Source of the DNA: Flavobacteriales bacterium 34_180_T64
GTDB lineage: Bacteria > Bacteroidota > Bacteroidia > Flavobacteriales > Flavobacteriaceae
Direction of reading: 5' to 3'
Assembly (NCBI GenBank): GCA_002162765.1
Contig: MAAR01000004.1
Location: 310,001 to 374,000 of the forward strand
Length of the DNA stretch: 64,000 nt
Shown here: in pieces, positions 1 through 64,000 of the stretch
Layout of the letters: every line of letters starts with the position of its first letter
Position numbering within the stretch: position 1 is the first letter of the stretch
Notes under the pieces: model-generated
Told to the model about the DNA's origin: nothing
Database searches by the model: none
What the model saw: the letters and a program-made list of their open reading frames with translations, nothing else
Program-made: the position numbers and the translations under genes

Positions 1-756
1 AGAAAATGATCTTGTATTATTTGAATTGATTGTGCTTTTGGGCGTGTATGTTAACCCAGAAATTAATTCTAACCTATCACTTATCATTGTCTTATAGGTT
101 AATCCCAAATTGAAGTTCAATCCACTCAAATCGGAACGATTATCTTCTCTGGTTTGATATTGAATTATATTACCTTCATCATCATAAAGGATTTCAATCG
201 CACTGTTTTGAATATTACCAAAATTGTAGCTTGCTTCAACTCCCACGCTTAATTTTTCATTAATTTGATATCCCAACCCTGTAAATGCTTTATTAAGACC
301 ACCTTCTCCGCGATATCTATTTTTAACATCTCCATCAACGATAGATTCCAATTTATAACCAACTGAAGTATACGGCAAGAGTCCGAAACCAAATCCAAAT
401 TTTCCCATCGGAACCGATAAGGCAAAATAATCGAATGTTGTTGTACTTGCTTTCTCACTTCCTGAATCACTCTCTAAATTCAAACTTGAATAACTCGCTC
501 CAACCGCAAATTTAACTGGGCGGCTTTCATTATTAAACGTTTTTAAATTTGTTCCTGCGTATCCAGCCGGATTTCTGAGATTAACATGAATACTATCTGT
601 AAATATGCTCAGCCCCCCCATACTTCTGTTCTCTACAGTTCCTTTAAATTTTAAGCTTCCAATTCCATAAAAAGAATAGGGTGACGCTGTACCCTCTTGT
701 GCATAAGATTGCATTGCAAAAGCAGCTATTAAAACTATTACAAGTTTTTTTATCAT
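1..756 (-). CDS. outer-membrane beta-barrel protein, 3' part outside the window
   Basis: The gene enters across the left edge and is read on the minus strand from an ATG at 756-754, which shares one base with the coaX stop (TAATG). The visible 252 codons begin with a signal peptide (MIKKLVIVLIAAFAMQSYAQ). Then comes an SPYSFYGIGSL segment and an RNPAGYAG motif, followed by alternating glycine and aromatic strands typical of Bacteroidota outer-membrane barrels of the PorV/FadL-like kind. The overlap with coaX implies one transcript. A barrel protein after coaX is, as far as I recall, a usual flavobacterial arrangement; the exact family is my inference. The 3' end lies outside the window. Confidence 0.75.
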   Translation of the reverse strand, partial: MIKKLVIVLIAAFAMQSYAQEGTASPYSFYGIGSLKFKGTVENRSMGGLSIFTDSIHVNLRNPAGYAGTNLKTFNNESRPVKFAVGASYSSLNLESDSGSEKASTTTFDYFALSVPMGKFGFGFGLLPYTSVGYKLESIVDGDVKNRYRGEGGLNKAFTGLGYQINEKLSVGVEASYNFGNIQNSAIEILYDDEGNIIQYQTREDNRSDLSGLNFNLGLTYKTMISDRLELISGLTYTPKSTINSNNTRSFS

Positions 757-1484
757 TAGTTTGAATTAAATTCTAAAATAAAGTTTAAACCTTCTAAAAG
801 AAAATTTGAATTGGCAAATATGCCATTTTTTAATTGTTTTGACAAGAAATCTGTATCTCCACCTGTTAAAATAATTGTTAAATCCACATGTTTTTGTTTA
901 TAGGTATCTATAACTCCATCAATTTCATTAATAATTCCAAATTGAACACCTGAATGAATGGAACTTGCCGTCGAATCTCCAATAATATCTTTTGGTATTT
1001 TTGATTCTAATAACGGTAAATTTGCTGTCAAATTATGTAACGACTGATAACGTAATCGAATTCCAGGTGAAATTGCACCTCCATAATACTCGTTTTTATA
1101 AGAAATAAAATCATAAGTTATACATGAACCCGCATCAATAATGAGTACATTTTTATTTTTAAATTGCTGAACTGATGCACTGACTAAAGCCATGCGGTCT
1201 ACACCTAAAGTTTTTGGTGTTTTATAAAAATTCTTGAAAGGCAACTTTGTGTCATGCGTAAGACATAGCACATCATAATATATTTTAACGACATCAATTT
1301 GTGATCTTTCTAATCGCCCTACAGAAGAAATTATTACCTTTTTAATATTTTTAAATTCATTGCGAATCTTTTTAAACTCTTTTATAAAATCTTCAACGCC
1401 ACATACCTTCCGTGACTTTATTTTAAAGTTCTGAAAAACAGCGAGTTTAACATAGGAATTACCAACATCAATTATTAAGTTCAT
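756..1484 (-). CDS. coaX: type III pantothenate kinase
   Basis: CoaX phosphorylates pantothenate, the first committed step of coenzyme A synthesis, in the cytosol. The 242-residue length fits the family. Seen in sequence: an N-terminal ASKHA phosphate-binding loop (MNLIIDVGNSYVKLAVF), a central DAGSCITYDF segment, the GGAISPGIRLR loop that contacts pantothenate, and a C-terminal LTGGD motif. The start is the ATG at 1484-1482. The stop overlaps the start of the downstream barrel gene, so the two are probably co-transcribed. Upstream, 1499-1512 is a perfect 14-base palindrome of unknown meaning. Nothing unusual is seen in the protein. Confidence 0.95.
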   Translation of the reverse strand: MNLIIDVGNSYVKLAVFQNFKIKSRKVCGVEDFIKEFKKIRNEFKNIKKVIISSVGRLERSQIDVVKIYYDVLCLTHDTKLPFKNFYKTPKTLGVDRMALVSASVQQFKNKNVLIIDAGSCITYDFISYKNEYYGGAISPGIRLRYQSLHNLTANLPLLESKIPKDIIGDSTASSIHSGVQFGIINEIDGVIDTYKQKHVDLTIILTGGDTDFLSKQLKNGIFANSNFLLEGLNFILEFNSN

Positions 1485-1535
1485 AGCTTAAGTAAAAGTT
1501 GTAAATTTACAAAACCATTTTTTATTAGTTTTTCT

Positions 1536-1566
1536 TTTGCGAATATTAAAAATGGATTTATATTTG
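1536..1566 (+). promoter_or_regulatory. promoter of tRNA-Phe
   Basis: TTG at 1537-1539 is followed by 19 bases and then TATATTTG at 1559-1566. This matches the Bacteroidota vegetative promoter (TTG, N19, TAnnTTTG) exactly. A start near 1573 would leave about 10 bases before the mature tRNA. Confidence 0.8.
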
Positions 1567-1583
1567 CAACCGCTTTAAGCAAT

Positions 1584-1659
1584 GGTGCCTTAGCTCAGTT
1601 GGTAGAGCAATGGACTGAAAATCCATGTGTCCCTGGTTCGATTCCTGGAGGCACCACCA
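1584..1659 (+). tRNA. tRNA-Phe (anticodon GAA)
   Basis: The cloverleaf can be drawn in full. The acceptor stem GGTGCCT (1584-1590) pairs with AGGCACC (1649-1655). The anticodon loop CTGAAAA carries GAA between arms TGGA and TCCA, and the T loop is GGTTCGATTCC. The discriminator base is A at 1656 and CCA is encoded at 1657-1659. A promoter and a terminator of its own flank it. Confidence 0.97.
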
Positions 1660-1661
1660 CT

Positions 1662-1691
1662 AAAAACCCGAACAGATTGTTCGGGTTTTTT
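1662..1691 (+). terminator. intrinsic terminator after tRNA-Phe
   Basis: CCCGAACA (1667-1674), loop GAT, TGTTCGGG (1678-1685), then six T, with AAAAA on the left side extending the stem. A closely related terminator with the same following sequence occurs at 5629-5657. Confidence 0.9.
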
Positions 1692-1883
1692 GGTTTTATA
1701 AGGTGCTGATTCGTGTGTTAATAAATCGAAATACTTTAAAAAAATTTATTAATTGACCAGAACCAATTGAAAATAACTGTGATAAATTACAGTTGTTAAA
1801 ACTTTATCTTGAGTTTGTCTAAAGGAGTATTCTTTACTATAAAATCACCCTCAACCCCTTCAAATTTTAGTCAAAACAAACCT

Positions 1884-1951
1884 TAGGGAAAAATTGCCAA
1901 CTCCTCGGGAAATTCTACCTAATCTTTTCTCGCTTTCTCATCACATCTTTG
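1884..1951 (+). promoter_or_regulatory. candidate AraC-type operator and promoter of the isochorismatase operon
   Basis: The gene-free stretch 1692-1989 holds this element. Positions 1884-1921 match 5051-5088 upstream of the thioredoxin gene at 30 of 38 bases, including TTGCCAACT and TACCTA. In both copies an ATCTTTG box (TTTG at 1948-1951) lies at exactly the same distance, 64 bases from element start to TTTG. No TTG -33 element is present, as expected for an activator-dependent promoter. The likely binder is the AraC protein encoded between the two copies. No other structure is seen in the rest of the gap. Confidence 0.6.
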
Positions 1952-1989
1952 CTGTATCAAAATATTTATAAACATTAAAATATAAAAAC

Positions 1990-2709
1990 ATGAAAAAAGT
2001 AATTTTAACATTCGTACTACTTATGGGAGTAACAAGTGCATTCGCACAACTTCCTGACAATGAATTTGACATCGATGGCGTAACAGCTATTGTAATTACA
2101 GATCCTCAAAACGATTTTTTAAGTCCACAGGGTGTCACTTGGGGAGTTGTTGGTGAAAGTGTTACAGCCAACAACACTGTAGAAAATTTGGAAACAATTT
2201 TTAAATTAGCTGAAGCTAATGGTATTAAAGTATTTATCTCTCCACATTACTATTATAAACATGATCACAATTGGAAATTTGAAGGTGCATTAGAAAAATT
2301 GATGCACAACATTAACATGTTTGATCGTGGTGACCAATTAAATACAGCAGGCTTTGAAGGTTCGGGAGCCGACTTTTTAGAACTATATAAAAAGTATATC
2401 GAAAAAGATTTTGTTACTGTTGTTGGACCTCATAAAGTATATGGTCCTGAACAAAATGACTTGAGCTTACAGTTAAGAAAACAAAAAATAGACAAAGTCA
2501 TTTTAGCTGGAATGTCTGGTAATTTATGTGTGGAAGCGCATATGAGAGAACTTATCGAAGATGGGTTTGAAGTAGCCGTTGTTGGCGATGCAACAGCATC
2601 TGCAATTATCCCTGGACATGATGGAAATGCTGCAGCTCAAACGAACTTCAGATTTATTGCTAGTCACGTGTATAGCACAAAAGAACTTGCGGAAAAATTA
2701 AAAAAGTAG
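1990..2709 (+). CDS. exported isochorismatase-like cysteine hydrolase
   Basis: A hydrolase of the isochorismatase-like superfamily. The substrate cannot be read from sequence; family members cleave isochorismate, nicotinamide or carbamoyl compounds. The triad is visible: Asp in ITDPQNDF, Lys in the HKVYGP segment, and nucleophile Cys in GMSGNLCVEA. Unusually for the family, it begins with a clear signal peptide (MKKVILTFVLLMGVTSAFAQ), so it should act in the periplasm. It is the first of three same-strand genes with an AhpD-fold protein and an SDR, spaced 35 and 19 bases. The 38-base motif at 1884 probably regulates it. Confidence 0.85.
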   Translation: MKKVILTFVLLMGVTSAFAQLPDNEFDIDGVTAIVITDPQNDFLSPQGVTWGVVGESVTANNTVENLETIFKLAEANGIKVFISPHYYYKHDHNWKFEGALEKLMHNINMFDRGDQLNTAGFEGSGADFLELYKKYIEKDFVTVVGPHKVYGPEQNDLSLQLRKQKIDKVILAGMSGNLCVEAHMRELIEDGFEVAVVGDATASAIIPGHDGNAAAQTNFRFIASHVYSTKELAEKLKK

Positions 2710-2744
2710 CACAACAAATTATCAATTAATAAAATATATACTAA

Positions 2745-3320
2745 ATGAATACCATTTCAAAACTGGTTCTAGAGCCAAAAACAATCGATACTGCAGATGC
2801 AATTTCTGCTAAAATTTTAGAAGCGGCAAAAAAAGGTATGGGAATGATCCCAAATATGTACGCCACGATGGCAAACAATACAGCCTTGTTCGACGCGTAT
2901 AGCCATTCTTATAAAACCTTTAGAGAAAATGCTGGATTTACATCTCAAGAACAGGAAATAATATTTCTATCCATCGCATTTGAAAACGAATGTGATTACT
3001 GCATGTCTGCACATAGTTTTGTAGCAGATAAAATGAGTAAGGTACCAACTGAAGTTACCGATGCCATTAGAAACAATACCGAAATAGAAGATGCAAGATA
3101 CAAAGCACTTAGCAGGTTTAGTCGTGTGATGACTGCTAAACGAGGGAATCCATCTCCAGAAGATATTGATGCCTTTTTAGCTGCAGGATATACAGAAAAT
3201 CACATTCTTGGTGTCATTGCTGGAATTGGAGTAAAAACCATGAGTAATTATTTTAACCATGTGTTTAACACACCGGTAGATGCCGCTTTTTCAAGTCGAA
3301 CATGGGTAAAACCAAATTAA
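2745..3320 (+). CDS. carboxymuconolactone decarboxylase-family (AhpD-fold) protein
   Basis: 191 residues of the CMD/AhpD fold, helical proteins that act as small alkylhydroperoxidases or decarboxylases. The redox motif is [13 protein letters not shown], that is E, CxxC and a downstream His, near residues 85-97, as in peroxidase-related enzymes. No signal peptide is seen. It lies 35 bases after the exported hydrolase gene and 19 before the SDR gene in one operon. With the thioredoxin gene under the same motif, a role in peroxide or electrophile handling is plausible but inferred. The substrate is unknown. Confidence 0.85.
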
Positions 3321-3339
3321 TTTAAAGCAAAACGATATT

Positions 3340-4086
3340 ATGAGTAATTATAAAAACAAAGTCGCCTTCGTCATAGGTGGCACAAGTGGTATTGGACTTG
3401 CAACTGTGAACACCTTATTGGAAGGAGGTGCTAAAGTACATATAGCAGGTAGAAATGTATATAAAGTTGATGATTTAGATCAATTAGTGAAGCACCGTGC
3501 TGATATTACAAATGAAGCAGATGTACAGGAATTAATTGGGAAGATTGATAGCTTGGATAACTTAGACTATTTAGTTAATGCTTCAGGCATTTTTGCCCCG
3601 AAAGCCTTTTTAGAACATACTATAGAAGATTATGATGGATATCAAGATTTAAACCGAGGGTTCTTTTTTATTACACAGGCTGCTGCTAAGAAAATGAAAG
3701 CGACCAATGGTGGTGCTATTGTAAATGTTGGATCGATGTGGGCCAAACAAGCGATTAAAGCGACACCTTCATCTGCCTACTCCATGCAAAAAGCAGGATT
3801 ACATAGTTTGACACAACATTTAGCAATGGAATTGGCTGACGCTAACATTAGAGTTAACGCTGTGTCACCAGCAGTCGTAAACACACCCGTGTATCACTCA
3901 GTATTTGGCAGTAAAGAAGCCGCTGATGAAGCCTTAGAAGGGTTTCACAATTTCCACCCAATTGGTAGAAACGGAACACCACAGGATATAGCAAATGCCA
4001 TTACCTACCTGTTGTCTGATAAAGCATCCTGGATCACAGGAGCTATTTGGGATGTAGATGGTGGTGTTATTGCCGGAAGGAATTAA
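3340..4086 (+). CDS. short-chain dehydrogenase/reductase
   Basis: 248 residues, the usual size of a classical SDR. The nucleotide loop is GGTSGIG (about residues 13-19), the core NAG-type motif appears as VNASGIF, and the catalytic Ser is in VNVGSMW. Tyr and Lys sit in SAYSMQK, and the C-terminal DVDGG motif is present. It should oxidise or reduce an alcohol/carbonyl with NAD(P)H; the substrate is not predictable. It is the last gene of the three-gene operon and is followed by a terminator at 4114. Confidence 0.9.
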
Positions 4087-4113
4087 CGAAGAAAAAGTGT
4101 TGATTAATAGCGG

Positions 4114-4152
4114 AAAAAGTATCAATCGTATTACGGTTGGTGCTTTTTTTTT
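4114..4152 (+). terminator. intrinsic terminator after the SDR gene
   Basis: AAAGTATCAATCG pairs with CGGTTGGTGCTTT across a TATTA loop, a 13-base stem with a few G.T pairs, followed by a run of T. It separates the three-gene operon from the AraC gene. Confidence 0.75.
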
Positions 4153-4180
4153 ATGTTTAATAGAAACATCTAAAGTTTAG

Positions 4181-4188
4181 TATCTTCG
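4181..4188 (+). promoter_or_regulatory. -7 box of the AraC-family gene
   Basis: TATCTTCG resembles the Bacteroidota TAnnTTTG box with one change. A start near 4195 would leave only about 7 bases to the ATG at 4202 but 34 to the in-frame ATG at 4229, which favours the second start. Confidence 0.45.
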
Positions 4189-4201
4189 CATTCCATATAT
4201 A

Positions 4202-5050
4202 ATGAATTATGGTTTTAGCGATATAACAATGAAATTTATAGGAAACACTAATGAATATCTTCAATTAAAAACACTTGAGCAATGCGACTGCAGTGTGTTT
4301 AGAGAAATCATTGAAGGCAGCCTTACTATTTTATGGTTTCAGAGTGATGCCAATGAACTTGTTATTGATGGGAAGATATATACATTCAATAAAAATCAAA
4401 TTGTGTTCCTAACCGAATTTCATCAAGTAACTGTAAACCATCTGGAATCCACACGCTTTTTAAGATTTAACAGACATTTTTATTGTGTGATCGATCATGA
4501 TACCGAGGTAGGCTGTAAAGGGCTTTTGTTTTTCGGCGCATCACAATTACCAGTCATAACAATTTCAGAAAAAGACTTGCTTCAGTTTGAGACACTTTGG
4601 ACTATGTTTAGTATTGAAATGCAGTCTAAAGACAGCCTGCAAATTGACATGTTACAAATGATGCTAAAACGTTATTTGATTTTATGCACACGTTTATTTA
4701 AAGCCCAAGATCAGTATCCGGAAGAAAAAATTGAAATAGATATTATTAGAGATTTCAACTTTTTAGTAGAGCAACATTTTAAAACAAAACACAGTGTTGC
4801 TGAATATGCCGAACTTTTAAATAAATCGCCAAAAACCCTATCAAATATATTTTCAAAAATAGGATCTAAAACACCTTTACAATATATTCATGAGCGCAAA
4901 ATGCTAGAAGCTCGACGCCGTTTACGTTATTCTGATATGCAAATTCAGGAAATCGCTTATGAAATTGGCTATGATGATATTCAGGCATTTAGTCGTTTTT
5001 TCAAAAAACAAGAAGGCGTATCTCCATCTGTTTTCAAAGAAAATATGTAG
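4202..5050 (+). CDS. AraC-family transcriptional regulator
   Basis: 282 residues (273 from the alternative ATG at 4229). The first part is a cupin-like sensor region. The C-terminal ~100 residues are the double helix-turn-helix of AraC/XylS proteins, with KSPKTLSNIFSK for the first HTH, then PLQYIHERKMLEARRRL, IQEIAYEIGYDD and FSRFFKKQEGVSPSVF. It should bind direct-repeat DNA and activate transcription. It lies between two promoters that share a 38-base motif (1884 and 5051), the second starting at its own stop codon. I infer that it regulates both flanking units. Its ligand is unknown. Confidence 0.92.
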   Translation: MNYGFSDITMKFIGNTNEYLQLKTLEQCDCSVFREIIEGSLTILWFQSDANELVIDGKIYTFNKNQIVFLTEFHQVTVNHLESTRFLRFNRHFYCVIDHDTEVGCKGLLFFGASQLPVITISEKDLLQFETLWTMFSIEMQSKDSLQIDMLQMMLKRYLILCTRLFKAQDQYPEEKIEIDIIRDFNFLVEQHFKTKHSVAEYAELLNKSPKTLSNIFSKIGSKTPLQYIHERKMLEARRRLRYSDMQIQEIAYEIGYDDIQAFSRFFKKQEGVSPSVFKENM

Positions 5051-5118
5051 TCGGGAATAATTGCCAACTACTAAGGAAAACTTACCTACCACATAACTCC
5101 ACTATCTTCGGATCTTTG
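5051..5118 (+). promoter_or_regulatory. candidate AraC-type operator and promoter of the thioredoxin unit
   Basis: Positions 5051-5088 repeat the motif at 1884-1921 (30 of 38 identical), and the ATCTTTG box (TTTG at 5115-5118) sits at the same 64-base distance. A second possible -7 box, TATCTTCG, is at 5103-5110. It starts directly after the AraC stop codon. Confidence 0.6.
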
Positions 5119-5146
5119 CTTCATAATAACACAACAATTATATATT

Positions 5147-5275
5147 ATGGAAACAGCAAAACAAAACAATTACAAATCGAATTTATCAAACTTCGAAGTG
5201 ATGACGAATACAAAAAGGTCATTATGGAACAGTCGTAGACGTAATTCATATATAACAAAATTCAAGTTTAATTAA
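5147..5275 (+). CDS. 42-codon ORF of uncertain status before the thioredoxin gene
   Basis: An ATG at 5147 about 22 bases after the expected transcription start opens a 42-residue frame (METAKQNNYKSNLSNFEVMT...) that stops 12 bases before the thioredoxin gene. The C-terminal part is rich in Arg, Ser and Asn and does not look like a folded protein. An overlapping frame reads IEFIKLRSDDEYKKVIMEQS and then stops. This looks more like the 5' remnant of a lost, frameshifted gene than a selected peptide, but a short translated leader cannot be excluded. I do not recognise the original family. Confidence 0.3.
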   Translation: METAKQNNYKSNLSNFEVMTNTKRSLWNSRRRNSYITKFKFN

Positions 5276-5287
5276 AACAAAGTTGAT

Positions 5288-5605
5288 ATGAAAACAATAG
5301 AAAATAACGAAGATTACAACAAGTTAATGGATCAGGACAAACCAGTTCTTTTAGATTTTTATGCAGATTGGTGTGGCCCTTGTCAGACTTTATTACCTAC
5401 CGTAGATAAGTTATCTAAGGAGTATGAGGGCAAGATTGAAATCCAAAAAGTAAATGTAGATCAAAACAAAGAATTGGCAGCAAAATTCGGAATTAGAAGT
5501 ATTCCTGCATTATTCTTTTTAAAAAACTCGGAAATAGTAGATCACGCACATGGTTTGCAATCTGAATCAGAATTAAGAAAAAAACTGGATGCATTACTAA
5601 ATTAA
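5288..5605 (+). CDS. thioredoxin
   Basis: 105 residues, the full length of a classical cytosolic thioredoxin. The active site is DFYADWCGPCQ (about residues 24-34) and the cis-proline loop is SIPALFFLKN. It reduces protein disulfides and needs thioredoxin reductase for recycling. No signal peptide is present. The promoter at 5051-5118 shares its motif with the isochorismatase operon, so this is probably a conditionally expressed paralogue rather than the housekeeping trxA. A terminator follows. Confidence 0.93.
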   Translation: MKTIENNEDYNKLMDQDKPVLLDFYADWCGPCQTLLPTVDKLSKEYEGKIEIQKVNVDQNKELAAKFGIRSIPALFFLKNSEIVDHAHGLQSESELRKKLDALLN

Positions 5606-5628
5606 GAAGCTCTTAAAACCTCACAATT

Positions 5629-5657
5629 AAAACCCGAACAAACAGTTCGGGTTTTTT
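5629..5657 (+). terminator. intrinsic terminator after the thioredoxin gene
   Basis: CCCGAAC (5633-5639) and GTTCGGG (5645-5651) form the stem, followed by six T. The sequence from 5645 to 5665 is identical over 21 bases to 1679-1699 after tRNA-Phe. Confidence 0.9.
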
Positions 5658-5777
5658 GGTTTTATTAAGGGTCAATTACGTGCTGAATTCTTTATAAAAA
5701 ATAGTATATTAGCTTGTTTGATTAATTTCTCGCACTTAAATTCACAATAGCTTTTTGCTATTAATTCAATACAATAA

Positions 5778-6251
5778 ATGAGTAATAAAAATAAATTCAT
5801 GAAAGAAGCAGTAAATGCTGCGCTAAAAGGAATGAATAATAATGAAGGAGGTCCTTTTGGATGTGTTGTTGTTAAAGACGGAATAATTATTGGGCGCGGA
5901 AACAATAAAGTCACCTCCACTAATGACCCAACGGCTCATGCAGAAGTGACTGCTATTAGAGATGCTTGTAAATACTTGAACTCATTTCAATTGGAAGGCT
6001 GCGAAATTTATACGTCTTGCGAACCTTGCCCAATGTGTTTAGGAGCCATTTATTGGGCGCGTCCTGATAAAGTTTACTATGGAAGTAATCAAATTGATGC
6101 CGCAAATATTGGTTTTGATGATGCATTCATTTACAAAGAAATCCCACTCCCTTATGAACAACGTAGTATTCCTTTTGAACAACTTGCTCGAGACATTGCA
6201 TTAGAACCTTTTAACGAATGGGTAAGAAAAGAAGATAAAACTAAATATTAA
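5778..6251 (+). CDS. guaD: guanine deaminase, CDA fold
   Basis: 157 residues, the size of the small bacterial guanine deaminase that converts guanine to xanthine. The zinc site of the cytidine-deaminase fold is complete: THAEVTAI with catalytic His and Glu, and SCEPCPMCLGA with the two Cys ligands. The conserved YYGS segment follows. It begins a long same-strand series; its product xanthine is the substrate of the xanthine dehydrogenase encoded 10 bases downstream. A related cytosine/adenosine deaminase is possible, but the context favours guanine. Confidence 0.88.
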   Translation: MSNKNKFMKEAVNAALKGMNNNEGGPFGCVVVKDGIIIGRGNNKVTSTNDPTAHAEVTAIRDACKYLNSFQLEGCEIYTSCEPCPMCLGAIYWARPDKVYYGSNQIDAANIGFDDAFIYKEIPLPYEQRSIPFEQLARDIALEPFNEWVRKEDKTKY

Positions 6252-6261
6252 TTGATTTTAT

Positions 6262-7677
6262 ATGATTGAATTCATCCTGAATAACAAAACCATTAAAACG
6301 TCTCTTAATTCTGGGATGACCTTATCGGATTTTATCAGGTATGAGCAGCGATTAACAGGCACAAAAATAGGTTGTCGAGAAGGTGACTGTGGTGCATGCA
6401 CAGTGCTTATTGGCACATTGAAAGAGGACAAAACCATTTCCTACCAAAGCATCACGTCTTGTATTTCTCCTCTAGGGAATGCTCATGGAAAACATGTGGT
6501 CACAATTGAAGGAATGAATTTGCAAAATCGCTTAAATTCTTCCCAATTGGCTATGAAATCTAATTATGCGACACAATGCGGATTTTGCACACCAGGATTT
6601 ATAGTATCTCTAACTGGTTTTGCACTTTCCAAAAATGAAAAAACTAATGAAAACGCACTTAATGCAATTAGTGGCAACATTTGTAGATGTACAGGTTATA
6701 AATCTATAGAAAAAGCTGCAAGTGAAGTCTGTTCAAACTTGAATCTTCATAAAGATTCAATATCTTTAGAGTGGCTTATTGATAACTACTTTATTCCTAA
6801 ATACTTTAAGGACATACCTGGAAAACTAAACCAATTAACAACCGATACTCTACAACAAAACGGTACGCTATATATATCAGGAGGAACAGATCTATATGTA
6901 CAACAGGCAGATAATTTAATTGAGAACGATGTACATCTCATTGCTGAAAACAACTTATTTAAGGGAGTAACAATAGATAAAAACGAATGTATTCTAGGAT
7001 CAAATGCTACAGTAACAGATTTATGGAATAATTCGGAGTTGAATACTCAATTTCCTAATCTCAGAAAATATTTAAAACTCGTCTCTTCAGAACAAATAAG
7101 GAATATGGCTTCCTTTGGTGGAAATATAGTAAACGCATCTCCAATTGGTGATATGACCATTTTCCTTTTGGCCTTGAATAGTAATATAACGATCTCTAAT
7201 TCAAATGATGACCAACGAAGTCTTTTGTTGAATGACTTTTATCAAGGTTACAAAACATATGATTTAAAAGATGACGAACTCATTTCATCCATTAATTTTA
7301 AAATTCAAAGAGAACACTCCTATTTTAATTTCGAAAAAGTTAGTAAACGAACCCATTTAGACATTTCTAGTGTAAATTCAGCAATCTCTTTGACTGTAGA
7401 AAAACAAACCATTTCTGAAGCTCATGTCTCCATTGGTGGCGTTGCTGCCATTCCAAAGTATTTACATCAAACTTCTGAATTCTTGAAAGGTAAAAATTTG
7501 AATACTCAACTAATCATTGATGCGAATGAAATTTTGCAAACTGAAATTTCACCAATTAGTGATGTTCGTGGATCTAGTAATTATAAACGATTATTAGCAC
7601 GACAATTATTTTACGCACATTTTACCGAGTTATTTCCTGAATTATTCACACTAAATGATTTCGTCCAATATGCATAA
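6262..7677 (+). CDS. xdhA: xanthine dehydrogenase, [2Fe-2S] and FAD subunit
   Basis: 471 residues that fuse the iron-sulfur and flavin parts of xanthine dehydrogenase. N-terminal plant-type cluster: GCREGDCGACTVLIG (Cys 38, 43, 46). The second cluster uses QCGFC near 105-109 and NICRC near 140. The FAD domain starts around residue 180, with ISGGTDLYVQQ and a GGNIVNASPIGD motif. Electrons from the molybdenum subunit pass through these centres to NAD+. It overlaps the next gene. Cytosolic; xdhC at 16802 is the expected cofactor insertase. Confidence 0.93.
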   Translation: MIEFILNNKTIKTSLNSGMTLSDFIRYEQRLTGTKIGCREGDCGACTVLIGTLKEDKTISYQSITSCISPLGNAHGKHVVTIEGMNLQNRLNSSQLAMKSNYATQCGFCTPGFIVSLTGFALSKNEKTNENALNAISGNICRCTGYKSIEKAASEVCSNLNLHKDSISLEWLIDNYFIPKYFKDIPGKLNQLTTDTLQQNGTLYISGGTDLYVQQADNLIENDVHLIAENNLFKGVTIDKNECILGSNATVTDLWNNSELNTQFPNLRKYLKLVSSEQIRNMASFGGNIVNASPIGDMTIFLLALNSNITISNSNDDQRSLLLNDFYQGYKTYDLKDDELISSINFKIQREHSYFNFEKVSKRTHLDISSVNSAISLTVEKQTISEAHVSIGGVAAIPKYLHQTSEFLKGKNLNTQLIIDANEILQTEISPISDVRGSSNYKRLLARQLFYAHFTELFPELFTLNDFVQYA

Positions 7678-9994
7678 AAACAATCAAAATACTATTTTAA
7701 AAAACAAGCTCTCCGAGGTGACTTTAGCTCTAAAGCAAAGTGTAAAAAACTTAGACTCTTATACGCATGTTCGTGGAGAATCATTGTATGTAGACGATGT
7801 CAATATAAGACAAGGCACATTTCATGCTGTTGTTTTTGATTCGCCAAAAGCACACGGTATAATAAAGCATATTGATTATTCTAAAGCTGAAGGATTAGAT
7901 GGTGTTGAACACATTTTTACCTATAAAGACATTCCAGGTGAAAACCAAATTGGAGGCATTTTTCCTGATGAACCTTTATTTGCTGAAGATGAAGTTCATT
8001 TTTCGGGTATGCCAATAGCGCTTATTGTAGCAAAATCTGAATTTATAGCAAGGCAAGCACGTCGTTTAATTGAGATTGAAATTGAAGAACTTCCTGTAAT
8101 TACCACGACCAAAGAAGCTAAAGAAAAGGGTAGTTTCATTAATGCTCCACGATCATTTAGTTTAGGGAATACAACCGACGCATTTAAAAAATGTGACTAT
8201 GTTTTTGAAGGTGAAACATTCTCAAACGGTCAGGAACATCTATATATTGAAGCTCAAGGAGCGTACGCTGAACCTTTAGAAAATGGAGCTATAAAAATTA
8301 CATCTTCAACACAAGGGCCAACAGCGGTACAAAAAACAACGGCAAAAGTTCTAGGAATTGCAATGCATAAAATTGAAGTCGATGTCACGCGACTTGGCGG
8401 CGGATTTGGTGGAAAGGAAGATCAAGCAACACCATGGGCAGTTATGGTAGCTTTAGCAACCTACCACTTGAATCAATCTGTGAAATTGATTTTAAATCGT
8501 CATGATGATTTACGAATGACTGGAAAACGTCATCCTTACGAAAGCAGTTATAAAATTGGCTTGTCTAAAGACTTGAAAATTCTAGCTTATGAAGCTGAAT
8601 TTTTACAAAACTCAGGAGCTGCAGCAGATTTATCGCCTGCTATTGCTGAGCGTACCCTTTTTCACGCTACCAATAGTTATTACATTGAAAATGTGAAATC
8701 AACAGTACATAGCTGCAAAACTAATTTACCTCCAAATACGGCTTTTCGAGGTTTTGGAGGACCTCAAGGCATGTTTGTTATAGAATCTGCAATTGCAAAA
8801 GCAGCATCGGAAATTGGGGTTAAATCTAGAGAAATTCAAGAAGTCAATTTACTGAAAGAAAATGATAGGTTTTCTTATGGTCAAATAGCCAAATTAGTTG
8901 AAGCTCAAAACACATGGGATTCTGCGAAAACAATATATAATTTGGAAGCTCTTGAAAATGAGGTCGAAGAATTTAATGAAAATAATGAATCATTCAAAAA
9001 AGGACTAGCGCTTATGCCGATTACTTTTGGCATTTCATTTACGAACACTCCAATGAACCATGCACGAGCTTTAGTTCATATCTATCAGGACGGAAGTGTT
9101 GGTATTAGTACTGCTGCTGTTGAAATGGGACAAGGCGTTAACACTAAAATGATGCAAATTGCTTCGGATGTGTTTTCCATTCCATTGACAAAAATAAAAA
9201 TAGAAACAACCAACACAACACGTGTTGCAAACACCTCGCCTTCTGCAGCAAGTTCAACTGCAGATCTAAATGGCAAAGCAACATTAAAAGCATGTAATGC
9301 TCTGCTTAAGCGTTTGAAAGAAATCGTAGCTAGTGAGTTCAAAGTTTCCGTAAAGGCCATTCAAATAAAAAATGAATCTGTCTATATAAATCAAAAGAAA
9401 TCATGGCTAAAGTGGAATGAATTGATTGCTAAAGCAATGTTATTACGTGTAGCACTGACTGAAAATGCACATTATGCCACACCTGAAATTCATTTTGATA
9501 AAACTAAAGAAAAAGGGCATCCTTTTGCCTATCATGTTTATGGTACGGCTATATTGACAACTACTGTAGATTGTACACGAGGCACGTATGAATTTGATTC
9601 GGTTAAAATAGTCCATGATTATGGAAAAAGCATGAATGAAGGTATTGATTTAGGACAAGTTGAAGGAGCGCTAGTTCAAGGAATTGGATGGATGACCATG
9701 GAGGAAATTGCTTATAATGAAGAGGGGCAATTACTTTCAAATGCATTGTCAACATACAAAGTGCCAGATATTTTTTCAGTGCCAAAAAATATTGAGGTAA
9801 TTCCTGTAGAAACCGAAGGAAATGATATGGCTATATTAAAATCTAAAGCCGTTGGTGAGCCGCCTTTGATGTATGGTATTGGCGCCTATTTTGCGCTGCA
9901 AAATGCGATTACTGCGTTTAATCCGAATCACAAATTACAATTTCATGCGCCAATGACACCCGAAAAAGTATTAATGAGTTTATATGAAGATTAA
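7670..9994 (+). CDS. xdhB: xanthine dehydrogenase, molybdopterin subunit
   Basis: About 774 residues, the molybdenum-binding large subunit that hydroxylates hypoxanthine or xanthine to urate. Typical motifs are HVRGESLYVDD near the start, RLGGGFGGKE, the NTAFRGFGGPQG loop, VEMGQGVNTK and KAVGEPPLM with the catalytic Glu. I chose the ATG at 7670, which gives an 8-base overlap with xdhA; an ATG at 7655 is also possible. The 3' end overlaps the GNAT gene by 11 bases. Confidence 0.93.
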   Translation: MHKNNQNTILKNKLSEVTLALKQSVKNLDSYTHVRGESLYVDDVNIRQGTFHAVVFDSPKAHGIIKHIDYSKAEGLDGVEHIFTYKDIPGENQIGGIFPDEPLFAEDEVHFSGMPIALIVAKSEFIARQARRLIEIEIEELPVITTTKEAKEKGSFINAPRSFSLGNTTDAFKKCDYVFEGETFSNGQEHLYIEAQGAYAEPLENGAIKITSSTQGPTAVQKTTAKVLGIAMHKIEVDVTRLGGGFGGKEDQATPWAVMVALATYHLNQSVKLILNRHDDLRMTGKRHPYESSYKIGLSKDLKILAYEAEFLQNSGAAADLSPAIAERTLFHATNSYYIENVKSTVHSCKTNLPPNTAFRGFGGPQGMFVIESAIAKAASEIGVKSREIQEVNLLKENDRFSYGQIAKLVEAQNTWDSAKTIYNLEALENEVEEFNENNESFKKGLALMPITFGISFTNTPMNHARALVHIYQDGSVGISTAAVEMGQGVNTKMMQIASDVFSIPLTKIKIETTNTTRVANTSPSAASSTADLNGKATLKACNALLKRLKEIVASEFKVSVKAIQIKNESVYINQKKSWLKWNELIAKAMLLRVALTENAHYATPEIHFDKTKEKGHPFAYHVYGTAILTTTVDCTRGTYEFDSVKIVHDYGKSMNEGIDLGQVEGALVQGIGWMTMEEIAYNEEGQLLSNALSTYKVPDIFSVPKNIEVIPVETEGNDMAILKSKAVGEPPLMYGIGAYFALQNAITAFNPNHKLQFHAPMTPEKVLMSLYED

Positions 9995-10547
9995 TGATAA
10001 CATTTTTGATGTCTTTCCTGAATTAGAAAGTGAAAGACTTCAATTTAGAGCTTATAAAAATGAGGATGCCAAGAGATTACTCAGTATAAGATCCAATGCC
10101 TTAGTTTCTAAATATATGGATACAACACTTCCTGTAACTGTAGAAGATTCTAAACAGAGAATTGCGAAAATACAATCCTCTTTTAATGATAAAACTGGTA
10201 TTACATGGGCTATAATAGAGAAATCTTCAAATATGTTAATTGGAGATTTTGGGATTTGGCGATTTGACAAAAATAATTCTCGTGGTGAGATTGGCTATGT
10301 ACTATCACCTGAATTTTGGGGTAAAGGCTATATGACTGAAGCATTTACAACATTGGTTAATTTTGCGTTTAGCAAGTTAAATCTACATAGTCTAGAAGCA
10401 AATATCAATCCTGAAAATGAAAATTCTAAAATATTACTATCTAAGTTTGGCTTTAAACAAGAGGCCTATTTTAGGGAGAATTATTTTTACAATGGTCGTT
10501 TTTTAGATAGTGAAATTTATTGTTTACTTAAATCAGATATTGAATAA
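9984..10547 (+). CDS. GNAT-family N-acetyltransferase, RimJ/RimL type
   Basis: 187 residues with the acetyl-CoA fold: LESERLQFRAYKNEDA at the start, GEIGYVLSPEFWGKGYMTEA for the CoA-binding core, and NENSKILLSKFGFKQEAYFR at the end. This subgroup acetylates protein N-termini or small amines. It overlaps xdhB by 11 bases and ends 3 bases before the allantoinase gene, so it is translated within the purine operon, yet no acetylation step is known in this pathway. The target is unknown. Confidence 0.85.
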   Translation: MKINDNIFDVFPELESERLQFRAYKNEDAKRLLSIRSNALVSKYMDTTLPVTVEDSKQRIAKIQSSFNDKTGITWAIIEKSSNMLIGDFGIWRFDKNNSRGEIGYVLSPEFWGKGYMTEAFTTLVNFAFSKLNLHSLEANINPENENSKILLSKFGFKQEAYFRENYFYNGRFLDSEIYCLLKSDIE

Positions 10548-10550
10548 TTA

Positions 10551-11891
10551 ATGACGGAATTTCTTATATATAGTAAGCGTTGCTTCATCAATAATCGGTT
10601 TGTTGAAGCAACAATTCATGTTAAAAACAGACGCATTCATGAGATATATTTTTCAATTCAAAAAATAGAAAACATTCCTTTTCTGGACTATGACAATCTC
10701 ATCGTCATGCCTGGCATTATTGATGCTCATGTTCATATTAACGAACCTGGAAGAGACCATTGGGAAGGATTTAATACAGCAACAAGAGCAGCAGCCATTG
10801 GTGGTGTTACTACACTTATAGAGATGCCTTTGAATGCAAGTCCAGTTACAACTAATGTTAATGCTTTTAAACTTAAGCAGAAAGCTTCTGAGAATAAATT
10901 ACACGTGAATTGCGGTTTTTATGGCGGTGTTATTCCAACTAATACGATTGATATAGAATCACTTATCGAGGCTGGTGTTTTTGGAATTAAAGGGTTTTTA
11001 ACACATTCTGGTATTGATGAGTTTCCTAATATATCTAAGAACCATTTAGAAGCAATAGCTCCAATTCTAAAAAAACATAATATCCCTCTTCTTTTACATT
11101 GTGAAGTGAGCGATAACGATGTACCATTTGTAAACAATCCTAAAAGCTATCAGAATTATTTAGAATCGCGACCTCAACATTGGGAAACCAATGCTATAAA
11201 TATTGCATTAGAAATTCAAAAACAATTTGACATCAGAGTTCACATCGTTCACTTATCTGCATCTAATGGTATAAATCGGATTACGGAACGAAAAGAATCT
11301 ACAAACAGATTAACTGTCGAGACTTGTCCGCACTACCTCTATTTTTATGCTGAAGACATCCCGGATGAATCTCCTATATTTAAATGTGCACCTCCTATAC
11401 GTGAAAAAGCAAACAATGATAAACTATGGAAGTTTCTTCTCAATGATGGCTTTGATTTTTTAGGATCCGACCACTCACCCGCTCCACCAGAACGCAAACA
11501 ACTAGAAAGTGGAGATTTTTTCAAAGCTTGGGGTGGTATTTCTGGATTACAATTTACCTTGCCTATATTATTTTCTGAATGCAAAAAAAGAGGAATGGCA
11601 ATAGAGAAATTGATTCCACTGCTAACAAATAATCCTGCCAAATTTCTAGGACTAGATTCTAAAAAAGGTGCCTTAGGAATAGGGTTTGATGCTGATATAA
11701 CAGTTTGGGATGACACTAAAGAATTTAAAATTAATGAAGATACCATTCAGCATAAACACAAAGCAACACCATATTTAAACGAAACCGTATTTGGAAAAGT
11801 AATTCATACATTTGTTAATGGCGCTCACGTGGTTAAAGATTCGAAAATTAAAACTCTTGAACAAGGACAATTACTTTTAAAAGATAGATGA
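10551..11891 (+). CDS. allB: allantoinase
   Basis: 446 residues of the cyclic amidohydrolase family. Metal ligands are visible: DAHVHINEPGRDHWEG, the Lys in GIKGFLTHSG expected to be carboxylated, the His in LLLHCEVSD and HIVHLSAS, and Asp in FLGSDHSPAPPERK. It opens the hydantoin ring of allantoin to allantoate. Dihydropyrimidinase or dihydroorotase would be alternatives, but the neighbours (allantoicase, urate oxidase) decide for allantoinase. It overlaps the next gene by ATGA. Confidence 0.92.
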   Translation: MTEFLIYSKRCFINNRFVEATIHVKNRRIHEIYFSIQKIENIPFLDYDNLIVMPGIIDAHVHINEPGRDHWEGFNTATRAAAIGGVTTLIEMPLNASPVTTNVNAFKLKQKASENKLHVNCGFYGGVIPTNTIDIESLIEAGVFGIKGFLTHSGIDEFPNISKNHLEAIAPILKKHNIPLLLHCEVSDNDVPFVNNPKSYQNYLESRPQHWETNAINIALEIQKQFDIRVHIVHLSASNGINRITERKESTNRLTVETCPHYLYFYAEDIPDESPIFKCAPPIREKANNDKLWKFLLNDGFDFLGSDHSPAPPERKQLESGDFFKAWGGISGLQFTLPILFSECKKRGMAIEKLIPLLTNNPAKFLGLDSKKGALGIGFDADITVWDDTKEFKINEDTIQHKHKATPYLNETVFGKVIHTFVNGAHVVKDSKIKTLEQGQLLLKDR

Positions 11892-12886
11892 CAGAAGATA
11901 CTTTATTACACTATACAGATCTTGCCTCCGAGCAAATTGGAGGACAAGTTTTATTTGCTACTGATGATTTTTTCGCAGAGAAAGAAAATTTAATAAAAGA
12001 AGGACGCGGTGTATTCATCCCAGACAAATACACGGAACAAGGAAAGTGGATGGATGGATGGGAATCTCGAAGAAAACGAACCTCTGGTCATGATTGGGCA
12101 ATAATAAAGTTAGGCGCTCATGGCGTTATAAAAGGCTTCGATATAGATACGAATCACTTTCTTGGAAATCATCCGCCTTTTGCGTCCGTTGAGGCCATAA
12201 ACTTAAAAGAAGACCTAGATCATTGGAGTAATGCCGATAATTTAGACTGGGATGAAGTATTAACTAAATCGCCATTGGATCCAGGAAGTCAACATTTTTT
12301 TGAAATCAGTTCAGATGCTATTTATACACATTTAAGATTACATATTTATCCTGATGGAGGTGTTGCTAGATTTAGAGTCTTTGGAGAAGTTTTTAAGGAC
12401 TGGTCTACAATAAAAGAAGATGAACTTGTAGACTTAGCTCTTGTGAATAACTGCGGCAAGGCATTGCATTGTAACGATATGTTTTTTAGTGTTATGGACA
12501 ATCTCATTACACCGACAACAGGTAAAAATATGGGAGACGGTTGGGAAACCAAACGTAACAGAACACCTAATAATGTCGATTATGTAATTTTGCGTCTCGG
12601 ACATCCAGGAATTGTTAAAAAAATTACAGTTGACACTAAACATTTTAAAGGAAATTACCCTGATTCTTGTGCTATTGATGCTTGCTATTGCGAAGACGAA
12701 TCTGAGATTTTAAATTCAGAGCATGAATGGTTCCCTTTGCTTCCTCAGATGAAATTAGGCGCAGATCAAGAGCATCATTTCGAAGAACAAATACAACCTA
12801 TCAATCAACCCATATCACATGTCAAATTAAAAATTTATCCTGATGGAGGTATCAGTAGATTACGAATTTTAGGTACCATAAAATAG
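11888..12886 (+). CDS. alc: allantoicase
   Basis: 332 residues made of two tandem allantoicase domains. The repeat is visible as GWESRRKRTSGHDWAIIKLG (about 58-77) and GWETKRNRTPNNVDYVILRL (about 218-237), and each half ends in an IYPDGG(V/I)(A/S)R(F/L)R motif. It hydrolyses allantoate to ureidoglycolate and urea. It is coupled to allantoinase by a 4-base overlap and followed 5 bases later by puuD. No ureidoglycolate lyase is visible in the window. Confidence 0.93.
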   Translation: MTEDTLLHYTDLASEQIGGQVLFATDDFFAEKENLIKEGRGVFIPDKYTEQGKWMDGWESRRKRTSGHDWAIIKLGAHGVIKGFDIDTNHFLGNHPPFASVEAINLKEDLDHWSNADNLDWDEVLTKSPLDPGSQHFFEISSDAIYTHLRLHIYPDGGVARFRVFGEVFKDWSTIKEDELVDLALVNNCGKALHCNDMFFSVMDNLITPTTGKNMGDGWETKRNRTPNNVDYVILRLGHPGIVKKITVDTKHFKGNYPDSCAIDACYCEDESEILNSEHEWFPLLPQMKLGADQEHHFEEQIQPINQPISHVKLKIYPDGGISRLRILGTIK

Positions 12887-12891
12887 ATTTA

Positions 12892-14295
12892 ATGATAGAA
12901 ATAATTTCACTTATAGCTTGGCTTGTTATTTTTACAGTAATCATTGGGGCTACATATAAATTACACCATTTAATTAAAGCGTTTAAGGCTGAAAACAATG
13001 AAGAAAAAGCAGATTCACTGCAAACTGCTCAAAATTGGTTTTATGCTTTAATTGTTTTTGCTTCTGTTTGTGGTATTGGCATACTATACTTGTTTATTAA
13101 AGATTCTATTTACGAAAGTCACTTTTTTGAATGGTTGAATTTATCCGTACGATTGATTCACATTACATTTGGAATTGCTTGGATTGGCGCGTCATTTTAT
13201 TTCGTCTTTCTTGAAAATGCCTTAAATAGAACTGAAGGTGTTCGAGATGAACTGGCCGGAAATTTATGGGCCGTTCATGGTGGTGGATTTTATTATTTGG
13301 AAAAATACAAACTCGCTCCTAAGGAAATTCCTAAACAGTTACATTGGTTTAAATATGAAGCCTATTTTACTTGGCTTTCAGGATTTTGTTTACTCGCTAT
13401 TGTCTATTATTTCAATTCGAGTTCGTACATGATTGACCCAGAAGTAATGGTCCTTAAACCAATGGAAGCTATTGCAATAAGCATTAGTTCGTTAATCATA
13501 GGTTGGATTCTTTATGATCAAATATGTAAACGTTTTAGCAATAATAAAATTGCTTTTACACTTGCTATTACTGCGTTGGTAGTTCTATTTGCTTGGTTTT
13601 ATGCACAAGTATTTAGTGGTCGAGCTGCGTATATTCATTTTGGTGCATTCCTTGGAACCTTGATGGCTGCAAATGTGTTTTTTATAATAATCCCAGGGCA
13701 AAAACGAATGGTTGCTGCCGCAAAAAAAGGCAAAGAACCAAATCCTGCAGATGGTAAAGCTGCATTTTTACGTTCGTATACCAATAATTATTTTACGCTT
13801 CCTGTGTTGTTTGTCATGATCAGTAATCATTTTCCAAGTACGTTTGGAAATAGTTATCAATGGATTATTCTTATTGGAATTACATTGGGAACAGCTGGAG
13901 TAAAACACTATTTAAATATTCGAGAAAAAGGACAGCTTTCTGTTTGGGTAATGCCTATTTCTATATTAATTTTATTCGGAATGGCTTTTATGACTGCTCC
14001 TACTAAACCTAAATATGAAAATTGTATGGAAACAGTATCATTTGTAGAAGTGCAAACCATCATTAATAACAGGTGTACATCCTGTCATTCGTCAAATCCA
14101 ACAGATGACATATGGAAAGTTGCGCCTAATGGTATAAAGTATGATACTGCAGAACAAATATATAATTTAAGAGATAAAATATTTCAACGTGTAGTGGTTA
14201 GCAAGAATATGCCATTTAACAACAACCAGACCGAAATGACACCGGAAGAACGCGACATGATTAATTGCTGGATAAATCAAGGCGCACCAAAATAA
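12892..14295 (+). CDS. puuD: membrane urate oxidase PuuD with cytochrome c domain
   Basis: 467 residues. The N-terminal ~370 residues carry about eight to nine hydrophobic helices with conserved His (RLIHITFGIAWIGASFYF, WAVHGGGFYYLEKY). The C-terminal ~90 residues carry one haem c motif, NRCTSCHSSN. This matches the PuuD urate oxidases, which oxidise urate to 5-hydroxyisourate and pass electrons to the respiratory chain instead of making peroxide. No soluble uricase is seen here, so this fills that step. The haem domain should face the periplasm. Confidence 0.9.
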   Translation: MIEIISLIAWLVIFTVIIGATYKLHHLIKAFKAENNEEKADSLQTAQNWFYALIVFASVCGIGILYLFIKDSIYESHFFEWLNLSVRLIHITFGIAWIGASFYFVFLENALNRTEGVRDELAGNLWAVHGGGFYYLEKYKLAPKEIPKQLHWFKYEAYFTWLSGFCLLAIVYYFNSSSYMIDPEVMVLKPMEAIAISISSLIIGWILYDQICKRFSNNKIAFTLAITALVVLFAWFYAQVFSGRAAYIHFGAFLGTLMAANVFFIIIPGQKRMVAAAKKGKEPNPADGKAAFLRSYTNNYFTLPVLFVMISNHFPSTFGNSYQWIILIGITLGTAGVKHYLNIREKGQLSVWVMPISILILFGMAFMTAPTKPKYENCMETVSFVEVQTIINNRCTSCHSSNPTDDIWKVAPNGIKYDTAEQIYNLRDKIFQRVVVSKNMPFNNNQTEMTPEERDMINCWINQGAPK

Positions 14296-14300
14296 AAACT

Positions 14301-15170
14301 ATGATAACATTAAGTCAACTGAATGAATTATCTGAAAAAGATTGTGTTTCAAAATTAGAATTATGCTGTGTTTCAAAAACATGGGTTTCAAAAATGGTAG
14401 AAAGTAGACCTTTTGATTCAGAAGAAGTCCTAATTAAAAAAGCAGCTTCTATTTGGTATAATGATTGTTCTATTTCGGATTATGAAGAAGCTTTTACAGG
14501 ACATCCAAAAATTGGAAACGTTGAAAGTTTAAAAGAGAAATATGCGCATACTGCAGAATGGGCTAGTAATGAACAATCCAAAGTATCAGAAGCAGATATT
14601 AACATTATTAAAGCTCTGGCTAGTGCAAATCAACACTACGAATCTAAATTTGGTTTTATCTTTATCGTTAGTGCCAGTGGTAAATCAGCTGAAGAAATGC
14701 TGGCCATTATTAATACAAGATTACTGCATGAAATCGAAGATGAAATCTATGTTGCGATGAATGAACAGCATAAAATTACAGTGATACGCCTTACAAAATT
14801 GATTGAGAAGTTTTCAGAAAATGTCGATTTGAGTAGCCATATCACAACACATGCTTTAGACACATCCATAGGACAACCAGCAAACCGCATGATCATCACT
14901 TTAAAAGGTTTGCGCCATAACCAATGGAAACCTATGAGTGTTGGAATTACCAATGACGATGGTAGAATTTCCGACATTCTCCCTTCTGGGCGATTATTAA
15001 TTCCTGGAGTCTACACAATGACATTCGACTCTGGAACATATTACAAGAACAATAATCAAAACGGTTTTTACCCGGAAGCATCAATACAATTTGAAGTTAC
15101 AGACAATAGTCACTATCATATACCATTATTAATAAATCCTTTTGGGTATTCCACCTATAGAGGAACTTAG
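14301..15170 (+). CDS. bifunctional OHCU decarboxylase / 5-hydroxyisourate hydrolase
   Basis: 289 residues from the ATG at 14301; upstream in-frame codons overlap puuD and look unused. Residues ~1-165 are the UraD-like OHCU decarboxylase (GHPKIGNVESLKEKY, WASNEQSKV). Residues ~175-289 are the transthyretin-like HIU hydrolase (SSHITTHALDTSIGQPA and the C-terminal YSTYRGT, a form of the YRGS signature). The fusion carries out the two steps after PuuD, giving S-allantoin. The domain order decarboxylase-hydrolase is that of other known fusions. A REP-like repeat follows 21 bases after the stop. Confidence 0.92.
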   Translation: MITLSQLNELSEKDCVSKLELCCVSKTWVSKMVESRPFDSEEVLIKKAASIWYNDCSISDYEEAFTGHPKIGNVESLKEKYAHTAEWASNEQSKVSEADINIIKALASANQHYESKFGFIFIVSASGKSAEEMLAIINTRLLHEIEDEIYVAMNEQHKITVIRLTKLIEKFSENVDLSSHITTHALDTSIGQPANRMIITLKGLRHNQWKPMSVGITNDDGRISDILPSGRLLIPGVYTMTFDSGTYYKNNNQNGFYPEASIQFEVTDNSHYHIPLLINPFGYSTYRGT

Positions 15171-15191
15171 AAAACATACATTGAGAACTAT

Positions 15192-15275
15192 TGTCATTAC
15201 GAGGAACAAAGTGACGTGGTAATCTCAGTTAAACATTTAGATTGCCACAGTAATTAAATTTGCTTCGCAATGACA
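15192..15275. repeat. REP-like palindromic repeat, copy A
   Basis: An imperfect palindrome: TGTCATTACGAGGAACAAAG at the left end and TTGCTTCGCAATGACA at the right, with AATCTC and GATTGCC in the middle. It fills most of the gap between the OHCU/HIU gene and the citrate-lyase-like gene. Related copies are at 16726, 21051 and 32153. Confidence 0.85.
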
Positions 15276-15289
15276 TAAAAAGCAACACT

Positions 15290-16720
15290 ATGAATTTAAG
15301 TATTTCAGAGACTAATAAATCAAGTATTTTTGGCGATTTAAAAACGGCTAATCTTGCATTCAATAAAATATACCGAGGAGATCGTGAAGACAGACAACCT
15401 ATCCATACTGTTTATGGAGGCGCGAATCTATTTAAGTCCAATACAACTGATGTTTTAGGAGGAATTGCGCTCAAATCCTTATTGCATTACGCAGCGAATT
15501 TTGTGGATTTTGGAAAAGCATTCAATCTTAGAGGCAGCGATTCTTTACCAAATTCTGAGTCTGATCAATTAGAACTTGCTCAAGAATTGGCATTACTGTC
15601 AAGTGAAGATTTAAAAGCACATCCTGCTGGATTCTCGTATAACATCTATCAAAAAGTTATTGCAAAGCTTAAGAAAGAAGGTGTTGAAGATTTTAGAATC
15701 GATTTTGAAGACGGTTTTGGAAATCGATCCGACAGAGAAGAAGATGAAACGGCCATCTTCGCTGCTAAGGAAGTCGCTAAAGGAATGCAAAATCAAACGC
15801 TTTCGCCATTTATAGGAATTCGAATCAAACCTTTTACTGAAGAACTAAAAGATCGTGGTTTACGAACGCTCGACTTATTTCTTAGTACACTTCTTTCAGA
15901 ATCAAAAGGAACGCTTCCGGATAACTTTGTGGTTATGTTACCAAAAGTTACAATTCCGGAACAGATTATAGCTTTGGTTTCCTTTTTTGAAATTATAGAA
16001 GATTCTTTTAATCTTGAATCTGGGACTTTAAAAATGGAAATGATGGTAGAAACTACGCAATCCATTATGGACCATAATGGCACAAATCCACTATATCGAT
16101 TTATACTAGCCAGTAAAGGACGTTGTATCGCTACTCATTTTGGAACCTACGATTATACAGCTTCCAATAATATTACGGCCAGCTATCAAGAAATGGATCA
16201 CGATGTTTGTGATTTTGCGCATTACACGACTAAAGTTGCATTGGCACATACGGGTATTTGGTTATCTGATGGCGCCACGAATACAATGCCAATTGGACCT
16301 CATCGCGGTGAATTAACTGAGACTCAAGAAATAGAAAACAAAGACGTTGTTCATAGAGCTTGGCTTAAAGGTTACGAGCACATTCGACATTCATTATACA
16401 AAGGTTTATATCAAGGTTGGGACTTAAATCCAGCGCAACTCCCTATGAGATACACAGCGGTTTATGCGTTCTTTTTAGAAAGCTATGATGATGCCGTAGT
16501 TCGATTAAAAACGTTTGTTGAAAAAGCAGCTCAAGCTACTTTAATAGGTGATACTTTTGATGATGCGGCAACTGGACAAGGCTTACTTAACTACTTTTTA
16601 AAAGCACTAAATAGTGGTGCCATTACCATAGACGAAGTTTTAGTAACAGGATTAACATTAGACGAAATTAGAACGCGTTCTTTTGCCAAAATACTAAAAG
16701 ATAGACGTGCCAAATTGTAA
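15290..16720 (+). CDS. citrate-lyase/malate-synthase-like enzyme of the purine cluster (DUF6986 type)
   Basis: 476 residues from the ATG at 15290; an upstream in-frame ATG at 15260 would begin inside a REP-like repeat and is unlikely. It has HpcH/HpaI aldolase-like features: FRIDFEDGFGNRSDREEDE, IGIRIKPF, a VVMLPKV strand, KMEMMVETTQSIMD and HFGTYDYTAS. These place acidic metal ligands and the CoA or pyruvate site as in citrate lyase beta and malate synthase. I recall this family as DUF6986, often misnamed phosphoenolpyruvate kinase. In this cluster it may consume glyoxylate from ureidoglycolate, but that is inference. Confidence 0.65.
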   Translation: MNLSISETNKSSIFGDLKTANLAFNKIYRGDREDRQPIHTVYGGANLFKSNTTDVLGGIALKSLLHYAANFVDFGKAFNLRGSDSLPNSESDQLELAQELALLSSEDLKAHPAGFSYNIYQKVIAKLKKEGVEDFRIDFEDGFGNRSDREEDETAIFAAKEVAKGMQNQTLSPFIGIRIKPFTEELKDRGLRTLDLFLSTLLSESKGTLPDNFVVMLPKVTIPEQIIALVSFFEIIEDSFNLESGTLKMEMMVETTQSIMDHNGTNPLYRFILASKGRCIATHFGTYDYTASNNITASYQEMDHDVCDFAHYTTKVALAHTGIWLSDGATNTMPIGPHRGELTETQEIENKDVVHRAWLKGYEHIRHSLYKGLYQGWDLNPAQLPMRYTAVYAFFLESYDDAVVRLKTFVEKAAQATLIGDTFDDAATGQGLLNYFLKALNSGAITIDEVLVTGLTLDEIRTRSFAKILKDRRAKL

Positions 16721-16725
16721 TGATT

Positions 16726-16800
16726 TGTCATTCCGACAAAGCGACCAAAGAAGCGATGAGGAATCTCATTAAGAGATTCTTCACTTAGTTCAGAATGACA
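16726..16800. repeat. REP-like palindromic repeat, copy B
   Basis: Ends are TGTCATTCCGAC and GTTCAGAATGACA, with GGAATCTC and GAGATTCTTCACT inside. This is the CCGA/GGAATCTC half-type on both sides. It fills the space between two convergent genes (the DUF6986-type gene and xdhC) and could fold on either strand. Confidence 0.85.
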
Positions 16801-16801
16801 G

Positions 16802-17572
16802 CTATTCTTTGTAATGAACTTGCAATAATTGAGCTACAACACTAATAGCAATTTCTTTAGGTGCATTTCCCCCAAGGTCGATTCCAATAGGACAAACTAC
16901 GTTGCTCATACCTTCTTTGATATTTAAGTCGTTTATGAGCATATTATTAAATCGTACACGTTTTGTTTTGCTTCCTATAAGTCCTATATATTTAGTACCA
17001 TTTTGCAATGCCAATGAGATAACATCAAAATCTATTGCATGATCATGAGTTAATACCAAAACATAGCAATTAGTACTCCATCGTACGGCGTCCTTAAAGG
17101 TTTTAAAATCATTCGTATTTACAGAAATGGTCGTTATTGTCTTTGGTACATCTATTTTTGAAAACCAATCTTCACGTGAATCAATGAGATTTACTTTAAA
17201 TGGTGTATCGGCCAGTAGCTTGCATATTTCGACTCCAATGTGTCCGGCTCCAAACAAAAAAAGTTCTGGGGATTGATTCATAGGTTCTATAATTAATTCA
17301 ACTTTTCCACCGCAACATTGTTCAAATTCTGGCCCGAGTGTAAAGGTTAATTCAATAATTCTATTTTCATTTATTGCGGTGACAGCTTCATCAATGGCTT
17401 TAAATTCAAGTTTCCCTCCTCCTATTGTTCCATGAATCATTCCAGATTTAGTTACAATCATTCTTGATGACACCACACAAGGAGTCGAACCCAAACACTT
17501 AGTTACAGTTACTAGTGCAACAGGTTCTTGCTTTTCTTCATACTGTTGTAAGATGTCAATCCAATTCTGCAT
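16802..17572 (-). CDS. xdhC: xanthine dehydrogenase maturation factor XdhC
   Basis: 256 residues of the XdhC/CoxI family, which bind molybdenum cofactor, help sulfurate it and insert it into xanthine dehydrogenase. N-terminal domain: EPVALVTVTKCLGSTP and MIHGTIGGGKLE. C-terminal Rossmann domain: LFLFGAGHIGVEICKLL. CPIGIDLGGNAPKEIAISV is the usual end motif. It converges on the purine operon and sits on the opposite strand, so it has its own promoter, which I could not place. The function is well supported by the xdhA/xdhB neighbours. Confidence 0.92.
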   Translation of the reverse strand: MQNWIDILQQYEEKQEPVALVTVTKCLGSTPCVVSSRMIVTKSGMIHGTIGGGKLEFKAIDEAVTAINENRIIELTFTLGPEFEQCCGGKVELIIEPMNQSPELFLFGAGHIGVEICKLLADTPFKVNLIDSREDWFSKIDVPKTITTISVNTNDFKTFKDAVRWSTNCYVLVLTHDHAIDFDVISLALQNGTKYIGLIGSKTKRVRFNNMLINDLNIKEGMSNVVCPIGIDLGGNAPKEIAISVVAQLLQVHYKE

Positions 17573-17731
17573 AAATCATAAAATGACAATAAAAATAAGG
17601 CTTTTTTAGTTGAAACGATCTTCTCAAAAAAAGATGATTTATTCAAAATGATAACTTACCAATAATTGCGTAATTTTATTGTAAACTTTTAACGAGTTTT
17701 ACGTCTGATTAACTCACAAATAACAACACTT

Positions 17732-18067
17732 ATGGCAAAATCCTATTATGATCCAGCAGATCTAAGAAAATTCGGAAATATTACTGATTGGAGTGAAGAA
17801 CTAGGCACTAAATTTTTCGATTATTATAGTAAAGTATTTGAAGAAGGTGCGCTGTCTGCCCGTGAAAAATCATTAATTGCTTTAGCCGTTTCCCATGTTG
17901 TAAAATGCCCTTATTGTATTGATGCCTATAGTAAAGATGGCTTGCAACGGGGCATCACCAAGGAAGAAATGATGGAAGCTGTTCATGCTGGAGCTGCAAT
18001 TGAAAGTGGAGCAACGCTAGTACATGCGGTGCAAATGATGAATAAAGTCAATAAATTAGATATGTAA
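17732..18067 (+). CDS. AhpD-fold protein of the arsenosugar cluster
   Basis: 111 residues, a compact carboxymuconolactone decarboxylase/AhpD domain with a KCPYCIDAYSKDG redox motif. Its position 3 bases before arsS matches the small peroxidase-like protein that regularly accompanies arsenosugar biosynthesis genes. The catalytic role in the pathway is not established; a thiol or peroxide function is inferred from the CxxC. It is the first gene of an eight-gene operon. The 159 bases upstream hold no perfect TAnnTTTG box. Confidence 0.85.
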   Translation: MAKSYYDPADLRKFGNITDWSEELGTKFFDYYSKVFEEGALSAREKSLIALAVSHVVKCPYCIDAYSKDGLQRGITKEEMMEAVHAGAAIESGATLVHAVQMMNKVNKLDM

Positions 18068-18070
18068 TTA

Positions 18071-19126
18071 ATGGTAACAAAATCCCTAAAAAAGAGAGAA
18101 AGTGATTTAGCTAATAGTCATAGACAATTGGAAATTCTGTCAAATGGAATTTTCAAAAGCGGTGAATTGCCAAAATTCTCAGATAAAATTGCTGAAACCA
18201 ATCAATTACCTCTTCGTCCAAGAGCACTGGAAATCCTTCAAATAAATTTAGGTTACATGTGCAATCAAGTTTGTGAACATTGTCATGTGGATGCAGGTCC
18301 CGATCGAAAAGAAATTATGACTCGAGAAACCATGCAACATTGTTTAGAAGTTATTAAAAATACACGAGCCCATACTTTAGATCTTACTGGAGGTGCGCCT
18401 GAAATGAACCCAGATTTTAGATGGTTTGTAGAAGAGGCTGCAAAAGCTGGAATCAAAGATTTTATTGTCCGTTCTAATCTCACCATAATAAGAGCCAATA
18501 AGAAATATTATGATTTGCCTGAGTTCTTTAAAAAACACAATGTTCATGTTGTATCATCAATGCCACATTGGACTCGAGGGAAAACAGATAAACAACGAGG
18601 AGACGGAGTCTTTGACAAGTCAATTAAAGCTTTACAAGAATTAAACGCCATTGGTTACGGAATGCCAGATAGTGATCTCAAATTAGACTTGGTATATAAC
18701 CCATCTGGGGCGTTTTTACCTGGAGATCAAATGTCATTGGAAAAGGAATTTAAAAAAGCGCTAAAAGCTGATTTTGATATTCAATTTCATAATTTATACG
18801 CTATTACAAATTTACCAATAAGTCGTTTTTTAGATTATTTAATTGCTTCAGAAAATTATGAAGACTACATGTATGCGCTAGTTGACGCATACAATCCTGC
18901 TGCTGTTGAGAATGTAATGTGCACTAACACAATTTCAATAAGTTGGGATGGATGGCTATACGATTGTGATTTTAATCAAATGCTAGATCTTAAAGTTGAT
19001 AGTAAAGTAAAACATATCAAAGACTACAATGAAGAATTGCTTCAAAACAGAAATATAATAATCTCTCAACATTGCTACGGTTGCACTGCTGGGGCAGGAA
19101 GTAGTTGTCAAGGAAGCGTGGCCTAG
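18071..19126 (+). CDS. arsS: radical SAM enzyme ArsS, arsenosugar biosynthesis
   Basis: 351 residues. The 4Fe-4S cluster motif is CNQVCEHCHVDAGPDRKEIM (near residues 70-90), followed by DLTGGAPEMNP. The C-terminal auxiliary region is CYGCTAGAGSSCQG. These are hallmarks of ArsS, which adds a 5'-deoxyadenosyl group to dimethylarsinous acid. Some homologues use selenocysteine in the C-terminal region; here the residues are Cys. It lies between the AhpD-like gene and the rhodanese gene with gaps of 1-3 bases, so translation is tightly coupled. Confidence 0.92.
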   Translation: MVTKSLKKRESDLANSHRQLEILSNGIFKSGELPKFSDKIAETNQLPLRPRALEILQINLGYMCNQVCEHCHVDAGPDRKEIMTRETMQHCLEVIKNTRAHTLDLTGGAPEMNPDFRWFVEEAAKAGIKDFIVRSNLTIIRANKKYYDLPEFFKKHNVHVVSSMPHWTRGKTDKQRGDGVFDKSIKALQELNAIGYGMPDSDLKLDLVYNPSGAFLPGDQMSLEKEFKKALKADFDIQFHNLYAITNLPISRFLDYLIASENYEDYMYALVDAYNPAAVENVMCTNTISISWDGWLYDCDFNQMLDLKVDSKVKHIKDYNEELLQNRNIIISQHCYGCTAGAGSSCQGSVA

Positions 19127-19127
19127 T

Positions 19128-19622
19128 ATGAAACAAATTATCTACATATCATTATTTTTAGCGGCTTCTTTTGTACAAGCACAAGAAACACTTTCTGATG
19201 TTTTAAATACGTATAACAATAAAACGGTTCCTTATATTTCCGTTCCTGAATTGGCTATGCCAAAAACGAATACGATTGTTTTGGATTCTAGGGAACAGAG
19301 TGAGTTTGATGTGAGTCATCTTAAAAATGCTCTTTTTGTGGGATATACTAATTTCAATTTGGAACAAGTTATTGATATAATACCAAATAAAGATTCAAAA
19401 ATTGTTGTGTATTGCTCATTAGGCATACGATCTGAAGACACCGCTGAAAAACTTCTAAAAGCTGGATATACTAACGTATTTAATCTTTACGGGGGTATTT
19501 TTGAATGGAAAAACAAGGGACTATCAGTCTATGATAAAAACGAAAAAGAAACAGAGAATGTTCATGTTTGTAATTCACTATGGAGCAAATGGCTTATAAA
19601 AGGGAATAAAATTTATGACTAA
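19128..19622 (+). CDS. exported rhodanese-domain protein
   Basis: 164 residues with a signal peptide (MKQIIYISLFLAASFVQAQE) and one rhodanese domain: VLDSREQSEFDVSHLKNA, then active-site loop VVYCSLGIRSEDTAEKL with Cys, and NLYGGIFEWKNKG. It should bind sulfur or another oxyanion-like group in the periplasm; an arsenic-related role is inferred from the operon only. It overlaps the following glycosyltransferase gene by 8 bases. Confidence 0.85.
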   Translation: MKQIIYISLFLAASFVQAQETLSDVLNTYNNKTVPYISVPELAMPKTNTIVLDSREQSEFDVSHLKNALFVGYTNFNLEQVIDIIPNKDSKIVVYCSLGIRSEDTAEKLLKAGYTNVFNLYGGIFEWKNKGLSVYDKNEKETENVHVCNSLWSKWLIKGNKIYD

Positions 19623-20244
19623 AACACTGCTAATTGTTTTTGTTAAAAACATAAAACTAGGTAAAGTAAAAACTCGTCTTGCAAAGACCATCGGTAATCA
19701 AGCTGCATTTGAGGTTTATAGTGAGCTCGTTAAAATAACTGAGAACGTGACAGAACACATCGACATCGATAAACGTATTTATTTCTCCGATGCTATTGTA
19801 GATTCAAAATGGAAAAACCATTATAAAACAGTTCAAAATGGCGAAGATCTCGGGCAACGTATGCAGAATGCTTTTAATAAAGGATTTGAAGATGGTTATG
19901 ATCATATTGTTTTAATTGGTTCTGATCTTCCAGAAATAAATTCAGAACATATAAAAAATGGCTTGAAGGCTTTAGTAAATTCTGATGTCGTATTTGGACC
20001 TGCCGAAGATGGCGGTTATTATCTGATAGGACTATCCAATATGCAAGATTTTATTTTCACGGACAAACCCTGGAGTCAATCTAATTTATTAAACGTTACA
20101 TTAAAACAGTTAAAAGAAAAAAACTTAACTTATACTTTACTTGAAACCTTAAACGATATTGATACTTATGAAGATCTTATAGCTTCAAATTTCTATAATT
20201 CAAATACTAAGTTAAAACAGAGAATACAACAAATAAATGATTAA
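19615..20244 (+). CDS. arsenosugar-cluster glycosyltransferase (TIGR04282 type)
   Basis: 209 residues of a nucleotide-sugar transferase-like fold. The start TLLIVFVKNIKLGKVKTRLA and the core VLIGSDLPEI, VFGPAEDGGYYLIGL fit the family I know as TIGR04282, which is named for arsenosugar biosynthesis. The protein is cytosolic. It probably builds or transfers a sugar onto the arsenoribose, but the step has not been shown. It overlaps its neighbours by 8 bases on both sides. Confidence 0.85.
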   Translation: MTKTLLIVFVKNIKLGKVKTRLAKTIGNQAAFEVYSELVKITENVTEHIDIDKRIYFSDAIVDSKWKNHYKTVQNGEDLGQRMQNAFNKGFEDGYDHIVLIGSDLPEINSEHIKNGLKALVNSDVVFGPAEDGGYYLIGLSNMQDFIFTDKPWSQSNLLNVTLKQLKEKNLTYTLLETLNDIDTYEDLIASNFYNSNTKLKQRIQQIND

Positions 20245-21049
20245 ACTTATTAACGAAACCACAGAATATCTACTAGACAAAGGATTTGAAAATCCAGAAA
20301 TTGGAATTATTTTAGGAACAGGTTTAGGGCAACTTATTCAAGAGATAGATATCATAAAAGAAGTCAGCTATAATCACATTCCAAATTTTCCAACGGCAAC
20401 GGTAGAATTTCACAAAGGAAAATTAATCTTTGGTATCCTTGCTGGAAAAAATGTAATTGTTATGCAAGGTAGGTTTCACTTATATGAAGGGTATTCGCTT
20501 CAAGATGTAACTTACCCCGTACGTGTAATGGAAAAATTAGGCATTAAAACGCTTTTAGTATCCAATGCCTCAGGAGCAATAAATTTAAACTTCAAAAAAG
20601 GTGAATTAATGCTAATTGAAGACCACATCAATCTTCAAGGAAGTTCGCCATTAGCTTTTAAAGGTGTAGAAACATTAGGTGAACGTTTTGTGGATATGAG
20701 CGAGCCATATAGCACTACCATAAACTCAAGATTTAAAGATATTGCTACAGCACACAATATTAAATTACACAAAGGTGTTTACGCAAGTGTAGTCGGACCA
20801 CAATTAGAAACTAAGGCAGAATATAGAATGCTTAAAATAATTGGTGCAGATGCTGTTGGAATGAGTACAGTTCCAGAGATTATAGTTGCCAATCATTTAA
20901 AATTAAATGTTGCTGCGGTGTCAGTTTTGACAGATGAATGCGACCCAAACAACTTGAAACCTGTTAATATTTCAGAAATCATTGCTATGGCGGCTAAAGC
21001 AGAGCCAGAAATGATTACATTATTTAAAGAATTAATAAAAACAATTTAA
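20237..21049 (+). CDS. purine nucleoside phosphorylase
   Basis: 270 residues, trimeric PNP type: ILGTGLGQLI, GRFHLYEGYS, VSNASGAIN, EDHINLQGSSPL, the VVGPQLETKAEYRM loop and SVLTDECDPNNL. It phosphorolyses purine nucleosides. In the arsenosugar operon it may remove adenine from the deoxyadenosyl-arsenical made by ArsS, leaving an arsenoribose; that link is inference. It could equally feed salvage or the purine catabolic block upstream. A REP-like repeat begins 2 bases after the stop and splits the operon. Confidence 0.9.
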   Translation: MIKLINETTEYLLDKGFENPEIGIILGTGLGQLIQEIDIIKEVSYNHIPNFPTATVEFHKGKLIFGILAGKNVIVMQGRFHLYEGYSLQDVTYPVRVMEKLGIKTLLVSNASGAINLNFKKGELMLIEDHINLQGSSPLAFKGVETLGERFVDMSEPYSTTINSRFKDIATAHNIKLHKGVYASVVGPQLETKAEYRMLKIIGADAVGMSTVPEIIVANHLKLNVAAVSVLTDECDPNNLKPVNISEIIAMAAKAEPEMITLFKELIKTI

Positions 21050-21050
21050 C

Positions 21051-21118
21051 GTCATTCCGAACGAAGCGAAGGAATCTCATCAAAAGATTGCCACCTCATT
21101 TCATTCCTCGCAATGACA
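21051..21118. repeat. REP-like palindromic repeat, copy C
   Basis: Left end GTCATTCCGAACGAAGCGAA with GGAATCTC (the half-type of copy B); right end GATTGCCAC followed by CCTCGCAATGACA (the half-type of copy A). It is therefore a mixed copy. It lies between the PNP and arsM genes, inside the arsenosugar operon. Confidence 0.85.
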
Positions 21119-21149
21119 CAAAAGAACAACCGTTTAATGTCTAAAATCT

Positions 21150-22121
21150 ATGGATAATTATTTAGAAACCACGCACCACGTTTATAAAGAAGCTGCATTA
21201 ACTCCAGATGTTGGTTTATGTTGTACAACAAATCCTATTTGGGAACTCCCTGGTTTAAAAATTCCAAAAATCATGCAGGAAATGAATTATGGGTGTGGAA
21301 GTACAGTTCATGCGCGTGATTTAACAAATAATCCGAAAATGCTTTATGTTGGTGTTGGAGGTGGTATGGAATTATTGCAATTCGCTTATTTCAATCGCCA
21401 AAAAAATGGCGTCATTGGAATTGATGTTGTAGATGAAATGCTAGAAGCTTCAAGAAAAAATTTCATTGAGGCTGAGGCACAAAACCCATGGTTTAAAAGT
21501 GAATTCGTAGACTTAAAAAAAGGAGATGCTATGCATCTTCCTGTGGAGGACAATAGTATTGATGTTGCAGCTCAAAACTGCTTATTTAATATTTTTAAGG
21601 CTGATGATTTAAAGAAAGCAATTGCCGAAATGTATCGTGTTTTAAAACCTCACGGACGGTTAGTAATGAGTGATCCTACTTGCGAGCAACCCATGAATGA
21701 CAATCTTAGAAATGACGATCGCCTTAGAGCACTTTGTTTAAGCGGAAGTTTACCAATAGCAGATTATGTAAAAATGTTAACCGATGCTGGATTTGGAACC
21801 ATTGAAATTCGAGCGAGAAAACCATATCGTATTCTTGATCCTAAACACTATGACACAGAAGAATTGATCTATATTGAATCTATAGAAGTCGCGGCCATTA
21901 AAGATCCTATGCCAGCTGATGGACCATGTATTTTTACAGGTAAAGCTGCTATTTACTTTGGAGAAGACGATTTTGTAGATGATAATGCTGGCCATATTTT
22001 ACTAAAAAATCAACCCCTCGCCATCTGTGATAAAACGGCAGGCGCTTTGGCGGCATTAAATAGAGATGATATTTTTATAAGTGAATCAACATATCATTAT
22101 GATGGGGGTGGATGTTGCTAG
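21150..22121 (+). CDS. arsM: arsenite methyltransferase ArsM, arsenosugar type
   Basis: 323 residues, SAM-dependent methyltransferase with motif I LYVGVGGGMELLQFAY, then GIDVVDEML and the post-motif AAQNCLFNIF. Cysteines suited to bind As(III) are in VGLCCTTN, NYGCGS and DPTCEQP; the C-terminus ends in DGGGCC. It methylates arsenite to the dimethylated substrate of ArsS. It follows the PNP gene and repeat C and precedes the DUF547 gene. The arsenosugar subtype is judged from context and the N-terminal Cys pair. Confidence 0.9.
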   Translation: MDNYLETTHHVYKEAALTPDVGLCCTTNPIWELPGLKIPKIMQEMNYGCGSTVHARDLTNNPKMLYVGVGGGMELLQFAYFNRQKNGVIGIDVVDEMLEASRKNFIEAEAQNPWFKSEFVDLKKGDAMHLPVEDNSIDVAAQNCLFNIFKADDLKKAIAEMYRVLKPHGRLVMSDPTCEQPMNDNLRNDDRLRALCLSGSLPIADYVKMLTDAGFGTIEIRARKPYRILDPKHYDTEELIYIESIEVAAIKDPMPADGPCIFTGKAAIYFGEDDFVDDNAGHILLKNQPLAICDKTAGALAALNRDDIFISESTYHYDGGGCC

Positions 22122-22167
22122 TAAAAATAATGTCTAATAAGTCAAGATTTGTAAACCAAAATATACA

Positions 22168-23061
22168 ATGAAGCATCTATCCTTTTTAACAATTGTAATG
22201 TTGTTTTCGTCGTGCTGTAGTGCAAAACAAGCTATCGAGAATACTATTTCGGAAAACACAAAATCAGAACTTGTCGTAAAAGCAACTATAGTTGAATCAG
22301 ATTTACAAGAGGACGTTTTTTCAGGAGAACTAATCAATATTTCTAATGAAGAGAACGAATTAATTCTTAAAGTAGTTGAAGTTGAGCTTATCGAAAATCA
22401 AGAATCGAGTTCTAAAGAGGCATTTGATCATTCCACTTGGGATGCATTATTAAAAACTTATGTTTCTGAACAAGGGAATGTAAATTATAAAGAGCTAAAA
22501 GCTGAACGATCTAAAATCACCAATTATATTACTGAACTTTCTAATAATATACCTAAAGATTCATGGTCTACTAATGATAAAATGGCCTACTGGATAAATG
22601 CATATAATGCAATGACCGTAGATTTAATTCTAAGAAATTATCCTTTAAAAAGCATAAAGGATATTGAAAAACCCTGGGAACAAAGACTATGGAAGCTCCA
22701 TAACAAATGGTATAACTTAGACGAAATCGAACACCAGATACTTCGCAAAATGAATGATCCTCGTATACATTTTGGGATTGTTTGCGCTTCGGTATCTTGT
22801 CCAAAACTCCAAAACGAAGCATTTATCGCTTCAAAATTGGATGATCAGTTAACGCATGCAACTAGAACTTTTTTAGCTGACACTAATGAAAATAGTCTTT
22901 CAGAAAACAGTTTGAAACTCTCGAAAATCTTTAAGTGGTTTGCTAAAGATTTTAAGCAAAATGGGACGCTGATTGAATTTTTGAATACCTATACAGATAT
23001 TACCATTTCAGAACAGGCGAAAAAAAATTATAAAGACTACAATTGGAATTTAAATGACTAA
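22168..23061 (+). CDS. DUF547 lipoprotein of the arsenosugar cluster
   Basis: 297 residues. The N-terminus is a lipoprotein signal (MKHLSFLTIVMLFSSC) and residues ~85-297 are a DUF547 domain: KMAYWINAYNAMTVDLIL, the Pro-Trp segment IEKPWEQRLW, and HFGIVCASVSCPKL with a conserved Cys pair. The biochemical role of DUF547 is not known to me. It sits between arsM and the last glycosyltransferase, overlapping the latter by 8 bases, so it belongs to the operon. Location is likely the outer or inner membrane, facing the periplasm. Confidence 0.82.
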   Translation: MKHLSFLTIVMLFSSCCSAKQAIENTISENTKSELVVKATIVESDLQEDVFSGELINISNEENELILKVVEVELIENQESSSKEAFDHSTWDALLKTYVSEQGNVNYKELKAERSKITNYITELSNNIPKDSWSTNDKMAYWINAYNAMTVDLILRNYPLKSIKDIEKPWEQRLWKLHNKWYNLDEIEHQILRKMNDPRIHFGIVCASVSCPKLQNEAFIASKLDDQLTHATRTFLADTNENSLSENSLKLSKIFKWFAKDFKQNGTLIEFLNTYTDITISEQAKKNYKDYNWNLND

Positions 23062-23746
23062 AATTTCAGTCATCATACCGACTCTTAATGAAGCAGAGCA
23101 AATAACTGTCCTATTACAACATATTATTTCAAATTCAAATCAGAGCACTATTGTAGAAATTATAGTTGTAGATGGAGGAAGTAGTGATGCTACGCAATCC
23201 ATTGTAAGCCAAATTGAAGCTTGTATACTTCTAACATCGGAAAAAGGTCGTGCCAAACAAATGAATTTAGGAGCTAAATATGCAACTGGTGATGTTCTTT
23301 ACTTTTTACATGCCGATTCCTTTCCTCCTAAAGATTTCGATCAATATATTATTGATGAAATTACCAAAGGCAATCAGGCCGGATGTTTCAGGATGCAATT
23401 TGATCATTCACACTGGTGGTTACGTTTAGCAAGTTGGCTAACACAATTTAGATGGCGCGCATGTAGAGGTGGTGACCAAAGTCAATTTATAGCAAAACCA
23501 TTATTTGAATCCTTAGGTGGTTTTGACGAAAAATTCATCATCTATGAAGACAATGACTTAATTAATAAATTGTATGCCAAAAACGAGTTTGTTGTTATTC
23601 AGAAAAAAATAACGACTTCGGCTAGATGTTATGAAAAAAATGGGATTTGGAAGCTGCAATATCACTTTTGGGCCATTTATGTTAAAAAGTGGTTCGGAGC
23701 TTCAGCTGAAAACTTACATCAATACTATAAGCAACATGTTTCTTAA
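23054..23746 (+). CDS. arsenosugar-cluster glycosyltransferase, family 2 (TIGR04283 type)
   Basis: 230 residues, GT-A fold: KISVIIPTLNEAEQITVLL at the start, VDGGSSDAT, the metal-site segment FLHADSFPP and FIIYEDNDL. It fits the second glycosyltransferase family linked with arsenosugar operons (TIGR04283). It probably attaches a polar aglycone or lipid to the arsenosugar; the acceptor is unknown. It ends the operon and overlaps the convergent Omp85-like gene by 4 bases. Confidence 0.85.
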   Translation: MTKISVIIPTLNEAEQITVLLQHIISNSNQSTIVEIIVVDGGSSDATQSIVSQIEACILLTSEKGRAKQMNLGAKYATGDVLYFLHADSFPPKDFDQYIIDEITKGNQAGCFRMQFDHSHWWLRLASWLTQFRWRACRGGDQSQFIAKPLFESLGGFDEKFIIYEDNDLINKLYAKNEFVVIQKKITTSARCYEKNGIWKLQYHFWAIYVKKWFGASAENLHQYYKQHVS

Positions 23747-25002
23747 AAATACTGTCCAATACCAAAAACAAATCCGCTAGCTCCATTTTTAGTAATGCCA
23801 TAACCATAATCAATTCTAAAAATAGCTTTGAATATTTTTTTATGCATGAATCTCAATCCTAGTCCAGGATAAACTCTTACGCTTTCAGCTTTAAAAAAAT
23901 CATCGAATTCCCCGCCAGGATTCCGCCAGCTCCCAGCATCAACAAAGGCATTTCCTTGTAATACAAACCAACCTTTCTCGAGCAATGTTTCTCTGTATTC
24001 AGTATTTAACACTATAGAACCAGTACCTCTATCTATCCTATTTCCAACACCTCTAATATTCAGGTTATTGTCAACAGAAAAAGGTGCAAATGGCGAATCA
24101 TTGTTAGACGATAAGCCCAAACGCAATCTGCTTGCCCAATTACCCTTCGTCCCTACTCTTTTGAAATATGAAAAGTCATTCCAACCAATTAAAAATTCTG
24201 GTAATACGTCATCATTGGTTGTTACATATTGTAAATTCAGCGTACTTTTAATTCCAGTTACATATTGATAATTAAAATCTAAATTATTGTACTCATAAAT
24301 TCCTTTATACATTATTTTCTTGGCATCCAATTCTAATGGTACTTCAGGATCTGTAGCTCCAAATTTATAGGTGTAATCTTCTGTAAAAAAATTAACGCCT
24401 AGCTCAAATCTATTTTGAAAATTATGCTCGTAAAGTGCTAATATTTCAAAAGAGGTATTATTATATTTATAATTAGCAATATCATTTTCGAAAAACACGG
24501 GTTCTTGAGTTGTTAAATCTTGATAGTTTAAAGCGAGTCCAAATTGCTTATTAAATAAATAGGGCGCTTTAAAATTAACGCCATACGAGTTATAAATATC
24601 TTTCTGATAGTAGCCTCCAAAAATCATGTTCTGTCCTAATAAATTAAACTCATAAAGCCCTAATTTATAAGCAAACTCTCCATCATTAGATGTGTAAACA
24701 TTTGCGGATGGTATGATCGTAAAATTCTCTACGATTTGGTAAATCACTTTATATGCATCTCCTTGCAAATACGCTACCTCAAAACTAGCTTGTGCAACTG
24801 CAGGCAACCGTTTTAATCGCTTAATATCAGACTCCAATAAAACGGAATCCAACAGTGAGCCTGAGGACATTGAGGCAATTTTTTTCACAAAAGAAGTCTT
24901 CAGTTTTTTATTCCCTTGCACATGTACTTCGGCAACTACGGCTTCTTGTGTAAACCCATACATTACAAAAAACAAAAAAAAACTTATAGTCAAAAATTTC
25001 AT
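23743..25002 (-). CDS. Omp85-family outer-membrane protein with a short POTRA region
   Basis: 419 residues: signal peptide to about residue 18 (FFVMYGFTQEA), one POTRA-like region (VHVQGNKKLKTSFVKKIA) and a C-terminal barrel of surface-antigen type. The barrel has NIRGVGNRIDRGTGSIVLN and a last strand ending GFVFGIGQYF. It is much shorter than BamA, with one POTRA instead of five, so it is probably a TamA/patatin-barrel-like small Omp85. It is coupled by ATGA overlap to the upstream glycosidase-like lipoprotein gene, suggesting a joint envelope function. Confidence 0.8.
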   Translation of the reverse strand: MKFLTISFFLFFVMYGFTQEAVVAEVHVQGNKKLKTSFVKKIASMSSGSLLDSVLLESDIKRLKRLPAVAQASFEVAYLQGDAYKVIYQIVENFTIIPSANVYTSNDGEFAYKLGLYEFNLLGQNMIFGGYYQKDIYNSYGVNFKAPYLFNKQFGLALNYQDLTTQEPVFFENDIANYKYNNTSFEILALYEHNFQNRFELGVNFFTEDYTYKFGATDPEVPLELDAKKIMYKGIYEYNNLDFNYQYVTGIKSTLNLQYVTTNDDVLPEFLIGWNDFSYFKRVGTKGNWASRLRLGLSSNNDSPFAPFSVDNNLNIRGVGNRIDRGTGSIVLNTEYRETLLEKGWFVLQGNAFVDAGSWRNPGGEFDDFFKAESVRVYPGLGLRFMHKKIFKAIFRIDYGYGITKNGASGFVFGIGQYF

Positions 25003-26003
25003 TGATTCGAATAATACAGTTTAATAGTGTCTTCAACAGGTTTGTTTTGAGGCGTAAATTGCGAATTATTTTCGCCACCTGAATTTTCATAATTATGGAA
25101 CCATTTCCATATAAAACCACCCGCGAACCAATCTTCTTTCCAGAATTCCTCAAATAAAGCTTGTGTCGTATTTACTTGTGCGTCTAAATTGGTAACGTTC
25201 ATACTTCTGTCACTTTTCCATGGTTCTTTCCCAGAAAAGTCCACGCTTCTATAACCAAATTCCGTAAACAAAACAGGTTTATCATGAAGCATGGATTTTG
25301 ATTTAATAAGTTCTTTATGCTTTTGCCATCCTTTTTTACATGCACTCAATGATGGTGTCTTTTCATCACTTACGGGAAAATAAGCATCCACACCAATATA
25401 ATCCAGTTCATTCCAGAATGGAGTCCGTTTATACTCATCCCAATTTGCTGCATAGGTCAATTTTCCTTTATATTTTTTTCGTATTTGTTGTATTAAATCC
25501 AACCAATATTCTGGTCTATTTTCAACGAATTTTTCAAGTTCAGTTCCTATACATAATAATTCTGTATCCATTTCTTGCGCTAATTCGGCAAATTCTAAAA
25601 TGAACTTAGTATAGGAAGCTTCAAGTACGTTCCAATCGGTTTCGTTAACCATTTCGATATAACCAGTATATTCGCCTTTCCAAACCCAAATTTGTGGTTT
25701 CAACATAATTTTTATGCCCTTTTTTCTAAGTTCATCGATATACTGTTTTGCCCCTACTCTGGTTTCACCAAACCACTGCTTATTCGTATTAAATATAATT
25801 TCAGGATGCTTCAAATCTCTAATAAACCCAAAAGGCATAATAGCGGCAAAATTGGCATTAACTTTAATTACTGGCTCCGTATGGCGCTCATCTATGGGGT
25901 CGCTATGAGCAACAAAACTCAAACCATTAATTTTTTTAGTCTGTCCGTTACAAGATTGTAATAACAATGCAATGAGTATAATTAGAAGTCTTAGCGTTTT
26001 CAT
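24999..26003 (-). CDS. glycosidase-like TIM-barrel lipoprotein (GH113-like)
   Basis: 334 residues. The N-terminal lipobox is ILIALLLQSCNGQ. The rest reads as a TIM-barrel glycosidase: MLKPQIWVWKGEYTG, LCIGTELEKFVE with a candidate acid Glu, YIGVDAYFPVS, PVLFTEFGYRS with a candidate nucleophile Glu, and GGFIWKWF. It resembles the GH113 beta-mannanase-like proteins, although the substrate cannot be read. It would be anchored in a membrane facing the periplasm or surface. It overlaps the Omp85-like gene by 4 bases. Confidence 0.75.
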   Translation of the reverse strand: MKTLRLLIILIALLLQSCNGQTKKINGLSFVAHSDPIDERHTEPVIKVNANFAAIMPFGFIRDLKHPEIIFNTNKQWFGETRVGAKQYIDELRKKGIKIMLKPQIWVWKGEYTGYIEMVNETDWNVLEASYTKFILEFAELAQEMDTELLCIGTELEKFVENRPEYWLDLIQQIRKKYKGKLTYAANWDEYKRTPFWNELDYIGVDAYFPVSDEKTPSLSACKKGWQKHKELIKSKSMLHDKPVLFTEFGYRSVDFSGKEPWKSDRSMNVTNLDAQVNTTQALFEEFWKEDWFAGGFIWKWFHNYENSGGENNSQFTPQNKPVEDTIKLYYSNQ

Positions 26004-26240
26004 TGATTTTCATTTTTATACTTCTAAATTAACATATATCAAGCACACGAAAGTCTTAAGTCAATGTTAAATATTATTTACAAAGAAAGTTTATGGTTTT
26101 TAAATAATTTGTTAGCTATCTAACATATAGTAACATGAATGTGTGCTTAGAAGAACAGCTAAGATAATAATTACTCCTTCTTTATAAGAAATTAAGTTCT
26201 TACCTTTAATTTCGACATAAGACTCAACAACTAAAAATTT

Positions 26241-27539
26241 ATGGAACATATTGTTATAATTGGCAATGGTATTTCTGGCGTTACGGCTGCTAGGCATATC
26301 AGGAAATTGTCAGATAAAAAAATTACTATTGTTTCCGCTGAAACGGATTATTTTTTCTCACGAACTGCATTAATGTATGTTTATATGGGACATCTAAAAT
26401 TCCAGCATACCCAACCTTATGAAAATTGGTTCTGGAAAAAAAACAAAATTGCCCTTAAGAAAGGTTTTGTAATGGCCATTGAAACCAAAAGTAAAACACT
26501 TCATTTTGCGGATGGAGGCATACTACAATATGATAAATTGATAATAGCCACTGGGAGTAATCCTAATAAATTTGGTTGGCCTGGGCAAGATTTAAAAGGT
26601 GTTATGGGAATGTATCATAAGCAAGATTTAGAAAATCTTGAACAGTATGCTCCTGATAATAAGACGTGTAAACGTGCCGTAATTGTTGGTGGAGGTTTGA
26701 TAGGAATAGAACTAGCAGAAATGCTTCATTCTCGACACATACCAGTAACTTTTTTAGTGAGAGAAAGTAGCTTTTGGAATGGTGTTCTACCTGAAGGCGA
26801 ATCTGAAATGGTTAATAGAGAAATTATTAGAAATGGTATTGATCTCCGATTAAGTGTCAACTTGAAGGAGATAAAGTCTGATAAAAATGGTAAAGTGAAA
26901 TCTGTAATTATCACCGAAACTGAAGAAGAAATTGAATGTGATGTCGTAGGACTAACAGCAGGAGTATCTCCAAATATCGATTTTATTAAAACCTCAGATA
27001 TCGAAACAGGACGTGGTGTTAAGGTCAATCGATTTTTAGAAACTAACATAAAAGATGTGTATGCTATTGGCGATTGTGCGGAGCAACATGAAGCAATAGG
27101 GAATCGAAGACCAATTGAAGCGGTCTGGTATACAGGTAGAATGATGGGAGAAACTGTGGCTCAAACAATTTGCGACAACCGGATTGAACACAAACCTGGT
27201 CATTGGTTTAATTCTGCCAAGTTCTTCGATATCGAATATCAAACATATGGTTGGGTGTGGGCAAAGGCTAAAGAGAATGAATCACATTTTCATTGGAAAC
27301 ATGATGATGATACTAAAAGCATTACGATAAGTTATGACAAAAACACTAATGAATTTTTAGGCATTAATACATTTGGTATTCGTATGCGTCATGAGATTTT
27401 TGATAGATGGCTTACTGAAAAACGAACTATCGATTACGTAATGAATCATTTAGCCGAAGCCAATTTCGATCCTGAGTTTTACAACAAATTCGAAAGACAA
27501 ATTCTTTCAAGTTACAATAATCAATTTCAAACAGTATAA
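26241..27539 (+). CDS. FAD-dependent pyridine nucleotide-disulfide-type oxidoreductase
   Basis: 432 residues. FAD motif HIVIIGNGISGVTAARHI at the start, ATG motif KLIIATGSNPNKFGWPG, NAD motif AVIVGGGLIGIELAEML near residue 155, and the second FAD motif DVYAIGDCAEQHEA. A C-terminal extension of ~100 residues is rich in Trp and His. No CxxC disulfide is seen, so it is more like a nitrite/rubredoxin reductase-type NAD(P)H oxidoreductase. It lies 5 bases before an Fe-S membrane protein gene and presumably feeds or takes electrons from it. The 237 bases upstream show only a weak TACCTTTA box near 26204. Confidence 0.85.
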   Translation: MEHIVIIGNGISGVTAARHIRKLSDKKITIVSAETDYFFSRTALMYVYMGHLKFQHTQPYENWFWKKNKIALKKGFVMAIETKSKTLHFADGGILQYDKLIIATGSNPNKFGWPGQDLKGVMGMYHKQDLENLEQYAPDNKTCKRAVIVGGGLIGIELAEMLHSRHIPVTFLVRESSFWNGVLPEGESEMVNREIIRNGIDLRLSVNLKEIKSDKNGKVKSVIITETEEEIECDVVGLTAGVSPNIDFIKTSDIETGRGVKVNRFLETNIKDVYAIGDCAEQHEAIGNRRPIEAVWYTGRMMGETVAQTICDNRIEHKPGHWFNSAKFFDIEYQTYGWVWAKAKENESHFHWKHDDDTKSITISYDKNTNEFLGINTFGIRMRHEIFDRWLTEKRTIDYVMNHLAEANFDPEFYNKFERQILSSYNNQFQTV

Positions 27540-27544
27540 CTACA

Positions 27545-29134
27545 ATGAGTCATAAAACTAATCAAAGTATGTCTTTAGCGAAGCCAGATCCGCAAGACAT
27601 TTCAAAAAAACAAAAGGTAGCATTAGCACTAGGTGTTATTGGTTTATTTATTCTCGCACTTGCTTTGGTAAATACTAATTTTCCGAATAGAGCTTTGTTT
27701 TTAACATTAGCATTAGGTTTGGTTTCAGTGGGCACAATCATTTACGCTAATGATGCGTATCTGACAAAATCTGAAGGCATAAAAAATAATGGCACATGGT
27801 TTAAATCTATATCGTCTCGAGGTATTTGGGGTTGGATTGTTGGTGTGGTGTTGACCACGTTTTACATTGTATTATATTTTAAAGCTGAATTACTTGGCTT
27901 AGGTGTCAATGGTGCTTCAAACACAGGTTTAGTGTCTCTATTTGACCCATTAAGTTATCTGTTAAGTGGTAGACCAGCCAGTCAATGGTTTGTTTATGGA
28001 ACGCTTTATACGGTAGCCATTTTTATTTTTGGTTATAAATTCATGCTAAAATACCGCCATAATCGCTATCAACAATTACGAACCGCTTCGGTCATGTTCT
28101 TTCAATTAGGCTTTGCTTTTTTAATTCCTGAATTTATGTACCGACTAAATTCTGATTTGCCTTATTATGATTTAAAAAGCATGTGGCCATTGAACTATTA
28201 CTTATTCGATGACTGGTCTTTAAATGGACTTCTAACATCTGGTAATATTGGAATAGCATTTCTAAGTTTTGGAATTCTTTCCATTTTTGTCATCTCCCCA
28301 TTTTTAACCTATAAATATGGTAAACGTTGGTATTGCTCATGGGTTTGCGGATGTGGAGGACTTGCAGAAACGGCTGGAGATGCCTTTAGACATTTGTCAT
28401 CTAAAAAAATGTCTACATGGAAATTAGAGCGTTGGTTAATCCATACTGTTTTAGTTTTTTCTGTAGTGATGACAACAGCAATGATATACACGTATTTAGG
28501 TAATGATCCTGAACGGTTTTGGTTAACAAAAACTGTCTTTTTAATTGGCGTTGGTTTGCTCTTAACTCTAGTATTTGGAATTGTAATGCTATTTAAACGT
28601 AATGAATTGGGCAAAGATGCTCGATATGGTGCTATAGGATATTTTATAGTTATCGGACTTCTTGTTGCAATGCATTTTACAGGAACAACAAATGAGGTCT
28701 TTTTCCTCAATTCTGGAACTTTACGATCAGCCTATGGCTTATATATTGGTTCGATTTTTTCAGGGGTTGTTGGAACTGGTTTCTATCCAATTTTAGGTAA
28801 TAGAGCTTGGTGTCGTTTTGGATGCCCGATGGCTGCTGTATTAGGATTTCAACAACGCATGTTTTCAAAATTTAGAATTACGACCAACGGAGGTCAATGT
28901 ATCTCTTGTGGTAATTGTTCTGTCTATTGTGAAATGGGAATAGACGTTCGTGCTTATGCTCAAAAAGGAGAAAATATTGTACGTTCAAGTTGTGTTGGAT
29001 GTGGTGTTTGTAGTGCTGTTTGCCCAAGAGGTGTTTTAAAATTAGAAAATGATAGTATGAAAGGACGTATCAATCCGACAGAAATTTTACTTGGTAATGA
29101 TATAGATTTAATGGACCTGATAAATCAGAACTAA
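27545..29134 (+). CDS. membrane 4Fe-4S protein, NosR/NapH-like
   Basis: 529 residues with about nine to ten membrane helices. Two membrane Cys motifs are of the NosR/NapH kind (YCSWVCGCGGLAE near 265 and WCRFGCPMAAV near 425). A C-terminal two-cluster ferredoxin domain follows (QCISCGNCSVYCEMGID and SSCVGCGVCSAVCPRG). It should move electrons across or at the cytoplasmic membrane. The preceding gene for an NAD(P)H/FAD oxidoreductase, 5 bases away, is the likely partner. The terminal acceptor is unknown; no nitrous oxide or nitrate reductase genes are near. Confidence 0.82.
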   Translation: MSHKTNQSMSLAKPDPQDISKKQKVALALGVIGLFILALALVNTNFPNRALFLTLALGLVSVGTIIYANDAYLTKSEGIKNNGTWFKSISSRGIWGWIVGVVLTTFYIVLYFKAELLGLGVNGASNTGLVSLFDPLSYLLSGRPASQWFVYGTLYTVAIFIFGYKFMLKYRHNRYQQLRTASVMFFQLGFAFLIPEFMYRLNSDLPYYDLKSMWPLNYYLFDDWSLNGLLTSGNIGIAFLSFGILSIFVISPFLTYKYGKRWYCSWVCGCGGLAETAGDAFRHLSSKKMSTWKLERWLIHTVLVFSVVMTTAMIYTYLGNDPERFWLTKTVFLIGVGLLLTLVFGIVMLFKRNELGKDARYGAIGYFIVIGLLVAMHFTGTTNEVFFLNSGTLRSAYGLYIGSIFSGVVGTGFYPILGNRAWCRFGCPMAAVLGFQQRMFSKFRITTNGGQCISCGNCSVYCEMGIDVRAYAQKGENIVRSSCVGCGVCSAVCPRGVLKLENDSMKGRINPTEILLGNDIDLMDLINQN

Positions 29135-29161
29135 TTGCAGTAAAGTATTATTGTACTTTTG
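29135..29161 (+). promoter_or_regulatory. promoter of the glycosyltransferase trio
   Basis: TTG at 29135-29137 and a perfect TACTTTTG at 29154-29161, spacing 16. A start near 29168 lies 12 bases before the ATG at 29180, which rules out the upstream TTG start at 29159 because that codon lies inside the box. Confidence 0.6.
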
Positions 29162-29179
29162 CCTTACTTAAAAACACTA

Positions 29180-29872
29180 ATGAACAGTATTAAAGTTATA
29201 ATTCCTGCTTATAATGAAGCAGACTCGATTGGACATGTAGTTAATGATATTCCCAAACTAGTTGACGAAATTATTGTGGTAAGTAACAATTCCACAGACC
29301 ATACCGAAGTTAATGCTAAAAATGCAGGAGCTACTGTTCTGCAAGAATATCAAAAAGGATATGGTTATGCCTGTTTAAAAGGCATGGATTATATTTCAAA
29401 ACAAGAAAAGAAACCAGATATCATTGTGTTTTTAGATGGTGACTATAGCGATTATCCTGAAGAATTGTTAAAGTTGATCGCACCTATTCAGAATGAAGAT
29501 ATCGATTTTGTAATTGGCGCTCGTGTAAAACGACTACGAGAAGAAGGATCCATGACACCTCAACAAATTTTTGGTAATTGGTTGGCTACTTTATTAATGA
29601 AGTTGTTGTTTAATGCAAAATTTACAGACCTTGGTCCATTTAGAGCTATTAAGTATCAAAAGCTTTTGGATTTACAAATGGAGGATAAAACCTATGGTTG
29701 GACTGTAGAAATGCAATTAAAAGCTTTAAAACAAAAATTATCTTATGTTGAAATTCCCGTTAATTACAGAAATAGAATTGGTGTTTCTAAAGTGTCAGGA
29801 ACTGTAAAAGGGTCTATCTTTGCTGGCATCAAGATTTTAGGTTGGATTTTTAAATACAGTTTTAAAAAATGA
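29180..29872 (+). CDS. family 2 glycosyltransferase, dolichol-phosphate-sugar synthase-like
   Basis: 230 residues from the ATG at 29180. The GT-A domain has KVIIPAYNEADSIGHVV, VSNNSTDHT, the metal-binding IVFLDGDYSDYPEEL, GPFRAIKYQKL and YGWTVEMQLKAL. Length and motifs fit DPM1/YkoT-type enzymes that load a sugar onto a polyprenyl phosphate. No membrane helix is visible except possibly the C-terminus. It overlaps the next gene by 4 bases. Together with the GT-C-like gene at 31356, a lipid-linked sugar pathway is plausible. Confidence 0.88.
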   Translation: MNSIKVIIPAYNEADSIGHVVNDIPKLVDEIIVVSNNSTDHTEVNAKNAGATVLQEYQKGYGYACLKGMDYISKQEKKPDIIVFLDGDYSDYPEELLKLIAPIQNEDIDFVIGARVKRLREEGSMTPQQIFGNWLATLLMKLLFNAKFTDLGPFRAIKYQKLLDLQMEDKTYGWTVEMQLKALKQKLSYVEIPVNYRNRIGVSKVSGTVKGSIFAGIKILGWIFKYSFKK

Positions 29873-31359
29873 TTTTAGAAACGGTTATTATCGTAATATA
29901 TACCATTGCAATTGCGCTCATTTTCATGTATGCACTAGCCCAACTCAATCTGCTATTTAACTATTTATCATCCAAAACCAAGCATGAAAAATGTGAAGCT
30001 TATGATTTTTCCAATCCAAATGAGATTCCCTATGTAACGATACAGCTTCCAGTATTCAACGAAATGTATGTTATGGAACGTCTCCTAGAAAACATATCAC
30101 AAATTGATTACCCAAAAAATAAACTTGAAATACAAGTCCTCGATGATTCAACTGATGATACTGTAAAAACAACACATGAGCAAATCACAAAATTAAAGTC
30201 GGAAGGATTAGACATCGTTCATATTACCAGAACAGATAGAAGCGGTTTTAAAGCTGGGGCTCTAAAAGAAGGATTGAAAGTTGCCAAAGGCGAATTTATA
30301 GCCATATTTGATGCCGATTTTCTTCCACAAAAAAACTGGCTAAAGCGTACCATTCCGTATTTCAAAAATGAACAAATTGGTGTAGTTCAAACGCGTTGGG
30401 GACATATAAACAGAAACTATTCTACACTTACAAAAATTCAGGCTTTCGCTTTAGATGCCCATTTCACTCTAGAACAAGTAGGACGAAATAGCAAAGGGCA
30501 TTTTATCAATTTTAATGGTACTGCAGGTGTTTGGAGAAAAACTTGCATCATTGATGCTGGAAATTGGGAAGGAGACACGCTAACTGAAGACTTAGATTTA
30601 AGCTATAGAGCACAATTAAAAAACTGGAAATTTAAATATCTAGAAGATGTCGAAACACCAGCAGAACTTCCCGTAGTTATAAGCGCGGCGAGATCTCAGC
30701 AATTTAGATGGAACAAAGGAGGCGCAGAGAATTTTAGAAAAATGATGTGGAAAGTTATAACCTCCAAGAACATTTCGATAAAAACAAAGATTCATGGCTT
30801 ATTACATTTATTGAACAGTACTATGTTTCTCAATGTGCTTATTGTAGCTGTTTTAAGCATCCCAATGCTTTATATTAAAAATGAATATGCTCATTTAAGA
30901 TTCTATTTTTATTTTATGAGCTTTTTTATAATAAGTACGATTATTTTCTTTGTATGTTATTGGTTTATGTACAAACAAATGTATGGTAGTGGCTTTAAAA
31001 ACTTTTTTAAGTATGTTGCATTATTTTTCACGTTTTTCTCAATTGCAATGGGCTTTTCATTGCACAATTCGATTGCGGTTTTAGAAGGTCATGCAGGCAA
31101 ACGAAGTGACTTTATTAGAACCCCTAAATTCAATGTTAATTCTATAAAAGACACTTGGAAGGGTAACCGATATCTCAATAAAAAATTATCACTTAATGTC
31201 ATCGTTGAAGGTGCGCTTATGCTCTACTTCTTATTTGGGCTCTATAGTGCATTTGTTGTTGGTGATACAGGTGGTGATTTTGGATTATTCCCTTTCCATC
31301 TGATGTTAGTAATTGGATTTGGTTATGTCTTTTTTAAATCACTGACCTCTAAAACATGA
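29869..31359 (+). CDS. membrane glycosyltransferase, cellulose-synthase-like family 2
   Basis: 496 residues. One N-terminal helix, then a processive-type GT2 domain: VTIQLPVFNEMYVMERLL, QVLDDSTDDT, AIFDADFLP, TLTEDLDLSYRAQL and the product-site QQFRWNKGG (a form of Q(Q/R)xRW). Four to five helices follow. This is the architecture of bacterial beta-glycan or glucosylceramide-type synthases (CESA-like subgroup). The product is unknown. It overlaps both neighbours by 4 bases (ATGA). Confidence 0.88.
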   Translation: MILETVIIVIYTIAIALIFMYALAQLNLLFNYLSSKTKHEKCEAYDFSNPNEIPYVTIQLPVFNEMYVMERLLENISQIDYPKNKLEIQVLDDSTDDTVKTTHEQITKLKSEGLDIVHITRTDRSGFKAGALKEGLKVAKGEFIAIFDADFLPQKNWLKRTIPYFKNEQIGVVQTRWGHINRNYSTLTKIQAFALDAHFTLEQVGRNSKGHFINFNGTAGVWRKTCIIDAGNWEGDTLTEDLDLSYRAQLKNWKFKYLEDVETPAELPVVISAARSQQFRWNKGGAENFRKMMWKVITSKNISIKTKIHGLLHLLNSTMFLNVLIVAVLSIPMLYIKNEYAHLRFYFYFMSFFIISTIIFFVCYWFMYKQMYGSGFKNFFKYVALFFTFFSIAMGFSLHNSIAVLEGHAGKRSDFIRTPKFNVNSIKDTWKGNRYLNKKLSLNVIVEGALMLYFLFGLYSAFVVGDTGGDFGLFPFHLMLVIGFGYVFFKSLTSKT

Positions 31360-32813
31360 TATTGAATTCAACGTTTCTTAAGCTAAATAAAACGTCCATT
31401 TTATTGGCAATAATTAGCGCATTATTCTACTTATCGTTCGCTTATGATTTAGCAAGAACAGATTATTTTAAACTTATTACGCTTTATATAAGTTTATTCT
31501 TTTTGTTTTACAAACTCATTCAAATTAACAAATCAAACACTAGGTTATTAATCTATTGTTCCTTTATATTTAGAGCCGTTTTTATTTTGGCCATTCCAAA
31601 TTTATCACAAGACTTTTACCGTTTTATTTGGGATGGAAGAATGATTCTAGAAGGTTTCAATCCGTATTTATACACGCCTGAAAGTTTTATTTCTCAAGAT
31701 CTAAATCCTGTAATACAAGCGCAAGAACTTTATACAGGAATGGGCGTTTTAAATGGAAGTCATTTCACAAATTACCCACCAATCAATCAACTTTGCTTTT
31801 TAATTTCAAGCTTATTTATGGGCAATACTGTCCTTGGTTCTGTTATAATTATGCGAATTCTAATTATTGCAGCTGATTTCGGAACATTATATTTTGGACG
31901 GAAGCTACTCAAGCTATTTAATCTTCCAACGCATCAGATTTTTTGGTACATTTTAAACCCATTTATCATTATTGAACTCACTGGAAACTTACATTTTGAA
32001 GGTGTCATGATTTTCTTTTTAACATGGGGTCTATATCTTTTACATACCAAAAAATGGGTTTCAGCAGCTCTTATTTTTGCTTTGTCAGTTTCTGTGAAAT
32101 TAATTCCATTGTTATTTTTGCCTTTATTTTATCAATGGTTCGTAAAAAGAAATGTCATTACGAACGAAGTGAAGCAATCTATTTCAACGAATGAGATTGC
32201 CACGTCACAAGTTCTTCGCAATGACAACAGAGATTCTTCACTAGCGTTCAGAATGACAAAACTGATAACATTTTATCTTATAGTTGGAATAACAACCATA
32301 CTTTTATTCCTTCCTTTCTACTCTACGGAATTCATTTATAACTATGCTGAAACTGTAGGTCTTTGGTTTCAAAATTTTGAGTTTAATGCCAGTATTTACT
32401 ATCTCGTAAGAGCCATTGGTTATGGTATAACAGGGTTTAATGAAATTGCAATTATTGGTAAAATAATTCCTGCTTTAGTACTCATTTTTGTGGTCATTAT
32501 GTCTCTTTTTCGAAAAAACAACACGACTCTAAAGCTCATTTCTGGGATGTTAATTGCACTATCATTCTATTATTTCACGACCACCACTGTTCATCCATGG
32601 TATGTTGCGACACTTTTAATTCTTAGTGTTTTTACTAATTATAAATATCCTCTTGTTTGGAGTGTAGTCATAATATTGAGCTATTTGGGGTATGCCTCTT
32701 CTGGAACTTCTGAAAACCTTTGGATTATAGGTTTAGAGTATTTGATTGTATACAGTGTGTTTTTTTATGAAGTGTTTTTAAAAAAAGAAACTAATCCAAT
32801 TTTTCATCATTAG
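31356..32813 (+). CDS. GT-C fold membrane glycosyltransferase (GT87/DUF2029-like) with an in-frame repeat
   Basis: 485 residues with about ten to twelve helices and an Asp-containing loop after an early helix (NLSQDFYRFIWDGRMILEG), the sort of feature found in polyprenyl-phosphate-sugar-dependent mannosyltransferases. Residues ~266-301 are encoded by a REP-like repeat (32153-32258) and lie between two helices, PLLFLPLFYQWFVKR and ITFYLIVGITTILLFL. The frame stays open through it. The gene ends overlapping a convergent small gene by 23 bases. It probably uses the lipid-linked sugar made by the first gene of the trio. Confidence 0.75.
   Translation: MILNSTFLKLNKTSILLAIISALFYLSFAYDLARTDYFKLITLYISLFFLFYKLIQINKSNTRLLIYCSFIFRAVFILAIPNLSQDFYRFIWDGRMILEGFNPYLYTPESFISQDLNPVIQAQELYTGMGVLNGSHFTNYPPINQLCFLISSLFMGNTVLGSVIIMRILIIAADFGTLYFGRKLLKLFNLPTHQIFWYILNPFIIIELTGNLHFEGVMIFFLTWGLYLLHTKKWVSAALIFALSVSVKLIPLLFLPLFYQWFVKRNVITNEVKQSISTNEIATSQVLRNDNRDSSLAFRMTKLITFYLIVGITTILLFLPFYSTEFIYNYAETVGLWFQNFEFNASIYYLVRAIGYGITGFNEIAIIGKIIPALVLIFVVIMSLFRKNNTTLKLISGMLIALSFYYFTTTTVHPWYVATLLILSVFTNYKYPLVWSVVIILSYLGYASSGTSENLWIIGLEYLIVYSVFFYEVFLKKETNPIFHH
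32153..32258. repeat. REP-like palindromic repeat, copy D, inside a coding region
   Basis: TGTCATTACGAACGAAGTGA to TTCGCAATGACA (32153-32226) is a full palindrome of the copy-A type. Directly after it comes an extra right half, GAGATTCTTCACTAGCGTTC then AGAATGACA, of the copy-B type. The whole stretch is translated without a stop as part of the GT-C-like protein. Confidence 0.88.
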
Positions 32814-33099
32814 CTAAATCTGAGTCCTGAACAGCATTAGGATTGTTTTCATCAAGTTCTTCATAATCCTCTTCAGCATAATTTTTCATCGTTGTTGCTA
32901 ATTTGGTACTTACTTTCACTAAATAAATAGTATCATTAGTACTTACCTCAACAGCTTCTATGAGTTCATTATTTGCATTTTGAAAAGACATAATATGGCC
33001 GTCATCATATCCATAAGGATATTTCCCAACTAACAACGCTAATATTTCTGGAGTTAGTTTTCTAAAGTCTACAATGACACGTTTTCTTGTATCTTTCAC
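32791..33099 (-). CDS. small acidic conserved protein of unknown function
   Basis: 102 residues. The first ~70 residues look folded (RVIVDFRKLTPEILALLV, PYGYDDGHIMSFQNANNELI, TIYLVKVSTKLATTM). The last ~30 are an acidic tail rich in Asp, Glu and Asn. I recall similar small proteins in many Flavobacteriaceae, sometimes labelled DNA primase without basis. No function can be assigned. It converges on and overlaps the GT-C-like gene by 23 bases, and lies downstream of the pseudouridine synthase gene on the same strand with a 90-base gap. Confidence 0.65.
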   Translation of the reverse strand: MKDTRKRVIVDFRKLTPEILALLVGKYPYGYDDGHIMSFQNANNELIEAVEVSTNDTIYLVKVSTKLATTMKNYAEEDYEELDENNPNAVQDSDLANDEKLD

Positions 33100-33188
33100 T
33101 TTAAATGGAATAAGTTGGTTAATTACAGCTCTAATTTACAAACGTTTTCACACAATATTAAAAAAAAACGTCAAAATGTAGATTCAAC

Positions 33189-34091
33189 TTATAACATTTT
33201 AAGCGTATTTATTTCCAATTCTGTAAGATGTTTCCAGTGTCCACGAGGCAAATCCTTCTTAGTTAATTGCCCAATGGCTACACAATCTACTTTAATTATA
33301 TCATACTTGAAATAGTCAAATATAGTATGAAGTATCGAGTTTCCGGTATTCTTTATTTTTAAACCGATCTCTTTTTTGGACCCTCCATCTATGTAGCTAA
33401 TTTCTTCAACGGCAACAAGTTTACCATCAATTTTAAATCCTTCCTGTATTTTTTTAAAATCATCATATTTCAAATTTTTATCCAATTCAATTTGAAATAA
33501 TCGAGCGACACCATTTTTAGAGTTCGTGAATTTATTTACCATATCTTCATCATTCGTAAATAACAACAGTCCCATAGAATTCCTTCCCAAACGACCAATA
33601 GGTTTAATACGAGCTGTCGTTGCATTAGCGACCAAATCCATTACAGTACGCCCTTTACCTTCACTCGTAGTAGTTGCAAATCCTTTTGGCTTATTGAGTA
33701 ACACATAAGTGTTCTTTTCAGGCTTTATTCTAGCACCATCAAATCGAACCTCATCTTCTAATCTCACTTTATAACCCATTTCAGTGATAATTTTACCATT
33801 AACAGTAACACTACCAATTGAGATGTGCATATCAGCATCACGACGCGAACAAATGCCAGAATTAGCAATATATTTATTTAAACGAATCTCGTTCGGATTA
33901 GAGGGTTTACTAGGAACAGCTTTCTTTTTTACGGGCGCATTTCCTCCAACGAAGTTTTTATTTTTTGAATAATCACCTCCTTTGCTTTTAGAGTAAGCAC
34001 CTCCTTTACTCGAAGTTTTTTTATTCGTTGGTTTGCTATGTCCACTTCCTGAAGATTTCCCTTTTCCACTATTGCCTTGTTGTCTACTCAT
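33189..34091 (-). CDS. pseudouridine synthase of the RsuA/RluB family
   Basis: 300 residues. A basic, Ser/Gly/Lys-rich N-terminal tail (~1-65) precedes an S4 RNA-binding domain (IRLNKYIANSGICSRRDAD to ~125) and the catalytic domain. RluB modifies 23S rRNA and RsuA 16S rRNA. The family signature GRLDxxTxGLLLxTND appears here as GRLGRNSMGLLLFTND: the catalytic Asp position is Gly. The rest of the motif is intact, and the DNA at about 33575-33590 confirms GGA at that codon. Activity is therefore uncertain. A long Lys/Ser/Gly tail is common in Bacteroidota homologues. Confidence 0.82.
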   Translation of the reverse strand: MSRQQGNSGKGKSSGSGHSKPTNKKTSSKGGAYSKSKGGDYSKNKNFVGGNAPVKKKAVPSKPSNPNEIRLNKYIANSGICSRRDADMHISIGSVTVNGKIITEMGYKVRLEDEVRFDGARIKPEKNTYVLLNKPKGFATTTSEGKGRTVMDLVANATTARIKPIGRLGRNSMGLLLFTNDEDMVNKFTNSKNGVARLFQIELDKNLKYDDFKKIQEGFKIDGKLVAVEEISYIDGGSKKEIGLKIKNTGNSILHTIFDYFKYDIIKVDCVAIGQLTKKDLPRGHWKHLTELEINTLKML

Positions 34092-34107
34092 GTTGACTAA
34101 TTTTTTG

Positions 34108-34115
34108 CAAAGGTA
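34108..34115 (-). promoter_or_regulatory. -7 box of the pseudouridine synthase gene
   Basis: Read on the minus strand it is TACCTTTG, a perfect TAnnTTTG box, 16 bases before the ATG at 34091. No clear TTG element is seen at the usual distance. Confidence 0.6.
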
Positions 34116-34251
34116 CTACATTGTAGCACATTTATCGATATAATTCGTTTTAGATTGTCGTTCTCAATTTACCACTAATTTAGTAATATCCGAACAAGAA
34201 TAATGTCCGACAGGGTGAAAATTTTGATGTTTCTTAAGAGTTACATCCATG

Positions 34252-35154
34252 TTATATGCGTTTTAAAACCAAATCAACATTAATTAACAGAATACAAAAA
34301 ACGCCGGCAACTATAATGAATTTCAAGATGTTATGAAGCACTAAATATTGCGTTTTGGTCTTCGATCTCCATAATAATATGAGAAACAAAAGCAATAAAG
34401 CAATACTCATATAAAAAAAGACATACATATGTCCAACCTCGAAACGATACAATAGTAAATACGTTGGAATTAAAGTTAATACTGATAAAATGGAAAGCAT
34501 AATTTTGGAAGCTTTCTCACCATATGCAATTGGAATAGTCTTGTAATTTTGAACTAAATCACCCCTTATATTTTCCAAATCTTTAGTGAGCTCTCTCATA
34601 GAAATAATCAAAAACAAAAATACGGCATGTACAAAAATGACGGTTTCGAAATTTTTGTAATACATAAAAATTGCAAAAAACGGTATTATTGTGAGTATAG
34701 CAGAAGTCAAATTGCCCACAAAAGGTAATCGTTTAAGTTTATGAGAATAGAACCAAATTGCAAAAATGTAAACTGAAAAAAATAACACTGCTCTAAACGA
34801 AACATAGCTTGCCATAACAACTGCAGTAAAATTAAGTACAAAATAAAACGAAAGTTTTGTGTTTTGACTCACCAAACGATCAAGCTTGGATTTTTCAGGT
34901 CGATTGATTAAATCTTTTTCCGAATCGTAAAAATTATTGATAATATAACCCCCTGCAATGGCCGCCGAAGAGGCTAATACGAGCATAAATAAATTGATAT
35001 CCAAAACGACGAGCCGTAAGGGTTTATCATATGCTAGAATATAAATAGACGTTAAATATTGTGCAATAACAATAATTAAAATGTTATAGCCTCTAACCAC
35101 AGAAAACATACTAAAAAACTTTAGTAATAGGTGTTTTTGTTTGCGAGAAAACAT
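34252..35154 (-). CDS. UbiA-family prenyltransferase
   Basis: 300 residues with eight to nine helices. The first Asp-rich motif is INNFYDSEKDLINRPEK (near residues 70-86) and the second is MRELTKDLENIRGD (near 186-199). Both bind the prenyl diphosphate through Mg2+. Flavobacterial homologues are annotated as geranylgeranylglycerol-phosphate geranylgeranyltransferase; the acceptor cannot be decided from sequence. It follows the mevalonate kinase gene by 10 bases on the same strand, so isoprenoid supply and transfer are co-transcribed. Confidence 0.85.
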   Translation of the reverse strand: MFSRKQKHLLLKFFSMFSVVRGYNILIIVIAQYLTSIYILAYDKPLRLVVLDINLFMLVLASSAAIAGGYIINNFYDSEKDLINRPEKSKLDRLVSQNTKLSFYFVLNFTAVVMASYVSFRAVLFFSVYIFAIWFYSHKLKRLPFVGNLTSAILTIIPFFAIFMYYKNFETVIFVHAVFLFLIISMRELTKDLENIRGDLVQNYKTIPIAYGEKASKIMLSILSVLTLIPTYLLLYRFEVGHMYVFFYMSIALLLLFLILLWRSKTKTQYLVLHNILKFIIVAGVFCILLINVDLVLKRI

Positions 35155-35164
35155 AAGTGTTCTT

Positions 35165-36094
35165 TTAGAAGTTGTAAACCACTTCTAATTTGTAATCTTT
35201 AAGGGTTTGTTTGGCTTTTTCAATATCTTCGGTGAATCCAAGAATATAACCACCACCACCAGAACCGCAAAGTTTCAAATAGTATTCGTTAGTTTCTATT
35301 CCTTTTCTCCACAGTTCATGAAATTGTTTTGGGATCATAGGTTTAAAATGATTAAGTACCACTTTTGAAAGCTTCTTTGTATTCCCAAACAGAGATTTAA
35401 TATCACCTTTTAAGAAATCGTCCACACAAGCATCAGTATGTTTTATAAACTGATCTTTGAGCATACTTCTAAAACCTTCTTGCTTCATATTTTCCATAAA
35501 AATACGAACCATAGGTGCCGTTTCACCAATAATTCCACTATCTAAAAGAAACACAGCATTTTTACCTTCATTTTTTTGAGAAGGAATACCAGTTGCTTCG
35601 ATATTGTCTTTTGAATTGATTAAAATTGGAATACTTAAATAACTATTTAAGGGGTCTAATCCTGAAGATTTACCATGAAAAAACGATTCCATATCAGAAA
35701 AAATAGCTTTGAGTTTTAACAACTTTTCTCGAGTTAAATTCTCTAAAACTGTAATTTTATTCTGAGCATATTTATCATAAATAGCAGCAACCAAGGCACC
35801 ACTACTACCAACACCATAACCCTGAGGAATTGATGAATCAAAATACATCCCAGAATTAACATCATTCTGCAACTTTTTAAAATCAAACACCACTAAATCA
35901 ACATCAACATCTTGAAGATAAGCAACAAATTGTTTTAGCTTTTTATTTGATTTCATGGCCTCATCAGAAGGATTATCATCCATCTTCAATGCACCATTAT
36001 AGAAATTATAAGGTATTGATAAACCCTTAGAATCTTTAATAATTCCATACTCTCCAAAGAGTAATATTTTTGAATAAAAAAGAGGTCCTTTCAT
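35165..36094 (-). CDS. mevalonate kinase-like GHMP kinase
   Basis: 309 residues. The N-terminus LFYSKILLFGEYGII, the ATP loop PQGYGVGSSGALVAAIYDKY, the GKSSGLDPLNSYL motif with catalytic Asp, and the C-terminal KLCGSGGGGYILGF are the four GHMP marks. Position between mevalonate diphosphate decarboxylase and UbiA supports mevalonate kinase (ATP-dependent 5-phosphorylation). Phosphomevalonate kinase is not seen in the window; another GHMP role is possible but less likely. Confidence 0.85.
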   Translation of the reverse strand: MKGPLFYSKILLFGEYGIIKDSKGLSIPYNFYNGALKMDDNPSDEAMKSNKKLKQFVAYLQDVDVDLVVFDFKKLQNDVNSGMYFDSSIPQGYGVGSSGALVAAIYDKYAQNKITVLENLTREKLLKLKAIFSDMESFFHGKSSGLDPLNSYLSIPILINSKDNIEATGIPSQKNEGKNAVFLLDSGIIGETAPMVRIFMENMKQEGFRSMLKDQFIKHTDACVDDFLKGDIKSLFGNTKKLSKVVLNHFKPMIPKQFHELWRKGIETNEYYLKLCGSGGGGYILGFTEDIEKAKQTLKDYKLEVVYNF

Positions 36095-36099
36095 AAATT

Positions 36100-37185
36100 T
36101 TAAATTGGTAGTTGTTTAGCACCAAATCCAATCCTATCACAAATATAGTGACCGTTTTGGCAATATGCAACTAAATCATTGGCAATGAAATCATAAACTT
36201 GCTCAGCTTCTGGTTCTGGGTACAACACATGTACGTTGGCTCCTGCATCTAGAGTGAAACATACGTGTGACCCTGTTTCTTTTCGATACGCCCAAATTCT
36301 ATTAATAATTTCCAATGTATTTGGTTTCATGAGTATAAAATAAGGCATGCTCGTCATCATCATGGCATGCAATGTTAGCGCTTCACTTTCAACAATTTCA
36401 ATAAAAGACTTAAGGTCGCCTTCTTTAAATACGTTGATAAGCTTAGAAAGGTTTTCATGTGCTTGCTTAAATCGTTCTTGTGCCAACGGATGATTATGCA
36501 TTAGATTATGCCCAACAGTACTACTCACCTGTTTTTCGCCTTTGTCAACAAGCAATATCGTATCGTGATAATTTTTAAAGTTCTCATGAACTTCAAATGG
36601 ATATTTCATGCCGAAGAGATTAGAACTATTAGTAATTTCATTGTGTTCTCCCCAGACTACCAAATCGCCTTCAAGACTTCGGCAAGCGCTCCCTGACCCT
36701 AATCGCGCTAAGAAGGACGCCTTTTGCGTAAACTCAATCTCTGCTAAACTTGGATTTAATTCTTTTTCTATACTCATTAAACACAATGCCAAAGCGCTCA
36801 TACCGGAAGCTGAAGAAGCTATTCCCGAACTATGAGGGAACGTGTTTACTGTTTCAATTTTAAAATGAAACGTCTTCAAAAAAGGCAAATAAGTTTCAAT
36901 CCGTTTAAAGAAGGTTTCAATTTTCGGTTTAAAATCTTCTTTCAATTGCCCATCTAAATAAACTTCAAAATCAAAATTCGAATGATCTTCCTTTGAAGAG
37001 AAACTTAATGTTGTAGTTGTTTTACATGCATCCAAAGTAAAACTCACAGAAGGATTTTCAGGGATTTGATTCCCTCTTTTCCCCCAATATTTTACAAGTG
37101 CAATATTACTTGGCGAAGACCAGGTATAGCGACCACTTTCAATAGCGTTCGAATATTTTAAAGGAATAAATTGTTGTTCAGTCAT
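36100..37185 (-). CDS. mvaD: diphosphomevalonate decarboxylase
   Basis: 361 residues from the ATG at 37185; an upstream ATG at 37239 would add 18 residues that look untranslated. Motifs: WSSPSNIALVKYWGKRG, NPSVSFTLDACKTTT, the ATP loop PHSSGIASSASGMSALALC, and GSACRSLEGDLVVWG near the catalytic Asp/Arg. It converts mevalonate diphosphate to isopentenyl diphosphate. It lies 5 bases before the mevalonate kinase gene. The mevalonate route in place of MEP is usual in Flavobacteriaceae. Confidence 0.92.
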   Translation of the reverse strand: MTEQQFIPLKYSNAIESGRYTWSSPSNIALVKYWGKRGNQIPENPSVSFTLDACKTTTTLSFSSKEDHSNFDFEVYLDGQLKEDFKPKIETFFKRIETYLPFLKTFHFKIETVNTFPHSSGIASSASGMSALALCLMSIEKELNPSLAEIEFTQKASFLARLGSGSACRSLEGDLVVWGEHNEITNSSNLFGMKYPFEVHENFKNYHDTILLVDKGEKQVSSTVGHNLMHNHPLAQERFKQAHENLSKLINVFKEGDLKSFIEIVESEALTLHAMMMTSMPYFILMKPNTLEIINRIWAYRKETGSHVCFTLDAGANVHVLYPEPEAEQVYDFIANDLVAYCQNGHYICDRIGFGAKQLPI

Positions 37186-37276
37186 AGAATTAATTCTCAA
37201 ACAAAGACCGTTTAGAGACAGGTTTTTGTATGTGTTCAAATATCATTTGCTAAAATAAGTAAAATCCAGTGTTCTT

Positions 37277-37813
37277 TTAATTTTCCATGGACATTGCAAG
37301 TAACTTTATCATTGTGTTATAGTTTCTTGAGGTTCCAAATGTTTTCAATTTTCTTTCAAACAAACTCATATTAAATTTAGCTTGACCATAGCCTTTAGCA
37401 CAATAAAAATAGATACAGTCTCTTATAATTTCATAGTATTCGCCTTCATAAACTTTTTCTGAAGCTACTTTCACCAAATCTATATTAGGCACATCATGTA
37501 ACATTGTAAAATAACTGGTCTTCTTTTTTTCTTCTGAAAAGGGGCAATCATCAAAAATTTGTTTCAATTGCGCTCTTGTCTTCACAACAACAGCTACCTC
37601 AAATCCGAATTGGTCGATAATCGACATTTGGATACTATTCTCTAGTTTTTGAAAGTTCACCTCTGAAGATTGAAATATTACATTTCCACTTTGAATATAA
37701 GTTTGCACGTTTTCTAACCCATTTTCAGACAACAATTCACGCAGTTCGGCCATTGGAACTTTTTTATGTCCGCCAACGTTAATTCCCTTCAATAGTGCAA
37801 TGTATGTTTTCAT
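37277..37813 (-). CDS. DUF1697 protein
   Basis: 178 residues starting TYIALLKGINVGGHKKVPMA with VQTYIQSGNVIFQSSE, the clear signature of DUF1697. The function of the family is not known to me. It overlaps the upstream flavoprotein gene by 4 bases (ATGA) and is cytosolic by lack of a signal. It ends about 90 bases before the mvaD start on the same strand. Confidence 0.88.
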   Translation of the reverse strand: MKTYIALLKGINVGGHKKVPMAELRELLSENGLENVQTYIQSGNVIFQSSEVNFQKLENSIQMSIIDQFGFEVAVVVKTRAQLKQIFDDCPFSEEKKKTSYFTMLHDVPNIDLVKVASEKVYEGEYYEIIRDCIYFYCAKGYGQAKFNMSLFERKLKTFGTSRNYNTMIKLLAMSMEN

Positions 37814-39021
37814 TTAGTTACTGATTTAGCCACAATATAGGCACTTGTCCAGGCATTTTGAAAATTAAAACCACCTGTTAGGGCATCTATATTTAATACT
37901 TCACCCGCAAAATACAAATTGTTATGAAGTTTACTTTCAAAAGTCTTAAAATTGACCTCTTTCAAATTAATGCCACCAGCAGTAACAAACTCTTCCTTAA
38001 AAGTACTCTTACCATCGACGTGAAAAATCGCCTTTGAAAGCTGATTTGCCAACGCTTCAAGCTGCGTTTTGTTTAATTCTGCCCAAGTAGATGTACTCTC
38101 TATTTCTGAAGCTAACACTAACTGATGCCATAATCGTTTTGCCAGTTCAAATTGGGAAAATTTAAATACTGTTTTTCGTGCTAAATCATACTTTAAGGTC
38201 TTTAATTCTGCCAAACAATCTTCATAAGATTTGTGTATAAAATTAACTTCAATATCGAACTTATAATCTCTTTTCGCTAACTCTAAAGCGCCGAATGCGG
38301 ATAATTTTAAAATAGCCGGAGCACTCATTCCCCAATGTGTAATTAACAAAGGGCCTTCAGACCAAAGATTTGTTTCTAGAACTTTGACTTCGACATTGGA
38401 AGCCACCACTCCTGGAATAGAAGCAATACGATTATCCTTAATATTAAACGTAAATAATGAAGGAACTGGTTTAGAAATCGTATGATTCAAATCTTCAAGC
38501 ATATGCCACACTTTTGGATTACTCCCTGTTGCTATTATGAGATGCTTAGCACAAAAAACTTCTTGGGATGTTTCTAAATACCATTGCTCAGATTTATTTT
38601 GAATTGATTTTACGGAGTGATTATAGTTAATTTCCACGTCGTGTTTACCGGCTTCGTTCAAGAAACAATCAATAATAGTTTGCGATGAATTTGAAATAGG
38701 AAACATTCTCCCATCGTCTTCAATTTTTAAATCTACACCACGATTTTCAAACCATTCTATGGTATCACCAGTCATGAACTTATGAAAAGGGCCTAACAAC
38801 TCCTTTTCTCCACGTGGATAATTTTGTGCAAGTTCCGAAGGTATAAATTCGGCATGCGTAACATTGCAACGTCCACCGCCAGAAACTTTAACTTTTGTTA
38901 ATCCTTCCTTTCCACGTTCTAAAATAGCTACTTTAAAATCTGGTCGTTGTTCTGCAATGTTGATGGCTGCAAAAAATCCCGCAGCTCCGCCTCCAATAAT
39001 AATAACATCTTTTTGTTTCAT
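37810..39021 (-). CDS. HI0933/BaiN-type NAD(P)/FAD-dependent flavoprotein
   Basis: 403 residues. FAD motif VIIIGGGAAGFFAAINIAE, the family signature KVSGGGRCNVTHAE, HLIIATGSNPK, and the C-terminal NLYFAGEVLNIDALTGGFNF followed by QNAW. This family includes flavin-dependent enzymes acting on steroid-like alkenes (BaiN), but most members are uncharacterised. It is coupled to the DUF1697 gene by ATGA. Confidence 0.9.
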   Translation of the reverse strand: MKQKDVIIIGGGAAGFFAAINIAEQRPDFKVAILERGKEGLTKVKVSGGGRCNVTHAEFIPSELAQNYPRGEKELLGPFHKFMTGDTIEWFENRGVDLKIEDDGRMFPISNSSQTIIDCFLNEAGKHDVEINYNHSVKSIQNKSEQWYLETSQEVFCAKHLIIATGSNPKVWHMLEDLNHTISKPVPSLFTFNIKDNRIASIPGVVASNVEVKVLETNLWSEGPLLITHWGMSAPAILKLSAFGALELAKRDYKFDIEVNFIHKSYEDCLAELKTLKYDLARKTVFKFSQFELAKRLWHQLVLASEIESTSTWAELNKTQLEALANQLSKAIFHVDGKSTFKEEFVTAGGINLKEVNFKTFESKLHNNLYFAGEVLNIDALTGGFNFQNAWTSAYIVAKSVTK

Positions 39022-39104
39022 ACTCTATCTGGCACATCTTTTATTCATAATTATTTCAATACCCAAAATATCTCTGTAAATTTAGCATTATTAACAAAAG
39101 TGTT

Positions 39105-39953
39105 ATGAATAAAATTTGGTTTATCTTTTTTTTAATCCTTTACAACTGTAACCCGAATACAGAAAATTTCAAAGTCATTGCAGATTTATCAAAATCATTA
39201 AAGGAAGTTTCGGGAATGGAAAAAACATCTAAATCAGAAATGATATGGATGGTAAATGATGCCGGAAACTCACCTAAATTATTTGGTGTTAATTCGAAAG
39301 GAAAAATCAAGAAAGTGCTCAATATAAATGCAAAAAATAACGACTGGGAAGATTTAACCTCTGACCCTCAAGGCAATTTATACATTGGGGATTTTGGCAA
39401 TAATTTAAGTAATCGAACTAATTTAGCAGTATTAAAAGTTAAGCAGTCAGATTTAAAATCGGATAGTTTAGTTAATATTGAGCGCATTTCATTTAGATAC
39501 CCTAGTCAGATTAAAATACCTTCCAAGAAAAAGAATCGCTATTTTGACTGTGAAGCCTTTTTCTTTTTTAATGATAGTTTGTTCCTATTTACAAAAAGCA
39601 GAGTAAAAACTGATTTTGGAACAACCAGTTTATATAAAATACCTGCGAAACAAGGACAGCATATTGCCGAATATGTTGATAGTTTCACATCCTGTCCCAA
39701 AATGAAATGCTGGATCACCTCAGCAGATATAAGCGACGATGGCAAAACTGCAGCACTACTGAGCCCGAAATCAGTTTGGCTATTTACCAACTTTAGTTCT
39801 GGTAATTTTTTAAATGGAAACACTAAAGAAATCCCTTTAAGACATAATTCTCAATTAGAAAGCATCTTTTTTAAAGATAAAGAAACGCTTTATTTAAGTG
39901 ATGAAAAAGCACATGGCGAAGGCGGAAACCTCTATGCTCTTAAACTCGACTGA
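39105..39953 (+). CDS. lipoprotein with beta-propeller-like repeats, unknown function
   Basis: 282 residues. Lipobox FFLILYNCN. The rest contains blade-like repeats: EVSGMEKTSKSEMIWMVND, DWEDLTSDPQGNLYIGDFGN, KMKCWITSADISDDGKTAAL, SIFFKDKETLYLSDE. This pattern resembles SdiA-regulated or TolB-like propeller proteins found in Bacteroidota. It probably faces the periplasm. It converges with and overlaps the PsiE-like gene by 22 bases. No partner is visible. Confidence 0.7.
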   Translation: MNKIWFIFFLILYNCNPNTENFKVIADLSKSLKEVSGMEKTSKSEMIWMVNDAGNSPKLFGVNSKGKIKKVLNINAKNNDWEDLTSDPQGNLYIGDFGNNLSNRTNLAVLKVKQSDLKSDSLVNIERISFRYPSQIKIPSKKKNRYFDCEAFFFFNDSLFLFTKSRVKTDFGTTSLYKIPAKQGQHIAEYVDSFTSCPKMKCWITSADISDDGKTAALLSPKSVWLFTNFSSGNFLNGNTKEIPLRHNSQLESIFFKDKETLYLSDEKAHGEGGNLYALKLD

Positions 39954-40387
39954 CGCTTAATTCCCATTCCTTTTTTAATTAAATAATAGCCTAGAGACAA
40001 CACAATAATTAAAGAGCTTATTCCTATTATCGTTAATGGATTTAACGCTTTAAAATCTAAATCAATGACATGTCTAGAGATACCAATTAGCGCCACAAGC
40101 AAAACAATTTCTACATGAACAACATCTTCCTTCAAATACATTTTAACAGTATGGACCAACTCAACACCAATTAAGACCATCATAAAACCACCAAATATTT
40201 TGTGTAAATGAGTCAGTATATTATTCTCAGTAAAGGAATTTTGATATTGCGATGTGATGCCTTTAAATAGTAATCCTAGAAAAACGATACTAGAATATAA
40301 AACGACGAAAAGTAATGAGAATAATAAAATAGAAATGATGACTTTTTCAATGCATTCGACGATTCCAATTAAGAAATTTTTATTCAT
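39932..40387 (-). CDS. PsiE-family membrane protein
   Basis: 151 residues from the ATG at 40387, which starts 1 base after the preceding stop; an upstream ATG at 40414 would overlap that gene. Four helices are visible (VIISILLFSLLFVVLYSSIV, MVLIGVELVHTVKMYL, VEIVLLVALIGISRHVIDL, IIGISSLIIVLSLGYYLI). The central ELVHTV and RHVIDLD motifs match the PsiE family (phosphate-starvation-inducible in E. coli). It is the second gene of a unit that starts at the LytTR-type promoter at 40847. Confidence 0.8.
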   Translation of the reverse strand: MNKNFLIGIVECIEKVIISILLFSLLFVVLYSSIVFLGLLFKGITSQYQNSFTENNILTHLHKIFGGFMMVLIGVELVHTVKMYLKEDVVHVEIVLLVALIGISRHVIDLDFKALNPLTIIGISSLIIVLSLGYYLIKKGMGIKRQSSLRA

Positions 40388-40388
40388 A

Positions 40389-40823
40389 CTAGATCGTTTC
40401 AATTTGAACTTCATTTATTTTAAGCATCACAATTTCACAAAGCACATCCATCATTCCTAAATGAACTGTATATTGTTCATCACTAAGTCTAGGCTGAACA
40501 CTTGAGTTAATCATGTCAAAATTCAATTGTACTTTTTCGATAATTTCGTCCTGTGTAAAATCCTGATCCATATCGTCCAATCTCATCATTTTGTTCATGT
40601 ATAAAACAATAATCCCGTGATAAAGGTTGTCTTCATCATCACTAAGTTGCATGCTTTCAGTTTTATGATAAAACCAAATTTGAAGTTCATTTCTTTCGTC
40701 AGAAGAGAACATTTCTACTCTATTTTTTTGACGTTCAATTTTTAAATCATTTGAACTTTGAGAATTTACATTGAAAGAAGTGAATACTAAAATAATTACG
40801 AGTACTGATTTTAATGTTTTCAT
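40389..40823 (-). CDS. small exported protein of unknown function
   Basis: 144 residues: signal peptide (MKTLKSVLVIILVFTSFNVN) and a helical, acidic, Met-rich mature part (DEDNLYHGIIVLYMNKMMRL, LGMMDVLCEIVMLKINEVQ). No family recognised. It is the first gene behind the promoter with 21-base repeats at 40847-40919 and precedes the PsiE-like gene by 1 base. Its promoter architecture is shared with three others in 42938-47430, so it is probably a target of the adjacent LytTR response regulator. Confidence 0.7.
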   Translation of the reverse strand: MKTLKSVLVIILVFTSFNVNSQSSNDLKIERQKNRVEMFSSDERNELQIWFYHKTESMQLSDDEDNLYHGIIVLYMNKMMRLDDMDQDFTQDEIIEKVQLNFDMINSSVQPRLSDEQYTVHLGMMDVLCEIVMLKINEVQIETI

Positions 40824-40846
40824 GATATATGTTTTTAATTATACAT

Positions 40847-40919
40847 CAAAAATACACTGATACAAAGCCTTTTCAGAAGCAAATAAAGTGAACCGACCTA
40901 TTATTAAAGTGAAATGTCC
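40847..40919 (-). promoter_or_regulatory. LytTR-type regulated promoter I
   Basis: The minus-strand -7 box TATTTTTG occupies 40854-40847. Tandem repeats, given on the plus strand, are GTGAACCGACC (40888-40898) and GTGAAATGTCC (40909-40919), 21 bases apart, with a weaker CTGAAATAAAT at 40930. The nearest repeat starts 34 bases from the box edge. Start of transcription near 40840, 17 bases before the ATG at 40823. Confidence 0.7.
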
Positions 40920-40955
40920 TAAATTGAAACTGAAATAAATATTACAATTCTAAAA

Positions 40956-41717
40956 CTATGAATTCATCCAGTTTTTAATTTCAGAAGCTTTGGCTTTACT
41001 TGCTACTATACGTTCTGAGAAAGGTGGGTTGACGTTTATAATAAGCTTGCCATTAAAATAGAATTTGATATTTGTTATTGCATTTCTGTTGATAACGAAT
41101 TGTCTATTGACGCGATGAAATGTATTTGGGTCTATTTCGCTTTCAATATCTTCTAACTTTTTATCAATAACATATGACTTGTTTAACAACGTAGTTGCTT
41201 TTACGATTCCTGTTTCAATATAAAAATAGGCAATATCATCAGTTTTAATAGGTAATAATTCGTCTCTCTGATGAATTAAATAAGTAGTTTTATATGATTT
41301 GCTTTTTGTCTGTAGTAATTGCATCATTCCTTCTAGTTGAGAATTCATTTGCAATTTTTCTTTCGGTGTGCTTTTAAACTTATCAATAGCATCACTCAAC
41401 TCGTCTTCATTTATTGGTTTTAACAAGTAGTCGATACTATTCACTTTGAATGCTTTTATGGCATATTGATCATAAGCAGTCGTGAAAATAACAGGTATAT
41501 TCATGGACACCTGATCAAAGATCTCAAACGAAATACCATCAGCTAAATGAATATCCATAAACACAAGTTCCGCTTCATTTGGTTTTGAAAAGTAATCCAC
41601 AGAAGATTTAACAGAATCTAATACCTTTAAAATCTCAATATTTGAATCAATAGTGTGGATTAAGTATTTAAGATTTTCACTTGCAGCAATTTCGTCTTCA
41701 ATAATAGCAACTTTCAT
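40956..41717 (-). CDS. LytTR-family response regulator
   Basis: 253 residues. Receiver domain (1-120) with acidic pocket EDE at 7-9, phosphoacceptor Asp55 in LVFMDIHLADG, Thr in VIFTTAYDQ and Lys in YLLKPI. The C-terminal LytTR DNA-binding domain (~145-253) has DDIAYFYIETGIVKA, FHRVNRQFVINRNAI and NPPFSERIVASK. LytTR proteins bind pairs of direct repeats about 21 bases apart, which is what four nearby promoters show. It follows the histidine kinase gene by 5 bases. Confidence 0.93.
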   Translation of the reverse strand: MKVAIIEDEIAASENLKYLIHTIDSNIEILKVLDSVKSSVDYFSKPNEAELVFMDIHLADGISFEIFDQVSMNIPVIFTTAYDQYAIKAFKVNSIDYLLKPINEDELSDAIDKFKSTPKEKLQMNSQLEGMMQLLQTKSKSYKTTYLIHQRDELLPIKTDDIAYFYIETGIVKATTLLNKSYVIDKKLEDIESEIDPNTFHRVNRQFVINRNAITNIKFYFNGKLIINVNPPFSERIVASKAKASEIKNWMNS

Positions 41718-41722
41718 AGTCT

Positions 41723-42793
41723 CTAATTTAATGGGAGTTTTACCTTAAATATATTCTCAGCATTGCTAATAATGATGTTTTGATTTTTAAGCATCATATA
41801 ACGTTTATCCAAATTCACCAATCCATTCCCCGTACTATCCACAAATGTTGTTCTTAGTCGAATGACATTTTCTACAACAATGGCATTTTTTTCATAGTAA
41901 ACCTTAACTAGTAATGGATTACTTTCAGAAATCTCGTTATGCTTCACCGCATTTTCAACTAGTAATTGAAGTGCTAAAGCGGGAATTTTTTCAGTCATAA
42001 ACTCGCTATCAATTGAAATTTCAATTTTAAAACGATCTCTGTATCTCGTATTAATCAAGTAAATGTAACTCTCTAAGAATTTTAGCTCTTCTTCAATTGT
42101 CACCAAATCTTGACTTCTGCTTTGTAAAATATATCGATACATGAATGAGAGCTTATTCACAAAAGTTGTCGCTGGCTTATTATCGCGTATGAGTGAGTTT
42201 AATGAATTCAATGAATTGAACAAAAAGTGAGGATTGATTTGATTTTTTAAAGCCTCTAACTCATTCAATAAACTTTGCTGTTTTAAAAGTTCCTTTTCTA
42301 CGATATCCTCTTGATGAATGATTTGAAATCTAAGAATTCTAGACACGAAAACAAGAATAAACAAAACAACGAAATATACAAAATACAACAAGCCAATTTC
42401 ATTATTCAACATCACTATTCCTGTAATGCAGTCATAGATGGAAACAAAAAGATTCACAGCAGAAAAAAATAAAGTCGCATTCAAAAAAAGGGTAAGACTA
42501 ATTCTTAAAAATTTAGATCTATTGGAAAACGCATACTTCCAATTCGTATTATATTGAAGAACCAACCAAGAGAAGATGAATAAAAAAATAAATCTAATTA
42601 GTATATCCTTAACCGATGCTGTAGTAAATGAATCGGAAAGTCTGTCTACAATATCAAATAATGATAATACACGTGGTAAGGTGATTAAACCCGATACGAG
42701 TAATGCAATTCCAATAATTAGTGAGTGCCTTACTTTTTTAAAACCCAAAGTAAATAAGTTTTTTGATGATTTATGTGTTGCTAATTTAGCCAA
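41723..42793 (-). CDS. LytS-type sensor histidine kinase (YehU family)
   Basis: 356 residues: four helices in ~20-155, a short coiled coil (KELLKQQSLLNELEALKNQ), then the His_kinase domain with QINPHFLFNSLNSLNSLIRD and an ATPase region (ALQLLVENAVKHNEIS, GNGLVNLDKRY). It should phosphorylate the LytTR regulator encoded 5 bases downstream. The frame begins at a TTG (42793-42791); I see no ATG in a sensible place, so TTG is likely the start. A minus-strand terminator at 42863-42828 lies in its leader. Confidence 0.9.
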   Translation of the reverse strand: MAKLATHKSSKNLFTLGFKKVRHSLIIGIALLVSGLITLPRVLSLFDIVDRLSDSFTTASVKDILIRFIFLFIFSWLVLQYNTNWKYAFSNRSKFLRISLTLFLNATLFFSAVNLFVSIYDCITGIVMLNNEIGLLYFVYFVVLFILVFVSRILRFQIIHQEDIVEKELLKQQSLLNELEALKNQINPHFLFNSLNSLNSLIRDNKPATTFVNKLSFMYRYILQSRSQDLVTIEEELKFLESYIYLINTRYRDRFKIEISIDSEFMTEKIPALALQLLVENAVKHNEISESNPLLVKVYYEKNAIVVENVIRLRTTFVDSTGNGLVNLDKRYMMLKNQNIIISNAENIFKVKLPLN

Positions 42794-42827
42794 AGTTAGT
42801 CTTTTTAATATGAATTAAATCTTACTT

Positions 42828-42863
42828 AAAAAAAGAGACTGCCAAACCAAAAAAGACAGTCTC
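42828..42863 (-). terminator. minus-strand intrinsic terminator in the kinase leader
   Basis: On the minus strand GAGACTGTC pairs with GGCAGTCTC across an 11-base loop (9 pairs, one G.U), followed by seven T. On the plus strand one pair is lost and no T run follows, so it acts on minus-strand transcripts. Confidence 0.8.
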
Positions 42864-42931
42864 AAAACTTTAATTGCTATTAATCCTTGGTTTAGTATCT
42901 TTAATCTTGGTATAGCTATTATCACTTATTT
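42828..42931 (-). ncRNA. predicted ~100-nt leader RNA or sRNA before the kinase gene
   Basis: A transcript from promoter II (start about 42931) would run to the terminator at 42828, about 104 nt. It contains no ATG. It has two copies of an ACCAAG(G)ATTAA motif before the terminator stem. It may be a free small RNA or an attenuated leader of the kinase-regulator operon, whose TTG start lies 35 bases beyond. Expression is not proven. Confidence 0.5.
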
Positions 42932-42937
42932 CTTATA

Positions 42938-43032
42938 CAAATGTAACCTGAAGCATTGCACTTTGCGAACAGTTTAATGGTGAATTGACCTTAATTAGAG
43001 GTGAATTGACTTTCAACCGTTGTGAAATTTTA
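42938..43032 (-). promoter_or_regulatory. LytTR-type regulated promoter II
   Basis: Minus-strand -7 box TACATTTG at 42945-42938. Repeats on the plus strand are GTGAATTGACC (42980), GTGAATTGACT (43001) and a weaker GTGAAATTTTA (43022), all 21 bases apart. The nearest starts 35 bases from the box edge, as in promoters III and IV. It faces the predicted RNA and the kinase gene, suggesting autoregulation. Confidence 0.7.
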
Positions 43033-43068
43033 TATCTTTACTTTATAAATACTTTTAGTTATAAAATC

Positions 43069-43704
43069 ATGTTAAAAACACGTTTTATTACCTCTTTTAT
43101 AGTTTGCATTGGATTTCTCCTTTTTTCTAGTTGTGGACCAAAACTCACTCAGTCAGGATTTCTAAGTTCTTATAATAATCTCGAAGAAAGTGAAGCAAAT
43201 GCAACTATGCTGTCTTATATCAATCCAAACATTGAAAAAGGTAAATACAAAAAATTAATGGTGGATGAGATCACAACTAAATTCGGTAAAAAAGCCAAAG
43301 GTCTTAAAATAAATCAAGAGAAGTTAGATGAATTAACAGCATATTTTAAAGCCGAAATAATAAATGCTTTAAGTACAGATTACACCTTAGTTGATCAAGT
43401 TGGAGATGATGTAGCTCAAATTCAAATTGCCATTACAGAAATCATTCCTACTAGGTTGACTTCGAATATATTCCCTATAGGCGTAGCAGTAAACACTGCA
43501 ACGGGAAGAGGAAAAGGAGGTGCTTCTTTAGAAATGAAAGTTGTTGATTCTCAGACTAAAGCTTTATTAGGGCAAGCCATAGATAATCGAAAAAACAGAA
43601 GCTATATTAGATCATTTAGTAAATTTGGAAATGCTCGTGGTGCATTGACTTATTGGTCAAAACTACTTAAAGAACGAATTGACTTATTTAAAGCTGCTCA
43701 ATAA
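43069..43704 (+). CDS. lipoprotein of the DUF3313-like kind
   Basis: 211 residues from the ATG at 43069, which gives a proper lipoprotein signal (MLKTRFITSFIVCIGFLLFS then SCGPK); the frame is open further up to 42985 but that part lies in the regulatory region. The mature part has GFLSSYNNLEES, a predicted mixed alpha/beta domain and a Gly-rich TATGRGKGGASLEMKVVD, which resembles DUF3313 lipoproteins. It is 1 base before the nucleotide cyclase gene and so likely functions with it. Its promoter may be TATCTTTA at 43033. Confidence 0.7.
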   Translation: MLKTRFITSFIVCIGFLLFSSCGPKLTQSGFLSSYNNLEESEANATMLSYINPNIEKGKYKKLMVDEITTKFGKKAKGLKINQEKLDELTAYFKAEIINALSTDYTLVDQVGDDVAQIQIAITEIIPTRLTSNIFPIGVAVNTATGRGKGGASLEMKVVDSQTKALLGQAIDNRKNRSYIRSFSKFGNARGALTYWSKLLKERIDLFKAAQ

Positions 43705-43705
43705 A

Positions 43706-44803
43706 ATGATTAATCCAAACTGGATACGTTATGTCATAACTTTTACTTCAGGTTGGATCATTTCATTAGTATTATGGAGACTTTTACGAATAGATGAGAT
43801 TAAAGCGTATCTCGTATTTTTACATGTAAATTTTTCTAGCCTAAATTTCATCCTTTTTATTTCTTTAGTATCCCTAATTGCAGGATTAACATTCGGAAGT
43901 GTTCAGTATTATGATGACTTTGTGATTCGGCGTAAGTCCTCATTTATAACAACTTTATTTAAAAGTTTTATAAGTCATCTTATTATTATGTCTTTTCTTT
44001 ATGGACTGATTTTCTTAGCAATAAAATTATCGAAAATAAATTCAAATCTAGAGTTTAGTCATTTTATACGAAGCCCTTTAATTATTATCAACTTTATATA
44101 CTCTCTAATCATTAATGCAATTATTGTGATTATTATTCATCTCAATAAATTATTAGGACGAGGAAACTTATTAAAGTTGCTGACAGGTAAATTTTACAGA
44201 CCTAAAGAAGAGTACCGCGTTTTTATGTTTATTGATTTGCAATCGTCAACCGAAATTGCAGAACGATTAGGACATATTAGTTACAGCAAATTAATTCAAG
44301 ATTGCTTTTATGATTTGTCTGTTTTTGAGAAATCAAAAGCTGAAATCTATCAATACGTTGGAGACGAAGCGGTTTTGACATGGAAATTCCATAAAAACAC
44401 ATCGTTAAATACACTTATCGGAGCTTTCTTTCAGTATAAAAAAGAATTCGAATTGAAATCTAAATACTATATGTCGGAATATGGTGTGGTTCCTATTTTC
44501 AAGGCTGGAATGCATTTGGGTGAAGTCACAGTAGTAGAAGTAGGCAGTCTAAAACGTGAGATTGCCTATCATGGTGATACTCTAAATATTACTTCAAGGA
44601 TACAGGCACAATGTAAAGTATTTGAAAAAGAGTTTTTAATATCACAAACATTATTCGATGTTATAGACGACAAAAGTAGATTTGAATATGAAACCCTAAA
44701 AGAAGTTCTTTTAAGAGGAAAAAAAGAATCTACAATGTTAATATCTGTTTCAAAAAAAACTGCCGATAACATAACGCGTACGTTTCGGCAGTCAATCAAC
44801 TAA
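43706..44803 (+). CDS. class III nucleotide cyclase with membrane anchor
   Basis: 365 residues from the ATG at 43706, 1 base after the lipoprotein stop. The first ~165 residues hold four helices. The cyclase domain (~180-350) has VFMFIDLQSSTEIAERLG with a metal Asp, IYQYVGDEAVLTW with the second metal Asp, and GDTLNITSRIQAQC with the transition-state Asn and Arg. It is therefore likely active. The substrate (ATP or GTP) cannot be fixed. It converges on the lipoprotein gene at 44819. Confidence 0.87.
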   Translation: MINPNWIRYVITFTSGWIISLVLWRLLRIDEIKAYLVFLHVNFSSLNFILFISLVSLIAGLTFGSVQYYDDFVIRRKSSFITTLFKSFISHLIIMSFLYGLIFLAIKLSKINSNLEFSHFIRSPLIIINFIYSLIINAIIVIIIHLNKLLGRGNLLKLLTGKFYRPKEEYRVFMFIDLQSSTEIAERLGHISYSKLIQDCFYDLSVFEKSKAEIYQYVGDEAVLTWKFHKNTSLNTLIGAFFQYKKEFELKSKYYMSEYGVVPIFKAGMHLGEVTVVEVGSLKREIAYHGDTLNITSRIQAQCKVFEKEFLISQTLFDVIDDKSRFEYETLKEVLLRGKKESTMLISVSKKTADNITRTFRQSIN

Positions 44804-44818
44804 CACAATCAATCAAAC

Positions 44819-45466
44819 TTATTTTATTAACTCTTTTATTACCTTTTTTGAAAAATCCTTAGACGTTGTTCCTAAAGTCTCAGGGTTTTCTATTTTAGTC
44901 GTAATTACTGAAAGTAACTGTTCATTTTCAGGCTCATTTAAATCATAAACAATAGTCTCTAAGATGAATCTCTTGCCTTTTGAAGTTGTATAACTCGATG
45001 GACTTGAATCCATATAAATGGTATGATATGATCTATAAAAGCCTCTTCTGTAGTAGACAGGATAACTACTGAAATAATAATTTGAACCGCCCGTAGTTGT
45101 TGTTGTCTCGAATTCTTGTGTGTCTTTTAATACAGTCATTATAACTACATCTATACCCTTTTCAATATATTTTCTTTTTAACTCATCAATTTCTGATTTG
45201 GTTAAACTATCATTCACATCAACCTTGGGAATGAGCTTAAAACTTTCTACAGAGTTGATATTATTTTCTTCAAGCTTATCGACTAAATCAATTTCAAATT
45301 GTTTTCTAGTCAGGTCATCCTTTGATTTACTAAGCACTAGAACCTTTTTATCTACTAAATTGACAACTTCATTGTCTTTCCAAGAATCAGTTACTTTTAC
45401 TGAAGAACATGAGACGATTAATAAGACGATTATATTTACACCTAATATTTTAATTACTTTTTTCAT
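44819..45466 (-). CDS. lipoprotein of unknown function, putative LytTR target
   Basis: 215 residues: lipobox LLIVSCSSVKV, then TDSWKDNEVVNLVDKKVLVL, a Lys/Asp-rich alpha/beta region, a Thr/Gly/Tyr-rich stretch (TTTTTGGSNYYFSSYPVYY) and a C-terminal half with FILETIVYDLN. It recalls DUF4136-like lipoproteins but I cannot assign it. It lies 47 bases after the 50-codon gene at 45514-45666 on the same strand, so both should be read from promoter III. Confidence 0.7.
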   Translation of the reverse strand: MKKVIKILGVNIIVLLIVSCSSVKVTDSWKDNEVVNLVDKKVLVLSKSKDDLTRKQFEIDLVDKLEENNINSVESFKLIPKVDVNDSLTKSEIDELKRKYIEKGIDVVIMTVLKDTQEFETTTTTGGSNYYFSSYPVYYRRGFYRSYHTIYMDSSPSSYTTSKGKRFILETIVYDLNEPENEQLLSVITTKIENPETLGTTSKDFSKKVIKELIK

Positions 45467-45513
45467 GATTTCTATTTTTTAATTTGTGATTTATTAAAGT
45501 TAATATTTGGCCT

Positions 45514-45666
45514 TTACATGACTTTAGAAGCATATACTTCAAATGGATACATAATTACCATTATATATTTTTCGTCTGGACTCAAATCTGTGATATTGTC
45601 CCAATCGACAATGAATTGGTTTTCTAATATTGATTTTACAGTTCTAATACTATTTTGCCCTTTCAT
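45514..45666 (-). CDS. 50-residue protein behind LytTR-type promoter III
   Basis: An intact frame from ATG 45666-45664 to TAA 45516-45514: MKGQNSIRTVKSILENQFIV, then an acidic middle (DWDNITDLSPDEKY) and a hydrophobic end (IMVIMYPFEVYASKVM). The perfect -7 box TACTTTTG at 45696-45689 puts the transcription start about 16 bases before its ATG, which argues that it is real. The plus-strand frame over the same DNA is weaker. No family recognised; it may be a small regulatory or membrane-associated protein. Confidence 0.6.
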   Translation of the reverse strand: MKGQNSIRTVKSILENQFIVDWDNITDLSPDEKYIMVIMYPFEVYASKVM

Positions 45667-45688
45667 TTTATTTGATCTTTATCTAATA

Positions 45689-45783
45689 CAAAAGTACACT
45701 GGTAACTGACCATACTTTAGTGAAATCCCAGTCAAGCAACCAAATCTAAAAGTGAATCATCCTTTTTAATAGGTGAAGTCTTT
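45689..45783 (-). promoter_or_regulatory. LytTR-type regulated promoter III
   Basis: Minus-strand -7 box TACTTTTG at 45696-45689. Repeats on the plus strand are GTCAAGCAACC (45731), GTGAATCATCC (45752) and GTGAAGTCTTT (45773), each 21 bases apart. The nearest starts 35 bases from the box edge. An extra GTGAAATCCC at 45720 is out of register. Confidence 0.7.
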
Positions 45784-45823
45784 ACGAGTCATTAATATTA
45801 AAAATGGCTATAGCTAAAAAGCA

Positions 45824-45853
45824 TAAAAAAACCCATTACATTACTGTAAAGGG
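45824..45853 (-). terminator. intrinsic terminator of the 47306-45878 unit
   Basis: On the minus strand CCCTTTACA and TGTAATGGG pair across GTAA with one T.T mismatch, followed by seven T, 25 bases after the stop at 45878. Confidence 0.75.
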
Positions 45854-45877
45854 ATTGTATTCCGAGAAAAGTGTTTA

Positions 45878-46627
45878 CTACCCACGTCTTCGCTTTCCTA
45901 TTACTTCTTTTTCATTGCTTTCGTCTCTATCATCTTGACGCTCTCGTCTATCTTCTCGACGCTCTCTATTATCTTCAGCCAACTCTATTTTAGTCATGGC
46001 AATATCTTCTTTCAAAAAAATTACAAAACTTTTAAATTGAGTTTCTATCATCTTCTTTTTGCCAGCGTATTCTGCACTTTCTTTAGCTTCGACCGAATAA
46101 CCAAACACTTTTAGAGATGCCATAATTTCTGATTGTTTTTCTGCAATTTCAATTTGACGCTTAAAGTCAACAATGTCATCTCTTCGATCGCGCATATCAT
46201 CTCTGGTATTTGCCTTATCTCTAGCCAAATCGATTTCATCATCTCTTTGGTCATATCTCCCTCTCTTAGAGTCTTCTTTATCCTCTTTAACTTCTCTCCT
46301 GTCAGATCTAACTTCAGCAGAACTTTGTGCTATTTCTATCCTTGCTTTTTTGGCCTTTGCTCCACTTTGCCCTACTTCTCTAGTCATATCGCGAATCAAT
46401 TCTTTTGAAATTCTATCTACAGAATTTTGATCTTTTTGAGATACCGCTCTTTTCATTTCGTGTAGCTTAAGACTAAACTCATTTAGTTCATTAATGTCTC
46501 GTTCAAGCATTTTTTTACCTTCAATGATTTGCTTTGTATTTTGAATGGCTTCTTTTGTGTTTTGCCCAAACATTAAAGTATTTAAGACAATTGCGAAAAT
46601 TACAACTAAACTAATTTGATTTTTCAT
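45878..46627 (-). CDS. exported charged coiled-coil protein, putative LytTR target
   Basis: 249 residues. Signal peptide (MKNQISLVVIFAIVLNTLMF then GQ). The mature part is almost all charged helix: ELNEFSLKLHEMKRAVSQKD, a middle with many Asp-Arg pairs (RRDDIVDFKRQIEIAEKQ) and a tail of the form RERREDRRERQDDRDES. It is the second gene behind promoter IV, 31 bases after the DUF6515-like gene, and is followed by a terminator. Possibly a periplasmic stress or filament-like protein; function unknown. Confidence 0.72.
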   Translation of the reverse strand: MKNQISLVVIFAIVLNTLMFGQNTKEAIQNTKQIIEGKKMLERDINELNEFSLKLHEMKRAVSQKDQNSVDRISKELIRDMTREVGQSGAKAKKARIEIAQSSAEVRSDRREVKEDKEDSKRGRYDQRDDEIDLARDKANTRDDMRDRRDDIVDFKRQIEIAEKQSEIMASLKVFGYSVEAKESAEYAGKKKMIETQFKSFVIFLKEDIAMTKIELAEDNRERREDRRERQDDRDESNEKEVIGKRRRG

Positions 46628-46658
46628 ATGTATTTATGTGTTAACTCGATTAATCATT

Positions 46659-47306
46659 TCAACTACTATAGACAACTTTATATACGGTCTTACCATCAGT
46701 GTTTTCTGATTTCTTATAAAGCACATCATTTTGTTCGTAATAGCGTATTCCATCGATAACGACCTCACCTGCCTCCTCGGGAATCTTGTCTAATTCAGCG
46801 CCTATTGGAGGTGAAGTCACTTCATATCTATCCTCATTTTCAACAACTAAAGAATTCACAGAAGAATCTATATAATATACTCCTGAGTAATAAAAATAGA
46901 CCGAAGGTCCAATTACAATTCTAACATGCCCAGCTGGAAGTACCGCTATTCTAAAACCACGAGGAGGTACAACTACAATATATTCATTACCATAAGTTGT
47001 ATAGTAAATCCCCGAATGGTAGTAATAAGGCAACCCTCGAAACACAATAGTTGTATGGTGAACAGGAAGATACCTAAGTACATGGCGGTGTCTTGGATAG
47101 CGATAGTGAGGACTTCTTCGTACAGGTTGCGTTCTGTATCGATCATTTGCTCGATGCGTTGACTGCACTCGGTTATTATCTAAATTACGTTCATTTCTTG
47201 TGTTTCCGTTGGCACCATTATTTCTTTTCTGACTGAATATCTGATTCGAAAATAAAAACGTAATTACCAATACTCCTATTCCAAAAATGTGCCTTAAAGA
47301 TTTCAT
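46659..47306 (-). CDS. exported DUF6515-like protein, putative LytTR target
   Basis: 215 residues. Signal peptide (ending FLFSNQIFSQ), a basic Arg/Asn/His-rich stretch (~30-80), then two similar beta units: FRGLPYYYHSGIYYTTYG with VVVPPRGFRIAVLP, and YFYYSGVYYIDSS with YEVTSPPIGAELDKIP. A third YYxxNxVLYK unit ends the protein. This repeat of YYY/SG(V/I)YY strands fits the DUF6515 family of small envelope proteins. It is first behind promoter IV. Function unknown. Confidence 0.72.
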   Translation of the reverse strand: MKSLRHIFGIGVLVITFLFSNQIFSQKRNNGANGNTRNERNLDNNRVQSTHRANDRYRTQPVRRSPHYRYPRHRHVLRYLPVHHTTIVFRGLPYYYHSGIYYTTYGNEYIVVVPPRGFRIAVLPAGHVRIVIGPSVYFYYSGVYYIDSSVNSLVVENEDRYEVTSPPIGAELDKIPEEAGEVVIDGIRYYEQNDVLYKKSENTDGKTVYKVVYSS

Positions 47307-47356
47307 ACAACTCTCATTTATGCGTTTCTTAAAACTACTTTAGTCTTATTTTGACA

Positions 47357-47430
47357 CAAATGTAAAACACGTTAAATGTTGAACCCTCTAGTTAGGTAGC
47401 GAAGTGACCGAATTGCATTGTGAAGTGTTT
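47357..47430 (-). promoter_or_regulatory. LytTR-type regulated promoter IV
   Basis: Minus-strand -7 box TACATTTG at 47364-47357. Repeats on the plus strand are GCGAAGTGACC (47399) and GTGAAGTGTTT (47420), 21 bases apart. The nearest starts 35 bases from the box edge. Start near 47350, 44 bases before the ATG at 47306. Confidence 0.7.
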
Positions 47431-47469
47431 AAAATCAAAACTCAATTAGAAACACAATTTCAAAAATTC

Positions 47470-48141
47470 TTATTTTTTAGAATGTATAATGTATTTTCCA
47501 ACGACAATTGCCGTAACGATTACTAGATAAAATTGTCCCATCAAGCCGGTTAAAATAGCAGCCTTTTGAGCCACTGGCGTTGCAGGAACAATTTCTCCAT
47601 AGCCAATGGTCATCAATGTAATATAAGCGTAATACATAATGGAATCTAGACGTATCGTACCGTTAGGATTGTCATTTATGATTGCTGCAATGAATGATCC
47701 TGGTTCAATAAGTTCTATGGTACTAAACAAAAAGAAGGCAATAAATCCAAGAGAAATATAGCCGCTCATTAACCCTATAACAACCGTGTTATTTACCCGC
47801 TTCGCGTTCCAAATTTGTAATATTATTTGATAGGTTACAATAGCATGAAATAAAAAATGAATACCTAATTGAATCAGAAGATGATCACTAGAACTAGAAC
47901 CTTTTTGAAACATACCACTTCCAAAGGCAATCAAGGAAATTCCAAAAAGACCAATTGAAAACCACATCAATTTCTTATTCTTAGAAATCAACAATATACC
48001 TGTAAGGGTATTGACTAAAAACAGGATTGGGCTCAAAATATTATCAAAAAATTCATGAGGAAACAGGAGCGATCCAAACAGGATAATAAGCTGCGTTATA
48101 AAAAAAATATTAAACCTATATTCATATAACTTGTCAATCAT
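47470..48141 (-). CDS. two-pore-helix ion channel protein (potassium channel-like)
   Basis: 223 residues, about six helices. The pore signature is near residues 170-195: YYAYITLMTIGYGEIVPATP, where TIGYGE corresponds to the potassium filter TVGYGD. The last helix follows (GQFYLVIVTAIVVGKYI). No RCK or cyclic-nucleotide domain is present. It begins 1 base after the RND gene stop and is the last gene of the efflux operon, an unusual partner; membrane-potential control is one possibility. Confidence 0.82.
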   Translation of the reverse strand: MIDKLYEYRFNIFFITQLIILFGSLLFPHEFFDNILSPILFLVNTLTGILLISKNKKLMWFSIGLFGISLIAFGSGMFQKGSSSSDHLLIQLGIHFLFHAIVTYQIILQIWNAKRVNNTVVIGLMSGYISLGFIAFFLFSTIELIEPGSFIAAIINDNPNGTIRLDSIMYYAYITLMTIGYGEIVPATPVAQKAAILTGLMGQFYLVIVTAIVVGKYIIHSKK

Positions 48142-48142
48142 C

Positions 48143-51100
48143 TTAATCCTCTAAAAGACTTTCATTAAACTGATATTCCTTATAATTCACTTTAAACAGT
48201 ATACTATAAAACGACGGGATAAAAAGTAATGTAATTACCGTACCAAAAAGAAGTCCTACCATAATACTAACAGCCATTCCTTCCCACATTTCACCGCCAC
48301 TAAGATACAATGGAATCAAACCTAAAACCGTCGTAAAAGTTGCTAATAATATAGGTCTAAATCGTTGCAAACATGCTGCAATAACTGCATCTTCAGTGGA
48401 TCGTTTTAATGCGTTTTGTTCAACCTCAATTCTATCAATTAATACAATAGCATTATTAATAACAATACCCGCTAATGATATAACGCCCAAGAATGGCATA
48501 AAACCAAAAGGCTCCTGAAAAACCAGTAAGCCTATAACAACTCCAATTATTCCTAAAGGAATCGTCAAAGTTACCATCAACATTTTACGGATAGAATTAA
48601 ATTGTATAATTAATAATAATAATATTATGAAGCCTGAAAGCGGCAAATACTTGATTACTGCACCCATGTTTTCGGCTGTATTTTCGGCATCTCCTCCAAA
48701 GGAATAGCTGTAATCCTCTGGCCATAATTCAATCTGTTCTTCAAGCCAAGGTTTTATTTCAGAGGTGATTAAAGATGCATTCCCATCCAATTTTAATTCA
48801 CTTGAGACATTAATTGTTCTGTTAATATCCAAGCGTCTAATTTTTGAATACTGCCATTGTGGTACAATTTTGGCGACTTGAAGTAAGGGTACACTTTTAC
48901 CTGAATTCTGAGCAAATATATTCAATGTTTCTAAAGACTCTAGGGATTGCTGTTGACTTACATCACTTCGCATAACAATTGGAATAGATTTATCATTTTC
49001 TCGATATTCCCCTGTAGTAAAGCCATCAAGAACCGTCTGCAAAGACGTGGCTATATCCTGACTCGTAACACCTGCTAATTGTGCTCTGTTTTGATCAATA
49101 TCAATGACAAATTTCTTGCTTTTTGGACCCCAATCATCTTTGACATTTTTCGTTCCTGATATTTGAGAAAGTCTTATTTTAATAGACTCTGATATTTTTG
49201 ACAACTCGTCGGGATTTTCTCCAGAAACCTTAATTTCTATCGGTGTTCCACCACCACCAGAAGCTAATGAACTCACTTTGATTTCTGCATCTGGAAACTG
49301 ATTAAAACAAAAGTTATCGAGGCTTTTAATCATATCGTTATTGTAAATCGCATCCGATACATTTACGAGCATATGAGCGTAACTAGAATTAGGTTCATCA
49401 GGAGAATAACCCTGATCATAGGATTCGGGACCTTTCCCGATATACGACGACCAATCTAAGACACCATTTGGTCGAATTTCAGAGACTTGCAAAGAATCAA
49501 TTAAATAGTTTTCAACTGCCAATACAATTTCGGAAGTACGTTCAATCTTGGTGCCTTGGGGTAAATTAATATCGACTGTAATTAAGTTTCTATCACTGTC
49601 GGGAAAAAAGATAAAGGGAATTTTTTTAAACCCTAAAAGAGACACAAAAAATATGGCAAAAATCCCAATAATAACTTTCCATTTGTTAGACAATGCCCAA
49701 AGAATTAAATCTTTGTAATACACTTTTAATTTGTTTATAATTCTATCTATAAAGCTTGGCTTTTTTTCAGCTTTTGGAGTGATTTTCAGAAACAAATAGC
49801 AGAACAACGTTATAACGGTCAATGCCATAATCCAAGAGGATAATAGCGCTATAGTAATTACAACAAAAATTGGCCCCACAATATCTCCCATTGAAGATTC
49901 AGCCAAATAGAAAGCTAAGAAAGCCGCCGAGGTTGTTAATGTAGAAATCAGTAACGGTGTAAATAATTCAGAACATGATTCTATAGCTGCTTTCTTTGCT
50001 GAAATTCCTTGTTCCATTTTCACCATAATGGTTTCTGCAACTACAATAGCATTATCTACCATCATTCCTAAAGCCATGATAAGTGCAGCAAGCGTCACTT
50101 GATTTAACCCAATACCCATTACTCCCATTATCATCAATGTCATTATAACAACAATGGGAATAAGACTCGCAATTACTAAACCTGAGCGTATACCTAAAAA
50201 CACAAGCATAACAATTAAAACAATACCAATGGACTGCAATAAGTTTCCAATAAAATCATTAATCTTTACATCAATATAGGTGTCCATTGAGGCGAGGCGA
50301 GTCATTTCCAATCCAACTGGTAATCGTGATTGCCACTTTTCTATCACAACATTGATTTCTTCGCCAAGCTCAATAATATTGGCACTTTCTTTTAAATTAA
50401 CATGCAATGAAATTGCATTTTTACTATTAACTCTTACGATTTGAGTAGAAGGCTCTTTATAACTTTTCTTAACTTTAGTGATGTCTGATAAATAGACCAT
50501 TTGGGTACCATCTCCAACAGGAATAAGCATTTTTCTAATGTCCTCAACCGAATTAAAATTCCCGGTTGGCTCTAAAATAATGCGTTCATCTTCTACATTA
50601 ATTTCACCTCCCGAACTAAGAATATTAGTTGCACTTATACTTGCTTGAAGTTTACTTGCAGATAAGCCATACTCCTTTAGCTTAGAATTATCAAATTCCA
50701 CAAATACACGTTCATCCTGGGCGCCTCCAATTTCAACTTTGGCAGCAGATTTGAGTTTAATAAGATCATCTTTTATATCATCTGCATAATCTTTCATTTC
50801 AGAATAGGAATACCCATCTGAAGTCAATCCAATTGCGACTCCATAAACTTCTCCAATCCCATCATCATCTAAAAAAGGGGTAACGTTTTGTGGCAATCCT
50901 GTTAATGCACTTAATTTACGTCGAAGCCGGTCCCATACAGCTTGTAACGCTTCTGGCTTTACTTCATCTTTAAGCGTCACTGTTACTACAGACAACCCCG
51001 TTCTAGACGTACTTGAGACTTCTTTTAATTCTGGTAATTCTTGTGAAACTTTTTCGACTTTATCCGTTACTAATAGTTCCACACGTTCAGGACTTGCTCC

Positions 51101-51256
51101 AGGGAATTGCGTCACAATTGTCGCAACTCTTACCGTATATGGCGGCATACTGTCTCTAGGGAGAGACTGATAAAGCACGAGACCCATGAGAATGATCGTT
51201 GTTAAAATGGTAAGCGTAATTCTATTTTTCTCTATTGAAAATTGTGTTAAATTCAT
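48143..51256 (-). CDS. RND-family efflux pump, inner-membrane subunit
   Basis: 1037 residues, the length of AcrB/MdtB-type pumps. N-terminal helix, periplasmic pore and docking domains (FPGASPERVELLVTDKVEK), helices with the proton-relay segment LIMALGMMVDNAIVVAE, a second periplasmic half (GGGGTPIEIKVSGENPDEL) and GVISLAGIVINNAIVLIDRI. It exports hydrophobic compounds using proton entry. It is encoded with an adaptor and a TolC fusion upstream and a channel gene downstream. The substrate is not predictable. Confidence 0.92.
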   Translation of the reverse strand: MNLTQFSIEKNRITLTILTTIILMGLVLYQSLPRDSMPPYTVRVATIVTQFPGASPERVELLVTDKVEKVSQELPELKEVSSTSRTGLSVVTVTLKDEVKPEALQAVWDRLRRKLSALTGLPQNVTPFLDDDGIGEVYGVAIGLTSDGYSYSEMKDYADDIKDDLIKLKSAAKVEIGGAQDERVFVEFDNSKLKEYGLSASKLQASISATNILSSGGEINVEDERIILEPTGNFNSVEDIRKMLIPVGDGTQMVYLSDITKVKKSYKEPSTQIVRVNSKNAISLHVNLKESANIIELGEEINVVIEKWQSRLPVGLEMTRLASMDTYIDVKINDFIGNLLQSIGIVLIVMLVFLGIRSGLVIASLIPIVVIMTLMIMGVMGIGLNQVTLAALIMALGMMVDNAIVVAETIMVKMEQGISAKKAAIESCSELFTPLLISTLTTSAAFLAFYLAESSMGDIVGPIFVVITIALLSSWIMALTVITLFCYLFLKITPKAEKKPSFIDRIINKLKVYYKDLILWALSNKWKVIIGIFAIFFVSLLGFKKIPFIFFPDSDRNLITVDINLPQGTKIERTSEIVLAVENYLIDSLQVSEIRPNGVLDWSSYIGKGPESYDQGYSPDEPNSSYAHMLVNVSDAIYNNDMIKSLDNFCFNQFPDAEIKVSSLASGGGGTPIEIKVSGENPDELSKISESIKIRLSQISGTKNVKDDWGPKSKKFVIDIDQNRAQLAGVTSQDIATSLQTVLDGFTTGEYRENDKSIPIVMRSDVSQQQSLESLETLNIFAQNSGKSVPLLQVAKIVPQWQYSKIRRLDINRTINVSSELKLDGNASLITSEIKPWLEEQIELWPEDYSYSFGGDAENTAENMGAVIKYLPLSGFIILLLLIIQFNSIRKMLMVTLTIPLGIIGVVIGLLVFQEPFGFMPFLGVISLAGIVINNAIVLIDRIEVEQNALKRSTEDAVIAACLQRFRPILLATFTTVLGLIPLYLSGGEMWEGMAVSIMVGLLFGTVITLLFIPSFYSILFKVNYKEYQFNESLLED

Positions 51257-51280
51257 GGATAATATTTTAGATTACGATTA

Positions 51281-52363
51281 CTATAATTTCACTTCCTGAC
51301 CATCAAGTAGGGTTTGAAGTCCGGCTGTAGCAATTTTTTGACCAACTTTTAAGCCTTCACTTATTTCAAATCCTTCAGATGTTAAATTCCCAATTTTCAC
51401 TGCTTGTTTCTTAACGCGTAGCAATCCTTCGCTTTCAACTATCAAAAACACATAATTTCCTTTATCATCTTCGCCAACTGCTTTAGCGGGCACGACAATA
51501 TGATCATTGACCACGGATTCATTGGTGAAGTCAAATGTAACATTCGCGGCCATCCCAGATTTAATTTCTTCTGATGGATTCACGACAATAATTCGTACTG
51601 GATAGGTCGATGTATTATTATCCAAAGAAGGTGATACTTCAGACACTCTACCTTGGAATTCCTTATTTACAATAGAAGAAAATGAAATTTTGGTTTTCAT
51701 ATCCTTCTTCACATTATTAATAACGCTTTCAGGTAGCCCTAAACTAATTTCCATATCACCACTCACATTCAAAACCCCAATGACCTGACCTGCTGAAACG
51801 TTTTCATTAATTTCAGTACTTATCGAAGCAATAATTCCATCAGCTGGTGCGTATAAATAACCATATTGAATCTGATCTTGTTGAATGGCAACTGTTCGTT
51901 GAGCCGATTCGTGACTTGCTTTTGCTGTTCGATACGAATTTTTGGCCGCTTCATAATCGCTCAAAGACGAACTTCCTTTTTCATATAATGATCTAATTCT
52001 ATTCAAATTCAACTTCGCTGTATTCATTTGAGAAGCGGCACTGTTCAAAGACGAAATTGCATTTTCGTAATTAAGTCGTGATTGAACGTTGTCTAATTTT
52101 GATAGTAGTTGCCCTTTTTGGACTTCTTGGCCTAGTTTCATGTCAAACAATGACACAATTCCACCACTTCTAAAACTTAAGTTTATAATTTCATCGGTTT
52201 GAGAGGTTCCACTAAATGTTCTTACATTCTCTCCTCCATGTAGACCAACCTCTTGAGAACTAATAGGTCTTACTACTTTTTCCTCTTCTTTTTTTTCTTC
52301 CCCACATGATGCCGAAATAAAAAGTACGAATAGCAATGTTAATAGCTTATGTATTGAATTCAT
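51281..52363 (-). CDS. RND periplasmic adaptor lipoprotein
   Basis: 360 residues of the HlyD/AcrA family. Lipobox LFVLFISASCGEE. Half-lipoyl motif FRSGGIVSLFDMKLGQEVQK and its partner YLYAPADGIIASISTEINEN flank an alpha-helical hairpin. Beta-barrel and membrane-proximal domains follow. It links the RND pump to the TolC protein. Gaps are 24 bases to the RND gene and 25 to the TolC fusion gene. Confidence 0.92.
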   Translation of the reverse strand: MNSIHKLLTLLFVLFISASCGEEKKEEEKVVRPISSQEVGLHGGENVRTFSGTSQTDEIINLSFRSGGIVSLFDMKLGQEVQKGQLLSKLDNVQSRLNYENAISSLNSAASQMNTAKLNLNRIRSLYEKGSSSLSDYEAAKNSYRTAKASHESAQRTVAIQQDQIQYGYLYAPADGIIASISTEINENVSAGQVIGVLNVSGDMEISLGLPESVINNVKKDMKTKISFSSIVNKEFQGRVSEVSPSLDNNTSTYPVRIIVVNPSEEIKSGMAANVTFDFTNESVVNDHIVVPAKAVGEDDKGNYVFLIVESEGLLRVKKQAVKIGNLTSEGFEISEGLKVGQKIATAGLQTLLDGQEVKL

Positions 52364-52388
52364 TTGTTAGAGTTTTATGGTTATTACA

Positions 52389-54719
52389 TTAGTTTTTGGT
52401 TAATAGAAAATCGTTATATCTTTGAATAAACGCTTGATTTTCAGCGGCTGTGCTAAGCAGGAAAAACCTCCCTAAATAGCGTTCAAGAATCATTGAACTT
52501 AGTAAATAATTGTAGGTGGCGTTCGAACGAGATAATTGGGCTTGTAAATAGTTACGTTGGGCATCTATTAATTGAGTAATGGAAACAGCACCACTAGAAT
52601 AGGATGTTTGTACTAGGTCCAAGCTTTCTTTCGCAGCTTCTTCAGAAATTCGAGATAATTCTATATTCGTGATTTCATTAATAATACCTAATACGGCCCC
52701 ATTAATGTTACGCTCAATATTTAATTCAATGTTTTCTCTATTAATTGTGAGTTGATCTTGTTGGATAGTAGCAATTTGACGGTTTATATTTTGCTGATTC
52801 CGCTCAAATATCGGAATGGATAAATTTAATCCGACATTATAATTGTCATCAAAAACTGGAGTTGGCGTACTTCCTTTTCCCCATTGATTAAAATCACGAT
52901 TATATTGCCCTTGTAATGCTACGGTCGGTACGAAACGTCCAGAACTATTTAATTTCAAAGAGCGCTCTGAAGCTTTCATATTATAATTTATGGATGCAAT
53001 TTCAGGAGCATTTTCCTTTGCTTCAAGGATTAAAAATTCTGTAAAAGCGTCCCGAGATTTCGGGTCTTCTATTAATCCACTTAATTTATGATACTCATAA
53101 TGTTCGAATATACCTTCAGATAACTCTGCCTCATCTACATCAATCTCAAACTTCATATCATTATTTAAAATTAAATTTAAATCATAAAATGATAGTTCCA
53201 ATTGATTAATGGCTTCAACTAAACTTTGCGTATTTTGAGCATACTCACTTCTGAATCTTAAGACATCCGTTTTTCCAGATTGACCAGCATCAAAATTTTG
53301 CTGAGCAATTTCTAAATTACGCTTAGTTACTTCTAAATTTTCCGCTTGAATACGCGTATTCGATTTTAAAATTAAAGAATTGAAGTAAGCCGTTGATGCA
53401 TTAATTAATACATCTAATAAGGCTGCATTATAATTCTCTTGTTCTGCTTTTTCCAAGTTTTCCTGAATGGTGATGTTAGCATTTGCGTCTTCAGAATAAA
53501 TGGTTTGATTAAGCGTGATATTACCACTGGTTTTATACTCTGGGTTTTGACCGAATGACAGTGCTGCAACTTTTGGATCTATATAGCTCCCAGTGGCCGT
53601 GGCTGTAAGATCTGGTAAGTAGTTGCTTTTAGCCGTTTTTACGTCTTGTGTTTTTAAGTCTATGGATTTTTTGTCTGACAATAGCGACAAATTATTTTTG
53701 ATGGTTTCATTAAAAACATCCAATAAATTATATCTTTTTTCAGACAACACATTTTGATAGTCTCCTACAAAATTTGTTGTAGCGATATATTTGTAGCGAA
53801 TTGGTACTCCTGTATGTTCTAACGTATTATAATTTAAGGTTAACTTGTCATGATAATCAATATAGATTGGCAATTCTGAAGCGTTAGTACCATTAACGAT
53901 GGCTTCAACATTAAGGGCAATTCTTCTAAAAAAGCGGCTTAAATTTTCTTCGGCTTGATTTGTTGCCATAAATCCGGCCACTACATCCTCTACAGGCGAG
54001 GCTGTAAACGAAGGCAATTTATTTGCCTTAAAATACTTAGCCAACTCTTTTATTTCTTGATCATTAAGAAAGAATCCTCCTGCCATATACACGGCATCCG
54101 CATCACCGATATTATTAATTATATCACTAGTAGTCTTAAACGGAACCAAGGTATAAGTTGCCCCGAGTTTTTCGAATTCTTGATCAAAAGTTTCTCTAAT
54201 TGGCATTAAATCTGGAATAAACTCTTCAATTAAAACTGCAACCTTTTTAAAATCATAGAGATTCTGAAACGTTTCTAAATCTCTTGAATAAGACTGAGAT
54301 GATACTAGATAGTTAAAATTATTAATACCAGAAGTTGTTTCTGAATTACTTACGGAAATGATATCGCTATTCACGGCACCAAACAAAATTGTTGGTTTAA
54401 CATGTGTATTTTGATTGGTAACTACTAAATTACTTATCGTACCAAAAGCCAAGATGAGATTAGCATTACCATTCAACAACCGTTGATAATTAGCTCTGAC
54501 ATTATTGACATCAAAATTATTTGAATTTATACTATAGGGTTCAAAACGTATTATGGCATCCTCTCCAACTACGGCTTTAATTTCATTTTGTAAACCAATC
54601 ATTATGGGTTCTACTTCATCTGAAATATTATCAAGAAGAATTCCAATAACATATTCTTGTTTATTTTGAGAAAACGCAGATGTACTCAGTAAAAACAGAA
54701 AAAGTAATACTTTTTTCAT
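52389..54719 (-). CDS. substrate-binding-protein-like domain fused to a TolC-family outer-membrane protein
   Basis: 776 residues, about 300 more than a TolC protein. Signal peptide (FLFLLSTSAFSQNK). Residues ~22-310 look like a periplasmic ABC-type binding protein of the TrpX/BmpA kind: YVIGILLDNISDEVEPIMIG, NLILAFGTISNLVVTNQN, PTILFGAVNSDIISVS, ADAVYMAGGFFLNDQEI. Residues ~325-776 are an OEP/TolC domain (NYLPDLTATATGSYIDP, QQNFDAGQSGKTDVLRFRSE, VQTSYSSGAVSITQLIDAQR). It may pick up ligand directly at the tunnel. It is the first gene of the operon. Confidence 0.85.
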   Translation of the reverse strand: MKKVLLFLFLLSTSAFSQNKQEYVIGILLDNISDEVEPIMIGLQNEIKAVVGEDAIIRFEPYSINSNNFDVNNVRANYQRLLNGNANLILAFGTISNLVVTNQNTHVKPTILFGAVNSDIISVSNSETTSGINNFNYLVSSQSYSRDLETFQNLYDFKKVAVLIEEFIPDLMPIRETFDQEFEKLGATYTLVPFKTTSDIINNIGDADAVYMAGGFFLNDQEIKELAKYFKANKLPSFTASPVEDVVAGFMATNQAEENLSRFFRRIALNVEAIVNGTNASELPIYIDYHDKLTLNYNTLEHTGVPIRYKYIATTNFVGDYQNVLSEKRYNLLDVFNETIKNNLSLLSDKKSIDLKTQDVKTAKSNYLPDLTATATGSYIDPKVAALSFGQNPEYKTSGNITLNQTIYSEDANANITIQENLEKAEQENYNAALLDVLINASTAYFNSLILKSNTRIQAENLEVTKRNLEIAQQNFDAGQSGKTDVLRFRSEYAQNTQSLVEAINQLELSFYDLNLILNNDMKFEIDVDEAELSEGIFEHYEYHKLSGLIEDPKSRDAFTEFLILEAKENAPEIASINYNMKASERSLKLNSSGRFVPTVALQGQYNRDFNQWGKGSTPTPVFDDNYNVGLNLSIPIFERNQQNINRQIATIQQDQLTINRENIELNIERNINGAVLGIINEITNIELSRISEEAAKESLDLVQTSYSSGAVSITQLIDAQRNYLQAQLSRSNATYNYLLSSMILERYLGRFFLLSTAAENQAFIQRYNDFLLTKN

Positions 54720-54772
54720 AAAGGTAAAATGTTTTAAACGTCGTTCTAAGCTACGGAATTTTTTGAAGTTTA

Positions 54773-57700
54773 TTAAAATCCAAATCCAACTTTAAAGGCC
54801 ATTCGCAATCCATCATCGCTATTAAACGCTGATAAATTCAATACGAAAATATCTAATGCATTCGCAAAAATTCCTCCACCAAGAGAATTGTTCCAAGTAT
54901 CAGAATCTTCGCCATCCATCCAAACACGACCATAATCAAATCCACCATAAATTCCGATATCCAACGGAATTAAAGAGGTTTTAACCTTGCTCAAATTTAG
55001 ACGTAAATCTGTACTTTGCACAAAAGCACTTTTACCGGAGAAGCGCTCATTTCTATACCCTCTAAGTCCATTGTTAGCACCTATAGTTGCAGCTTGATAA
55101 AACTCGAAGTCATCACCAATATTAATATGACTCGCTAATTTTGTAGCTAAAACCAATTGTCCATCAGCAGACAATTTATGATCAATGACCAATTCTGGAA
55201 TCACATAGCCAAACCCTTTTGACTCATCGATATTCGATTTATAGCCAATCTGAAGATTAAACTCCAGTCCTAAAGTAGGATAAGCGTCATTGTCTCTACT
55301 TTCAAAATTATATCCAGCATTGACACCAATATAATCGTTGTTTACTTCCTCATTATCTCCAATGAACTGGTTGATATATCGTCCCGACGTTTCTTCAATT
55401 TCAATAGATTCATAACTTAAACCAAATTGTGTCTTGGATCCTAAGTCTCCCCTCCACATTACAGTAGGTTCAAAAGCAATAGTACTTAATTTAACACGAT
55501 TGTAATCCAAATCAACCTCCAAACCATCCTCTTCATCCGCTTCTGGATTCAGTGTTTCATTTCCAAAACCAAAGAAATTTACTGAATAGTTAGGGCTTGT
55601 AAAACGTGCTTTAAGCATCAAGTTTCCTTCTCCAATTACATTAGCAAATTCGCCAGAATATGAAAAATCAAATCCATTGGTTGCAAAATAATACGCGGCT
55701 GACACCATATGTTGAGACGTAAACGGATTTCTCTCAAATCCATAAGCGGTAAACGTCGTGTTTACTCCTAATTTGAGACCATCATCGGGATTTGATCCAA
55801 TAGTTGGAATGATACTGTGGCCGCTGTTTAAAAATTTCTTATAGTCATATACGTTCGTTTCGTAGTTATCGGTTAATTTTTTTGCCCCATTATTCGTAAC
55901 ATATATATTTTCTTTTTTCTTGAAATCATAAGTTTTCACTTTTTTTCCATTTTGAATGTTATAAGTGTCTTTGTTTTGTCCCCCTATAATCCTCACTTTA
56001 ATAAGATCCGAACCTTCTCCAGAAACAACAAAAACATCATCATCATCTAAGCCGTACACCCAAATTTCTCTAGTATATTCTTTAGAATACGTGCGTTGAT
56101 GAATTATATCTGACTTCTCCCCATTTTTAATTCTAAAGACCGTAACTCTGGTTTCGTTATTGATACGTTCAATCTCAAAATAATCATCCTTATGTGTGCC
56201 TTTAATCACCGCAAATTTGTTCACATGTGCATAATACCGATCCGAAATATCTTGTAGATTAGATAGTCTTCCAAGCAGTTTTTGCTTTATAACGGCTATA
56301 GTTTCTTGATTAATTTCAGAAGGAAAACCTGAAAACGCATTATCGATAACCGCTTCAGTGATATTCGTTACGATATGATTTACTTGAGCATCCCAAACCG
56401 ATTTACCAGACTGGGAAATAAATGCCATATCTAAAGGATAAGGTTCCATATTAAACCATTTGACATCTTTTAATTGTACATCATAGGATTTCATTAATCG
56501 AATAGAAGGCACTAAAGCCGTGGCTAAATCGAATAAAAAGCCATCGGTCATTGTTGAAAATGCCATATCCCGATCACGAGGCATTGGTCGATATATCGTT
56601 TTTTTGTTTTCCTTAAACTTTGCCCATCGCCACTGATCATCATGTCGATCCCAATCACCAATTAACATATCAAAGAGGCGCGCACGAATATACGCGGGTT
56701 CATCTAGAACAATATCTTCATCTTTAGACAACTCCTTCATTAAATCGTCGGTACTTATCAATTTATCCGAAAATCCAAAACTAGCTTTATCGCCATGTCC
56801 ATCGGCAGCGCGTTCTTCTATCATATATAATTCGTCACCAAATTCATCATTAAACTGTCCTAAAGTTTCCTGCTTTGGAATGTAATACAGCGTAGGATTT
56901 GTATGGAATACACCAGCTGCATCAGATAGTGTTCCCACTACAAATGGCGCATATGGATGTGATCCTGTAAATGCATCTAAAAGTAATCCTTCGGTAAAGG
57001 TGTCATCAAATTGCCCTTCTATATATTGATCTTTAAATCCAACCGCTTGAAGATACTGCAATGCATTTTTCCTAAGGGCTCGCATCACATATTCACGACC
57101 GTCTTTATCTTCTAATCTTAAGGATTTTGATTGATGCCCTCCACCTTTGCGAACGGGATTTAACCCTCCAAATAAGGTATCAAGTCGGACTGTTCTTGCA
57201 CTGACTTCCTTACTAAAATCTTCTCGATAACGATCGCCCCAAAGATATTTGTATGTTTTCCCTTTAGTTGTTTCTTCCTCAGAATATATAGAAGCTGACG
57301 CATAACGATCAATATTATCGTTGAAATTTAAACTCATCTCTAAGGGTTCTGCTTCAAGAACTTCTGATTGAAAAACTATTTTTTCATCAGATGCAGAATA
57401 AAATCTCACAAATGACGAACCATCTTCAAATACATCTAACCTCGCATATCCAGGAGTCCCATAAGAAAACAATCCTTCATCCTTGTTTCTTGTTGCCATG
57501 GCTTTTGAACCCGACCCACTAATAATTTGTGGTAAGTTGTCTTCAACTATATATTGCAAATTATGGTCATGTCCAGAAACAAAAATTGTTTTATCATTTT
57601 CTTGAGAAAGCGTGATAACGCGTTTTCTAAAATCGTTATATCTCTGATTTTGCATATCGACAGTTATAACTCCGCCAGTTTTTCTAATTACATTTTTAAG

Positions 57701-58450
57701 TGTTCCCAACACTGGTAATGGCTTCATATGACTGGCAAATGAATATTGACCACCATGTGAACCATTCGTAAACATGGGATGATGAATCGCTATAATTGTA
57801 GTTTTACCCCTCGCCTTTTTTATTTCACCTTCTAATTCGTCAAAAAACTTTTCTCGTGTTTTTATTTCACATTCATCATTCATAGTTGGATGCTTATCCC
57901 AATTGGTTAAATACCATTCAGAATCAATAACAATCATAACTATCGATTCCGAAATATTCACTTTTTCCAACGGACATCCATTTTCGGGTAAAAACGCATG
58001 CTTTCCAAGCTTATCTTCGATATATTTTTCTTGACGTTTTAAGCCTTTTAACCCGTTGCTATACCAATCATGATTTCCTGGAATAAAAATCGTTTCCCCT
58101 TTAAAATCCTCAACAGCACTGGTTTGAATATTTAATTGATGTTCTGCAAAGCCTCTACTTTCGTCATCTTTTTTAGGCATTCCTCTTTGATAAATATTAT
58201 CTCCTAAGAAAATAGCAGTACTATTTTTTGAAGCTTTCTCTAATTCTACTTTAAATGCCTCTAAAGCTACTGACGATGTCCCAATTGGAGAATTCCCGGC
58301 ATCACCAATTAAATAAAATGAGTGTGCGATTTGCTTATCTGGGAATTGCTCAGTGTGTACTTCGTTTTTATATTGTGGCTTGAATGTGGCACAAGCTTGC
58401 AAAAATATTAGTATTACAAAGACTACTAAAATTTTAAACTGTACTTTCAT
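54773..58450 (-). CDS. metallophosphoesterase / kinase-like / Omp85 barrel protein
   Basis: 1225 residues. Lipobox FLQACATFKP. Residues ~40-340 form a calcineurin-like phosphoesterase: YLIGDAGNSP, FLGDNIYQRG, FIPGNHDWYSNG, IAIHHPMFTNGSHGG, VSGHDHNLQYI, all metal ligands in place. Residues ~400-720 contain an unassigned region with YVMRALRKNALQYLQAV, GDWDRHDDQWRWAKF (~597) and PRDRDMAFS (~620), which recalls HipA/CotH-like kinase active sites. Residues ~885-1225 are an Omp85 surface-antigen barrel (GANNGLRGYRNERFSGKSAF, last strand MAFKVGFGF). Surface or periplasmic display of the enzyme is likely. Confidence 0.8.
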   Translation of the reverse strand: MKVQFKILVVFVILIFLQACATFKPQYKNEVHTEQFPDKQIAHSFYLIGDAGNSPIGTSSVALEAFKVELEKASKNSTAIFLGDNIYQRGMPKKDDESRGFAEHQLNIQTSAVEDFKGETIFIPGNHDWYSNGLKGLKRQEKYIEDKLGKHAFLPENGCPLEKVNISESIVMIVIDSEWYLTNWDKHPTMNDECEIKTREKFFDELEGEIKKARGKTTIIAIHHPMFTNGSHGGQYSFASHMKPLPVLGTLKNVIRKTGGVITVDMQNQRYNDFRKRVITLSQENDKTIFVSGHDHNLQYIVEDNLPQIISGSGSKAMATRNKDEGLFSYGTPGYARLDVFEDGSSFVRFYSASDEKIVFQSEVLEAEPLEMSLNFNDNIDRYASASIYSEEETTKGKTYKYLWGDRYREDFSKEVSARTVRLDTLFGGLNPVRKGGGHQSKSLRLEDKDGREYVMRALRKNALQYLQAVGFKDQYIEGQFDDTFTEGLLLDAFTGSHPYAPFVVGTLSDAAGVFHTNPTLYYIPKQETLGQFNDEFGDELYMIEERAADGHGDKASFGFSDKLISTDDLMKELSKDEDIVLDEPAYIRARLFDMLIGDWDRHDDQWRWAKFKENKKTIYRPMPRDRDMAFSTMTDGFLFDLATALVPSIRLMKSYDVQLKDVKWFNMEPYPLDMAFISQSGKSVWDAQVNHIVTNITEAVIDNAFSGFPSEINQETIAVIKQKLLGRLSNLQDISDRYYAHVNKFAVIKGTHKDDYFEIERINNETRVTVFRIKNGEKSDIIHQRTYSKEYTREIWVYGLDDDDVFVVSGEGSDLIKVRIIGGQNKDTYNIQNGKKVKTYDFKKKENIYVTNNGAKKLTDNYETNVYDYKKFLNSGHSIIPTIGSNPDDGLKLGVNTTFTAYGFERNPFTSQHMVSAAYYFATNGFDFSYSGEFANVIGEGNLMLKARFTSPNYSVNFFGFGNETLNPEADEEDGLEVDLDYNRVKLSTIAFEPTVMWRGDLGSKTQFGLSYESIEIEETSGRYINQFIGDNEEVNNDYIGVNAGYNFESRDNDAYPTLGLEFNLQIGYKSNIDESKGFGYVIPELVIDHKLSADGQLVLATKLASHINIGDDFEFYQAATIGANNGLRGYRNERFSGKSAFVQSTDLRLNLSKVKTSLIPLDIGIYGGFDYGRVWMDGEDSDTWNNSLGGGIFANALDIFVLNLSAFNSDDGLRMAFKVGFGF

Positions 58451-58487
58451 ATAGGTTGGATTTATTATTAAAGATACTAATTAGGTT

Positions 58488-59711
58488 TTAATCTTCTAAA
58501 ACAATAGTATCAAATGCAACTGGACTCGCAATTGTTTTATGAACTGGACATCTAGAAGCAATTTCTTTCAAGCGTTGTTTTTGTGAATCATCTAGGTTTC
58601 CTACAAACTTTAGTTTTTTACTAATGTGATCCAAATAAGAAGGTTTATCAACTTCAAGCCCTAAATCGTCACTATGTTTTCTAGAATGTGTCACATACAC
58701 AAACACTTCTTGCAAATCCCAATTTTTCCGTTGAGCATATAACTTTAATGTCATGGCTGTACAAGCAATTAAACCCGCATTAAGATACTCATAGGGAGAA
58801 GGCCCAAAATCATCACCTCCAGCAGATATTGGTTCATCTGCAATCATCGAATGATTATTAGTTTGAATAGAGGTCGTAAAATTATCTTCTATCAAATTTA
58901 AATGACCAACCAATTGTTCCCTTTGAGTTTCGAGCATTCTATTTTCTTGCAATGGAAAATAACGCTGCACCCATGTTCCTATGACGTTTCCTGCATACAA
59001 ACTATCGTTCGAATTTGATAATAAGTGATCTGCATTATCGAGCGTCACAAAACTCTTAGGATGATGTGCATGATGGTATAATTGTTCTGCATTTTTTATC
59101 CCAACTATGGTATCAATTGGAGAATGCAAAATTAACAATGGGGTTCTCAAATTTCTCACTATCGTAGGCAGGTCAGTTTTTCCAAAATCAGTAACAAAGT
59201 CTTCGTTAATTTTGAATGGACGACCTCCTATATTTACTTCTACTTCACCTTTTTCTTTAATGTCTTCAATGCCATGTGAAAACAAATGTGTCACATGATC
59301 TACAGTAGAAGGCGCACCAATTGTCGCTACGGCTTTAACATGGTCTAACTTAGAAGCTGCTGTAAGCACAGCGGCTCCACCTAAGGAATGACCAACTAAC
59401 AATGATGGTGTTTCATAATTCTCGGTCATAAACTCACTCACTGAAATTAAATCATCAACATTCGCAGAAAAATGACTTTCTGAAAATTCGCCTTCACTTT
59501 TTCCTAATCCTGTAAAATCAAATCGAATAACTCCAAATCCATAATTAGTTAAAGCTCTACTGATATTTTTTACAGCGCTTAATGAGCTTGTACACGTAAA
59601 ACAATGTGCGAAAATGGCATAGTAATTTGGCTTTTGATTGGCGGGCAGTTCCAAATAAGCCTGCAATTCGTATCCTTTAGCATTTGTTATGTTAAGTTTT
59701 GTACTTTTCAT
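58488..59711 (-). CDS. bifunctional alpha/beta hydrolase-OsmC protein
   Basis: 407 residues. Residues 1-255 are an alpha/beta hydrolase with nucleophile Ser in [12 protein letters not shown] and [13 protein letters not shown]. Residues ~260-407 are an OsmC domain with [20 protein letters not shown] and [11 protein letters not shown], carrying the two peroxidatic Cys. OsmC proteins reduce organic hydroperoxides, so the fusion could deacylate and then reduce lipid peroxides. It is last in the Msr operon, overlapping the msrA-like gene by ATGA. Confidence 0.9.
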
Positions 59712-60217
59712 TTAATCAAGTGTTTTAAAGTTTCCAATTCAACATGATTAGAGAATTGGTTTAAAAGTTGCCTTAATTTAGGGTTTATAAAAGTTTCACA
59801 AAAGGGCTTTTCTGGATTCTTACTATAATAATTCTGAATTGATTCTCGAGAAGGTTTAAAACTTTCAAAAGGAAGAACTTTAGTTATTATTTCATTTTTA
59901 AAAGCGTCTTGAATAACATTTATAATTCGTTTGGCCTCTTGCATTTGTGCTTCTGAAAACGCATATACTGCTGAACGGTATTTGTCTCTCATAGAATGGT
60001 TGCTGGTACTTTTATGCGTATGCAAATGAATTTCTATCAATGCTTCTAATGAAATAGTTTCAATGTCAAAGTGTACTATAACTCCTTCCGAATAAATGTT
60101 ATTTTCTCCTGAAGCAATAAAACCTTGCTCCACTTTAATCACGCCTTTTAAAGATTGAAATACAGCTTCAGTACACCAGTGACAGCCACCTCCTAAACCT
60201 ATGCTTTTAGTTTTCAT
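59708..60217 (-). CDS. MsrA-family methionine sulfoxide reductase, divergent paralogue
   Basis: 169 residues with the MsrA active site [20 protein letters not shown] and the [20 protein letters not shown] and [15 protein letters not shown] segments in place of the usual THDPTTLN and GTQYRS motifs. These changes mark it as divergent from the canonical copy at 60989. It probably still reduces methionine S-sulfoxide or a related substrate. It is tightly coupled to both neighbours by 4-base overlaps. Confidence 0.85.
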
Positions 60218-60471
60218 AATAATTTAGTTAACCACTTGTTTAAGTCTTTATCATTCGGATTTCTTAATCTCTTTCCTCCAATAGTAAGTGTTGGAAAATT
60301 AAGTCTACCATTTTCGTATAAACTCCTTAATTCTTTAGCAAAAGTTTGATTCAATTCTACATCTTTAAATTCAAATGCTAGACCTTTTTCAATCAAAAAA
60401 CTCTTATAATAATCAGTTTTATGGCACCTTTCGGTGCCATAAAGTGTAATTGTTGGTTCAGTCGAATTCAT
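60214..60471 (-). CDS. glutaredoxin-like protein with an atypical active site
   Basis: 85 residues of the glutaredoxin fold: TLYGTERCHKTDYYKSFLIE at the start, LNFPTLTIGGKRL with the cis-Pro, and NPNDKDLNKWL. The usual CPYC/CGFS site reads CHKT, so only one Cys is in the motif. It may act as a monothiol carrier or be non-redox. It lies between two MsrA-related and TlpA-like genes with overlaps of one to four bases, suggesting it supports reduction of those enzymes. Confidence 0.8.
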   Translation of the reverse strand: MNSTEPTITLYGTERCHKTDYYKSFLIEKGLAFEFKDVELNQTFAKELRSLYENGRLNFPTLTIGGKRLRNPNDKDLNKWLTKLL

Positions 60472-60968
60472 TAGGATTGAGTTTTTAAAAATTCAATTGC
60501 TGCTTTAATGTTTAAATGAAAATCATTAAATACAACATTGTTTCTTTGATCAATAAAAATAAACCAAGGGGTACCACCGGTTCGATAATGATACATTATT
60601 TGAGACCGATTATTTGAACTTTCATCTCCAGGATCGTGACCAAAAGGAATTTTAATATCATATTGCTTTTGAGTCTCAATTAGTTTTTCATGGGTATTCG
60701 TATCATGACCTTCAAATACGGTCTGGATCGCTAAAAACTTAACTTTATCTGAATCTTTAAGTTCTTCAACCATTTCCTTCAAAGCGGGAAATCCTCGGCT
60801 ATGACAGCCAGGACACCAACTTTGAAAACAATAAATAACTTTAAACGTTTCATCTAAATCCCATAATTTTATAGGTCCGGTTTTCATTCCGTTGCCATCA
60901 ATCCATTGATCTACTAAAAATTCGTGTGCTTTATATCCAGCAATTCCATAAGTTATATCATTGCTCAT
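60471..60968 (-). CDS. thioredoxin-like (TlpA/peroxiredoxin-fold) protein
   Basis: 165 residues. The active site is YCFQSWCPGCHSRGFPALK (CPGC), followed by LAIQTVFEGHDTNTHEKL and a GGTPWFIFID cis-Pro loop. No signal peptide, so cytosolic despite TlpA resemblance. It shares one base with the glutaredoxin-like gene (TAATG) and follows msrA by 20 bases, so it is a good candidate reductant for the Msr enzymes. The exact partner is unknown. Confidence 0.85.
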   Translation of the reverse strand: MSNDITYGIAGYKAHEFLVDQWIDGNGMKTGPIKLWDLDETFKVIYCFQSWCPGCHSRGFPALKEMVEELKDSDKVKFLAIQTVFEGHDTNTHEKLIETQKQYDIKIPFGHDPGDESSNNRSQIMYHYRTGGTPWFIFIDQRNNVVFNDFHLNIKAAIEFLKTQS

Positions 60969-60988
60969 ATTACTTTCCCTTCATCAAA

Positions 60989-61528
60989 TTATTTTAATTT
61001 ATCTGCATGAAGTTTTCTTAGCTTTGCTAATTTTGGAGCAATCACAAAACTGCAATAGCCTTGTCCTTGATTACTTTTGTAGTAATCTTGATGCTCCTTT
61101 TCAGCTTCAAAAAACTCCGTAATTGGACTGATTTCTGTCACTATTGGATTTTCATAATATGGTGAAATCTCTTTCGAAACAATTTCAGCAATTTCCTTTT
61201 GTAAAGCGTCATGATAATATATAACAGAGCGATATTGTGTCCCTCTATCTGCCCCTTGAATATTTAATGTAGTAGGATCATGAGTTGTCATAAAAATTAT
61301 GAGAATGTCTTCATAAGATATAAGGTTTGCATCAAAAGTAACCTGTACTACTTCGGCATAACCCGATAAACCAGAACAAATCTCTCTATAGGTTGGTTTG
61401 CCTGGGACATTACCACCAGAATAACCAGACACGACTTTTTCGACACCTTTTACTTCTTGAAATACAGCTTCTGTACACCAAAAGCAACCTCCACCAATTG
61501 TGGCAACTTGCAAATTTTTAGTTGTCAT
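60989..61528 (-). CDS. msrA: peptide-methionine (S)-S-oxide reductase
   Basis: 179 residues. Canonical Msr[19 protein letters not shown] with catalytic Cys, VVSGYSGG, MTTHDPTTLNIQGADRGTQY and EHQDYYKSNQGQGYC with a resolving Cys. It reduces methionine S-sulfoxide in proteins with thioredoxin. The gene overlaps msrB by 11 bases; the encoded pair covers both sulfoxide stereoisomers. Confidence 0.95.
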   Translation of the reverse strand: MTTKNLQVATIGGGCFWCTEAVFQEVKGVEKVVSGYSGGNVPGKPTYREICSGLSGYAEVVQVTFDANLISYEDILIIFMTTHDPTTLNIQGADRGTQYRSVIYYHDALQKEIAEIVSKEISPYYENPIVTEISPITEFFEAEKEHQDYYKSNQGQGYCSFVIAPKLAKLRKLHADKLK

Positions 61529-61976
61529 TAGAGATCCTTTCTATTTGCATGGATTCTGAATTGATACAATAACGCAACCCACTAGGTTCTGGCCCATCTG
61601 GGAAAACATGTCCTAAATGTCCATCACAAGTATTACACATCACCTCAACGCGAACCATACCAAAAGCAGTATCTCTTTCGTATTTAATTGCATTTTCTTT
61701 AATAGGCTGTGTAAAACTTGGCCAACCAGATCCTGAACTGAATTTAATAGTAGAATCAAACAATGGTGTATTGCAGCATATACAGTTATATTTACCTTCA
61801 TCGTAAATACTACAAAGTGCTCCACTATGTGCGCGTTCAGTACCTTTTTGTCTTGTAATTCTAAATTGCTCTGGTGTTAATTGAGCTTGCCATTCGGCTT
61901 CCGTTTTCCTAACTCGCTTGTCTGGAGTTGGGTTTCCGTTAACGGAAAAATTAATCACTTCTTTCCAAGTAAGCAT
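61518..61976 (-). CDS. msrB: peptide-methionine (R)-S-oxide reductase
   Basis: 152 residues. MsrB fold with two zinc pairs (CICC and CNTCDGHLGHVFPDGP), SGSGWPSFTQPI and the catalytic Cys in GLRYCINSESM. It reduces the R form of methionine sulfoxide. It is the first gene of the six-gene repair operon. The 195-base gap to the divergent gene upstream shows no perfect minus-strand TAnnTTTG box; regulation is not visible. Confidence 0.95.
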   Translation of the reverse strand: MLTWKEVINFSVNGNPTPDKRVRKTEAEWQAQLTPEQFRITRQKGTERAHSGALCSIYDEGKYNCICCNTPLFDSTIKFSSGSGWPSFTQPIKENAIKYERDTAFGMVRVEVMCNTCDGHLGHVFPDGPEPSGLRYCINSESMQIERISNDN

Positions 61977-62183
61977 ACGATTGGTTCCTTTCTGTTTTTA
62001 ATTATTAGAATATGCTTTTCAAGAGTTATGTAGTCGAAAATTTAACGCTCACCTTACATTTTCATACTTCATATGGCAAATGAAAGTACTGATGAAATTT
62101 ACGACAAATTATTTCGTTTTATTGACATAAACTTTATGTTATTAAAAGTTTAGTATTTTTACTAAATAAAATTGATTATTCCT

Positions 62184-63389
62184 ATGGAGCATCTTGTAGC
62201 AGCAGCTGAAAAACATGTTATTCATCTTATAAATGAAAAATTAGACAATACATTTGTCTATCATAATATAGTTCATACTCAAAGTGTAGTTAAAAGCACG
62301 TTAGAGCTTGCAGATCTTTCAGAGTTGAATGATCGCGAAAAGCATTTATTGCTTATCAGTGCTTGGTTCCATGATACAGGTTATACAGAGAGTATTGAAA
62401 ACCATGAAGATAAAAGTGTAGCAATTGCTAAAGATTTTTTAAAAACCCAAAACGTTACAGATGCTGATATCAAAGTTATAAGCGCCTTGATACTAGCTAC
62501 TAAAATGGGATACGAGCCTCAAAATCAACTAGAAAGGATTATAAGAGATGCTGACTGCTCTCATATTGGCAGCAAAAACTTCATGAATATTACTGAATTA
62601 CTTAGGAAAGAATGGGAGCTCAATTGTAGTAAGACATTAACTGAGGAACAATGGTTAGAGGAGAACATCAATTTTCTATCTACAAAGCATCGATTTTATT
62701 CCGATGCTGCATCCTCAAATTGGGATAAGGGTAAAGGTAAAAACCTATCACAATTATTAAGAGCACATAAGAAATTAAAGCAGGACAACTCAAAATTAAA
62801 GCACAAAACGGATGAATTAAAATTCAAAAAGAATAAGGTTGAATTACCTGAACGTGGGATTGAGACTATGTTTAGAGTTGCATTGAGAAACCATATTACG
62901 CTTAGCGATATTGCTGATACTAAGGCGAACATTTTATTGTCGGTAAACGCAATTATTATCTCCTTAGTTCTATCGAATTTAGTATCGAAACTTGATAACC
63001 CTTCGAATGATTATTTAATTTGGCCGACTGTTATTTTTACTTTATTTACTGTTGCCTCAATAGTTTTATCTGTTTTAGCTACACGACCAAATGTAACACA
63101 GGGAAAGTTCAATAAACAAGATGTAGCTAATAAAAAGGTTAATCTACTCTTTTTTGGTAATTTTCATCAAATGAAGCTAGACGAGTTTGAATGGGCCATG
63201 GGTGAAATGATGCAGGATAGAGACTATTTATATGGCTCATTAACTAAAGATTTATACTTTTTGGGATTAGTACTAAATAGAAAATACAGCTTACTTAGAT
63301 CGACATACACAGTATTCATGCTAGGCATCGTAATTAGCGTTATTTCTTTTGGTGTCGCATTTTATTATTCGGGTGCGTCGACCCTATAA
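62184..63389 (+). CDS. HD-domain protein fused to a Pycsar-effector-like (DUF5706) membrane domain
   Basis: 401 residues from the ATG at 62184 (an upstream TTG at 62172 is less likely). N-terminal HD phosphohydrolase domain: FVYHNIVHTQSVVKSTLELA, LISAWFHDTGYTES with the HD pair, RIIRDADCSHIG. Residues ~190-220 are a charged linker. The C-terminus has RVALRNHITLSDIADTKANI and three helices (NAIIISLVLSNLVSKL, WPTVIFTLFTVASIVLSVLA, STYTVFMLGIVISVISFG), the PycTM effector pattern. No cyclase gene is adjacent. It may hydrolyse or sense a nucleotide and change membrane state; function unproven. Confidence 0.8.
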   Translation: MEHLVAAAEKHVIHLINEKLDNTFVYHNIVHTQSVVKSTLELADLSELNDREKHLLLISAWFHDTGYTESIENHEDKSVAIAKDFLKTQNVTDADIKVISALILATKMGYEPQNQLERIIRDADCSHIGSKNFMNITELLRKEWELNCSKTLTEEQWLEENINFLSTKHRFYSDAASSNWDKGKGKNLSQLLRAHKKLKQDNSKLKHKTDELKFKKNKVELPERGIETMFRVALRNHITLSDIADTKANILLSVNAIIISLVLSNLVSKLDNPSNDYLIWPTVIFTLFTVASIVLSVLATRPNVTQGKFNKQDVANKKVNLLFFGNFHQMKLDEFEWAMGEMMQDRDYLYGSLTKDLYFLGLVLNRKYSLLRSTYTVFMLGIVISVISFGVAFYYSGASTL

Positions 63390-63396
63390 TTATTAA

Positions 63397-64000
63397 TTAG
63401 ACTTTAATTTCTTTTATTAAATCATCATAGGTATAGAATTCTTTATCTAGTTGATTTTTATGATAAAGCACACTAACTCGTAGTGCTTTCAGACCAGTAA
63501 CAGCCTGTAAATCTTGAAGCTCAACAATCTCAACATCAGTGTCTAAATAGTGCTTTGACTGCAAGAATTTAATATATCTTAAATATTCTATTTCGTCTTG
63601 TTTTTGCGAATAGACTACAGTGATTTTCCCTTTTTGTGTCACACGTTCATTGGTGCCTTTTATATACGCTTTATCAACACGTTTCTTTACAATTTCGTAT
63701 CTCGCATTATAAGTTCCATCGACATCAAATTGTTTTTCGTCCATTCTAAAACTTATAGATAATGGTTGATTAAAAACCAAAATCATAGATGCAACATCTA
63801 AGGAAATCGGAAAATCAGATCGCATAAGATAGTATGCATTTTCCATTTCGCACATAACTTGCAATTGCCATAATCTCAAATTATACAAATACACAGGATT
63901 AAAGCTATCCACCTTTGTAATAGATTCTCCAATATACATGTTATGCTCAACACCATCTGTTTTAAAACGCTCGAAATAATGTGGATACATTAGTTGTGCT
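63397..64000 (-). CDS. C-terminal part of a larger flavobacterial protein, cut by the right edge
   Basis: The frame is open to the window edge (an in-frame ATG at 63990 need not be the start), so only the last ~200 residues are seen. It has YNLRLWQLQVMCEMENAYYL, ISLDVASMILVFNQPLSISF, a KKRVDKAYIKGTNERVTQ stretch and LQDLQAVTGLKALRVSVLYH. I recall the last motif at the end of large GAF-domain proteins in Flavobacteriaceae, but the GAF part is not in view. It ends 8 bases after the convergent HD gene. Confidence 0.55.
   Translation of the reverse strand, partial: AQLMYPHYFERFKTDGVEHNMYIGESITKVDSFNPVYLYNLRLWQLQVMCEMENAYYLMRSDFPISLDVASMILVFNQPLSISFRMDEKQFDVDGTYNARYEIVKKRVDKAYIKGTNERVTQKGKITVVYSQKQDEIEYLRYIKFLQSKHYLDTDVEIVELQDLQAVTGLKALRVSVLYHKNQLDKEFYTYDDLIKEIKV

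Follow-up and report, generated by a model that had tools for sequence, protein, structure and literature searches.

A predicted local LytTR regulon read from four repeat-bearing promoters of a Flavobacteriaceae genome

Four minus-strand promoters of the 64-kb window (the whole stretch of DNA analysed here) carry TTCAC-type cores with a period of exactly 21 bases upstream of a TAnnTTTG box, and a kinase-regulator pair is encoded between them. Judging from sequence and context, these repeats are very probably the binding sites of that pair, and we consider it highly likely that the whole forms a local, self-including and activating regulon of one Flavobacteriaceae two-component system of the LytS/LytTR type. 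In the proposed mechanism the membrane kinase would phosphorylate the LytTR regulator, which would bind two or three GGwCRyTTCAC-like units, all on the same face of the helix (21 bp being two turns), with the nearest unit some 39 bases above the -7 box; by recruiting RNA polymerase where the -33 element is poor or absent, it would raise its own operon, a positive autoregulation, together with three neighbouring operons of small exported proteins and lipoproteins, with a putative role in the envelope.

Searches of open-licence papers turned up no Bacteroidota LytTR protein whose binding site or regulon has been defined. A conserved site with a fixed promoter geometry may make such regulons legible from sequence, and small, testable target sets result, made up of envelope proteins of unknown function and candidate small RNAs. 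Related bacteria show this layout too, in front of genes for small envelope proteins and, within one genus, in front of a set of probable small RNAs.

Promoter anatomy

As an earlier note on this DNA had claimed, the TAnnTTTG box is present at all four promoters, and both the distances from the box edge to the nearest repeat (34, 35, 35 and 35 bases) and the 21-base period hold on the sequence (Table 1). The one plan that it saw for the four promoters stands overall, with promoter I one base closer to its box. Its title called the repeats identical, which is too strong, as the units have a register and not a sequence in common, and in place of its nine repeats we counted 11, third units being present in promoter I (a weak TTCAG) and in promoters II and III (TTCAC).

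Table 1. Positions of promoter elements, regulatory genes and putative target genes in the window.
Feature	Positions	Strand	Evidence or remarks
Promoter I, -7 box TATTTTTG	40854-40847	-	pattern and scan
Promoter I, repeats GGTCGGTTCAC, GGACATTTCAC and weak third ATTTATTTCAG	40888..40940	-	cores 38/59/80 from box
Promoter II, -7 box TACATTTG	42945-42938	-	pattern and scan
Promoter II, three repeats	42980..43032	-	cores 39/60/81 from box; upstream of kinase-regulator operon
Promoter II leader, terminator-like element	42828..42863	-	7-bp perfect inverted repeat GAGACTG/CAGTCTC, 15-nt loop, T run; read from sequence
Promoter III, -7 box TACTTTTG	45696-45689	-	pattern and scan
Promoter III, three repeats, nearest degenerate (TTGAC)	45731..45783	-	cores 39/60/81 from box
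Promoter IV, -7 box TACATTTG	47364-47357	-	pattern and scan
Promoter IV, two repeats (TTCGC, TTCAC), nearest degenerate (TTCGC)	47399..47430	-	cores 39/60 from box
LytTR response regulator (receiver and LytTR domain), proposed regulator	40956..41717	-	Pfam LytTR 3.3e-19, Response_reg 3.9e-11
Membrane sensor histidine kinase (PF06580)	41723..42793	-	Pfam His_kinase 2.3e-25, 89.1 bits
Promoter I target, exported 144-aa helical protein	40389..40823	-	relatives in 14/39 loci searched, window included
Promoter I target, second gene, PsiE family	39932..40402	-	Pfam PsiE 1.1e-21
Promoter II target, kinase-regulator operon	40956..41717 and 41723..42793	-	promoter II upstream of operon
Promoter III target, 50-aa protein	45514..45666	-	
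Promoter III target, second gene, 215-aa lipoprotein	44819..45466	-	relatives in 16/39 loci searched, window included
Promoter IV target, DUF6515 exported protein	46659..47306	-	Pfam DUF6515 5.5e-24
Promoter IV target, second gene, exported charged 249-aa protein, probably coiled	45878..46627	-	

With repeat units of about 9-11 nt and a period of 21, the four sites agree with the definition of a LytTR operator given in PMC4847170, where characterised sites are 9-11-nt repeats set 11-13 nt apart; the expectation that LytTR regulators bind paired direct repeats about one double turn apart likewise fits the sites of that source and the period of 21 at the YpdB site.

The terminator-like element in the leader of promoter II is absent from the output of the terminator scan, which had a loop limit of 8, and its inverted repeat does not appear in the minimum-energy fold of the leader. 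The leader, of about 110 nt, was also considered as a structured RNA and discarded, as folding gives no support (z -0.70).

Regulator, kinase and target genes

The LytTR regulator gene noticed among the promoters was borne out by its two Pfam domains, both above the cut-off (Response_reg 43.5 bits; LytTR, PF04397, 69.3 bits). Its scores stay below the NCBIfam equivalog cut-offs for LytR (97.7 of 375 bits) and BtsR (80.6 of 246), suggesting that it is an equivalog of neither E. coli BtsR nor S. aureus LytR. The N-terminal half of the kinase reads as hydrophobic in translation, and its gene adjoins that of the regulator with 5 bases between them. Of the seven ortholog loci L069-L075, six retain the pair; the exception, L075, is a contig whose start falls within the regulator gene.

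Genes matching the targets claimed in the earlier note, namely a small exported protein plus PsiE, the kinase-regulator pair, a 50-residue protein plus lipoprotein and two envelope proteins, lie downstream of the respective promoters. PsiE was confined to the locus of the window's regulator, no relative turning up in the other 38 loci searched; the pair of DUF6515 and 249-aa protein genes was found again in loci L069, L085, L098 and L102. In the case of the 144-aa protein, an LTxxQ-like stretch, a motif of the CpxP/Spy type, suggested kinship with CpxP/Spy; this found no support, the best PDB fold match having E 1.2 and the Pfam matches being scattered and weak. The predicted fold of the 215-aa lipoprotein resembles PelC (1.2e-6) and more weakly DUF4136 (1.3e-3), with a TM of 0.37-0.47 by query length; its family (21 members, E<=0.01) matched neither DUF4136 nor PelC in Pfam, and on the predicted model the likeness appears to be one of fold only. 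The target families vary from species to species, so that any physiological purpose shared by them is putative; the setting is that of marine flavobacteria.

Scarcity in the genome and conservation in relatives

Scanning the window for a TAnnTTTG box with two units of at least 8/10 core letters, the nearest 37-41 bases off, returned exactly promoters I-IV. Over the whole genome (3.16 Mb), the pattern TTCAC-N16-TTCAC-N34-TAnnTTTG with at most one mismatch found promoters II, III and IV and one site at C18:110151, promoter I being missed because its spacing is 38. Loosened to at most three mismatches, the pattern gave 58+59 matches against 45+44 in the reversed control and is therefore mostly noise; since it barely exceeded this control it was dropped for a promoter model, trained on 13 promoters taken from the window and from five relatives, with which only the four promoters reached E<1e-3 in the window's genome.

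Spacing was then analysed in 31 further loci with regulators 55-72% identical, which comprise 581,964 bases with 750 boxes and include no copy of a training locus. Pairs of TTCAC with period 21 clearly concentrated at distances of 38 (6), 39 (20), 59 (4) and 60 (20) bases from the box, with 0 or 1 at each of the 86 other distances tested; as for the period itself, 26 cases were found at 21 and 23 at 42, other periods reaching at most 3. The promoter model (E<=1e-3) gave 27 sites in 20 of the 31 ortholog loci and no match in the other 11, counts that are not independent events because numerous loci are congeneric, with a likeness of up to 94%. A PWM whose training data came in part from the 31 loci themselves gave 40 sites scoring at least 20 in 28 of them and none in one block shuffle, and a 6-kb contig (L086) had no PWM match at 15. 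An ORF start lies 15-85 nt downstream of 37 of these 40 sites, against 683 of 3234 background boxes.

Whole-genome scans with the model (E<=1e-3; genome counts are based on 59 relatives) were positive in 9/9 genomes with an ortholog of the regulator and in 1/52 without. Six of the nine had supplied training promoters; the three that had not (G017, G036 and G060) give 3/3 versus 1/52 on their own (Fisher p 1.5e-4), the match in G017 being partial (positions 2-44 of 75, E 1.2e-4). The scan of genome and relatives that the earlier note had proposed thus finds the motif not spread over random genes and tracking the regulator ortholog across relatives.

Direction of control and identity of the binder

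That the regulator binds these sites and represses from them is unlikely. Three-repeat LytTR repressors do exist, such as CoxC in the account of PMC11347149, and the main sign of activation, the missing -33 element, is significant in one of two ranges only: a TTG 21-27 bases above the box occurs at 0/26 regulated promoters versus 14/58 other box-plus-ORF sites (p 0.004), and one 19-25 bases above it at 2/26 versus 13/58 (p 0.13), a rarity that hints at activation. However, the CoxC operator overlaps the -35 element, whereas here the nearest unit starts 38-39 bases above the -7 box, and most LytTR regulators, as PMC11347149 describes them, bind upstream of -35 and activate.

We regard it as distinctly unlikely that one or several paralogous LytTR proteins are the main binder, the local regulator being one reader of a motif common to Bacteroidota LytTR proteins. 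The window's genome does hold 14 LytTR matches, 13 besides the local regulator, and 49 loci of about 40%-identical LytTR proteins (one of them, L128, a partial true ortholog) display a weaker peak at distances of 37-40 (1, 5, 3 and 1); a motif-free search also finds 21-period repeats at such loci across Bacteroidota. Moreover, G031, the sole positive genome that lacks an ortholog, carries a strong site (E 1.2e-6) roughly 7 kb away from its LytTR of 39% identity; the genes next to this site differ from the window's targets. Against this, 51 of the 52 non-ortholog genomes have no site at E<=1e-3 although 38 carry another LytTR (E<=1e-40), and in the window's genome all sites with E<1e-3 adjoin the local regulator. 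This co-occurrence argues strongly for the local LytTR, rather than the 13 others, as the probable binder.

Binding by a non-LytTR protein, or a periodicity due to chance or composition, is highly improbable: weak matches do arise easily in AT-rich DNA, as in the loose scan, but the spacing is sharp in the further loci, the PWM sites vanish in the shuffle and the repeats co-occur with a LytTR gene. The local LytTR regulon put forward in the earlier note is instead supported by scarcity in the genome, co-occurrence with the ortholog and fit to characterised LytTR sites.

Comparison with known LytTR systems

YpdB of E. coli controls a transporter gene that is transcribed from a sigma-70 promoter. 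At the yhjX promoter the YpdA/YpdB system, also of the LytS/LytTR kind and linked to pyruvate sensing, has two sites (A and B), with GGCATTTCAT occurring twice at a period of exactly 21 bp (PMC4847170; period measured by us). The YpdB repeat and GGACATTTCAC of promoter I have CATTTCA in common, and the YpdB halves score 7.7 and 0.9 in our PWM. The window's system differs in its two or three repeats, its TAnnTTTG box and its several envelope operons plus its own.

AgrC/AgrA of S. aureus, a peptide quorum-sensing system and in that different from the window's, drives its own operon from P2 and the regulatory RNAIII from P3. As proposed for the window's regulator, its LytTR regulator binds direct repeats, here two of them upstream of the promoters P2 and P3, whose spacers are suboptimal (PMC4227749). 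RcoM and CoxC resemble our promoters in an operator with three direct repeats 12-13 bp apart; they differ as single-component CO regulators of other organisms, with the repeat TTCNNGCA and, for CoxC, repression (PMC11347149).

Probable small RNA units in one genus

A promoter of the LytTR type also precedes a multi-copy, RNA-like unit of about 145 nt in one related genus (G016 and G060), whose dispersed copies are without a long ORF and have their own terminator each. In G060, where the units were located with a model that describes just the RNA body, the promoter not being used, 10/10 clustered units have the promoter directly upstream; the five units of G016 were located via their promoters, and none of these five, the units scanned, matched Rfam. 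No such unit was found in the window's genome (best E 0.069). The core GGTTAGTTTGGTTAGTTT was rejected as a stand-alone diagnostic, similar GTTGGTTAGTT stretches preceding terminator-like stems in other genera.

We tentatively suggest, as a real possibility, that small regulatory RNAs, present as a multi-copy family, may be part of the output of the two-component system, and that the same geometry (21-bp units, the nearest 38-39 bases above the -7 box) would hold generally for Bacteroidota LytTR activators. If true, the candidate RNAs would be the flavobacterial counterpart of AgrA-RNAIII or of sRNA switches that exist in several copies. A Flavo-1 RNA that lies nearby (L194:4087-4193) is a separate element.

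Promoters I to IV and their probable regulator

A second reading of the sequence bore out the four minus-strand boxes and the repeats of 21-base period described in the earlier note, whose distances of 34, 35, 35 and 35 bases equal the spacings tabulated here when these are measured only as far as the core's near edge. Contrary to the title in that note, the repeats resemble one another but are not identical, the nearest unit being TTGAC in promoter III and TTCGC in promoter IV. No further TAnnTTTG with two units (at least 8/10 core letters, the nearest at 37-41 bases) was found elsewhere in the 64-kb window. The four-promoter pattern is genuine and well above chance, and the interpretation given in that note is correct in outline.

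Positions of promoters, genes and RNA-like features (window coordinates unless a locus, L, is named; cores are TTCAC-type)
Feature	Position	Strand	Cores, bases upstream of box's first base	Genes behind it
Promoter I	40854-40847	-	38/59, weak third at 80	exported helical 144-aa protein + PsiE
Promoter II	42945-42938	-	39/60/81	kinase-regulator operon
Promoter III	45696-45689	-	39/60/81	50-aa protein + lipoprotein
Promoter IV	47364-47357	-	39/60	DUF6515 + exported charged 249-aa protein
LytTR regulator gene	40956..41717	-		
PF06580 kinase gene	41723..42793	-		
DUF3313 gene	42985-43704	+		
Ion_trans_2 channel gene	47470-48141	-		
LFI-ending small proteins	L069:4506, L085:7340, L087:7591, L090:4947	+		
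LFI-ending small protein	L070:12352	-		
RNA-like units	L194:7539, 16485; L195:6482, 7819, 8836	-		
RNA-like units	L233; L234			
Flavo-1 RNA	L194:4087-4193	-		
GTTGGTTAGTT-like stretches	L072:11816, L202, L204, L205, L208, L209, L210, L212, L215			

The regulator consists of a receiver and a LytTR domain, adjoins the kinase gene, and is found in a genome with 14 LytTR matches (a 3.16-Mb draft, the window being 64 kb of its contig C13). The genome collection places this genome and 59 sampled relatives in one family; regulator orthologs of 62-78% identity are present in 7/59 relatives, the next tier reaching at most 44%. Among named records the closest regulators come from Kordia, Aquimarina, Maribacter, Arenibacter, Winogradskyella, Tenacibaculum, other marine flavobacteria and some metagenome bins, giving 31 ortholog loci (L084-L114, 55-72% identity).

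Co-occurrence of motif and regulator

Scanning the genome and its relatives, the check proposed in the earlier note, showed that the motif tracks the regulator ortholog. With a promoter model built from 13 promoters of the window and five relatives (whole-genome, E<=1e-3), all nine ortholog genomes were positive (G000, G016, G017, G018, G025, G033, G035, G036, G060), six of which had supplied training promoters, vs 1/52 genomes lacking the ortholog, a set of 7 + 45 in which stricter filters for the 45 lost weak matches. The untrained positives alone (G017, G036 and G060) gave 3/3 vs 1/52 (Fisher p 1.5e-4); the G017 site is a half-length match (E 1.2e-4), and that of G036 (E 3.4e-10) is followed by a kinase gene. 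In G031, the sole positive without the ortholog, a LytTR of 39% identity lies ~7 kb from the site. Within the genome of the window, only promoters I-IV fell at E<1e-3, the next non-overlapping match having E 0.0265. From this whole-genome specificity we infer that the four promoters are a local regulon tied to the LytTR regulator of the window.

Conservation of the spacing

The 31 ortholog loci are not copies of the motif-source loci (closest pairs L091-L073, 85% over 9.9 kb, and L107-L074, 80% over 8.3 kb), several being congeners up to 94% alike. When TTCAC pairs (at least 9/10 letters) were counted against distance from TAnnTTTG over 90 distances, only 38 (6), 39 (20), 59 (4) and 60 (20) exceeded a count of 1; because peaks occur at both 39 and 60, three-unit promoters are common. 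Varying the period with the near unit at 38/39 gave 26 at 21, 23 at 42 and at most 3 at any other. The 13-promoter model, which uses sequence only, found 27 sites (E<=1e-3) in 20/31 loci and none in the other 11. The position matrix (PWM), partly circular since it was trained on the window, relatives and these same loci, scored at least 20 at 40 sites in 28/31 loci and at 0 in one block-shuffled copy; an ORF (at least 45 aa) lay 15-85 nt downstream of 37/40 of these sites vs 683/3234 background boxes.

Farther away, the geometry is weakly enriched around LytTRs ~40% identical across Bacteroidota. A motif-free search for 21-base self-similarity (57 loci) counted 40 at period 21 vs 2-16 at other periods, with overlapping windows of a few boxes counted repeatedly and one contributor, L128, being a partial true ortholog.

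Comparison with known LytTR operators

Bacteroidota promoters are of the -33/-7 type. TTG was found 21-27 bases above the box in 0/26 regulated promoters vs 14/58 other box-plus-ORF sites (p 0.004), and 19-25 bases above it in 2/26 vs 13/58 (p 0.13), a scarcity thinly compatible with an activator substituting for the -33 contact. The kinase would phosphorylate the regulator, which would then activate the promoters and, by autoregulation, switch on its own operon. The two GGCATTTCAT sites of E. coli YpdB measure 21 bp apart and have CATTTCA in common with promoter I, while scoring modestly in the PWM (7.7 and 0.9). Nearly every LytTR response regulator is reported to have an operator made of 9-11 nt repeats with 11-13 nt between them and no common consensus (PMC4847170); three repeats are described for RcoM and CoxC, and LytTR regulators binding above -35 as mostly activators (PMC11347149).

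Among open-licence papers on LytTR regulators in Bacteroidota, on the target families and on multicopy flavobacterial small RNAs, none was found that describes a regulon of this kind. The possible RNA branch is the newest part of the proposed regulon.

Predicted target genes

The regulator is predicted to control its own operon and those behind promoters I, III and IV. Among 39 loci, window counted, relatives were found of the lipoprotein (16), the 144-aa protein (14), DUF6515 (6, one marginal, E 9e-4) and the 249-aa protein (6); PsiE had none outside the window. The lipoprotein has a predicted fold like that of PelC (E 1.2e-6) and, less strongly, like that of DUF4136 (E 1.3e-3), sequence membership in either family not being found. 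Another exported protein family occurs in 18 loci, the promoter-kinase interval being its place in nearly all; in the window this interval is a leader of ~110 nt that contains a terminator-like repeat and is not singled out by folding. An envelope role for the regulon is plausible.

Small proteins of ~40-50 residues behind regulated promoters have a common LFI C-terminus (e.g. DENTILFI, NEESILFI, DESTFLFI). The DUF3313 gene points away from promoter II, and the DNA upstream of it overlaps the repeats of that promoter, so that this gene may be co-regulated. Just upstream of promoter IV, the Ion_trans_2 gene lies beside a 1037-aa transporter-like gene, possibly of the RND type; the two are found together again in L070 and L072, next to related genes.

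RNA-like units

On contig C7 of G016, five promoters of the LytTR type are followed by no gene and instead by a ~145-nt unit ending in a stem and T run; three stem pairs have changes on both sides among the five. These units were located via their promoters, so that the association is by construction. R2, a model built from the five and confined to the RNA body, matched (E<=0.01) 8 times in G016 and 13 times in its sister G060. All ten clustered same-strand matches of G060 (C4, C8; E<=8.8e-10) had a promoter of this type directly upstream, with PWM scores of 26.0 to 39.3, these loci having played no part in the PWM; nine had the strict core, 81-101 nt from the box. The other three were C1:790599 (E 3.7e-7, without a LytTR-type promoter), C4:514907 and C8:57033, which is read from the opposite strand. 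The G016 copy at C7:111053 is weaker and its promoter is poorer (score 25.1, spacing 37); no such promoter precedes the C6 match of that genome. Searching the genome of the window recovered none of the units (best E 0.069).

The tabulated units are multi-copy, have terminators, lie each behind a LytTR-type promoter and are clustered on a few contigs of both genomes. They may form an RNA branch of the regulon. An ATG reading MVSLVS is present in 14/14 strict copies (5 + 9), and a micro-ORF starting so is possible. GTTGGTTAGTT-like stretches immediately precede terminator-like stems in several genera, possibly as a general pre-terminator motif of Flavobacteriaceae. Close to the RNA units there is also a Flavo-1 RNA (RF01705, 70.3 bits).
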